A stretch of 33,205 nucleotides of DNA from an uncultured Bacteroidota bacterium. GTDB taxonomy: Bacteria > Bacteroidota > Bacteroidia > Flavobacteriales > Flavobacteriaceae. The position numbers and the translations under genes were made by a program. Of this stretch, positions 1 to 33,205 are shown one piece after another. The stretch is taken from contig CACJMJ010000010.1 of NCBI GenBank assembly GCA_902594485.1, forward strand, positions 1 through 33,205, read 5' to 3'. Each line of letters begins with the position of its first letter. Position 1 is the stretch's first letter. The notes under the pieces were generated by a model, which was not told the origin of the DNA, ran no database searches, and saw only the letters and a list, made by a program, of their open reading frames with translations.

Positions 1-359
1 TTTTCATTTTCAACAGAATCAGTAGAAGCTTTATCTGAAACTGGCTCAACCTTTTCAGTCTTTACCTCTAAATTTTCCTCTGCCTGTTTCTCCTCTGCCT
101 GTTTCTCCTCTAACTGTTTCTCCTCTGCCTGTTTCTCCTCTAACTCTCTTCTTTTCTTTGTATTAATTTCTTCTAATTTGTCTTTATCAGATTTGTCAGT
201 TTGAAATTCATCAAGCAATAAGTCATAAACATCTTGATCAATTTTTGATGTTGGCCTTGGTTCAATTTCAATTTTCTTTGAACTCAAAAATTCAACAGCT
301 CTATCAAGAGATATATTTAATTCCTTAAGTACTTTATTTAACCTTATTGGTGACGGCAT
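1..359 (-). CDS. infB: Translation initiation factor IF-2, N-terminal part (runs off left edge)
   Basis: Only the first 119 codons are present. The protein begins MPSPIRLNKVLKEL and continues NISLDRAVEFL, which is the recognisable N-terminal subdomain of Bacteroidota IF-2 (helical domain ending near residue 65 in LLLDEFQTDK). It is followed by a charged, Glu/Lys/Gln-rich linker typical of the region before the G domain; the GTPase domain lies outside the window. IF-2 delivers initiator tRNA to the 30S subunit. The ATG is 9 bp downstream of the nusA stop, so both are very probably on one transcript, the usual nusA-infB order. The linker contains a 15-bp tandem repeat (see separate entry). Confidence 0.93.
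   Translation of the reverse strand, partial: MPSPIRLNKVLKELNISLDRAVEFLSSKKIEIEPRPTSKIDQDVYDLLLDEFQTDKSDKDKLEEINTKKRRELEEKQAEEKQLEEKQAEEKQAEENLEVKTEKVEPVSDKASTDSVENE
76..147 (-). repeat. 15-bp tandem repeat in the infB linker
   Basis: Four full units and most of a fifth of a 15-bp repeat. On the plus strand the unit reads tcctctgcctgtttc, alternating with a variant in which tgcc becomes taac. It encodes five-residue EEKQA / EEKQL units in the disordered, charged linker of IF-2. Copy number is a multiple of 3 bp, so changes keep the frame. Confidence 0.9.
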
Positions 360-368
360 ATATGTGAT

Positions 369-1601
369 TTAATCTTCAAATTCCTCTTTTAAAATTTTTA
401 ATACATCAGAGACTGTTTCTTCCTCAAGGTCAGTTCTTTTGACAAGATCTTCTTCACTTAATTCCAGAACACTCTTTGCTGTGTCAAGTCCAACTTTTCT
501 AAATTCTTCAATAACCCATGCATCAATTTCGTCCTTGAATTCAGTTAGTTCAACATCTTCTTCAGCACCTTCTCTGTAGACATCGATTTCATATCCAGTA
601 AGTCTTCCTGCAAGTCGTATGTTGTGTCCTCCTTTTCCAATAGCCCTTGATACTTCATCTGGATTAAGATAAACCTGAACTGTTTTTTTCTCTTCATCAA
701 TATTTAAAGAGTTAACTTTTGCTGGGCTTAATGCTCTTGTTATGAATAACTGATTATTGTTTGTGTAATTGATCACATCTATATTCTCATTACCTAATTC
801 TCTAACTATTCCATGAATTCTTGATCCTTTCATCCCCACACATGCACCCACAGGGTCAATTCTATCATCATATGAGTCAACTGCCACTTTTGCCTTTTCA
901 CCTGGAATTCTTACTGCTTTCTTTATAGTAATTAGACCATCGAAAACTTCTGGAATTTCTTGTTCAAATAGTTTTTCCAGAAAAAGAGGTGATGTTCTAG
1001 AGAATATTATTCTTGGTTTATTTCCTCTCAACTCAACATTTTCTATTACACCTCTAACATTATCTCCCTTTCTAAAAAAATCTTTAGGTATTTGTTTATC
1101 CTTTGGCATTATCAATTCATTACCATCATCATCTAAAAGAATAACCTCTCTTGCTCTTACATGATGTACTTCAGCTGTAAATATTTCTCCAACTCTATCC
1201 TTGAACTGATTAAATGTATTGTTACTATCGTGCTCAAAAACCTTAGCTACAAGATTTTGTCTTAGTGATTGAATTGATCTTCTTCCAAGATCTATAAGTT
1301 TAAATTCTTCAGAAACTTCTTCTCCAACTTCAAAATCTGGTTCTATTTTTACTGCCTCCTTGAGTTCAATTTCAGCATTTGGATCTTCAACTTCTCCATC
1401 TTTAACAACTATTCTATTTCTCCAAATTTCAAGATCTCCTTTATCTGGATTGATAATAATATCGAAATTTTCATCGGTACCAAATTTTCTAGTAAGAGTA
1501 TTTCTAAATACTTCTTCTAGTATAACCATTAAGGTCACTCTATCTATCAACTTTTCGTCTTTGAATTCAGAAAAGGATTCTAATAATGATATATTTTCCA
1601 T
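369..1601 (-). CDS. nusA: Transcription termination/antitermination factor NusA
   Basis: A 410-residue protein matching Bacteroidota NusA along its length. It has the N-terminal RNA-polymerase-binding domain (about 1-125, starting MENISLLESFSEFKD), an S1 domain (about 135-200, with VGEIFTAEVHHV and DDDGNELIMPK), and two KH domains (about 205-345). The latter carry the KH hallmarks IRIPGEKAK-like and VGMKGSRIHGIVRELGNE, then AIGKGGHNIRLA. A short C-terminal helical region (about 350-410) follows, without the long acidic repeats of E. coli NusA. NusA binds RNA polymerase and nascent RNA and modulates pausing and hairpin-dependent termination. It is followed after 9 bp by infB. RimP, often encoded just upstream, is not here: the tRNA-Gln gene takes that place. 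A terminator-like hairpin lies 17-45 bp before the start codon. Confidence 0.97.
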   Translation of the reverse strand: MENISLLESFSEFKDEKLIDRVTLMVILEEVFRNTLTRKFGTDENFDIIINPDKGDLEIWRNRIVVKDGEVEDPNAEIELKEAVKIEPDFEVGEEVSEEFKLIDLGRRSIQSLRQNLVAKVFEHDSNNTFNQFKDRVGEIFTAEVHHVRAREVILLDDDGNELIMPKDKQIPKDFFRKGDNVRGVIENVELRGNKPRIIFSRTSPLFLEKLFEQEIPEVFDGLITIKKAVRIPGEKAKVAVDSYDDRIDPVGACVGMKGSRIHGIVRELGNENIDVINYTNNNQLFITRALSPAKVNSLNIDEEKKTVQVYLNPDEVSRAIGKGGHNIRLAGRLTGYEIDVYREGAEEDVELTEFKDEIDAWVIEEFRKVGLDTAKSVLELSEEDLVKRTDLEEETVSDVLKILKEEFED

Positions 1602-1617
1602 TTACTTAACTTTATTT

Positions 1618-1646
1618 AAAAAAAAAGAGGGACATAATGTCGCCTC
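1618..1646 (-). terminator. Intrinsic terminator between tRNA-Gln and nusA (possible nusA attenuator)
   Basis: Read on the minus strand, GAGG-C-GACA, loop TTA, TGTC-CCTC forms an 8-bp stem with one bulged C, followed directly by nine T residues. This is a textbook Rho-independent terminator. It lies after the tRNA-Gln gene but ends only 16 bp before the nusA ATG, which leaves no room for a promoter between terminator and gene. Confidence 0.8.
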
Positions 1647-1666
1647 TGAGATATCAAAATGCTCGG

Positions 1667-1674
1667 CAAATTTA
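1667..1674 (-). promoter_or_regulatory. Candidate nusA promoter -7 element
   Basis: TAAATTTG on the minus strand fits the Bacteroidota -7 consensus TAnnTTTG. A start a few bases downstream would give a leader of about 55-60 nt containing the intrinsic terminator at 1618-1646. I see no clear -33 TTG box at the usual distance, so this is only a candidate. Confidence 0.4.
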
Positions 1675-1701
1675 TTATAAATTATTGATATAATAAAATT
1701 G

Positions 1702-1774
1702 TTGGCCTACTAGGGATCGAACCTAGACTCTTCTGGACCAAAACCAGACGTGTTGCCAGTTACACCATAGGCCA
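1702..1774 (-). tRNA. tRNA-Gln (anticodon UUG)
   Basis: The minus strand folds into a complete 73-nt cloverleaf. It has a 7-bp acceptor stem TGGCCTA/TAGGCCA, a 4-bp D stem GTGT/ACAC, and a 5-bp anticodon stem TCTGG/CCAGA with loop TTTTGGT, so the anticodon is TTG. The T arm is CTAGG-TTCGATC-CCTAG and the discriminator base is A. The 3' CCA is not fully encoded. The gene lies just upstream of the terminator and nusA. Confidence 0.96.
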
Positions 1775-1782
1775 ATTAGCTG

Positions 1783-1790
1783 CAAATTTA
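1783..1790 (-). promoter_or_regulatory. Candidate tRNA-Gln promoter -7 element
   Basis: TAAATTTG on the minus strand ends 8 bp before the 5' end of the mature tRNA and matches TAnnTTTG. The same octamer recurs before nusA and hemA. An A/T-tract lies immediately upstream; no obvious -33 box. Confidence 0.5.
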
Positions 1791-1829
1791 AATTATTTTT
1801 TTTTTTAAAAAATATATTTGTGAATTTAA

Positions 1830-3077
1830 TTAATTAATACGATCAGGGACTGACCTTAGTATTAATGAATTCAGTATAGCTGAGACTATTAAATAGCAAG
1901 ATAAGAACATAATCATTGATGAATTATAAGTCAGAAATAATTCTTCCTGAAAATATAGTATCAGTAATCCCAAAAATATCCTCATAAACTCAAAATTAAT
2001 TGACCATTTATATCCATCCATTACTGATGAAAAGCTAAATATTGTGGAGAATATTAATAAGAAATAACCTGTTTTATCTGCAAATGACAAATTAGCAAAC
2101 GAGCTCAAGAATATATACAGTACAATGTTTAAGGTCAGGAAATGGAAACCAACAAAGACCTTATGGATAAAACTATATTCAAACTTATATTTTTCTTGAT
2201 TAAAGACATTCTCAACTTTACTTCTTGGTATTTTTGTAACGACATCTTTTGGTCTCCATCCAGTTGGCATAAACCAGATTTTGGCTTTATCTAAGATGCT
2301 ACTAGTATGCCATGCATCCTGAGTTAGATACCATAAATGCTGAAAATTTATTAAAATAGGATTCCAAGTCCTTACAGGCTTTAATGTTCCATAAACACAA
2401 GGTACATCATCAAGCTCTTCTTGAAATGTTCCAAAGGCTCTATCCCAAATACAAAAAATTGCAGCTAAATTCTTATCAATATATTCTTTATTTATTGCAT
2501 GGTGTACCCTATGCTGAGAAGGGGTAACAAGAATATATTCAAGCCAACCTAGTTTACCAATGTGTCTTGTATGATACCAGAACTGACCGAAGAGATGTAG
2601 GGGTCCAAGAATACTTATCATTTTAGGAGGCACTCCTAAAAGAGCTGCTGGAACTAAAAATAGAATTCCAATACCAAGGTTATTAGTTATACTCTGTCTA
2701 AGTGCACATGCAAGGTTAAATTCTTCACTACTATGATGTATAACGTGCATATTCCAAAAAATATTAATTGAATGCTTTAACCTATGATGACAATAACTTG
2801 CAAAATCTACACAGACAAAAGCAATAAAGTAGAGAAGAATACTTTCTTCAAGTTCTATAACTTTTAATCTCTCATAAAAGAAAGGATATGAGAATATAAT
2901 TATACCAAGCCCCAATATATCAACCAATAGATTTGTAAATCCTGAGCTTAAGCTTGAAATTGTATCCATGTAGGAATGCTTTAAGTCATTCTTCCATACA
3001 CCATATGATATTTCAACAAAAATCAAAACAAGAAAAATTGGGATTGTTATTAATAAGATGTTTGCGTAGGTATCCAT
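1830..3077 (-). CDS. Fatty acid hydroxylase / sterol desaturase family membrane protein, alkylglycerol monooxygenase-like
   Basis: A 415-residue integral-membrane di-iron oxygenase. Three histidine clusters that ligate the metal centre are visible: HHRLKH (97-102), HVIHHSSEEFN (from 111) and HRVHH (189-193), with additional His at 161, 169 and 172. The run HHSSEEFNLACALRQS and a C-terminal extension with several more membrane segments (about 305-405) resemble alkylglycerol monooxygenase (TMEM195/AGMO), which cleaves ether lipids, more than short sterol C-5 desaturases; this is from memory of the family. Substrate is not determinable from sequence. It stands alone, divergent from the gene at 3164, and is probably expressed from the AT-rich region 3078-3163. 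Confidence 0.85.
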   Translation of the reverse strand: MDTYANILLITIPIFLVLIFVEISYGVWKNDLKHSYMDTISSLSSGFTNLLVDILGLGIIIFSYPFFYERLKVIELEESILLYFIAFVCVDFASYCHHRLKHSINIFWNMHVIHHSSEEFNLACALRQSITNNLGIGILFLVPAALLGVPPKMISILGPLHLFGQFWYHTRHIGKLGWLEYILVTPSQHRVHHAINKEYIDKNLAAIFCIWDRAFGTFQEELDDVPCVYGTLKPVRTWNPILINFQHLWYLTQDAWHTSSILDKAKIWFMPTGWRPKDVVTKIPRSKVENVFNQEKYKFEYSFIHKVFVGFHFLTLNIVLYIFLSSFANLSFADKTGYFLLIFSTIFSFSSVMDGYKWSINFEFMRIFLGLLILYFQEELFLTYNSSMIMFLSCYLIVSAILNSLILRSVPDRIN

Positions 3078-3163
3078 AAATATTAATTAAAGTATAATCG
3101 TATTATATATATATATGATATTCAAATATTTTATTTTACTTTGGATCTGTAAATATATCAATT

Positions 3164-6100
3164 ATGAAAATAAAAAAAATATTTAATCTATTAATGATAA
3201 TAGGACTTGCTGTTTTAACATCAAACACAAGTGTTTATTCTCAAAAAAAATCAAAAAAAAATTCAGTAACATTTGATGAAACACTACACGAATCAGTTGA
3301 ATATAGAGAGATAGGCCCTTTTAGAGGAGGACGTTCTGCAGCTGTTGTTGGTGTTGAAGGCAATCCAAAACTATTTTATTTTGGTGCAACTGGAGGTGGT
3401 GTTTGGAAAACTGAAGATGGAGGTGAGACCTATGAAAATATTTCAGATGGATTTTTTGGAGGGAGTGTTGGTTCAATTGCTATTGCTAAAAATGATCCAA
3501 ATGTAATTTATGTTGGAGGTGGTGAGGTAACTATTAGAGGAAATGTTTCATCTGGTTATGGAGTATTTAAAAGTGTAGATGCGGGAAAGACATGGACTTT
3601 TTCAGGTCTTCCAAACTCTAGACACATTCCAAGAATAGTTATAGACCCAAACAATAATGATATAGTTTATGCAGCTGTGCTAGGAAACCTATACAAGCCT
3701 ACTCAGGATAGAGGTGTTTACAAATCTGTTGATGGAGGAACGACTTGGAAAAAAGTACTTTATGCTAATGATTTATCAGGTGCATTTGAAATTGTGCTTG
3801 ATCCAAATAATTCACGAGTACTTTATGCATCAACATGGAGAGTGCAGAGAACACCTTCGAGTTTAAGTAGTGGAGGTGAAGGATCAGATCTTTGGAAGAG
3901 TATTGACAGTGGAGAAAGCTGGACAAAGATTAGCACAAACACAGGTTTTCCTACAGGCATAATTGGTGTGATCGGAGTTACTGTGTCGCCTGTTAACTCA
4001 GAAAGAGTATGGGCTATAGTTGAGAATCAAGATAAGGGTGGCGTTTACAGATCTGATGATGCTGGAAATACTTGGACTTACACAAATAGTAGCAGATCTC
4101 TTAGACAAAGAGCTTGGTATTATTCAAAGATATATGCAGATACACAAGATATCGATGGTGTTTATGTGATGAATGTAGCTTATCATTTCTCGGATGATGG
4201 TGGTAAAACTTTTAAGTCAAGTTATGCTCCTCATGGAGATCACCATGATTTATGGATAGCACCTGAAGATAACAATAGACTTATTATAGCTGACGATGGA
4301 GGTGCTCAAGTTTCATATGATAAAGGAAAAACTTGGAGTACATATTATAATCAACCAACTGCACAGTATTATAGAGTGACAACTGATAACTCTTTTCCAT
4401 TCAGAATATATGTTGCCCAACAGGATAATTCAACTCAAAGAGTAAGGCATAGAAGTCTTGGATATAGTATAGGTGAAGATGATTGGGAAAGTACTGCAGG
4501 AGGAGAATCTGGGCATATAGCTATAGATCCAAATAATAATGAGATTGTTTATGGTGGAAGTTATTTAGGTTTTCTTCAAAGAAGAAATCACGAAAAACAA
4601 ACTTCAAGAACAATTAACGTATGGCCAATCACTACACTAGGAGAAGGAGCTGAAGCTATGAAATACAGATTTAATTGGAATTTTCCTATAGCATTTAGTA
4701 AGCATGACTCATCTAAACTATATACTTTTTCAAATCAAGTACATCTTACAACAGATGAAGGACATAGTTGGGAAACAATTAGTCCAGATTTAACTAGAAA
4801 TGATAAATCTAAACTTGTCTCTTCAGGTGGGCCAATAACTCAAGATAATACTGGTGTTGAATATTATGCAACAATTTTTGCAGTTGATGAATCTCCACTT
4901 CAAGAAGGACTAATGTGGGTAGGAAGCGACGACGGATTAATCTATTTAACAAAAAATGGAGGTACTACTTGGGAAAACGTAACTCCAAAGAAGATGCCAG
5001 ATTGGATGATGATAAATAGTATTGACGCTTCTTCGTTTGACACTGGAACAGCATACGTAGCTGGGACTAGATATAAACTTGGTGACTTTACACCGTATCT
5101 ATATGTAACTGATGACTATGGAAAAAGTTGGAAGCTTATAACAGATGGCATTGAAGATGAGCATTTTACTAGAGTTTTAAGATCGGATAAAGCGAATAAA
5201 AACATATTATATGCTGGAACTGAAACTGGAATGTATATTTCGTATGACAAAGGAAATAGTTGGAATAAATTTCAAAAAAATCTACCAATTGTTCCAATAA
5301 CAGATCTTACAATTAAAGACAACTCTTTAATTGTAGCAACTCAAGGGAGAAGTATATGGATGATTGATGACTTAACTGTGTTCCATCAGCTAACTTCATC
5401 TACTGATGAGGCAAAACTATATAAACCAAAGGACTCATATAGAATGAGAGGTGCTGGAGGAAGAAAGTCTCTGACAGCTGGAACAAATCTTCCAAATGGA
5501 GTAATTATTCATTATTTCCTTCCAAATTTTGATAAAGATAATGATCAGGTAAAAGTTTCTATTCATTCAACAGATGGAACTCTCATTAAGGAGTTCTCAA
5601 ACAAGAGCAAAGAGAATTCATTGAAAGTTAAAAAAGGTGGTAATTCATTTGTATGGAACATGAAATATTCTGGAGCAAAAAGACTAGCTAGTATGGTCCT
5701 ATGGGGAGCAGATTTTTCAGGAGCTAAAGCAGTACCTGGAGATTACATCGTAAAATTAAAAGTTAATGACACTGAAATGACTCAAGAGTTTACAATACAT
5801 AAAGATCCAACATCAGAAGGCTCAATTGATGATATTAAAGCTCAATTTGATTTTGTAAATGAAATAAATGGAGTAGTTGACAGGGCTCATAAAGCAATTG
5901 AAAATATAAGGAATATGAAAAAAGACCTTAAAAAGTTTCAATCAGATTATGCTGATAATGATTCTGCAAAAGATTTAATAGAAGAATCAAAATCTATAGT
6001 TGAATCTATAGATAAAATTGAAAATGAGCTTTATCAAACTAAAAATCAAAGTAATCAAGATCCGCTTAACTACGGAGTTAAATTAACTAATAATTTAGGG

Positions 6101-6289
6101 AACTTAAACTCTGCTTTTAGAGGTGGTGATTTTGGGCCAACAGTTCAAGACGTTCAAGTTAAAGATGAGTTAATTGAGAAAGTAAATGCTCAATTAGCAA
6201 AATATGATAAAATTATTTCAGAGGATATTCCTAATTTTAACTCAAGCTTCAAGAAACTAGAATTAGATTATTTAAATGTTTCTATGTAG
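3164..6289 (+). CDS. Secreted Asp-box (BNR/VPS10-sortilin-like) beta-propeller protein
   Basis: A 1041-residue protein with a Sec signal peptide (hydrophobic 8-20, cleavage near YSQ 25-27). About eleven Asp-box motifs of the form S/T-x-D-x-G-x-T/S-W occur between residues 83 and 700 (for example TEDGGETY, SVDAGKTW, SVDGGTTW, SIDSGESW, SYDKGNSW), predicting one or two large beta-propellers. Databases often call this class 'glycosyl hydrolase' or 'VPS10 domain protein', but no catalytic residues can be assigned here and the Asp-box is only structural. Residues about 730-870 look like a beta-sandwich (VWNMKYSGA region); about 880-1035 is helical, probably coiled coil. There is no Type 9 secretion C-terminal domain. 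The GT117 gene follows after 33 bp on the same strand. Confidence 0.85.
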   Translation: MKIKKIFNLLMIIGLAVLTSNTSVYSQKKSKKNSVTFDETLHESVEYREIGPFRGGRSAAVVGVEGNPKLFYFGATGGGVWKTEDGGETYENISDGFFGGSVGSIAIAKNDPNVIYVGGGEVTIRGNVSSGYGVFKSVDAGKTWTFSGLPNSRHIPRIVIDPNNNDIVYAAVLGNLYKPTQDRGVYKSVDGGTTWKKVLYANDLSGAFEIVLDPNNSRVLYASTWRVQRTPSSLSSGGEGSDLWKSIDSGESWTKISTNTGFPTGIIGVIGVTVSPVNSERVWAIVENQDKGGVYRSDDAGNTWTYTNSSRSLRQRAWYYSKIYADTQDIDGVYVMNVAYHFSDDGGKTFKSSYAPHGDHHDLWIAPEDNNRLIIADDGGAQVSYDKGKTWSTYYNQPTAQYYRVTTDNSFPFRIYVAQQDNSTQRVRHRSLGYSIGEDDWESTAGGESGHIAIDPNNNEIVYGGSYLGFLQRRNHEKQTSRTINVWPITTLGEGAEAMKYRFNWNFPIAFSKHDSSKLYTFSNQVHLTTDEGHSWETISPDLTRNDKSKLVSSGGPITQDNTGVEYYATIFAVDESPLQEGLMWVGSDDGLIYLTKNGGTTWENVTPKKMPDWMMINSIDASSFDTGTAYVAGTRYKLGDFTPYLYVTDDYGKSWKLITDGIEDEHFTRVLRSDKANKNILYAGTETGMYISYDKGNSWNKFQKNLPIVPITDLTIKDNSLIVATQGRSIWMIDDLTVFHQLTSSTDEAKLYKPKDSYRMRGAGGRKSLTAGTNLPNGVIIHYFLPNFDKDNDQVKVSIHSTDGTLIKEFSNKSKENSLKVKKGGNSFVWNMKYSGAKRLASMVLWGADFSGAKAVPGDYIVKLKVNDTEMTQEFTIHKDPTSEGSIDDIKAQFDFVNEINGVVDRAHKAIENIRNMKKDLKKFQSDYADNDSAKDLIEESKSIVESIDKIENELYQTKNQSNQDPLNYGVKLTNNLGNLNSAFRGGDFGPTVQDVQVKDELIEKVNAQLAKYDKIISEDIPNFNSSFKKLELDYLNVSM

Positions 6290-6322
6290 TCTTTAAATAA
6301 TCAATTTTAATAATAAATTAAT

Positions 6323-9300
6323 ATGCCCGAAACGAAGTTTCGAAAAATTAATAATTTAATTGGATGGCTCCTTTTTTCAGTTGCCCTAGTTACCTATGGA
6401 TTAACTGTTGAGCCAACTGCTAGTTATTGGGATGCTGGAGAGTATATTTCAACATCAGCAAAGCTGCAAGTGGGTCATCCACCTGGGGCTCCATTTTTTC
6501 AGATGATGGGTGCAGTTTTTTCAATGTTTGCCTCAAGCAATGAGTCTATTGCTATTGCTGTAAACTTTTTATCAGTTGTATCTAGTGCATTTGTAATACT
6601 TTTTCTTTTTTGGTCAACCACATTGTTTCTTAAAAAAATATCTAAGAAAAATAATTTTACAAATGATACAAATATTCTTCTTAGTTCATCAATTGGTGCT
6701 TTAGCATTTACATTCTCTGATAGCTTTTGGTTCAATGCTGTCGAAACTGAAGTATATGCACTTGCTATGCTTTTTTTATCTGCAACATTTTGGTGTGGGC
6801 TTAGATGGGAAAAAGACTTTAACAATAAAAGAGGTGATAAATGGTTGTTACTAATCTGTTTTTTAATTGGTCTCTCATTTGGGGTACATTTTATGGCAAT
6901 ACTAACTATTCCTGCCATAGGAATGATCTACTTCTTTAAAAAGTATAAAAAAATAACAATTAAAAATTTTGTTTTAGCTAATATAATCTCAGTTTCAATC
7001 CTACTATTTATTTTCAAACTTTTACTTCCTTCGACCTTATCTCTGTTTGGTCAACTAGAAGTATTCTTTGTTAACTCAATAGGGTTGCCTTTTAACTCTG
7101 GTACAATTATCGCAGCTTTTTTAATAGTCTTCTTCTTTTACAAATCTCTTAGTTACACCAAGATAAAAGGAATGGTTCAGGCTAATACATTAATATTATG
7201 TATCCTGTTTATTTTTATTGGATTCTCCTCTTGGCTAATGCTTCCAATTAGATCAAATGCTAATACTGTAATTAATGAAAATTCCCCTTCTGATGCTAGA
7301 ACTCTTTTGGCATATTACAGACTTGAGCAGTATCCAAAAACATATCTTTTTTATGGACCAATGTTCTCAGACATATATGCTCCACAAGATGAAAAGGAAC
7401 CATATGTAGATGGAAAGCCAAAGTATGAAAGAGATTATAAAACAAATAAATATAAAATTGTTAATTATTGGAAAGACTCTGAAATAAATTCAAACTCTAA
7501 TCATAGAGGACTTATACCTAGACTATGGAGCTCAAATCATGCAGGAAATTATATGAATTTTACAAATCCTTTAAAGTTTGAAATACTAGATAGATATAAA
7601 TCTGAAGAGGTTATTGTTGAGAGTGTAAATGAGTTTAAAAGTCGTGAACTAAAAGGAGAATTAACTGGTGATGATTATAATGAATTCTTTAGATCTCTTG
7701 GGCCTTACCTAAATATAAGTAAGCCTTCACTTTTTGATAATCTTAATTTTCTATTCTCATACCAAATTAATTACATGTACTGGCGATATTTTCTGTGGAA
7801 TTTTGCAGGAAGACAAAATGATATTCAGGGAGAATACAATATTCTAAATGGAAACTGGATAAGCGGAATAAATTTTATCGATCAACTAAGACTAGGTAAT
7901 CAATCAGAACTTAGTGAAGACCAAAAAAATAATAAGGCCCGAAACATATATTTTTTCCTTCCTTTAATTCTAGGATTAATTGGACTGATGTATTGTTATA
8001 AGTATGATATTAAATCTTTTTGGACACTACTTTTACTGTTTCTTTTTACAGGACTTGCATTAAAATTTTATTTAAACGAAAGGCCCTTTGAACCCAGAGA
8101 AAGAGACTATGCATTAGTTGGATCCTTTTATATTTTTTCCATTTGGATAGGTATGGGATTCACTGCGATCATGAACTATATTCATAAACATGAAAATAAA
8201 GTCTCAAGATCAATTATCTATGTTTTATGTATCGCTGCTGTTCCTTTTCTCATGGGATATAATAACTGGGATGATCATGATAGGTCAGACAGATATACAG
8301 CTCAATCTATTTCAAAAGCATATTTACAATCTATAGATGAAGATAGAGATGCAATGATTTTTACTATCGGTGACAATGATACTTTTGCACTTTGGTATGC
8401 TCAAGAGATTGAGGAGTTTAGAACAGATGTTAGAACTATAAACACTAGCCTTCTAGCAACAGACTGGTATATTGATCAAATGAAAAGAAGAGCATATGAA
8501 AGCAGTCCGATTCCATCACAGATGGAACATGCACAATATGCTTTTGGAGTAAGAGATTACATCAGATATGAAAATTTATTGGATTCCATCAGATGGGATA
8601 TCAATGACTTTGTTGATTGGGTAGCAAGCGATAATCCTAGAACAAAATATAGAAATTTAATTACTCAATCTGGAGGAGATACAAGCGATTATCCAGAAAA
8701 TGCACTTGAGACAGTATTCTATCCAACAAATAAGATCAGACTTCCAGTGAATAAGGAGAATGTAATTAAAAGTGGACTAGTAAAAGAAAAAGATAGCGAC
8801 CTCATTGTAGATTATATTGACATAGATCTACCTGAATCTATTATTACAAAAAATCAAATAATGATGTTAGATATCCTTGCTAATAATGATTGGGAAAGAC
8901 CAATTTATTTCACAGGTGGAAGCTATGAAGAGTCAGAATATATTTGGATGAAAGATTATCTTCAGCTCGACGGACTAGTATATAAATTAGTACCTATAAA
9001 AACCTCAATTGAAAATAACCCATATGAGATGGGGAGGATTGACTCAGATTTAATGTATGATATTGTGAAAAAATGGTCTTGGGGGAATTCTGAAAGTGAT
9101 GAGATATATCACGATCCTGAAACAAGAAAAAATAGTATTTCTTTTAGAGGTAATCTATCTAGATTGTCTGAAGAACTTATCTCGGAGGGGGACTATGAAA
9201 AAGCTGAAGAGATATTAGATTTAGCTTTTTCTAAAATGCCAATTGACTATTATGGTTATTACAGTCTTTGGACACCACTAATCAAATCCTATTATGATAT

Positions 9301-9832
9301 AGGAAAGAGCGAGAAAGTAAGAGAAATAGTTCAAAAATTATCTTTTAAATACTCAGATAGATTAAATTATTTTTCTTCGCTTGAGATATTTAATCAATAT
9401 GATGTAGGAGAGGAAATTATTTCAGATATCGAGAGGTTTAGAAACTTAATTGAAACTATTCAAGAATCTGGTGAAAGAGATATTCTAGCTGATCAAATAA
9501 AAAGTTTTATATCAAGCTCTGAGCAGTTTAACTACATATATGGTGAATATGATTATTATATTTCTCTATCAAACTTTTTAGTTTCACTTTTAGAATTAAA
9601 TGAAGTAGAATACTCAATTAGTGTAATTGATAAAGTTGAAGAACAATTGATTAGAAGAGTCTCTGTTTTCTCAAACATTGATGAAGAAGAACAGGTCTAT
9701 TACATAGAGGGCATAACATCTGATATCAACCAGTACAGCAGGCTAATAAATCAAATAGAAGTATATGATAATGATGCATATAATAAATATGATAAGAATC
9801 TAAAAGATATGTTAGCTAGAATGATTGAATAA
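6323..9832 (+). CDS. DUF2723 / GT117-family membrane glycosyltransferase-like protein
   Basis: A 1169-residue polytopic membrane protein. The N-terminus has a membrane segment followed by TASYWDAGEYI (33-43) and VGHPPGAP (50-57), the defining DUF2723 motifs; the acidic D37/E40 pair in the first external loop corresponds in position to the catalytic Asp/Glu of PMT-type (GT-C fold) protein mannosyltransferases. Further helices run to about residue 635. The remainder (about 650-1169) is soluble and ends with TPR-like helical hairpins (GDYEKAEEILDLAF region). The family is widespread in Bacteroidota and is thought to use lipid-linked sugars for glycosylating exported proteins. Donor and acceptor are unknown. 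It follows the secreted propeller gene closely, so co-transcription is likely. Confidence 0.9.
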   Translation: MPETKFRKINNLIGWLLFSVALVTYGLTVEPTASYWDAGEYISTSAKLQVGHPPGAPFFQMMGAVFSMFASSNESIAIAVNFLSVVSSAFVILFLFWSTTLFLKKISKKNNFTNDTNILLSSSIGALAFTFSDSFWFNAVETEVYALAMLFLSATFWCGLRWEKDFNNKRGDKWLLLICFLIGLSFGVHFMAILTIPAIGMIYFFKKYKKITIKNFVLANIISVSILLFIFKLLLPSTLSLFGQLEVFFVNSIGLPFNSGTIIAAFLIVFFFYKSLSYTKIKGMVQANTLILCILFIFIGFSSWLMLPIRSNANTVINENSPSDARTLLAYYRLEQYPKTYLFYGPMFSDIYAPQDEKEPYVDGKPKYERDYKTNKYKIVNYWKDSEINSNSNHRGLIPRLWSSNHAGNYMNFTNPLKFEILDRYKSEEVIVESVNEFKSRELKGELTGDDYNEFFRSLGPYLNISKPSLFDNLNFLFSYQINYMYWRYFLWNFAGRQNDIQGEYNILNGNWISGINFIDQLRLGNQSELSEDQKNNKARNIYFFLPLILGLIGLMYCYKYDIKSFWTLLLLFLFTGLALKFYLNERPFEPRERDYALVGSFYIFSIWIGMGFTAIMNYIHKHENKVSRSIIYVLCIAAVPFLMGYNNWDDHDRSDRYTAQSISKAYLQSIDEDRDAMIFTIGDNDTFALWYAQEIEEFRTDVRTINTSLLATDWYIDQMKRRAYESSPIPSQMEHAQYAFGVRDYIRYENLLDSIRWDINDFVDWVASDNPRTKYRNLITQSGGDTSDYPENALETVFYPTNKIRLPVNKENVIKSGLVKEKDSDLIVDYIDIDLPESIITKNQIMMLDILANNDWERPIYFTGGSYEESEYIWMKDYLQLDGLVYKLVPIKTSIENNPYEMGRIDSDLMYDIVKKWSWGNSESDEIYHDPETRKNSISFRGNLSRLSEELISEGDYEKAEEILDLAFSKMPIDYYGYYSLWTPLIKSYYDIGKSEKVREIVQKLSFKYSDRLNYFSSLEIFNQYDVGEEIISDIERFRNLIETIQESGERDILADQIKSFISSSEQFNYIYGEYDYYISLSNFLVSLLELNEVEYSISVIDKVEEQLIRRVSVFSNIDEEEQVYYIEGITSDINQYSRLINQIEVYDNDAYNKYDKNLKDMLARMIE

Positions 9833-9858
9833 AAAATCTCAACTAATTAATTTTGATT

Positions 9859-10074
9859 ATGATAATAAAATATGATGTTTCTAATGAAATGCAAGATCTA
9901 ATTAATAAGACAATTGAATCAGATGCAGCTAAAAAAGGATTTGGAGTTATTCCAACACAAAAGCAATTTTTAATTGGTGTAATATATTATTGGATTAGAA
10001 AAAACATTCCAGATGTTATAGACGATATTTCTCAGATTGAAGAAATTATGGAGCACAAGTCGTTAAAAAAATAA
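9859..10074 (+). CDS. Small conserved-looking protein of unknown function
   Basis: A 71-residue protein from the ATG at 9859 (MIIKYDVSNEMQD); a TTG two codons earlier is possible but less likely. It is charged and mostly helical, with no signal peptide or membrane segment. A central hydrophobic stretch (FLIGVIYYWIRKNIP, about residues 37-51) and an acidic tail (DDISQIEEIMEHK) are the main features. It starts 26 bp after the GT117 gene on the same strand and ends convergent with the thioredoxin-like gene, 8 bp apart. I do not recognise the family. Confidence 0.65.
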   Translation: MIIKYDVSNEMQDLINKTIESDAAKKGFGVIPTQKQFLIGVIYYWIRKNIPDVIDDISQIEEIMEHKSLKK

Positions 10075-10082
10075 ATTAAAGT

Positions 10083-10382
10083 CTAGTTAAGCTGGTCTTT
10101 CATCAAACTTATTAATGTGTTGGCATCTTGATCTCCACTCTGTCTCCAAACCATTTCTCCAAATTTATAGATCATTAAAGTTGGAATAACTTTAACTCTT
10201 AATGCCTCCGATAATTTAATGTTCTTTTCAGTATTAATTTTAATTACTTTTCCTTTATCCCCTACTGCGGCAGCCACATCCTTTAAAATAGGATGCAGAT
10301 TTGTAGATAGCTCATCATACTCACTAAAGAATACGAGTAATAATGGCTTCTTTTCATCTAATAATTCACCAAACTTGGACAT
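10083..10382 (-). CDS. Thioredoxin-fold protein lacking the CXXC active site
   Basis: A 99-residue protein with the thioredoxin beta-alpha-beta order: LLLVFFSEYDELS (14-26), then KVIKINTEKN, LRVKVIPTLMIYKFGE and a C-terminal helix. The cis-proline motif VIPT is present (about 66-69). Where an active thioredoxin has WCGPC, this protein reads SEYDEL, and it contains no cysteine at all, so it cannot act as a dithiol oxidoreductase. Short CXXC-less thioredoxins of this kind occur in flavobacteria as I recall; a chaperone or scaffold role is possible but unproven. A 14-bp palindrome lies just upstream of the start. Confidence 0.85.
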   Translation of the reverse strand: MSKFGELLDEKKPLLLVFFSEYDELSTNLHPILKDVAAAVGDKGKVIKINTEKNIKLSEALRVKVIPTLMIYKFGEMVWRQSGDQDANTLISLMKDQLN

Positions 10383-10389
10383 ATTTAAA

Positions 10390-10403
10390 CGCTTTTAAAA
10401 GCG
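10390..10403. promoter_or_regulatory. Perfect 14-bp palindrome before the thioredoxin-like gene
   Basis: CGCTTTTAAAAGCG is a perfect palindrome lying 8-21 bp upstream of the minus-strand start codon at 10382. It could be an operator for a dimeric regulator or a small hairpin in the 5' leader covering the initiation region. Confidence 0.35.
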
Positions 10404-10564
10404 AAAGTATAAATTTTTTCTGTTTTAATCCAAAAATTTTTATTGCTATTATCCTGATTAAGAAGAACTTCTACCAAGATCTTTTAATGTTTAATAAAGA
10501 TTTTATAACCTAAAATTCAAGATTATTTAACATTACATATTTATTTGTTTTTGATATTTGACTT

Positions 10565-10990
10565 ATGAAAAAATACTTGATTATTATACTGATATTAGTG
10601 TCGACAACCACAGCTTATTCTCAGAAAATAGGTTATGAATTCCGAACTAATGGAAAAGCATACATATCAACTTCCTATGCTGGTTTTGAAATTAGGCATA
10701 GGACTGATAGAGAAGAGAATAGATTTACTTACAGACATAAATTAATTGATTCTGATAAGTTCACACTTAGTTTACCATTACATTATAAAGTTGAGAAAGA
10801 CCAAGCTACTCTAGAGCCCAGACTTAAGTATCATTTAGAAAAATTTAGTTTTTGGGCTCAAAAAGAATTTAACACCGAAGAAAATATGAATGCTGCATTT
10901 GGTCTAGATATTCCTGTTAAAGATTTCACGTACAGAGTTGGATGGGATTCATCAAATACAGTCAGAGTCAGATTAGTTAAAAAGTTTTAA
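10565..10990 (+). CDS. Small secreted beta-rich protein, possible outer-membrane barrel
   Basis: A 141-residue protein with a clear signal peptide (MKKYLIIILILVSTTTAYSQ, cleavage near 18-20). The mature part of about 120 residues alternates polar and aromatic residues in short segments (FRTNGKAYIS, FEIRHRTD, NRFTYRHKL, FTLSLPLHYKV, FTYRVGWD, VRVRLVKKF) and ends in Phe, as outer-membrane barrel strands usually do. I do not recognise a named family. It is 6 bp upstream of the PiT phosphate transporter and surely co-transcribed with it, which suggests, without proving, a link to phosphate uptake. Confidence 0.7.
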   Translation: MKKYLIIILILVSTTTAYSQKIGYEFRTNGKAYISTSYAGFEIRHRTDREENRFTYRHKLIDSDKFTLSLPLHYKVEKDQATLEPRLKYHLEKFSFWAQKEFNTEENMNAAFGLDIPVKDFTYRVGWDSSNTVRVRLVKKF

Positions 10991-10996
10991 ATTATT

Positions 10997-12601
10997 ATGG
11001 AAAACATTTATTTATTTATATTAATCGCTCTTATAGTATTAGCATTTGCAGACTTAATTGTAGGGGTTAGTAATGATGCTGTAAATTTTTTAAACTCTGC
11101 TATAGGCTCTAAAGTTTTATCATTTAAAACATTGATGATAATTGCCAGCCTAGGGGTCTTCGTTGGTTGCGTTTATTCAAGTGGTATGATGGAAGTTGCA
11201 AGAAAAGGAATATTCAACCCCGGAGAATTTCTATTTAATGAAATTATGATAATTTTTATGGCAGTAATGATTACTGATATTTTAATATTAGATCTATTTA
11301 ATTCATGGGGGCTACCTACATCAACAACAGTTTCTATTGTCTTTGAATTACTTGGAGCATCTGTGGCTATGGCTCTCATTAAAATTGGTGTTGACAATGG
11401 TTCATTCACTGATTTGGCTACTTATATTAATACTTCAAAAGCTACACAAATTATTTTTGGGATATTGTTATCTGTATTTGTAGCTTTTAGTATTGGTGCA
11501 ATTGTTCAGTGGGTTTCAAGGCTACTGTTGTCTTATGATTTTAAAACAAAAGCAACCTGGATTGGTGCGATTTTTGGAGGAATTGCTTTAACCGCAATCT
11601 CATACTTTGTATTGATGAAAGGGATTAAAGGAACTTCATATGCCGGAGAAAGTTTTGACTTAATCGGTGGAATGACCATTAAAGACTTTTTAGAATCTAA
11701 TGTTATTACTATAGTTACATATAGCTCAATTATATGGTCGTTAATTTCATTCTCTTTAATTCGTTTTTTTAATGTTGATATTTATAAAGTAATTATTGGA
11801 GCTGGAACATTTGCTTTAGCGCTTGCTTTTGCAGGAAATGATTTAGTTAATTTTATTGGTGTTCCAATTGCTGCATGGCAGTCTTATGAAGCATGGGTAG
11901 CATCAGGAGTTGCTGCAAACGAATTTAGTATGCAAGTTTTAGCATCAAAAGTTCCTACTCCTAATTTTTTACTTATTATTGCTGGTATAGTTATGGTTGT
12001 TACTCTTTGGTTTTCTAAAAAAGCACGAAGAGTTGTGAAAACTGAGCTTGACTTATCAACTCAAGGTGAGGTCTCAGAGAGATTTAACCCAAACTTTTTA
12101 TCTAGATTTATTGTGATGATAGGATCTTCAATATCAACTTTATTTTCAAAAATTCTCCCTTCCTCAGTTAAGAAAACAATTGAAAAAAGATTTGAAGTTC
12201 CTGAGATATTGACCAGTAAGATAGACACTAGTGATAGACCTGCATTTGATGTAATAAGAGCATCTGTCAATTTAGTTGTTGCAGGTATATTAATTTCTTT
12301 TGCAACATCATATAAACTTCCTTTATCAACAACATATGTCACTTTTATGGTAGCTATGGGAACTTCACTTTCAGATAGAGCATGGGGAAGTGAAAGCGCA
12401 GTCTACAGAGTTTCAGGAGTATTGAACGTCATTGGTGGCTGGTTCCTTACAGCATTATCAGCGTTTAGTATTAGTGCATTAGTTGTGTTTATGATTACCC
12501 AATTAAAATTTATTGGAATACTTTTAGTAATCAGTATTGTAACGTTTTTGATAATAAGAAATCATATAAACTTCAAGAAAAGAGATGAAGTTAAACTCTA
12601 G
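10997..12601 (+). CDS. PiT-family inorganic phosphate transporter
   Basis: A 534-residue inner-membrane protein with the two inverted PiT signature repeats. These are GVSNDAVNFLNSAIGSK (23-39) near the N-terminus and FAGNDLVNFIGVPIAA (about 277-292) in the second half; the Asp-Asn pairs are the substrate and cation site in the family. A second conserved element, LPTSTTVSIVFELLGAS-like, occurs in the first half and KLPLSTTYVTFMVAMGTS in the second. A hydrophilic segment of about 90 residues (about 340-425) separates the halves, as in long PiT proteins. No PhoU/DUF47 partner is adjacent; the only neighbour in the transcript is the small secreted protein 6 bp upstream. Confidence 0.93.
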   Translation: MENIYLFILIALIVLAFADLIVGVSNDAVNFLNSAIGSKVLSFKTLMIIASLGVFVGCVYSSGMMEVARKGIFNPGEFLFNEIMIIFMAVMITDILILDLFNSWGLPTSTTVSIVFELLGASVAMALIKIGVDNGSFTDLATYINTSKATQIIFGILLSVFVAFSIGAIVQWVSRLLLSYDFKTKATWIGAIFGGIALTAISYFVLMKGIKGTSYAGESFDLIGGMTIKDFLESNVITIVTYSSIIWSLISFSLIRFFNVDIYKVIIGAGTFALALAFAGNDLVNFIGVPIAAWQSYEAWVASGVAANEFSMQVLASKVPTPNFLLIIAGIVMVVTLWFSKKARRVVKTELDLSTQGEVSERFNPNFLSRFIVMIGSSISTLFSKILPSSVKKTIEKRFEVPEILTSKIDTSDRPAFDVIRASVNLVVAGILISFATSYKLPLSTTYVTFMVAMGTSLSDRAWGSESAVYRVSGVLNVIGGWFLTALSAFSISALVVFMITQLKFIGILLVISIVTFLIIRNHINFKKRDEVKL

Positions 12602-12675
12602 ATATCTGTTTAAATAATCTTAAGTTTTTTTGAGATGGATGGTATTGTTGATGTGAAGTGCTAGGAAGGTTTGCT

Positions 12676-12756
12676 TTATGCGAAAAGACAAGCCAAAACT
12701 AATAACATACATGCAACTACCAATCTTAATTTAACTATAATATTCATAATTGTCAT
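12676..12756 (-). CDS. Possible 26-residue hydrophobic peptide
   Basis: In the 253-bp gap 12602-12854 the minus strand has a short frame beginning MTIMNIIVKLRLVVACMLLV and ending ACLFA. It looks like a signal or membrane segment with a lipobox-like VLAC only three residues from the end, as in a truncated or miniature lipoprotein. It lies 99 bp downstream of nrdA on the same strand. Its size and AT-rich setting mean it may be chance. Confidence 0.25.
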   Translation of the reverse strand: MTIMNIIVKLRLVVACMLLVLACLFA

Positions 12757-12773
12757 TTATTTTATAACGTAAA

Positions 12774-12827
12774 GTTAACGATAAATTAACAATTAACAAA
12801 CTTTTACATAACATTAAGTTAACATTG
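12774..12827. other. Cluster of TTAAC/GTTAAC motifs downstream of nrdA
   Basis: The sequence between PiT and nrdA contains GTTAAC at both ends of this interval and two further TTAAC copies between them. Its role is unknown: it could be a protein-binding cluster or simple AT-rich sequence. The rest of 12602-12854 shows no recognisable RNA or strong terminator; an imperfect hairpin lies at 12668-12694. Confidence 0.25.
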
Positions 12828-12854
12828 GAATGTAAAGCTTTGATTTAAAATGAA

Positions 12855-15335
12855 TTACGAACCACACATAAGGCAGTCATCATCCTCATTTTCTTTTGAT
12901 TGTGACAAGATTTGCTTTAATTCCTCTGGTGATAATGGCTCAACCGCAACAGGTTTTTCTTTAGATTTTGTTGCAGCTGCTTTTTCTGTTCTTGTAATTT
13001 CTACCTCTCCCACTTCCTCTTTAACAACTTCAGGTTCTACAGAAACTGGAGACTCGACTTCTTTCTTCTTTAAAGTAAATTTAATAGCATCAACAGCAGC
13101 TTTTGTCCTTAAGTAATACATTCCTGTTTTTAAACCTGACTTCCATGCATAAAAGTGCATTGATGTAAGCTTAGACATTGTAGCTCCTTCCATAAATAAA
13201 TTAAGTGATTGAGACTGGTCAATAAAGAATCCTCTATGTCTAGCCATATCGATTATATCCTTCATACTCATTTCCCATACAGTTTTGTATAACTCTTTAA
13301 GGTCATCAGGAATTCCATCAATATCTTGAATAGATCCATTTGCACCCATTAATTCATGTTTCATGTCCTCATTCCAAAGTCCTAATTCAACAAGATCATT
13401 TAATAAGTGTTTGTTTACAATTATAAATTCACCTGATAAAACTCTTCTAGTATAAATGTTTGAAGTATAAGGCTCAAAACATTCGTTGTTACCAAGAATT
13501 TGAGAAGTACTTGCGGTTGGCATTGGTGCAACAAGTAAAGAGTTCCTTACTCCATGTTTAAGGATACTTTTTCTGAGGACTTTCCAATCCCATCTACCAC
13601 TAAGATCCTCATCCTCAACACCCCACATGTTATGCTGCAACTCACCCTTTGAAATTGGGGAGCCTTTATAGGATTCATATACCCCATCTTTTTTTGCCTC
13701 CTCAACAGATGCAGTAAGAGCTGCAAAGTAAATTGTCTCAAAAATTTCTTGATTTAATTCTTTTGCTTTATCAGAAGTGAAAGGAAGCCTCAGCAGTATA
13801 AATGCATCTGCTAAACCCTGAACACCAAGCCCAACAGGTCTATGCCTAAAGTTTGAGTTTTCAGCCTCTTTTACTGGATAATAATTTCTGTCAATAACCT
13901 TATTTAGATTTTTGGTCACTCTAACTGTTACATCAAAAAGTTTTTGATGATTAAATTCCCCATCTTCTACAAACATTGGCAGAGCAATAGATGCAAGATT
14001 ACATACAGCTATCTCGTCTTTAGACGTGTACTCTAATATCTCAGTACATAAATTAGAAGATCTTATCGTACCAAGATTTTTTTGATTTGATTTTCTATTA
14101 CAAGAATCTTTGTAAAGCATGTAAGGAGTTCCTGTTTCAATTTGAGATTCAAGAATCTTTTCCCAAAGCTCTCGTGCTTTTATTGATTTTCTACCTTTAG
14201 ATTGCTTTTCATATTTTAAGTATAATTTATCAAATTCATCTCCATGACAGTCATATAGTCCAGGACACTCGTTTGGACACATTAAAGTCCATTCTTCGTT
14301 ATTTTCAACCCTCTTCATAAATAAGTCCGGCATCCACATTGCATAGAACAGGTCTCTAGCTCTCATTTCCTCTTTACCATGATTTTTCTTTAGGTCTAAG
14401 AAGTCATATATATCAGCGTGCCATGGCTCAATATAAATAGCAAAAGAACCTTTTCTTTTTCCACCACCTTGATCAACATATCTAGCAGTATCATTAAAAA
14501 CTCTTAACATAGGAACAATACCATTAGATGTTCCGTTAGTTCCTGATATGTATGATCCAGTAGATCTAATATTATGAATTGAAAGACCTATACCTCCTGC
14601 TGACTGAGATATTTTAGCAGTTTGTTTTAAAGTATCATATATTCCATCAATACTATCATCTTGCATAGTCAAAAGGAAACATGAAGACATCTGAGGTTTT
14701 GGTGTACCTGCATTAAAAAGGGTTGGTGTAGCATGAGTAAAATATTTCTTTGACATTAGCTCATAAGTATCAATCACCGCATCAATATCATCCAGATGAA
14801 TTCCAACCGAAACTCTCATTAACATGTGTTGTGGTCTTTCTACAATTTTACCATTGATCTTTAAAAGATAGGATCTTTCAAGAGTTTTAAAACCAAAATA
14901 ATCATATCCAAAATCTCTATTATAAATAATTTTTGAATCTAACAGCTCTGCATTTTTCTTAATTACTTTATATACTTCATCTGAAAGAAGAGGAGCTTTT
15001 TTTCCTGTGATCGGGTTTACATAAGTATGTAAATCCTTCATAGTGGATGAAAAAGACTTATTCGTATTTTTATGTAAGTTGGAGACAGAGATTCTAGCTG
15101 CAAGTGAAGCATATTCTGGATGAGTTGTTGTCATTGTTGCAGCAATTTCAGCAGCAAGATTATCCAACTCAGATGTGGTAACACCATCGTAAAGACCTTC
15201 AATAACCCTCATGGCTACCCTAACAGGATCAACAAGCTCGTTGAAACCATAGCAAAGCTTTTTAATCCTTGCGGTTATTTTGTCAAACATTATGGGCTCT
15301 TTCTTCCCGTCTCTTTTAATTACATACATACTCAT
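12855..15335 (-). CDS. nrdA: Ribonucleoside-diphosphate reductase, class Ia large (alpha) subunit
   Basis: An 826-residue catalytic subunit that reduces NDPs to dNDPs. An ATP-cone domain occupies about 1-92 ([17 protein letters not shown]), giving allosteric dATP/ATP control. Active-site residues are in place: C219 in SSCFLLT, N428/C430/E432 in SNLCTEI, C445 in AVCNLAS, and the paired tyrosines of the radical path in MYYLRTKAA. The C-terminal shuttle cysteine pair is present in [10 protein letters not shown] Glu/Lys/Val-rich linker of about 60 residues before that tail makes the protein longer than E. coli NrdA (761). It lies 46 bp downstream of nrdB on the same strand, so nrdB-nrdA form an operon. 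Confidence 0.97.
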
Positions 15336-15381
15336 TCCATTACCATATTATATTATCTAAAAAATTATTTAATTGATTATT

Positions 15382-16359
15382 CTAAAAATCGTCGTCAAGA
15401 CCAAAGTTTGACTCGTCTTTTTTATCATTATTTAAAACACCTGCTTTCTGATATTCAGCAACCCTTTTTTCAAAGAAGTTGGTTTTACCTTGAAGGTTAA
15501 TCATATCCATAAAATCAAATGGATTAGAAACATTAAATTCTTTCTCACATCCAAATTGATCTAGAAGTCTATCTGTTACAAACTCTAGATATTGAGTCAT
15601 TAATTTTGCATTCATACCTATTAAACTTACAGGTAAAGATTCCGTTATAAATTCTCTTTCGATGTTTAAAGCATCAAGAAGTATTTCTTTAATTCTTTCC
15701 TTTGGGACCTTATTGATCATATGATTATTATGCAAGTGAACTGCAAAATCACAATGAACTCCTTCATCACGAGAGATTAACTCATTTGAGAATGTAAGAC
15801 CTGGCATAAGACCTCTTTTCTTGAGCCAGAATATTGAACAAAATGAGCCTGAGAAAAACACTCCTTCAACACCTGCAAAAGCAATAAGCCTTTCAGCAAA
15901 AGAATCTGACTCAATCCATTTTAATGCCCAGTCAGCTTTCTTTTTAATTGCAGGAAAATTTTCAATTGCCTTGAACAAAGTATCTTTTTCTTTATCATCC
16001 TTAACATAAGTGTCAATCAACAGTGAATATGTTTCTGAATGTATATTTTCCATCATAATTTGGAATCCATAGAAAAATTTTGCCTCTGAGTATTGAACTT
16101 CGTTTACAAAATTTTCTGCTAAATTCTCATTTACAATACCATCAGATGCAGCAAAAAAGGCAAGAATATGTTTGATAAAATATCTTTCATCATCATTTAA
16201 TTTTGTACTCCAATCATTTAAATCTTGATGTAAATCAATTTCTTCTGCAGTCCAAAAACTTGCTTCACATTTTTTATACCACTCCCATATATCATGATGC
16301 TTAATTGGGAAAATTACAAATCTGTCTTTGTTTTCTTGTAAAAGTGGTTCTTGCTGCAT
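15382..16359 (-). CDS. nrdB: Ribonucleoside-diphosphate reductase, class Ia small (beta) subunit
   Basis: A 325-residue radical-generating subunit. Metal ligands are visible: D73 (AASDGIVNE), E104 and H107 (MENIH), E165 (GVEGVFF), E199 and H202 (DEGVH). The radical tyrosine is Y111 in [11 protein letters not shown], so this is a tyrosyl-radical class Ia enzyme and not an R2c type. The protein resembles mouse R2 more than E. coli NrdB in the segments FWTAEEIDL and [14 protein letters not shown]. The C-terminal peptide FGLDDDF matches the tail that docks on the large subunit. It is the first gene of the nrdB-nrdA operon; the upstream region holds phased T-tracts. Confidence 0.97.
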
Positions 16360-16478
16360 AATAAATAAATTTTGATTTATGATTTTTTAATTACTTCAAA
16401 TATTTAAAATTCTGATGAAAATTGAAAGAGGATTTTTCAAAGATTAACATAAAGTTTTTAACATTAAAAAAGAACAAC

Positions 16479-16500
16479 TTTTTTTAATCTTTTTTTAATC
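16479..16500. repeat. Two perfect 11-bp T-tract repeats upstream of nrdB
   Basis: TTTTTTTAATC occurs twice in tandem, followed at the same period by a further T-run. A/T-tracts repeated at about one helical turn bend DNA. The site lies about 120-140 bp upstream of nrdB and a similar distance before the divergent small gene at 16611. The rest of 16360-16610 is AT-rich with no other clear signal. Confidence 0.6.
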
Positions 16501-16554
16501 TTTTTTCTCTATGATTTGAGCTAGAAAAAAAATAAACTTTTTAAATTTCTTCAA

Positions 16555-16562
16555 TATATTTG
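16555..16562 (+). promoter_or_regulatory. Candidate -7 element for the small membrane protein gene
   Basis: TATATTTG matches TAnnTTTG and lies 48 bp upstream of the ATG at 16611. No -33 TTG is found at the expected spacing; a TTTG at 16515-16518 is too far. Confidence 0.3.
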
Positions 16563-16610
16563 GGGATTAAAATGAATTAAAAAAATATTAATGGTAGCTT
16601 TTTTTAGCTT

Positions 16611-16826
16611 ATGTTTGCATATCAAAAAATGAAAAATCTAGATAAAATTTTATTGTTTTTAACAATTTTGATTGTAGTATTTAATTTAACACAACTAAAT
16701 ATCTATAATTTTTTGGATGATGAAAACAGAATTGCATTAATATGTTTCATTCTTTCATTGTGCGCTCTTATCCTGATCTTAATTTTAATGATTTCAAAAA
16801 AAATAAGGGATAAGTACAATAGCTAA
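16611..16826 (+). CDS. Small two-helix membrane protein, unknown function
   Basis: A 71-residue protein with two hydrophobic helices (about 12-28 and 40-60) separated by a short polar loop (NIYNFLDDENR) and ending in a basic tail (SKKIRDKYNS). The start could be the ATG at 16611 or the one at 16629 (MKNLDKILLF); the latter gives a more typical N-terminus. The stop overlaps the convergent dCMP deaminase gene by 4 bp. No family recognised; base composition is like the neighbours. Confidence 0.6.
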   Translation: MFAYQKMKNLDKILLFLTILIVVFNLTQLNIYNFLDDENRIALICFILSLCALILILILMISKKIRDKYNS

Positions 16827-17242
16827 ATCTCGATAAAATCAACCTCTACGCCTGACTTCAATAAAAATTCAATTCCTGATTGATCTTTGTATTTTTTAGA
16901 GTAAACAATCCTCTTTATACCAGACTGAAAGATAAGCTTACTACATTCCCTACATGGTGATAAAGTAATGTAAAGAGTAGCTCCATTTGTGGACTGAGTA
17001 GAACCAGAAACTTTAGCTATAGCATTTGCCTCTGCATGAAGAACATACCACTTTGTATAACCTTCATCGTCTTCACATGGATTTTCAAATCCAGTTGGTG
17101 TTCCATTGTATCCATCTGATATGATCATCTTATCTTTTACAATTAATGCTCCAACTTGTCTTCTTTTACAATGAGATAGTTTGGACCATTCCTCAGCCAT
17201 TCTGAGATAGGCAATATCATATTTCAATTGTTTATCTTTCAA
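16823..17242 (-). CDS. dCMP deaminase family protein (ComEB-like)
   Basis: A 139-residue zinc-dependent deaminase. The signature is complete: H69-A-E71 (HAEANAI, E71 being the proton shuttle) and P96-C97-x-x-C100 (SPCRECSK). The N-terminal part, MAEEWSKLSHCKRRQVGALIV and DGYNGTPTGFENPCED, is that of the dCMP/deoxycytidylate deaminase group and not of cytidine or guanine deaminases. It converts dCMP to dUMP, feeding dTMP synthesis, which fits the nearby ribonucleotide reductase genes. It is transcribed alone on the minus strand, about 90 bp from the divergent bacilliredoxin gene. Confidence 0.92.
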   Translation of the reverse strand: MKDKQLKYDIAYLRMAEEWSKLSHCKRRQVGALIVKDKMIISDGYNGTPTGFENPCEDDEGYTKWYVLHAEANAIAKVSGSTQSTNGATLYITLSPCRECSKLIFQSGIKRIVYSKKYKDQSGIEFLLKSGVEVDFIEI

Positions 17243-17308
17243 ATTAAGATCTTTAATTATCGATTGCTAAATATAAGTTAATCTGAATTTATTTTTTGAC
17301 TTTCTTTA

Positions 17309-17316
17309 TATATTTG
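17309..17316 (+). promoter_or_regulatory. Candidate -7 element for the bacilliredoxin gene
   Basis: TATATTTG fits TAnnTTTG and ends 14 bp before the ATG at 17331. A TTTTTTG run lies upstream but closer than the usual -33 spacing. Confidence 0.35.
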
Positions 17317-17330
17317 TAAAAAAATAAATA

Positions 17331-17741
17331 ATGTACCCAGAAGAAATTGTAAAACCAATGAAGCTTGAATTGACTAGTTCAGGTTTTTCAGAATTAACTT
17401 CATCAGACGATGTTAAATCAGCACTAGATAAAGAAGGGACTACACTTATTGTAGTAAACTCTGTGTGTGGATGTGCTGCGAGAAATGCAAGACCAGGAGT
17501 GATCATGTCTTTATCTAACGACTCTAAACCAGATAATCTTTGTACTGTATTTGCTGGATTTGATATTGAGGCAACAAACACTGCAAGAGAAGAGATGCTT
17601 CCATTTCCTCCTTCGTCTCCGTCCATTGCCTTATTCAAAAATGGTGAGCTAGTACACATGGTTGAAAGACATCACATTGAAGGTAGAGAGGCTGACTTAA
17701 TAGCAGACAACCTTATTCAAGCATATAACGAGTTTTGCTAG
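17331..17741 (+). CDS. BrxA/BrxB-family bacilliredoxin (YphP/YqiW, DUF1094)
   Basis: A 136-residue thioredoxin-fold protein. The N-terminus MYPEEIVKPMKLELTSSGF and the active site NSVCGCAARNARPG (C46-G-C48) are diagnostic: the CGC motif replaces CXXC. In Firmicutes these proteins remove bacillithiol from mixed disulfides; whether this organism makes bacillithiol cannot be told from the window, though many Bacteroidota do. It is cytoplasmic with no signal peptide. The stop codon directly abuts the stop of the convergent histidine kinase gene (no gap), so 3' ends must overlap. Confidence 0.93.
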   Translation: MYPEEIVKPMKLELTSSGFSELTSSDDVKSALDKEGTTLIVVNSVCGCAARNARPGVIMSLSNDSKPDNLCTVFAGFDIEATNTAREEMLPFPPSSPSIALFKNGELVHMVERHHIEGREADLIADNLIQAYNEFC

Positions 17742-19190
17742 TTATTTAGGTAATGAGATTTTAAAATCTGTACCTTTTCTATTTTTAGATTTGTATGAAA
17801 TTTTACCTCTGTGAGAATTTATAATACTTCTTACAATACCCAATCCTAGACCCATTCCATCAGACTTAGTTGTAAACTTTGGTTCAAAAATCTTATCTCT
17901 GTTATTTTTTGAAACTCCAAGTCCGTTATCTGAGACAATCACTTTAACAGTTTTTAAACCTTCAGTAATTTTTACATTAATGACTGGCTCTCTATCATGA
18001 GGTATTGCTTGAATACTATTCTTGATCAAATTAGTCATTACCCTAATCCACTGTTCTTTATCTAGTTTAATAAATATGTTTTCACTTGAAGTCTCGAGAG
18101 AAATATTGTTTTGCTCAAAAATTTCAACAACTTTTTTAGTTGCCTCTACAATATCAGTTTTTTCAAGCTGTGTCTTTGGAAGAGTCGCAAAATCCGAAAA
18201 AGATGTAGCAACATTACTCATTGTATCTATTTGTTCTATTAAAGTATCACAAAAGTCATTTAACTTATCTTTCTGATCTTCACCTTTTTTTAAACCACTA
18301 TTTTTTTGAAAGCTTTGAACAGTTAGTCTCATTGGTGTTAATGGATTTTTAATTTCATGTGCTACTTGTTTAGCCATTTCCTGCCAAGCTTGTTCTCTTT
18401 CTGTTTTTGCTAATCTTTCCGCACTATCTTCAAGATCATCAATCATCTTATTATATGAATTTACAAGGCTATCTATCTCCTTTGTTGCATTACTTAAATA
18501 AATCTTTTCATTTTTTTTAAGTAAACCTGCTTGTCCAATTTTTAAACGAATAGTTTCAATGGACCTAGTAACATATCTTGATATAAAATAAGCCAACACA
18601 ATAGCAACTACAAGCATAATAAAGTATATCTGATAAAGGGTTGATAAGAATACATTCAATTCACTCTCAGCAAAAGAAACATCTTGAAAATATGGAAAAA
18701 AAAGTATTGCATATTTTTCTCCAACATCATTTTTCAAAACACTATAAGATGCTTGGAATTTTCCGACATCTGTGAAATTCTCTGATGTAAATTTTCCTTC
18801 ATCAGTTGAAACTAACATGTCTGCAAACTCTTCCTCTAAAGAATAATTATTAGATATAACATCAAGTGGAAGGTATGAGTAAAAAAGTGGGCGACCACCA
18901 GTTGTAAAAATTGAGTATTCAACACTATGAATTTTTGTTATCTCCTCGAAGTCTTTTTCATACCCATCCCATAAATCATATCTATCTGACAAATCATATT
19001 TATTGACTATGTAATTTATTTGTCTTTTTAATTGGTTTTCCTTTCTCTCTTGTCTGTAAGAGTTGTACTGATCGGATTCAGTTCTATATTGATAATAAGT
19101 TGAACCTAAAACTAAAAGTGTAGCAGTAAAAACTAATAATATCATTGAGATAAAGATTCTTAATCTCAGAGACATTTTATTTTTAAACAT
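17742..19190 (-). CDS. Membrane sensor histidine kinase, NtrY-like, orphan
   Basis: A 482-residue kinase. Transmembrane helix 1 spans about 10-32, an extracytoplasmic sensor of about 150 residues follows (35-180), then helix 2 (about 183-204) and a HAMP linker (205-262). The HisKA motif is QVAHEIKNPLTPMRLT with phospho-acceptor H278; the ATPase domain has N box NLIKNSIQAIP (387-397), G1 DNGLGV (421-426) and G2 GMGLGLGIV (445-453). The segment around the histidine, including TSFSDFATLP, is the NtrY type. No response regulator is encoded nearby, so its partner lies elsewhere. Start is the ATG at 19190 (MFKNKMSLRL); M6 is a possible alternative. The signal sensed is not evident. Confidence 0.94.
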   Translation of the reverse strand: MFKNKMSLRLRIFISMILLVFTATLLVLGSTYYQYRTESDQYNSYRQERKENQLKRQINYIVNKYDLSDRYDLWDGYEKDFEEITKIHSVEYSIFTTGGRPLFYSYLPLDVISNNYSLEEEFADMLVSTDEGKFTSENFTDVGKFQASYSVLKNDVGEKYAILFFPYFQDVSFAESELNVFLSTLYQIYFIMLVVAIVLAYFISRYVTRSIETIRLKIGQAGLLKKNEKIYLSNATKEIDSLVNSYNKMIDDLEDSAERLAKTEREQAWQEMAKQVAHEIKNPLTPMRLTVQSFQKNSGLKKGEDQKDKLNDFCDTLIEQIDTMSNVATSFSDFATLPKTQLEKTDIVEATKKVVEIFEQNNISLETSSENIFIKLDKEQWIRVMTNLIKNSIQAIPHDREPVINVKITEGLKTVKVIVSDNGLGVSKNNRDKIFEPKFTTKSDGMGLGLGIVRSIINSHRGKISYKSKNRKGTDFKISLPK

Positions 19191-19239
19191 AGTTACTCAA
19201 TTCTTTAGTAAGTAAATATATTAAAGTTTTAGCCAAATG

Positions 19240-19260
19240 ATTTAAGCTCAGGGCTTAAAT
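19240..19260. other. Perfect 8-bp hairpin upstream of the histidine kinase
   Basis: ATTTAAGC, loop TCAGG, GCTTAAAT. It lies 50-70 bp before the kinase start codon on the minus strand and is not followed by a T-tract, so it is more likely a leader structure or operator than a terminator. Confidence 0.4.
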
Positions 19261-19277
19261 AAATGGAAATAGATAGA

Positions 19278-19299
19278 GTATACCCCTTGAAGGGTATAC
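19278..19299 (-). terminator. GC-richer hairpin after the Cys/His mini-protein gene
   Basis: GTATACCC, 6-nt loop, GGGTATAC: a perfect 8-bp stem 45-66 bp downstream of the minus-strand frame 19344-19466. On that strand it is followed by a pyrimidine-rich, T-containing tail without a continuous T-run. Probable weak terminator; a palindromic operator for the kinase gene is the alternative. Confidence 0.45.
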
Positions 19300-19334
19300 A
19301 TATAATTAGAAGAAAAAGGCAATTAAGTAAAAAG

Positions 19335-19349
19335 TGATAATGATTATCC
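19335..19349. promoter_or_regulatory. Fur-box-like 7-1-7 palindrome
   Basis: TGATAATGATTATCC matches 14 of 15 positions of the classical 7-1-7 Fur operator TGATAATnATTATCA. It covers the stop codon of the Cys/His mini-protein frame and lies about 145 bp upstream of the kinase start. One near-match in AT-rich DNA can arise by chance. Confidence 0.35.
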
Positions 19350-19466
19350 TTTCACTTGGTGATCACCACAAATGTTATTAGCCTCAACTTCAACATTATG
19401 TTTTGCACAAAGTAATGACTCTGTCATATTTGTACAATTTATACATGTATTAACTGTTTGAATCAT
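19344..19466 (-). CDS. 40-residue Cys/His-rich mini-protein (putative metal binding)
   Basis: A short minus-strand frame in the 380-bp gap between the histidine kinase and fbpC. The product begins MIQTVNTCINCTNMTES and ends NICGDHQVKG. All four cysteines and both histidines fall in a regular pattern: C8-x2-C11, C20-x2-H23 and C33-x2-H36. That spacing is what a small zinc-ribbon or iron-binding knuckle would show, and random AT-rich frames rarely contain it. It has no signal peptide, so it should be cytoplasmic. It is on the same strand as fbpABC, 104 bp beyond fbpC and after a long inverted repeat; a degenerate iron-box-like site (19503-19521) lies upstream. I recall similar tiny CXXC proteins in flavobacteria but cannot name a family. 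Confidence 0.6.
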   Translation of the reverse strand: MIQTVNTCINCTNMTESLLCAKHNVEVEANNICGDHQVKG

Positions 19467-19502
19467 TTTTAATAATTTTCATTAAAATTAAATCAAAAAA
19501 CG

Positions 19503-19521
19503 TTTAGAATGATTTTAAATT
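19503..19521. promoter_or_regulatory. Degenerate copy of the ATTTAGA-N5-TCTAAAT box
   Basis: GTTTAGAATGATTTTAAAT agrees with 12 of the 14 half-site positions of the palindromes found at 23184-23292. It lies 37-55 bp upstream of the Cys/His mini-protein start. It overlaps the long inverted repeat 19508-19548, so its meaning is uncertain. Confidence 0.3.
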
Positions 19522-19548
19522 ACTCATTTACAGTAATTTAAAATGATT
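19508..19548. terminator. Long AT-only inverted repeat after fbpC
   Basis: A 17-bp arm AATGATTTTAAATTACT, 7-bp spacer, then its inverted copy with one mismatch. It lies 23 bp downstream of the fbpC stop and on the minus strand is followed after 7 bases by six T residues. A weak AT-rich terminator or mRNA-stabilising hairpin for fbpABC is likeliest; an operator for the next gene is possible. Confidence 0.5.
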
Positions 19549-19570
19549 ATAAATAAAGAAATTAATTGGT

Positions 19571-20533
19571 TTAAGTGAAGAAATTACTACATTTTCTATC
19601 AAATTCTAAAAGATCACTCTTATCAAAATCAATAAATAAATTATTAGTATCCTTTATTGGTGCTGAATTATAAAAGTATATTTCATCTTTATTTAGGGTG
19701 CCTTTTATCTTATATTCCTTACCAATAAATGAAGTTTTTTCAACTTTTAATTTATGCTCTGATTTATCTACAATTTTAATTTTTTCAGGTCTTATATAAA
19801 GCTCTTTACCATCAACATGGATTCTGTTTAGATCTCCTAAAATTTTAGCACAATAACAATTAACTGGATTACAATACATCTCCTCTGGTTTATCATATTG
19901 CTGAACTATTCCTGCTTTAAAAACAAGTATTCTATCTGAAATATCAAAAGTGTCTTTTATATCATGAGTAACTAGAATTGTAGTAGTGTTTGTACTTTTT
20001 AATATTTTATATACTTCATTTTGAATTTTTGATTTAATACTAACATCCAGATTACTAAATGGCTCATCCATAAGAAGAAGATCGGGTTCTCTAATCAAAG
20101 CACGTGTTATACATACTCTTTGTTGTTCTCCACCAGATAATTCGTGAGGATATCGATTTAATAAATTACCCAGCCCAGTAAGTTCGACATAGTACTCAAT
20201 ATTTTTTTCATATTGTTTTTCCAGGTTTATTTTCAGATTCTCTAAAACACTTAGATGCGGAAAGAGAGGATAGTCCTGAAAAATAAATCCAATTTTCCTA
20301 TGGTTTGGTTTTATAAAGGTTGTTTTATTATCTAAAACTCTATTGTTTAATGTAATTTTTCCAGAATTTATTTTTTCAAGACCTGCTAAACATTTCAAAA
20401 AAGTTGTTTTTCCAGAACCACTCTCTCCAATAAAAGAGACAAATTCTCCTTTCTGAACAGAAAAATTTAAATCCTTAATTAATGGATCTTCTTTACTGTA
20501 AAACTTAACTAAATTTTCAATGTTAAGATACAT
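19571..20533 (-). CDS. fbpC: Ferric iron ABC transporter, ATP-binding protein
   Basis: A 320-residue ABC ATPase. Walker A is GESGSGKT (36-43), the Q-loop Q86, signature LSGGEQQR (132-139), Walker B LLLMDEP (152-158) and H-loop H190 in VTHD. Residues about 235-320 form a short regulatory (TOBE-like) region, as in FbpC/PotA-type ATPases. The segment joining the two domains reads EEMYCNPVNCYCAKILGD: three cysteines (221, 226, 228) where most relatives have only Tyr-x-x-Pro and Phe-Val-Ala. The start overlaps the end of fbpB by 11 bp, typical of translational coupling. Iron specificity is inferred from the adjacent binding protein and TonB locus. Confidence 0.9.
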   Translation of the reverse strand: MYLNIENLVKFYSKEDPLIKDLNFSVQKGEFVSFIGESGSGKTTFLKCLAGLEKINSGKITLNNRVLDNKTTFIKPNHRKIGFIFQDYPLFPHLSVLENLKINLEKQYEKNIEYYVELTGLGNLLNRYPHELSGGEQQRVCITRALIREPDLLLMDEPFSNLDVSIKSKIQNEVYKILKSTNTTTILVTHDIKDTFDISDRILVFKAGIVQQYDKPEEMYCNPVNCYCAKILGDLNRIHVDGKELYIRPEKIKIVDKSEHKLKVEKTSFIGKEYKIKGTLNKDEIYFYNSAPIKDTNNLFIDFDKSDLLEFDRKCSNFFT

Positions 20534-22103
20534 CTACGCCTTTGTTTATAATTTTTCTCAAAAATATCAATAAAACTGCACCCAGTAAAATAATAATTAA
20601 AGAGTATATGGAAGATTTTGCAATCATTTCTTCTATTGCATACTCATATGTCCTTACAGCTAAAGTGTCAAAATTAAAAGGTCTTAGAATTAAAGTAATT
20701 GGCAACTCCTTAATTATATCAACAAAACATAAAATAAATGCAATATATATTGAGTTAATATTTATTGGTAAATGAATTTTTTTAAATAATTTAAAATTCG
20801 TCATCCCCAAATTCCTTCCAGTATCATCAAATGTCTCTGGATGTTTATCAAAGCTTGATCTAAGAGGAGATATTCCAACTGCCATATATCTCATTACATA
20901 AGCATATACCAATATTATGACTGATCCAAAAGCTATTGAAACTCCAATTAACTTTGTTAAATATGCTAAAAAAATAATAAGCGATAGAGCTATAACTGCT
21001 CCGGGTAAGGCATATGTAAGTGAGACTATCTCACTTAAGTAAAAAACAGTTTTACTTTTAGATATCTTTTTTATAAACTGAAAAAAAATTGCAATAGCAA
21101 CTATTATTAAAGATGAAACTGAAGCTAAAAAGAATGAGTTTAAGGATAGATTTATTAACTCTCTAAAGTCTATAATATCTATAGTTTTAAAAACATTATT
21201 TATTATATAAATAACTGGAATAAAGAAGCCTAATATAAATGGGAATAAACAGATCAAATATATAGTTATTCTTGAAAATTTATTTGTAGAATAGTTACCG
21301 GATACTTTATCATTTGGTTTATAATTATATCTATATTTTGATGTTGAATATCTTTCTAGTAAAAAGAAAATAGATACAATAATAAGTAAGCAAACAGCTA
21401 AGATTGATGCGGTATTTATATCTTCCATTGAATACCAAGATCTAAATATTCCACTTGTAAAAGTATTTATACCAAAGTACTTAACAGCGCCATATTCATT
21501 TAGTACCTCCATTATAATTAAAAATAAACCTGAGAAAATCGAAACTCTAGATATTGGTAAAATAATCTTGAAAAAAGTTTGAAACTGTGACATTCCAAGG
21601 TTTTTAGAAATATTAATATAATTTGATCCTAGAAGTGAAAAAGATATTCTACATGCAGTATATAAATAAGGGTATAAAACAAGTGCCATCAAAAATGCCA
21701 GAATTTCAATTTGCAAATAATCATGATTTACATACTTATAAAAATCAGGATAATTATTCCTTACTATACTTTGAATGGGACCAGTATAACTTAAAAGATC
21801 ACTGTATGTAAACGCAATTATATATGAAGGAATAGCTAAAGGCAAAAATAGTATAACATCAAAGAAGTTTTTCCCTTTGAAATTTGTTGTAGAAACAAAC
21901 CATGCAGGTATAATTCCAAGTATCAAAGAAAAAAAAACTGTTAGTAATAAAAGATAGAGTGTATTCAATGAATAACCCAATAGAAGATTATTCCATAAAT
22001 ACATAAATGTATCAAGACTTAGTCCAATTACACTATATAAAAGATAGATTAACGGACATAATAAAAAGAGAGAAATAAGTGATGTTAATAGTTTAACATT
22101 CAT
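20523..22103 (-). CDS. fbpB: Ferric iron ABC transporter, fused permease
   Basis: A 526-residue inner-membrane protein with two homologous permease halves, about 12 helices in total, as in FbpB/SfuB. Each half has an EAA-type loop that contacts the ATPase: NISKNLGMSQFQTFFKIILP (164-183) in the first half and DDTGRNLGMTNFKLFKKIHLP near residue 430 in the second. It lies 19 bp downstream of fbpA and overlaps fbpC by 11 bp, completing a three-gene operon. Confidence 0.92.
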   Translation of the reverse strand: MNVKLLTSLISLFLLCPLIYLLYSVIGLSLDTFMYLWNNLLLGYSLNTLYLLLLTVFFSLILGIIPAWFVSTTNFKGKNFFDVILFLPLAIPSYIIAFTYSDLLSYTGPIQSIVRNNYPDFYKYVNHDYLQIEILAFLMALVLYPYLYTACRISFSLLGSNYINISKNLGMSQFQTFFKIILPISRVSIFSGLFLIIMEVLNEYGAVKYFGINTFTSGIFRSWYSMEDINTASILAVCLLIIVSIFFLLERYSTSKYRYNYKPNDKVSGNYSTNKFSRITIYLICLFPFILGFFIPVIYIINNVFKTIDIIDFRELINLSLNSFFLASVSSLIIVAIAIFFQFIKKISKSKTVFYLSEIVSLTYALPGAVIALSLIIFLAYLTKLIGVSIAFGSVIILVYAYVMRYMAVGISPLRSSFDKHPETFDDTGRNLGMTNFKLFKKIHLPININSIYIAFILCFVDIIKELPITLILRPFNFDTLAVRTYEYAIEEMIAKSSIYSLIIILLGAVLLIFLRKIINKGVDVS

Positions 22104-22122
22104 CTTTTGATGCTTTTAGATT

Positions 22123-23142
22123 CTACTTCCAACCTCCAGCGTCAAATATACGAATTGCATCATTTCTTCTAATTCCTAACATATTCAAATCAAGAGGATC
22201 TTTTTTAAAAGTTCCCCACTCTTTTACAATATCATTCGGCTCAATATTTGGTTTTACTGAGTATTCATATGTATTATTTACATATATGTCTTGAGCCTCA
22301 TCACTTGTTAAATATTCGATTAGTTTAACTGCGTTTGATTTGTTTGGAGCATTTTTTGCAAGAGCAACTCCAGAAACATTTATATGAGAACCTCTTTCTC
22401 CATCTGCTTGATTTGGAAAAAACACTGATATTGATTTACCTGCATTTACTTCCTCTTCATTTTCTGATGAAAGTAAAAGCCCAATATAATATGAGTTTAC
22501 AATAGCAACATCTCCCTGACCAGCAGCTATTGCTTTTACTTGGTCTCTATCATTTCCTTTTGGATCTCTTGCAAAGTTTGAGACCACTGCATTAGTCCAA
22601 TTTTGTGTGGCTTCTTCTCCTAAGTTAGCAACAAGAGAAGACATAAGAGCTTGATTGTATGAATTGGATGATGATCTTACTAAAAGTCTTCCTTTCCATT
22701 TTTGATTTGCTAAATCTTCATATGTTGATAGATCACTTTCTTTAACTCTTTCATTACTGTATACAAGAATTCTTGATCTGTAAGTAACTGGCACCCAAAA
22801 ACCATTTGGGTCTATTAAGCTTTCTGTGATTCCCTCTGTTAAACTGTCATCATTATATTTTTGAAGCAGATCCATATCAGATGCTTGCCATAATTTACCA
22901 ACATCAACTGTTATAAATAAATCTGCTGGGCTATTCTCACCTTCATTTTTCATTCTTTGAATTAATTCATCAGCATTAGCCTTGATTACATTTACTTTTA
23001 TACCTGTTTTTTTTTCAAAATTGTCATACTGAAGTTGATCAACATCATAGTGTCTCTGACTATACATATTAACAATTTGTTCCGAATTATTATTTGAACA
23101 AGCTAAAATAAATAGGGCGAGAAGAAGGAATAATTTTTTCAT
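22123..23142 (-). CDS. fbpA: Ferric iron ABC transporter, substrate-binding lipoprotein (FbpA/FutA type)
   Basis: A 339-residue protein from the ATG at 23142; the longer frame from a TTG at 23163 would spoil the signal. MKKLFLLLALFILAC is a lipoprotein signal with lipidated Cys15. The mature start NMYSQRHYDVDQLQYDNFEKK resembles FutA-type proteins, whose early Tyr and His help bind Fe(III). The paired tyrosines of the family occur in VNSYYIGLL. It presumably captures ferric iron in the periplasm and passes it to FbpBC. The gene is divergent from the imelysin operon and shares the intergenic region with three palindromic boxes. Confidence 0.93.
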   Translation of the reverse strand: MKKLFLLLALFILACSNNNSEQIVNMYSQRHYDVDQLQYDNFEKKTGIKVNVIKANADELIQRMKNEGENSPADLFITVDVGKLWQASDMDLLQKYNDDSLTEGITESLIDPNGFWVPVTYRSRILVYSNERVKESDLSTYEDLANQKWKGRLLVRSSSNSYNQALMSSLVANLGEEATQNWTNAVVSNFARDPKGNDRDQVKAIAAGQGDVAIVNSYYIGLLLSSENEEEVNAGKSISVFFPNQADGERGSHINVSGVALAKNAPNKSNAVKLIEYLTSDEAQDIYVNNTYEYSVKPNIEPNDIVKEWGTFKKDPLDLNMLGIRRNDAIRIFDAGGWK

Positions 23143-23183
23143 ATCTGACTTATTAAAGCACAATATTAAAAAAAATTATTTTT

Positions 23184-23202
23184 ATTTAGACTAATTCTAA
23201 AT
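23184..23202. promoter_or_regulatory. Iron-box-like palindrome A
   Basis: ATTTAGACTAATTCTAAAT: 7-bp perfect arms with a 5-bp centre. The inverted symmetry extends three more bases on each side (23181-23205). It lies 42-60 bp upstream of fbpA and is best placed to control that operon. Confidence 0.75.
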
Positions 23203-23228
23203 AAATATTTAAATTAGCCATGAAAATA

Positions 23229-23247
23229 ATTTAGAACGGTTCTAAAT
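23229..23247. promoter_or_regulatory. Iron-box-like palindrome B
   Basis: ATTTAGAACGGTTCTAAAT: 8-bp perfect arms around CGG. An extra half-site ATTTAGA follows at 23249-23255, exactly 20 bp after the first half-site. It is central in the divergent region. Confidence 0.8.
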
Positions 23248-23273
23248 AATTTAGAAATCAATCAACCATAAAC

Positions 23274-23292
23274 ACTTAGGACCGTTCTAAAT
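23274..23292. promoter_or_regulatory. Iron-box-like palindrome C
   Basis: ACTTAGGACCGTTCTAAAT: right arm perfect, left arm with two changes. It ends 16 bp before the DUF4856 start codon, where binding would block transcription or initiation of the plus-strand operon. Confidence 0.7.
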
Positions 23293-23308
23293 GTATTAAA
23301 CAAATACA

Positions 23309-24547
23309 ATGAAAATTATAAAAAAAATTAATCATAAACCAATATTATTTTTATTACTAACATCAATCTTTTTTACATCATGTTCGAAAGATGATGAAGT
23401 TGAATATATAACACAAACTGTAACTGAGACTGTTGTAGTAACTGAAACACAAACTGTGACTGTTGAAGTTCCTGTTACACAAACTGTGACTGTTGAGATT
23501 CCTTACTCTTATGAATTTGCAAGAGCTGGAAAACCTACTGTTTCTTTTTCAGGACAAACAGCAAGACTTAATATGGCTGATGAGCTTTATTCTGCATTAA
23601 ATACAAATACATTTTCAAAAGCGAAGATGCTTGAGATGTTTAATGACGGAACTGGATTTACAGACGCAGCACTAAATTCATCTGGTAAAAAGATGGGTAA
23701 TAAAACAGCTGCTTCACCTTTAGCTTCAGCTACAGTTAAGCCTCAATTTGATGCAATGATTGCTGATTTTGCAGACAATGTAATTCCTAATTGGGCAACA
23801 GATGCATCTAATGGTCAAGCGGGAGTTTTAACTGATGTTGCTAGAACTATTCATGTAAATGCAAAAGGTCATGAGATTGATCAAACATTTATCAAGGGAA
23901 TCATTGGAGCAATGACTCTTGATCAAATAGTAAATAACTATATAACTCCATATCAGTTGGATTCAGGAACAAGAACTGCAGATAACACAAACAAAACATT
24001 GTCTAGTGGAAAGGATTATACTGACATGGAACACAAGTGGGATGAAGGCTTTGGATATCTTTATGGTCAAGAAGCTGATGCTTCTAGATTGGACTTAGGT
24101 GTTTCACCTACTGGGAATGGAACGACACTAAATAAATACTTTAAAAAGGTTAATGCCAGCAGTCATCCAGGTATGGCAGTTCAAGTATTCGATGCATTTA
24201 GAAGAGGAAGAGCTTACATTGTTGCTAATCAATATGACAAAAGAGACGAACAAGCTGAAATAATTAAAAAAGAATTATCAAAGCTTATTGCACAGAAAGC
24301 TGTTGATTACATTAACGGTTATATGTCTAAAATTGCGGATGGAAATACAGCTGATGCATTCCATGCACTATCAGAAGGTTATGGTTTTGTAATGAGTCTT
24401 CAGTTCACAAATGACGGAACAGATACGCCATATTTCAGCAACTCTGAAGTAAATGCATTTTTAGCTTCTATGGATAATTTCTGGACTGTTGAGAATTCGA
24501 CTCTTGAGTCTATTAGAGATGAAGTAAAAGCAAAAGCTGGAATATAA
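23309..24547 (+). CDS. DUF4856 (imelysin-like) lipoprotein
   Basis: A 412-residue lipoprotein: LLTSIFFTSCSKDDE gives lipidated Cys25. A linker of TQTVTVEVP-type repeats (about 30-65) precedes the globular domain, which starts RAGKPTVSFSGQTARLNMADEL. That start and the later DMEHKWDEGFGYLYG identify DUF4856, a family found in Bacteroidota and related in fold to imelysin. Biochemical function is not established; imelysin relatives such as EfeO and IrpA are iron-linked. It is the first gene of a five-gene iron-type operon, directly behind palindrome C. A terminator follows it (24592-24625), so it may be more abundant than the genes downstream. Confidence 0.88.
   Translation: MKIIKKINHKPILFLLLTSIFFTSCSKDDEVEYITQTVTETVVVTETQTVTVEVPVTQTVTVEIPYSYEFARAGKPTVSFSGQTARLNMADELYSALNTNTFSKAKMLEMFNDGTGFTDAALNSSGKKMGNKTAASPLASATVKPQFDAMIADFADNVIPNWATDASNGQAGVLTDVARTIHVNAKGHEIDQTFIKGIIGAMTLDQIVNNYITPYQLDSGTRTADNTNKTLSSGKDYTDMEHKWDEGFGYLYGQEADASRLDLGVSPTGNGTTLNKYFKKVNASSHPGMAVQVFDAFRRGRAYIVANQYDKRDEQAEIIKKELSKLIAQKAVDYINGYMSKIADGNTADAFHALSEGYGFVMSLQFTNDGTDTPYFSNSEVNAFLASMDNFWTVENSTLESIRDEVKAKAGI
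23447..23503 (+). repeat. 30-bp repeat encoding the VTQTVTVEVP linker
   Basis: Two nearly identical units of about 30 bp, beginning acacaaactgtgactgttga, with a more diverged copy just before. They encode VTQTVTVE followed by VP or IP: a Thr/Val-rich spacer between the lipidated Cys and the DUF4856 domain. Confidence 0.7.
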
Positions 24548-24591
24548 GATTTTAGCTATTTAGTTCTTTTTAATCAATAAGTGAGTTTTAT

Positions 24592-24625
24592 AAATCAGTG
24601 GGGTTCTTAATCCCACTGATTTTTT
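24592..24625 (+). terminator. Strong intrinsic terminator between the two lipoprotein genes
   Basis: AAATCAGTGGG, 9-nt loop, CCCACTGATTT: a perfect 11-bp stem running into six T residues. It ends 13 bp before the imelysin ATG, so transcription of the downstream genes requires read-through or an unseen internal promoter. Confidence 0.9.
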
Positions 24626-24638
24626 AAATTTTTAAAAA

Positions 24639-25886
24639 ATGAAACATTTATATATTAAAATTTTTATTGCCTTACTTGTAATAGTATCATGTAGTAAGGA
24701 CTCTGATGAAGATTATGGTCAAAATAGTTCTCAGAGTAATGTTCAAACAACAACAAATAGTTCTAGTGGCTCGACAACTGGTACTACAACAGGTACTTCA
24801 ACTGGCACTACAACGGGTACTTCAACTGGCACTACAACTGGCACTACAACTGATAGCTCTTCAAGCCAAGGAGATACTTTTGATAGAGGTTCAATTTTAG
24901 CAAACTATTCTGAAAATATTATTATACCAAGATATAATACATTCAAATCATCTATGGATATCCTAAAAAATAGTATTGAGACTTTTGTTAATTCTCCTAA
25001 TTCTGATAATTATGATGCACTTCAAACTGACTGGATAGATTCATATAAAAAATGGCAATATGTTGAAGTTTTTAATATCAGTAAAGCGGAGGAAATTATG
25101 TATGGATTAAAAATGAACACCTACCCAGTTAGTAAAGAAAGAACTGATAATAATATTGATGAAGGAAAAACTGATCTTACGAATCCTAATGATTGGTCTG
25201 CCCAAGGTTTTCCTGGACTAGATTATATGCTTCACGGAATTGGTGAAACAAAAGATGCTGTAATTGAATTATACAGTTCTGAATCAAAATATGGCAATTA
25301 TTTACTCACTTTAGGTTCTGTAATGAATGAGAATACCATCCAAGTTGTTGATGATTGGACTACGTATAAAGATGTTTTTAATTCATCTGTAGATAATACT
25401 GCTACATCAGCATTCAATATGATGGTCAATGATTTTGTATATTATTTTGAAAAAGGTCTTAGAACAAACAAAATTGGAATTCCTGCTGGAAGATTCTCCT
25501 CTACTCCACTTCCTGATAAAATTGAAGCCTATTATTACTCAAAAAACTCTTTTGGAAATCTTTCAAAAACTCTTGCTCTAGAATCAAGAAAGGGAGTTGA
25601 AGAATTATTCCTTGGTTTAAACTCAGATGGTGTCGAGGGTCCTAGTTACAAATCTTATCTAGACTATCTTGAAACAGAAATAGGAAATAGTGTAAAAACT
25701 AAATTGGAAGAAGCAACTTTAAGTTTAAATGATTTACAAGATAATTTCTTAACTCAAATTGCAGAAAACAATACTTTGATGCTAGTCGCTTTTGATGCAC
25801 TTCAAACAATTGTTGTAAATTTAAAGACTGACATGTTATCTAACTTTAACATTGCGGTAGACTACACTGATGCAGATGGTGATTAA
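24639..25886 (+). CDS. Imelysin (peptidase M75-like) family lipoprotein
   Basis: A 415-residue lipoprotein: MKHLYIKIFIALLVIVSC places the lipidated Cys at 18. A spacer of Ser/Thr/Gly repeats (about 28-75, six GTxT units) leads to an all-helical imelysin domain. That domain carries the family landmark QGFPGLDYMLHG (188-199) and a C-terminal half with similar helices, as in the two-bundle fold. Imelysin proteins include bacterial iron-regulated IrpA and EfeO-like ferric-binding proteins; despite the peptidase M75 label, proteolysis is not shown for most. It is probably exposed on the outer membrane or periplasmic face and works with the TonB receptor two genes on. The HTTM gene follows after 13 bp. 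Confidence 0.88.
   Translation: MKHLYIKIFIALLVIVSCSKDSDEDYGQNSSQSNVQTTTNSSSGSTTGTTTGTSTGTTTGTSTGTTTGTTTDSSSSQGDTFDRGSILANYSENIIIPRYNTFKSSMDILKNSIETFVNSPNSDNYDALQTDWIDSYKKWQYVEVFNISKAEEIMYGLKMNTYPVSKERTDNNIDEGKTDLTNPNDWSAQGFPGLDYMLHGIGETKDAVIELYSSESKYGNYLLTLGSVMNENTIQVVDDWTTYKDVFNSSVDNTATSAFNMMVNDFVYYFEKGLRTNKIGIPAGRFSSTPLPDKIEAYYYSKNSFGNLSKTLALESRKGVEELFLGLNSDGVEGPSYKSYLDYLETEIGNSVKTKLEEATLSLNDLQDNFLTQIAENNTLMLVAFDALQTIVVNLKTDMLSNFNIAVDYTDADGD
24780..24851 (+). repeat. Six 12-bp repeats encoding GTxT units
   Basis: Six consecutive units of the form GG(T/C)ACT(A/T)CAAC(n), alternating GTTT and GTST codons. In-frame change in copy number would lengthen or shorten the spacer between the lipid anchor and the imelysin domain. 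The Thr/Ser density makes it a plausible O-glycosylation region. Confidence 0.9.
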
Positions 25887-25899
25887 CTAACATATTTCA

Positions 25900-27255
25900 T
25901 TGAATATTTCAAAATATTTAAATAAAAAACAAGACTCTTCAAGCCTAGCAATTTTTCGACTAGGCTTTGGTTTTTTAATGCTATATAGCACTATAAGAAT
26001 ATGGTATAAAGGGTGGATTAGGGAGTTGTATATCGATCCATCATTTCATTTCTCGTATTATGGCTTTGAATGGGTAAAACCAATTGGAGACTATACTTAT
26101 TTAATCTTTTTATTATGTGCAATATCATCATTTTTTGTAGCAATTGGATATAAATATAGAATCTCAATTATTTTACTCTTCTTAAGTTTTACATATGCAG
26201 AGCTAATGGATAAAACAACTTATCTTAACCATTATTATTTGGTTAGCCTGATAAGTTTTCTAATGATCTTTTTTCCTGCAAACGCAAAGTTTTCAATAGA
26301 TAATTTAATTAGTAAAAAATCATACGAATTTATACCCAAGTGGAATGTAGACGCCATAAAATTAATGATCTGTATAGTATACTTTTATGCAGGAATTGCA
26401 AAGATTAATAGTGATTGGCTTATTGATGCTCAACCATTAAAAATCTGGTTAACATCCAAATATGATCTTCCAATTTTTGGTGGTACATTATTTCAGATGG
26501 ATTGGGTTCATGTTTTTTTTAGTTGGGCTGGTATGTTTTATGATCTCTTAATTGCATTCATTTTATTGTATAGAAGGACAAGACCATTTGGATTTTTTCT
26601 TGTAATAACTTTTCATATAATGACAGCGATTCTTTTTCCTGCGATAGGTATGTTCCCTTACATAATGATTACATCTTCTATAATTTTTTTAGAGCCGCAA
26701 ACTCATAAAAAAATATTAGATAGAGTTTCTTCTATATTTAGAAAATACTTCCAAAAAGTGTCTTCTATATCAAATTATAATTTCAAAAAAGCTAAATTTT
26801 CTCAAACTATTTTAGTCATTTTCTTTTCTATCCAGTTACTTTTTCCATTTAGATATTTTCTTTACCCTGGAGAATTATTTTGGAATGAACAAGGATATAG
26901 ATTCTCTTGGAGAGTTATGCTTATAGAGAAAAAAGGGTTCACAGAGTTTAAAATAGTTGACGGAGAAACATCAGAATCATTTTATGTTTTAAATGAAGAG
27001 TTTTTAACTGAGTTTCAAGAAAGACAGATGAGTTTTCAACCAGACTTTATACTAGAATATGCACATTATCTTGGTGACTATTACAATAATAATGGGTATA
27101 ATAATGTTGAAGTTTATGCAGAGAGTTATGTGACATTAAATGGAAGGGAAAGTAAAGTATTTGTTGACCCAAATATTGACTTAATGAAAGAAGAGAGAGG
27201 CTTTTCAAACAAAGAATGGATAACAGAATTAGAGGATGAAATTAAAGGTTTTTAA
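25900..27255 (+). CDS. HTTM / vitamin K-dependent gamma-carboxylase-like membrane protein
   Basis: A 451-residue protein with an N-terminal multi-helix HTTM domain (about 12-265) and a soluble C-terminal part. Similarity to human gamma-glutamyl carboxylase can be read by eye. MDKTTYLNHYYL (103-114) corresponds to DKTSWNNHSYL with its catalytic His160; YFYAGIAKINSDWL (161-174) corresponds to YFIAGVKKLDADW with catalytic base Lys218, here K168. IGMFPYIMITSS corresponds to IGMFSYVMLASS. The C-terminal EYAHYLGDYY and SYVTLNGRESKVFVDPNIDL match the enzyme's C-terminal segment too. Carboxylases turn Glu to Gla using reduced vitamin K; this organism's menaquinone would be the analogue. The start is TTG (25900): an in-frame stop lies 9 bp upstream and no ATG occurs before residue 27. 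It overlaps the TonB receptor gene by 20 bp. Confidence 0.88.
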   Translation: MNISKYLNKKQDSSSLAIFRLGFGFLMLYSTIRIWYKGWIRELYIDPSFHFSYYGFEWVKPIGDYTYLIFLLCAISSFFVAIGYKYRISIILLFLSFTYAELMDKTTYLNHYYLVSLISFLMIFFPANAKFSIDNLISKKSYEFIPKWNVDAIKLMICIVYFYAGIAKINSDWLIDAQPLKIWLTSKYDLPIFGGTLFQMDWVHVFFSWAGMFYDLLIAFILLYRRTRPFGFFLVITFHIMTAILFPAIGMFPYIMITSSIIFLEPQTHKKILDRVSSIFRKYFQKVSSISNYNFKKAKFSQTILVIFFSIQLLFPFRYFLYPGELFWNEQGYRFSWRVMLIEKKGFTEFKIVDGETSESFYVLNEEFLTEFQERQMSFQPDFILEYAHYLGDYYNNNGYNNVEVYAESYVTLNGRESKVFVDPNIDLMKEERGFSNKEWITELEDEIKGF

Positions 27256-29659
27256 AATATTAATTATTCTGAGTTTTAACTCACTATTCTCTCAGGAGAA
27301 TTTAAGTGGAGTTATTATAAGCGAATCAACTAATCTACCACTTGAAAATGTGACAATTTTCAACTCTGAAACAAATGAAATCTCTTATAGTGATTCTGAG
27401 GGTAAGTTTATTATTTCAATAAATAATATTGATTCAGAAATAAACTTTTTTCTTGAAGGATATAACCTTTTATCTAAAATTTTCGGTCCACAAGTTTCAG
27501 AATCAAATAATGTCACTATTAGATTGGCTCCAAGAATTGAGGAATTAAATGAAGTTGTGGTAAGGGCAAACCTAAAAAAGATTTTTCAAATTAAAAGATT
27601 TCAAGATGTTGAGGGAACAAGAATATATGCTGGGAAAAAGAATGAGGTGATTCTTATTGATGTTTCAATGGCAAATCTTGCATCAAATAATGCCCGTCAA
27701 ATTTATAATCAGATTCCAGGACTCAATATATATCAAAATGATGATGCTGGACTTCAACTTAATATAGGTGGAAGAGGGCTTAACCCAAATAGAACTGCCA
27801 ATTTTAATACAAGACAAAATAATTATGATATAAGTGCAGATGCATTAGGGTATCCTGAAAGTTATTATACACCACCACCTGAAGGTCTTGAAGAAATTCA
27901 AATATTAAGGGGTGCAGCTTCACTTCAATATGGAACTCAATTTGGTGGGCTTATTAATTTTAAAATTAAGAAACCCAAACCTGAGGAAAGATTTGAGCTG
28001 ATTACTAGAAATACTGCTGGTTCAAATAATCTATTTACAAATTTTACGAGTGTTAGCTCAAGTAATGAAAAATCTAGTTATTATGGTTATGTTAATTATA
28101 AAAATGGAGATGGTTTTAGACCTAACTCTGAGTTTGAATCAATTAATACATTTCAGAATTTCAATTATAATTTAAATGAAAAGTCAAAAATAACAGGAGA
28201 GATAACATACATGGAATATCTTGCTCATCAGGCAGGAGGACTTTCAGATTTTATGTTTGCTAATGATCCTTTTCAAAGTAATAGAGAGAGAAATTGGTTT
28301 GAAATAAAATGGTTTTTATATAATCTAAAATACTTACTTCAAATTTCAGAAGATTCAAGCTTTAGTTTTAATTTTTTTGGTCTAGACGCACAAAGAAATT
28401 CATTAGGTTTTAGAACAAATAGAGTTGATCAAATTGATTATGGTGAAGAAAGAGATTTGATTAAAGGGGACTTCAAAAATTTTGGCTTTGAATCAAGATA
28501 TCTTACTAGCTTTAATTTTTTAAATAAAAAATCTTATCTACTCCTAGGAGCTAAATACTATAATTCATTTTCTCAAAGTGTTCAAGGTCCTGGAAGTAGT
28601 TCTAAGGATGCTGATTTTAATTTTGATTATATAAATTTCCCAAACTATGTAAATCAATCTGAGTACAGTTATCCTAATAATAATTTGGCAATCTTTGGTG
28701 AAAATATTTTTTATATAAATGAAAGTTTATCCATAACACCTGGGTTTAGGTTTGAGAACATAAATACTAGTCTAGATGGTTACTACAGAAAAATTAATCT
28801 AGATGCTGCAGGTAACACAATTTATAATGAAAGATTTGATGAAGAGGATACCAAGAAAAGAAAGTTTCTATTACTTGGTTTAGGACTTAGTTACAAAAAA
28901 AGGGGGCTTGAATTATATACAAATATCAGTCAAAACTTTAGATCTGTAACATTTGCAGATATAAGTATTAGTAACCCTGCTTATGCTATAAATCCTAATA
29001 TTGATGATGAGAAAGGGTTTACATTTGATATAGGTTTTAGAGGAAACTATAAAAAAATGATTTCCTTTGACTCTAGTATTTTTGCACTTATATATAGAGA
29101 CAGGATTGGGTTTATCCAAAAAGTATTTAGTGATGGTAATGTGAAGAGTGAGAGAGGTAATGTAGGGAATGCCCAAATAACAGGTGTTGAATCTTTATTT
29201 GATTTTGATATAAATGAAATTCTATTTAAAAATGAAGATGTAGATTTTAATATTTTTTTTAATTATTCTTATATAGAATCTAAATATTTAAAATCTAATG
29301 AAGTAGGAATAACAGGAAAAGAAGTTGAATTTGTTCCTAAAAATAATTTTAAAACAGGTTTAAAATTTGGTTATAAAGATTTTGCAATTAATTTTCAATA
29401 TTCATACCTGTCAAGTCAATTTACAGACTCTTCAAATGCTATATCAGGAAATCTAAGTGGAGTAATTGGTCAAATTCCTTCCTATGAAATTTCTGATTTA
29501 TCAATGTCATACAAACTAAGAAACATTAAATTTGAAGCTGGAGTCAATAATTTATTTGATGAAATATATTTTACAAGGAGAGCCACAGGATATCCTGGCC
29601 CCGGAATAATTCCTTCTCCTCCAAGAAATAGTTATATAACTTTAGAAATCAAACTATGA
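27236..29659 (+). CDS. TonB-dependent outer-membrane receptor, FecA-like
   Basis: An 807-residue receptor. The signal peptide ends near LFSQ (about 19-20). A carboxypeptidase-regulatory-like beta domain (about 22-100) is followed by the plug (about 125-245), containing QIPGLNIYQNDD, GGRGLNPNRTANF, DALGYPESYYTPPPEGLE and ILRGAASLQYGTQFGG, a set typical of the ferric-dicitrate/FecA branch in Bacteroidota. A 22-strand barrel makes up the rest, ending YITLEIKL. The ligand, probably a ferric chelate, is inferred from plug similarity and the FbpABC neighbours. It starts within the HTTM gene and its stop overlaps the DCC gene start by 4 bp (ATGA). Confidence 0.94.
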   Translation: MKLKVFKILIILSFNSLFSQENLSGVIISESTNLPLENVTIFNSETNEISYSDSEGKFIISINNIDSEINFFLEGYNLLSKIFGPQVSESNNVTIRLAPRIEELNEVVVRANLKKIFQIKRFQDVEGTRIYAGKKNEVILIDVSMANLASNNARQIYNQIPGLNIYQNDDAGLQLNIGGRGLNPNRTANFNTRQNNYDISADALGYPESYYTPPPEGLEEIQILRGAASLQYGTQFGGLINFKIKKPKPEERFELITRNTAGSNNLFTNFTSVSSSNEKSSYYGYVNYKNGDGFRPNSEFESINTFQNFNYNLNEKSKITGEITYMEYLAHQAGGLSDFMFANDPFQSNRERNWFEIKWFLYNLKYLLQISEDSSFSFNFFGLDAQRNSLGFRTNRVDQIDYGEERDLIKGDFKNFGFESRYLTSFNFLNKKSYLLLGAKYYNSFSQSVQGPGSSSKDADFNFDYINFPNYVNQSEYSYPNNNLAIFGENIFYINESLSITPGFRFENINTSLDGYYRKINLDAAGNTIYNERFDEEDTKKRKFLLLGLGLSYKKRGLELYTNISQNFRSVTFADISISNPAYAINPNIDDEKGFTFDIGFRGNYKKMISFDSSIFALIYRDRIGFIQKVFSDGNVKSERGNVGNAQITGVESLFDFDINEILFKNEDVDFNIFFNYSYIESKYLKSNEVGITGKEVEFVPKNNFKTGLKFGYKDFAINFQYSYLSSQFTDSSNAISGNLSGVIGQIPSYEISDLSMSYKLRNIKFEAGVNNLFDEIYFTRRATGYPGPGIIPSPPRNSYITLEIKL

Positions 29660-30057
29660 GTAAAAGCTTAAATAATGAGATTATAATTTATGATGGTATA
29701 TGTGTGCTATGTAATTACTTTATTCAATTTATTTTAGAAAAAGATAGAAAGGCTCATTTTAAAGTAACAAATCTTCAAAGTGAATTTACAAAAACAAAAT
29801 ATCCAGAAATTCTAGCTGTTGATTCAGTTGCAGTTATTTTGGAAAATGGAAAAATTTTGCAAAAAAGTAAAGCAGTCTACTACATTTTACAAAAAATTAA
29901 AGTCTTACTATTAATCAGAGTTTTAATTTATGTTTTTCCAATATTTTTTTCAAATATAGTCTATGACTTTATTGCTCTGATTAGATACAAATTATTTGGA
30001 AAATACTCCTATTGTCCCGTACTCAAAGGGGATTTAAAAAATAGAATAATTGAATAA
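29656..30057 (+). CDS. DCC-family (DUF393) thiol-disulfide oxidoreductase
   Basis: A 133-residue protein with the defining motif YDGICVLCN (D13, C16, C19) near the N-terminus and the family's C-terminal RYKLFGK followed by a Cys-Pro (YSYCPVL). It contains a hydrophobic stretch (about 83-105) that may associate with the membrane. DCC proteins are predicted thiol-disulfide oxidoreductases with a thioredoxin-like fold; the partner is unknown. ATGA overlap with the receptor gene shows translational coupling. DCC domains are often found with HTTM proteins, as here, which suggests it may act on the HTTM enzyme or its quinone; this is inference. Confidence 0.9.
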   Translation: MSKSLNNEIIIYDGICVLCNYFIQFILEKDRKAHFKVTNLQSEFTKTKYPEILAVDSVAVILENGKILQKSKAVYYILQKIKVLLLIRVLIYVFPIFFSNIVYDFIALIRYKLFGKYSYCPVLKGDLKNRIIE

Positions 30058-30096
30058 GAAAAACTTATGAACCTATAACGATATTTTTTAATTACT

Positions 30097-30115
30097 ATTT
30101 AGAATAAATCTATAT
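30097..30115. promoter_or_regulatory. Iron-box-like palindrome upstream of hemA
   Basis: ATTTAGAATAAATCTATAT agrees with 13 of the 14 half-site positions of ATTTAGA-N5-TCTAAAT. It lies about 95-110 bp upstream of hemA and 40 bp after the DCC stop. The rest of 30058-30208 shows only a weak 5-bp hairpin after the DCC gene. Confidence 0.55.
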
Positions 30116-30182
30116 TAAACAAAGGAACTTCAAACAATACTTTTAGAACCTTAAGCGTTATTATTTGTATCCATCTTAAAAT

Positions 30183-30190
30183 TAAATTTG
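30183..30190 (+). promoter_or_regulatory. Candidate hemA promoter
   Basis: TAAATTTG matches the -7 consensus; TTTG at 30164-30167 could be the -33 box, though the 15-bp gap is shorter than the usual 19 or so. Transcription would begin about a dozen bases before the TTG start codon. Confidence 0.45.
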
Positions 30191-30208
30191 CAAATATTAA
30201 TTTAGAAT

Positions 30209-31483
30209 TTGGTTGGTTTAATAAGTCTTAATTACAAAGTTGCCCCTATTGAACTTAGAGAAAGGTTCTACCTAGATGATGCACAAAAAATTGTTTTTCA
30301 TAATCTTTTGAAAAAAAAGGTTGGTGTGGAGGGATTAATGCTCATATCTACATGTAATAGAACTGAAATATATTTCGAGTTTGAGAATCATATAGGTAAC
30401 GAAAATAAGTTTATTCACAGCATAGTTAAAGAGCTCTCAGAATTTAGAAACTTTAAGGACAGTCTCTCACCTTACTTAATAAAGCAAACAGGATCATATA
30501 ACGTATCAAAACATCTGTTTAGACTAGCGTGTGGGCTAGAATCAATGATAATTGGGGAATTTCAAATTGTTGAGCAACTTAAAGAAGCATATGATTTCTC
30601 ATATAAACACAGGATGCTTGGACCTATCTTAAATAGAATGGTTCAAAAATCTTTAGAAACAGGTAAATTTATAAGGACCAATACTAAAATAGATAAGGGA
30701 GCAGTATCAGTGAGTTACGCAGCTGTTGAAAAAGTCCATAAATCTATTGAGATTCTTGAGCCTGAATTTTTATGTGTTGGTCTAGGAGAAACCTCTAAGT
30801 TATCTATCAAACATCTTCATCAAAAAGATTATTCTAATATTAAAATTGCAAATAGAACACTCAATAAATCTAAAGATTTTGCAAAATCTTTAGGTCTCAC
30901 TGCTATAAAATTTGAATCATTTAAAAATGAGCTAGCAAATGTAGATGTTGCCATTTTTTCAACCTCATCTAAAGAGCCATTAATATCAAAAAGCGAATTA
31001 GTCAAAATAAGAAAAGGAATAAAAAAAGAACTTTTAATTATTGACTTATCTGTCCCAAGAAATATTCCAAATGATTGTAGTGACATTTCAAATGTTAAAT
31101 TAATAAATGTTGATGATCTTAAAGATGCAGTAAATCATAACTATAAAAAAAGAAGAAGTCAGATTGTAAAAGCTGAAAAATTTATTGAAGATTTTTTATC
31201 TGATTTTGATGATTGGACTAATTCTCGTCAGTTAAGACCCTCTATATTATCTATAAAAAAACAAATAAAAAATATCGTAATTGAACAAACAATTGAAAAT
31301 GTAAACTCCTCTTCAAATCAATCAGATGCAGACCTTTTTGATTCTGATGGATTTAACAAAAGATTAGATAAGGTTTATGAAAAATTTTCCGACAATCTGG
31401 TGAGAAAGATTAAACAGGCAAGTAACAATGGGAAAGATGAAAAAGCAATCAGTGTAATTAATCAAATATTTCTCGATGATTAA
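30209..31483 (+). CDS. hemA: Glutamyl-tRNA reductase
   Basis: A 424-residue enzyme making glutamate-1-semialdehyde from Glu-tRNA, the first committed step of C5-pathway tetrapyrrole synthesis. The catalytic Cys is C49 in LISTCNRTEIYFE. GLESMIIGEFQIVEQLKEAY and the SVSYAAVE region complete the catalytic domain. An NADPH-binding domain (about 170-310, FLCVGLGETSKLSIKHL and IANRT) and a C-terminal dimerisation helix region follow. The start is TTG at 30209: an in-frame TAG lies two codons upstream and no ATG occurs for over 40 codons, while the family's beta-1 (VGLISLNYKVAPIELRE) begins immediately. An iron-box-like site lies upstream. It overlaps hemC by 8 bp. Confidence 0.96.
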   Translation: MVGLISLNYKVAPIELRERFYLDDAQKIVFHNLLKKKVGVEGLMLISTCNRTEIYFEFENHIGNENKFIHSIVKELSEFRNFKDSLSPYLIKQTGSYNVSKHLFRLACGLESMIIGEFQIVEQLKEAYDFSYKHRMLGPILNRMVQKSLETGKFIRTNTKIDKGAVSVSYAAVEKVHKSIEILEPEFLCVGLGETSKLSIKHLHQKDYSNIKIANRTLNKSKDFAKSLGLTAIKFESFKNELANVDVAIFSTSSKEPLISKSELVKIRKGIKKELLIIDLSVPRNIPNDCSDISNVKLINVDDLKDAVNHNYKKRRSQIVKAEKFIEDFLSDFDDWTNSRQLRPSILSIKKQIKNIVIEQTIENVNSSSNQSDADLFDSDGFNKRLDKVYEKFSDNLVRKIKQASNNGKDEKAISVINQIFLDD

Positions 31484-32402
31484 ATCAATTAAAATTGGTA
31501 CTAGATCTAGCAAGTTGGCATTATACCAGTCTAATTTGGTTAAAGAAAAATTATCAAATTTATCGCCAAGTATAAAAATTTCATTAGTTGAAATCAAAAC
31601 TAAGGGAGATAAGATCCAAGACAGAAATTTAAATAGAAGCATTGATAAAGGGTTTTTTGTTAAGGAGATTCAAGAACATTTATTAGACGACCAAATCGAC
31701 ATTGCTGTTCACAGTCTCAAAGATTTACCTGTTGAGAATTATTCAGATGATATTACCTCAGTAATTTTAAAAAGAGGAAATCACAGTGATGTTTTTTTAA
31801 GTAGAGATAAAAAAAAACTTGTGGATTTTGATCACTCACTAAGAATTGGGACATCATCATTAAGGAGAAAAGCTCAGCTACTCAATATTAATTCTAATTT
31901 AAAAATTGACGATGTAAGAGGTAATGTTGATACAAGAATCTCTAAAATGTTAAAAGGTGAATATGATGGCCTAGTTATGGCTGCAGCTGGAATAGAAAGG
32001 CTTGGCCTTAAAGAATACATTACAGATTATTTTGACACCGAACAAATGCTGCCTGCGCCAGGACAAGGAGCTATTTCAGTTGAGTTTAAGAAAAAAAATA
32101 ATGAATTATTTGATATACTTAAGAATTTAAATGATGATGAAACCAGCCTTTGCACATACTTAGAAAGATCATTTATGAATGAACTAGGTGGAGGATGTAA
32201 TTCACCAATTGGAGCATACTCATTTATTTCTAATAAAAAGAAAAAAATTACTGGTTCCATTCTTTCATTAGATGGAAGGCAACTATACAAACAAAGCTTG
32301 GAAGAGGATATAAATAATGATATTAATATTGGGAAACTTTTAGCTGAAGATCTAATAAAATCTGGAGCTGATAAAATTATAAAAAACTTAACCGTTGAAT
32401 AA
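31476..32402 (+). CDS. hemC: Hydroxymethylbilane synthase (porphobilinogen deaminase)
   Basis: A 308-residue enzyme joining four porphobilinogen molecules. IKIGTRSSKLALYQ opens the family's first domain; the catalytic Asp is D83 in HSLKDLPV; the conserved arginine-rich element is GTSSLRRKAQ and DVRGNVDTR. The dipyrromethane cofactor is attached to C241 in ELGGGCNSPIGAY. Length and domain order are standard. The ATG lies inside the end of hemA and the end overlaps hemD by 8 bp, so the three genes are translationally coupled. Confidence 0.97.
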   Translation: MIKSIKIGTRSSKLALYQSNLVKEKLSNLSPSIKISLVEIKTKGDKIQDRNLNRSIDKGFFVKEIQEHLLDDQIDIAVHSLKDLPVENYSDDITSVILKRGNHSDVFLSRDKKKLVDFDHSLRIGTSSLRRKAQLLNINSNLKIDDVRGNVDTRISKMLKGEYDGLVMAAAGIERLGLKEYITDYFDTEQMLPAPGQGAISVEFKKKNNELFDILKNLNDDETSLCTYLERSFMNELGGGCNSPIGAYSFISNKKKKITGSILSLDGRQLYKQSLEEDINNDINIGKLLAEDLIKSGADKIIKNLTVE

Positions 32403-33114
32403 AAGTAACATCATAATAACTGGAGAAGACTTTGACTTCGGCTTTAATGAGTTAAAAGCTATGGAAGTTGATATTTTTCATTATCCAATGATTTACACAT
32501 TAGGAATAGATATTAATATCCAGCCTAATATTTATAATTACATAATATTTACCTCAAAAAATGGTGTAAAATATTTCTTAAAAAATGTATCTACTTCTAT
32601 AAATAGAGATATAAAATTTATATGTATTGGCAAAAAAACTGCAGAGGCATTAAAGAGGAATAACCATAACCCAGATATAGTAGTAAGGCGAAATTATTCA
32701 AAGTTTATGTGTGATGAAATTAAAAATATGGGGATAAGCAAAAACAAGAAATTATTACTTATACAAGGTAATCTTGCAAAAAAAGAACTTTTTGAATGCC
32801 TATCTGAATCCTTGGATGTTGACCATAAAATAGTTTACACTACTAATCCCGTTGAAGAAAAGATTGATGATTTAAATAAAAAAATTGAAAATGAGAATTC
32901 CTATGTTGTTTTTACAAGTCCCTCAACATTTAACTCATTCATCAACAAGTATAATCTTAAAAAAAATATTATAAGTATTGGCAATACAACAACAGATCAT
33001 ATAAGAGACAAAGGCTTTGAGCCTTTAATGACTGCAAAAATGCAATCATATGAGGGTATAAGTAATTCAATTATTGAGTATTTAAATAAAAAAATAAATC
33101 ATGAACTATCCTAA
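32395..33114 (+). CDS. hemD: Uroporphyrinogen-III synthase
   Basis: A 239-residue protein of low sequence conservation, identified by its two-domain pattern and position. NIIITGEDFD opens the first domain; NYIIFTSKNGVKYFL (48-62) and NSYVVFTSPSTFNSF (near 168) are the conserved 'FTS' elements of the family; FICIGKKTAEAL and IISIGNTTTDHI are the paired IG-K/N-T-A motifs. It cyclises hydroxymethylbilane with D-ring inversion. The start is TTG at 32395 inside the hemC end; the first in-frame ATG (32461) would remove strand beta-1. The end overlaps hemB by 14 bp. Confidence 0.93.
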   Translation: MNKSNIIITGEDFDFGFNELKAMEVDIFHYPMIYTLGIDINIQPNIYNYIIFTSKNGVKYFLKNVSTSINRDIKFICIGKKTAEALKRNNHNPDIVVRRNYSKFMCDEIKNMGISKNKKLLLIQGNLAKKELFECLSESLDVDHKIVYTTNPVEEKIDDLNKKIENENSYVVFTSPSTFNSFINKYNLKKNIISIGNTTTDHIRDKGFEPLMTAKMQSYEGISNSIIEYLNKKINHELS

Positions 33115-33205
33115 TTCTAGATTAAGAAGACTCAGATATAATCCTAATATTAGAAACCTAGTAGAGGACATTAATTTAAAGACCTCTGATTTAATATATC
33201 CAATT
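33101..33205 (+). CDS. hemB: Delta-aminolevulinic acid dehydratase, N-terminal part (runs off right edge)
   Basis: The first 35 codons only: MNYPNSRLRRLRYNPNIRNL followed by VEDINLKTSDLIYPI. RxRRLR-x-N/T-P and the DLIYP element are the conserved opening of porphobilinogen synthase, and the position after hemACD confirms it. The metal-binding and Schiff-base lysine regions are outside the window, so the zinc/magnesium type cannot be judged. The start codon lies within hemD (14-bp overlap). Confidence 0.92.
   Translation, partial: MNYPNSRLRRLRYNPNIRNLVEDINLKTSDLIYPI

Follow-up and report, generated by a model that had tools for sequence, protein, structure and literature searches.

The classic Fur box of the Bacillus/E. 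coli type is a 7-1-7 repeat, TGATAAT-N-ATTATCA, and the operators of DtxR/IdeR repressors, of the TTAGGTTAGCCTAACCTAA type, are 19-bp palindromes with TTAG/CTAA ends that stand at iron genes. In Riemerella anatipestifer (R. anatipestifer), a duck pathogen of the order Flavobacteriales, a 19-bp Fur box, ATTTAGAATTATTCTAAAT, was predicted, and purified Fur shifts promoters carrying this box in an EMSA (PMC5609570). That sequence is given in the results and table of the paper, while its abstract gives the Fur box as GATAATGATAATCATTATC, the E. coli consensus (PMC5609570); a later paper repeats GATAATGATAATCATTATC as the R. anatipestifer Fur box. In a second R. anatipestifer study, binding of Fur to a promoter containing ATTTAGAATTATCCTAAAT was metal dependent, at a Kd of 4.3e-9 M, and a fur mutant showed derepression (PMC10986502).

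The window analyzed here is a 33,205-nucleotide stretch of DNA from an uncultured member of the Flavobacteriaceae, whose closest named records are uncultured marine Flavobacteriales, among them Cryomorphaceae bacterium MED-G11. One intergenic region of the window carries three copies of the same 19-bp palindrome as that of R. anatipestifer, ATTTAGA-N5-TCTAAAT, two of which match at every arm position. The two systems also have in common the location of the box ahead of iron genes, including those for TonB receptors, a Fur-family regulator, and the order to which the organisms belong. They differ in the number of boxes, with one per promoter in the published cases and three in a single divergent region in the window, and in the central bases, which are ATTAT in R. 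anatipestifer and ACGGT in window box 2. In addition, Fur binding in R. anatipestifer was shown by experiment, whereas the window boxes are assigned by sequence. Experimental support for this Fur box has so far come from one duck pathogen, and the present analysis extends the box to a streamlined marine genus of uncultured flavobacteria and to nine further genera of the family, which yields a motif that can be used to predict the iron regulons of ocean bacteria.

Three palindromes between divergent iron operons

Box 1 (positions 23184 to 23202, ATTTAGACTAATTCTAAAT, center 23193) lies nearest the Fe(III) transporter operon, box 2 (23229 to 23247, ATTTAGAACGGTTCTAAAT, center 23238) is a perfect 9-pair palindrome, and box 3 (23274 to 23292, ACTTAGGACCGTTCTAAAT, center 23283) is a weaker copy nearest the DUF4856 gene; none is assigned to a strand. 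Compared with ATTTAGA-N5-TCTAAAT, the boxes contain 0, 0, and 2 mismatches, respectively. A sequence-only reading of the window had described these three palindromes, with two changes in the third, and had placed them at 45/45 spacing. Both statements are correct for the window sequence itself when taken from the box centers, and the extra half-site that it reported at 23249 is also present (ATTTAGAA, 23249 to 23256, plus strand).

Matches to Pfam and to PDB sequences confirmed the position of the boxes between divergent iron operons. On the minus strand is an Fe(III) ABC-transporter operon composed of genes for an Fe(III)-binding protein of the fbpA/futA type (22123 to 23142), a permease (20523 to 22103; Pfam BPD_transp_1), and an ATPase (19571 to 20533; Pfam ABC_tran). 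The best solved relatives of the binding protein are the iron-binding proteins 6g7n and 2pt1 (PDB; E about 1e-94) and 2voz, and a start at 23142 fits better, as an alignment of congeners shows no conservation of the seven N-terminal residues of the listed open reading frame (ORF). On the plus strand, the operon begins with the gene for a DUF4856 protein (23309 to 24547; Pfam PF16148, E 2.7e-94), followed by those for an imelysin-family protein (24639 to 25886; PF09375), an HTTM/vitamin K-dependent carboxylase-like protein (25900 to 27255; PF05090 and PF22777), a TonB-dependent receptor (27236 to 29659; PF00593, with NCBIfam TonB-siderophor below the cut-off), and a DCC1-like thiol-disulfide oxidoreductase (29656 to 30057; PF04134). 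The genes hemA-hemC-hemD come after the DCC1 gene. The fbpA gene is patchily distributed, being found in 14 of 201 genomes of the family, and the window Fe(III)-binding protein is 45 to 51% identical to proteins of Paenibacillus, Desulfovibrio, and Zoogloeaceae; transfer of this gene is possible.

When the intergenic region was subjected to 5,000 dinucleotide shuffles, none (0/5000) contained even one exact copy of the palindrome. Over the whole window, 16 matches with ≤3 mismatches were found versus 13 expected; the pattern is not unusual at this threshold, and weight was therefore given to the strong matches only. The view that the palindromes arose by chance as repeats in intergenic DNA very rich in A+T can appeal to these weak matches, which are as frequent as in the controls, and to the composition of a congener genome (G001, about 70% A+T). 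It must contend with the result of the shuffles, with conservation of the boxes above that of their spacers, and with the retention of a site at the same gene in independent genera, and we give it almost no credence. The three boxes are real.

Conservation and spacing across the genus

Among the promoters readable in full, those of 12 genomes of the genus (that of the window and 11 congeners) retain boxes 1 and 2; in a thirteenth, G016, the region is present only in degenerate form. The arms of box 1 are invariant in the 12 genomes, and conservation across the region peaks at box 2 (mean column identity 0.99). Box 3 is kept at 1 to 2 mismatches in nine genomes, and in the remaining three, no third box with ≤2 mismatches was found near the expected place. 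Column conservation in the 12 genomes was 0.95, 0.99, and 0.90 for the three boxes versus about 0.75 to 0.77 for the spacers. The half-site is present in about half of the congeners.

The distance between boxes 1 and 2 is 43 to 45 bp across the 12 genomes, and that between boxes 2 and 3 is 45 bp in the window genome only, being 46, 48, or 61 bp elsewhere where box 3 is not degenerate. Spacing was thus not conserved across relatives in the way that a cooperative array would predict. Since the box columns stand above the spacers and the distances vary, the boxes look selected and their exact spacing hardly so. Exact 45-bp spacing was rejected as a constrained feature because the congeners do not retain it. 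A distance of 45 bp also corresponds to 4.29 helical turns, which puts adjacent boxes out of phase, about 100 degrees apart on the helix.

These data weaken the earlier suggestion that boxes set at equal 45-bp intervals point to cooperative binding or looping. A Fur array that is cooperative or looping, and whose action depends on how far apart the boxes lie, would account for the steady distance between boxes 1 and 2 and for the recurrence of pairs elsewhere (36 bp apart beside hmuY, 34 bp apart before a small Cys-rich ORF, and, in other genera, a weaker pair at 40 bp). However, the genomes are closely related, and the spacing of boxes 1 and 2 may therefore be inherited rather than constrained; the second distance varies, the boxes are out of phase, and most other genera have only one strong box at fbpA. 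A search of the literature for evenly spaced Fur boxes acting cooperatively returned nothing directly relevant, and we consider such an array unlikely here. Similarly doubtful is the idea that paired or triple Fur boxes at 34 to 45 bp are a recurring promoter design of the Flavobacteriaceae, used at fbpA in the genus, at the hmuY/porin junction, and at the gene for the small Cys-rich protein. If it were true, the recurring 34- to 45-bp step would mean that Fur acts as spaced, interacting dimers instead of via single boxes.

Association of the motif with iron and heme genes

The window genome (860 kb, 58% complete) and the largest contig of congener G001 (1.11 Mb read) were scanned with the full R. 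anatipestifer consensus. Across 25 genomes of the genus, a relaxed pattern that allowed one mismatch and left the N5 open occurred no more often than its reversed control, and the full published consensus was used instead for this reason. The window genome contained six sites with ≤2 mismatches, five of which lie in the window contig: boxes 1 and 2, two sites near 19.5 kb, and one before hemA. The chance of finding five of six sites in this contig is about 5e-7, or 2e-4 without the two boxes that had already been flagged. The site before hemA (ATTTAGAATAAATCTATAT, 30097 to 30115, no strand assigned) has one mismatch to the arm pattern and occupies the same position in G001. The two sites near 19.5 kb (19502 to 19554, no strand assigned) are 34 bp apart, have 2 mismatches each to the consensus, are kept in congeners, and sit upstream of a small Cys-rich ORF (19344 to 19466, minus strand).

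In G001, the five best sites were all intergenic, versus 6.6% intergenic DNA according to a simple ORF map. Two are at fbpA, and one precedes a gene in the hemA position. The fourth lies between a multiheme cytochrome c gene and a SPOR-domain gene (G001:C1:232132), and the fifth is flanked by an unknown gene and an ABC-F-like gene, with no obvious iron gene. Ten loci carrying an fbpA orthologue were then taken from other genera of the family. At nine of these, the best site of the locus was ≤200 bp upstream of the estimated fbpA start, versus 0/10 with the reversed consensus as a control. Because these genera may also have DtxR, their boxes support the link between motif and gene and not the choice of regulator. 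Sites are therefore concentrated in the promoters of iron and heme genes, and the association with flavobacterial iron genes that had been proposed is supported, with the full consensus, by the window genome (5/6 sites in the window contig), by G001, and by 9/10 other genera.

Several features of these scans concern loci other than fbpA. The box between the multiheme cytochrome c and SPOR-domain genes recurs in several congeners and could mean iron-dependent control of respiration. In several congeners without a detected fbpA (G006 to G010), a TonB receptor-HmuY-porin-like cluster contains two boxes at a distance of 36 bp, and a further box is often found close to the receptor; fbpA and HmuY loci possibly reflect the replacement of one iron source by another within the genus. 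The small ORF downstream of the two boxes near 19.5 kb encodes a Cys/His-rich product of 40 amino acids, MIQTVNTCINCTNMTESLLCAKHNVEVEANNICGDHQVKG, and is kept in congeners. At least 10 further genera of the family have relatives of 76 to 82 amino acids, several of them accompanied by two weaker box-like sites at a distance of 40 bp. The window ORF may encode a shortened version of a metal-binding protein under iron control.

Fur as candidate regulator and a proposed iron switch

A search for Fur-family proteins was positive in 22 of the 25 genus genomes, including that of the window, in which the protein is encoded on contig C1, scores 91.5 bits to PF01475 (above the cut-off), and has ferric uptake regulators as its best solved relatives. 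Congener G013, a draft genome, keeps the boxes with no Fur detected. Orthologues of the genus Fur occur throughout the order at 53 to 69% identity. In 34 orthologues, the recognition-helix region is 92% conserved versus 60% for the whole protein, which fits a presumed shared binding specificity. A DtxR-family homologue was detectable in 1 of the 25 genomes, that of G001, and is a short MntR-like protein. The search was sensitive, since 226 of 298 genomes of the order were positive. It gave no match in the window genome, which at 58% complete proves little by itself, and DtxR was detected in none of the 11 box-bearing genomes other than G001.

The sequence-only reading had preferred DtxR/IdeR, on the grounds that a 19-bp size resembles operators of that type more than the 7-1-7 Fur box. 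Boxes bound by a repressor of the DtxR/IdeR/MntR family would be in keeping with the frequency of DtxR homologues in the order, with the MntR-like protein of G001, and with a shared layout, namely, a 19-bp palindrome with TTAG/CTAA ends at iron genes. The half-site spacing of DtxR/IdeR operators is nevertheless unlike that of the window boxes, their regulator is missing from nearly the whole genus, the boxes persist in genomes without it, and the motif equals a published Fur box. The argument from size fails as well, since box 2 itself has a core, TTAGAAC-G-GTTCTAA, that forms a perfect 7-1-7 repeat. This is the inverted layout of the classic Fur box, and the Flavobacteriales half-site TTAGAAT has 5 of 7 bases in common with TGATAAT, the difference being at bases 2 and 4, which are G and T in the classic half-site and T and G in the Flavobacteriales. 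The preference for DtxR/IdeR is thus unsupported; as nearly absent from the genus, it was rejected as the regulator, and we judge it very unlikely. Of the two candidate regulators, the one that is widespread in the genus is Fur. The more general claim that the boxes are operators of an iron-responsive repressor gains support from the Fur box match and from the link of the motif to iron and heme genes, both of which point to such a role.

The three palindromes are therefore very probably Fur boxes, at which binding of Fe(II)-Fur would block both divergent promoters and release of apo-Fur would permit expression. With enough Fe(II), Fur dimers would bind the boxes. On the side of the Fe(III) ABC-transporter operon, box 1 would cover the upstream promoter region, and on the other side, boxes 2 and 3 would cover the promoter of the operon with the DUF4856, imelysin, and TonB receptor genes. 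Under iron shortage, apo-Fur would leave, and both uptake operons would be expressed. For the window organism, we infer Fur binding, repression, and the exact positions of the promoters. The cluster is best read as a putative normal multi-box Fur operator, an ordinary iron switch that would use an already known type of box. The data also suggest that a single Fur is responsible for iron control in the genus and that DtxR has mostly been lost. Neither the extension of the motif nor control by a single Fur is surprising.

A scan for sigma-70 promoters found nothing above shuffles, as expected for Bacteroidetes, and candidate -7 elements were searched as TAnnTTTG, the Bacteroidetes -7 element. 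For the Fe(III) transporter operon, two putative elements, TAATTTTT from 23178 and TAATATTG from 23168, lie on the minus strand within 23160 to 23178, with one mismatch each; conservation of the stretch from 23160 to 23169 is 0.95. A further candidate, TAATTTAG at 23247, is one change from TAnnTTTG and overlaps the half-site, which may alternatively be part of a -7 promoter element. At five of the fbpA loci of other genera, a perfect TAnnTTTG is found 3 to 5 nt after the box, and an element placed just after the box indicates that the box covers the upstream promoter region.

What the first reader, a model, noticed from the sequence alone, without database searches (positions are those of the whole stretch)
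25900..27255. HTTM protein keeps the catalytic Lys and His of gamma-glutamyl carboxylase and its C-terminal segment
Aligned from memory to human GGCX, K168 sits at the Lys218 catalytic base (AGIAKINSDW against AGVKKLDADW), and H111 sits at His160 (LNHYYL against NNHSYL). The C-terminal ESYVTLNGRESKVFVDP region also matches. Many bacterial HTTM proteins are divergent, so retention of these residues suggests real quinol-dependent chemistry. Menaquinone, usual in Bacteroidota, is itself a vitamin K.
Basis: partly seen in the sequence, partly recalled or inferred. Interest (0 to 1): 0.7.

Follow-up and report, generated by a model that had tools for sequence, protein, structure and literature searches.

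The report
Vitamin K-carboxylase homologue in iron operon
A marine bacterium carries a full-length relative of the human enzyme that uses vitamin K to activate blood-clotting proteins, with its active site intact, inside an iron-scavenging operon that is conserved across the Bacteroidota, so the still unknown job of the bacterial version can now be tested in the context of iron uptake.

Summary
P0001 (25900-27255 +, 451 aa) hits Pfam HTTM (7.8e-78) and VKGC_lumenal_dom (3.7e-57). It aligns with human GGCX residues 54-504 (E ~1e-44), and its AlphaFold model matches only GGCX in the PDB (TM 0.83). In 170 bacterial homologues K218, H160, N159, W223, G259, F286 and F299 never vary. The Lys alone is not diagnostic: 18/18 divergent HTTM-only proteins keep it too.

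The larger result is context. P0001 belongs to a monophyletic clade that lies between an imelysin and a TonB-dependent receptor almost everywhere in Bacteroidota, usually after a DUF4856 lipoprotein. The promoter carries two exact Fur boxes, and 76 of 103 related loci have a box with at most one mismatch (about 3 expected). A published Riemerella dataset shows the orthologous genes induced by low iron.

Most likely this is a quinol/O2-dependent periplasm-facing enzyme serving an iron-uptake operon, probably carboxylating a partner. Neither substrate nor activity is shown. I first took the imelysin's invariant DGD C-terminus as a substrate signature, but withdrew that: Psychrobacter IPPA has it too. 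VKOR does not co-occur.

The parts
25900..27255 (+). P0001, bacterial vitamin K-dependent gamma-carboxylase (VKGC/GGCX) homologue, HTTM plus lumenal domain
25921..26697 (+). HTTM transmembrane domain (PF05090), residues 8-266; AF2 helices compatible with the TM helices of GGCX
26791..27237 (+). VKGC lumenal (periplasmic) domain PF22777, residues 298-446; lacks the GGCX segment 505-758
26227..26232 (+). N110-H111 = GGCX N159-H160 (Glu side-chain pocket); invariant in 170/170 homologues
26401..26403 (+). K168 = GGCX K218, catalytic base; invariant in 170/170 VKGC homologues and 18/18 HTTM-only proteins
26896..26898 (+). Y333 = GGCX Y395 (Glu pocket); Tyr or Phe in this clade, His in the other bacterial clade
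27121..27171 (+).
24639..25886 (+). Imelysin-fold lipoprotein of the IPPA (GxxxxE) type, C-terminus ...DADGD; directly upstream partner
23309..24547 (+). DUF4856 lipoprotein (weak similarity to FEA1-related lipoprotein); first gene of the operon
27236..29659 (+). TonB-dependent receptor (siderophore/FecA-like), directly downstream, overlapping the VKGC gene end
29656..30057 (+). DCC1-like (DUF393) thiol-disulfide oxidoreductase; present in 11 of 81 near loci only
23184..23202 (+). Fur-box-like palindrome ATTTAGACTAATTCTAAAT, exact match to the half-sites of the Riemerella Fur box
23229..23247 (+). Second exact Fur-box-like palindrome ATTTAGAACGGTTCTAAAT
23274..23292 (+). Third, imperfect Fur-box-like palindrome (2 mismatches)
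19571..23163 (-). Divergent ABC transporter (solute-binding protein, double permease, ATPase; probably ferric iron), sharing the promoter region; only in closer relatives

Best explanation
P0001 is a full-length bacterial member of the GGCX/VKGC family with an intact quinol and acid-side-chain active site facing the periplasm. It belongs to an iron-starvation (Fur) operon: DUF4856 lipoprotein, IPPA-type imelysin lipoprotein, VKGC, TonB-dependent receptor. Proposed mechanism: K168 deprotonates a prenylated (naphtho)hydroquinone; with O2 this becomes the strongly basic alkoxide/epoxide; this abstracts a proton from an acidic side chain held by N110, H111 and Y333; CO2 adds, giving Gla (or carboxy-Asp) on a periplasmic partner. 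The partner is most likely the imelysin encoded immediately upstream, then DUF4856 or the receptor. The doubled carboxylates would serve metal (iron) binding or hand-over. Shown: family membership, conserved pocket, operon conservation, Fur boxes; iron induction of the orthologous genes is from a published dataset. Inferred: periplasmic orientation (from GGCX topology), quinol oxidation, carboxylation, substrate identity, role of the product.
For: Family and fold: Pfam HTTM and VKGC_lumenal_dom; GGCX the only PDB sequence relative; AF2 model pLDDT 82.7, Foldseek hits 1-16 all GGCX, E down to 1.6e-20, TMq 0.83. Active site: N159, H160, K218, W223, G259, F286, F299 invariant in 170 homologues, pocket enrichment p ~4e-7 (pocket from PMC12589487). 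Operon: DUF4856-imelysin-VKGC-TBDT in at least 77 of 81 near loci; across the phylum this clade has imelysin and TBDT next to it in nearly every locus, including a Persicobacter megaplasmid for the imelysin. The clade is monophyletic, support 99. The DGD-tailed (IPPA-type) imelysin occurs in 72 of 72 genomes with this clade and in 0 of 324 others. Regulation: Fur box with 0-1 mismatch upstream of 76/103 operons against 0.1 (shuffles) or about 3 (random stretches) expected. Riemerella genes annotated TBDT, vitamin K-dependent gamma-carboxylase, imelysin and hypothetical (RAYM_09779-09794) rise 2.1- to 3.1-fold in low iron (PMC5609570).
Against: No activity data, and no Gla reported for these proteins in any paper found. 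No acceptor Glu specific to VKGC-linked imelysins was found: the DGD tail is also in Psychrobacter IPPA, E271 aligns with a Glu there too, and E296 is kept in the other imelysins aligned. Substrate-backbone residues N158 and R436 are replaced, and the second half of the propeptide clamp is absent. VKOR, which recycles the epoxide in animals, does not co-occur (19 of 83 genomes, p = 1). Menaquinone synthesis genes are not found in the window's lineage. From memory, the Leptospira orthologue was reported to epoxidise without carboxylating.
Confidence: 0.4

Rival explanations
1. Redox-partner model: P0001 oxidises quinol with O2 (epoxidation or simple oxidation) but does not carboxylate protein. 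It replaces the di-haem peroxidase (EfeB/DUF1111 type) that normally accompanies imelysins, supplying the redox step that releases, oxidises or reduces iron at the imelysin.
For: In three Bacteroidota genomes examined, DGD-tailed (IPPA-type) imelysins outside the VKGC operon lie directly downstream of a DHOR (PF06537) di-haem peroxidase gene and a canonical imelysin; [quoted passage not shown] In the operon studied here a quinol-binding enzyme stands beside the IPPA-type imelysin instead. No VKGC-specific acceptor Glu is evident.
Against: The Glu-binding residues N159 and H160 are kept as strictly as the quinone pocket and Y395 is Tyr or Phe, which a pure oxidase would not need. Animal VKGC epoxidises only with Glu bound (PMC9146348). 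The gene-neighbour swap is correlative.
Confidence: 0.27
2. The enzyme carboxylates or otherwise modifies a small molecule (for example a siderophore or citrate-like ligand) imported or exported with the TonB receptor, not a protein.
For: Tight linkage to a FecA/siderophore-like receptor; half of the protein-recognition clamp of GGCX is missing.
Against: No biosynthetic or export gene in the operon; the lumenal domain and its GGCX-type residues are kept.
Confidence: 0.12
3. Non-catalytic role: the HTTM protein is a membrane scaffold, quinone-binding sensor or ferric permease-like component, and residue conservation reflects quinone binding only.
For: The operon has no dedicated inner-membrane iron permease in most loci.
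Against: The catalytic Lys is kept in every HTTM protein examined, including very divergent ones, and the Glu pocket is kept too.
Confidence: 0.1
4. Ordinary annotation curiosity: a horizontally spread HTTM protein kept by operon inheritance, with no special link to iron.
For: Operon genes are inherited together, so co-occurrence is partly one event (tree).
Against: Fur boxes in 76 of 103 operons, measured low-iron induction in Riemerella, and conserved gene order at protein identities down to about 22% for the imelysin.
Confidence: 0.06

Closest known systems
Human gamma-glutamyl carboxylase GGCX (PDB 9l6q, 9bvk, 9wfc and others)
   Same: Same fold over residues 54-504; catalytic Lys218, His160, Asn159, most of the naphthoquinone pocket and the first half of the lumenal domain.
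   Different: Lacks residues 505-758 and the C99-C450 disulfide; N158L, K217A, N290T, M401V, R436Q; set in a bacterial iron operon; no VKOR partner.
Leptospira VKGC homologue and other bacterial HTTM/VKGC proteins (clade B here, ribF-linked in Flavobacteriia; Paracoccus plasmid homologue)
   Same: Bacterial HTTM plus lumenal domain with Lys218/His160.
   Different: Clade B has N290, H395, M401, R404, is not linked to imelysin or TBDT, and falls outside the clade of P0001. Leptospira was not compared here.
EfeUOB and Pseudomonas PA4370-PA4373-type imelysin operons
   Same: Fur-regulated, imelysin-fold lipoproteins, a redox enzyme in the same operon.
   Different: A VKGC and a TonB receptor in place of the di-haem peroxidase and EfeU permease; DUF4856 added.
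Riemerella anatipestifer RAYM_09779-09794 (Fur study, PMC5609570)
   Same: By annotation, gene set and gene numbering, the same operon; listed as low-iron induced and already annotated as vitamin K-dependent gamma-carboxylase.
   Different: Listed in a table there without analysis of active site, conservation or function in the passages read; its sequence was not compared here.

Membership tests
GGCX/VKGC family (HTTM + VKGC lumenal domain) | HTTM domain over the curated cut-off | tested here: met
   262 bits against cut-off 27.7
GGCX/VKGC family (HTTM + VKGC lumenal domain) | VKGC lumenal domain over the curated cut-off | tested here: met
   193 bits against cut-off 27.7
GGCX/VKGC family (HTTM + VKGC lumenal domain) | Catalytic Lys218 and His160 with Asn159 | tested here: met
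   K168, H111, N110; invariant in 170 homologues
GGCX/VKGC family (HTTM + VKGC lumenal domain) | GGCX fold | tested here: met
   AF2 model, TMq 0.83, only GGCX below E 0.001; active-site loops 107-109 and 337-343 have low pLDDT, so exact geometry is not tested
GGCX/VKGC family (HTTM + VKGC lumenal domain) | Complete propeptide-binding clamp | tested here: not met
   Protein ends at the equivalent of GGCX ~504-510; this defines the animal enzyme, not the family
GGCX/VKGC family (HTTM + VKGC lumenal domain) | Vitamin K hydroquinone epoxidation and Glu carboxylation | not testable with these tools
   Needs an enzyme assay and mass spectrometry
Vitamin K cycle | VKOR partner in the genome | tested here: not met
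   VKOR in 19 of 83 VKGC genomes, expected by chance, p = 1
Vitamin K cycle | Menaquinone (vitamin K2) made by the organism | tested here: inconclusive
   MenA/B/D below cut-off and MqnC without a match in the own genome (58% complete) and 9 relatives; divergent PAS-UbiA with MenA-like similarity present
Imelysin (IPPA/GxxxxE) family, for the upstream gene | Imelysin fold, GxxxxE in place of GxHxxE, ...DGD C-terminus | tested here: met
   PF09375, Foldseek top hit 3pf0 IPPA, 3pf0 also ends DGD; the window has Asp at the Glu position
Fur-regulated iron operon | Fur boxes upstream and iron-dependent expression | tested here: met
   Boxes. Expression only in Riemerella, from the literature, not in this organism

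The most novel reading that the evidence does not exclude
Bacteria use vitamin K-type (quinol-, O2- and CO2-dependent) carboxylation to build carboxyglutamate metal sites on periplasmic iron-acquisition lipoproteins under Fur control, meaning that the animal clotting-factor modification has a bacterial counterpart in iron uptake.
Probability: 0.28. Interest if true: 0.9.

Novelty: new variant of a known kind. Interest (0 to 1): 0.58.

Why it matters
What bacterial relatives of the vitamin K carboxylase do is an open question. Placing a large, monophyletic, catalytically intact clade in a conserved Fur-controlled operon with two named lipoproteins and a receptor gives a defined condition (iron starvation), a short list of candidate substrates and a clear mutant (K168A) to test. 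If carboxylation is confirmed, Gla would be an iron-related bacterial modification. If not, a quinol-dependent enzyme standing where a haem peroxidase normally stands in imelysin operons would be a new type of iron-uptake redox step.

Tried and rejected
1) The imelysin C-terminal DxDGD tail as carboxylation substrate or VKGC recognition tag: it looked compelling (138 of 142 linked imelysins end exactly in DGD; 72/72 co-occurrence with this clade; absent from the 15 GxHxxE imelysins checked), but 3pf0 IPPA from Psychrobacter ends in DGD too, so it is a family trait and is not used as evidence. 2) Loss of the GxHxxE His as a VKGC-specific change: rejected for the same reason (IPPA is GxxxxE, PMC3143127). 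3) VKOR as epoxide-recycling partner: no co-occurrence. 4) DCC1-like protein as general partner: only in 11 of 81 near loci, though a DUF393 gene also neighbours the Paracoccus homologue. 5) Lys218 retention as proof of function: rejected, all HTTM proteins tested have it. 6) Clade B neighbours as a clue to substrate: only ribF and serS, named from sequence by eye, uninformative. 7) A conserved Glu unique to linked imelysins, DUF4856 or TBDT: none stood out.

Full report
WHAT WAS CHECKED. The ORF at 25900-27255 + encodes P0001, 451 aa with a TTG start. It hits Pfam HTTM (7.8e-78) and VKGC_lumenal_dom (3.7e-57), both far above the curated cut-offs. A sequence search of the PDB returns only human GGCX, E about 1e-44, aligned over nearly the whole protein. 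In that alignment K168 faces Lys218, H111 faces His160, and the C-terminal ESYVTLNGRESKVFVDP segment faces the GGCX lumenal domain. The AlphaFold model (mean pLDDT 82.7, pTM 0.84) matches GGCX structures and nothing else: Foldseek ranks 1-16 are all GGCX, best E 1.6e-20, TM-score 0.83, next hit E 0.09. Two active-site loops (107-109, 337-343) have low confidence, so the model supports the fold but not fine geometry.

ACTIVE SITE. Published GGCX structures place K218 at the quinone, N159, H160 and Y395 on the substrate Glu side chain, and a naphthoquinone pocket of F286, F294, F299, H160, V210, M401 and W223 (PMC12589487). P0001 keeps 12 of the 19 listed pocket residues although overall identity is 118/428. 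Across 170 bacterial homologues N159, H160, K218, W223, G259, F286, F299 and W399 never vary; 7 of 19 pocket residues are among only 15 columns invariant including GGCX, p about 4e-7. Changes are in residues that hold the substrate backbone (N158L, R436Q), in K217 (A) and in M401 (V) and N290 (T); the C99-C450 disulfide and the GGCX segment after ~504 are missing. As a control, 18 HTTM-only proteins without the lumenal domain were aligned: all keep the Lys, but the rest of the pocket is only partly kept. Lys retention by itself is therefore weak evidence; the whole pocket is strong evidence.

CONTEXT. The gene lies between an imelysin-fold lipoprotein (24639-25886) and a TonB-dependent receptor (27236-29659), behind a DUF4856 lipoprotein (23309-24547). 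In 81 near loci this order is kept in at least 77. A survey of 396 Bacteroidota genomes finds VKGC in 83. The homologues fall into two sequence types. Clade A, including P0001, has the signature L158/T290/Y or F395/V401, is one monophyletic group (SH-aLRT 99), and has an imelysin and a TBDT beside it in nearly every locus. Type B (N290, H395, M401, R404) is not linked to them; in Flavobacteriia it follows ribF and precedes serS, as I name them from the sequences. The Paracoccus albus and Bernardetia plasmid homologues carry the type B residues at 290, 395 and 401, whereas the Persicobacter psychrovividus one is clade A with its own imelysin next door.

REGULATION. The 146-bp region upstream of the operon holds two exact ATTTAGANNNNNTCTAAAT palindromes and a third imperfect one. 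This matches the predicted Riemerella Fur box ATTTAGAATTATTCTAAAT (PMC5609570). Upstream of 103 related operons, 76 have a site with at most one mismatch, against 0.1 expected from shuffles and about 3 from random stretches of the same loci. In Riemerella the corresponding genes, by annotation and gene order, are 2.1 to 3.1 times higher in low iron (PMC5609570 Table 4). The text search found no other paper that names this carboxylase together with imelysin.

THE IMELYSIN PARTNER, AND A CORRECTION. The linked imelysins end exactly in ...DGD in 138 of 142 cases and lack the His of GxHxxE. The DGD-tailed form occurs in 72 of 72 genomes with clade A and in none of the other 324. Canonical imelysins in the same or other genomes keep GxHxxE and lack the tail. 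I first read the tail as a carboxylation substrate or tag. A PDB search then showed that IPPA from Psychrobacter (3pf0), the type member of the GxxxxE imelysins, also ends in DGD. The tail is thus a trait of that imelysin family and is no evidence for carboxylation. What remains is a partnership pattern. IPPA-type imelysins of Bacteroidota outside this operon sit beside a di-haem peroxidase (DHOR) in three of three loci examined, as imelysins generally do (PMC3143127), whereas in this operon a VKGC stands beside them.

MECHANISM. Best-supported reading: a periplasm-facing, quinol- and O2-dependent VKGC acting on an acidic side chain of an operon protein. Steps shown: family, pocket, operon, Fur boxes; iron induction in Riemerella is from the literature. 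Steps inferred: orientation (from GGCX topology), quinol oxidation, proton abstraction, CO2 addition, identity of the substrate and a metal-binding purpose. The main rival keeps the quinol chemistry but drops carboxylation, making the enzyme a redox partner in place of the peroxidase. From memory (not tested here), the Leptospira homologue was described as an epoxidase without carboxylase activity, which favours the rival somewhat.

COFACTOR. VKOR is not associated with VKGC in this phylum (19 of 83, p = 1). MenB is below cut-off in the window's genome (58% complete) and in nine small-genome relatives, as are MenA and MenD, and MqnC has no match, although Algibacter and Kordia have MenA/B/D. 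The lineage has a MenA-like UbiA protein fused to a PAS domain; in the window's genome it stands beside a MenI-like thioesterase and a CAAX-like protease. A salvaged naphthoquinone precursor or another quinone is possible.

VERDICT. The protein is a new member of a known family; the Fur-controlled DUF4856-imelysin-VKGC-TBDT system is a variant not described in the papers found, although its genes are listed and annotated in one Fur dataset.

Noticed in passing
G000 (window's own genome) and relatives of L002-L012; L278:3942-6677: Small-genome marine relatives lack recognisable MenA, MenB, MenD and MqnC but carry a PAS-UbiA fusion with MenA-like similarity, in the window's genome flanked by a MenI-like thioesterase and an Rce1-like protease: a possible quinone-precursor salvage route.
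   Followed up: partly
L120, L123, L127, L131, L137, L138, L143-L146, L158-L163: A second VKGC type (clade B) in Flavobacteriia directly follows ribF (overlapping or nearly so) and often precedes serS, with no iron genes; function unknown.
   Followed up: partly
L296, L297, L298: IPPA-type imelysins outside the VKGC operon lie directly downstream of a DHOR di-haem peroxidase and a canonical imelysin, suggesting peroxidase and VKGC are alternative partners.
   Followed up: partly
window 30097-30115: Another Fur-box-like palindrome (1 mismatch) between the DCC1-like gene and hemA, hinting at iron control of haem synthesis genes.
   Followed up: no
window 23309-24547: The DUF4856 lipoprotein is weakly similar to the FEA1-related lipoprotein model (2.2e-7, below cut-off), which points to an iron-assimilation role.
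   Followed up: no
window 19571-23163: The divergent ferric-type ABC transporter shares the Fur-box promoter region only in closer marine relatives; in most Flavobacteriaceae loci it is absent from the neighbourhood.
   Followed up: partly
L133 (G108): A clade A VKGC gene with no imelysin or receptor beside it, while a DGD-tailed imelysin lies elsewhere in the same genome (C1:1993014).
   Followed up: no
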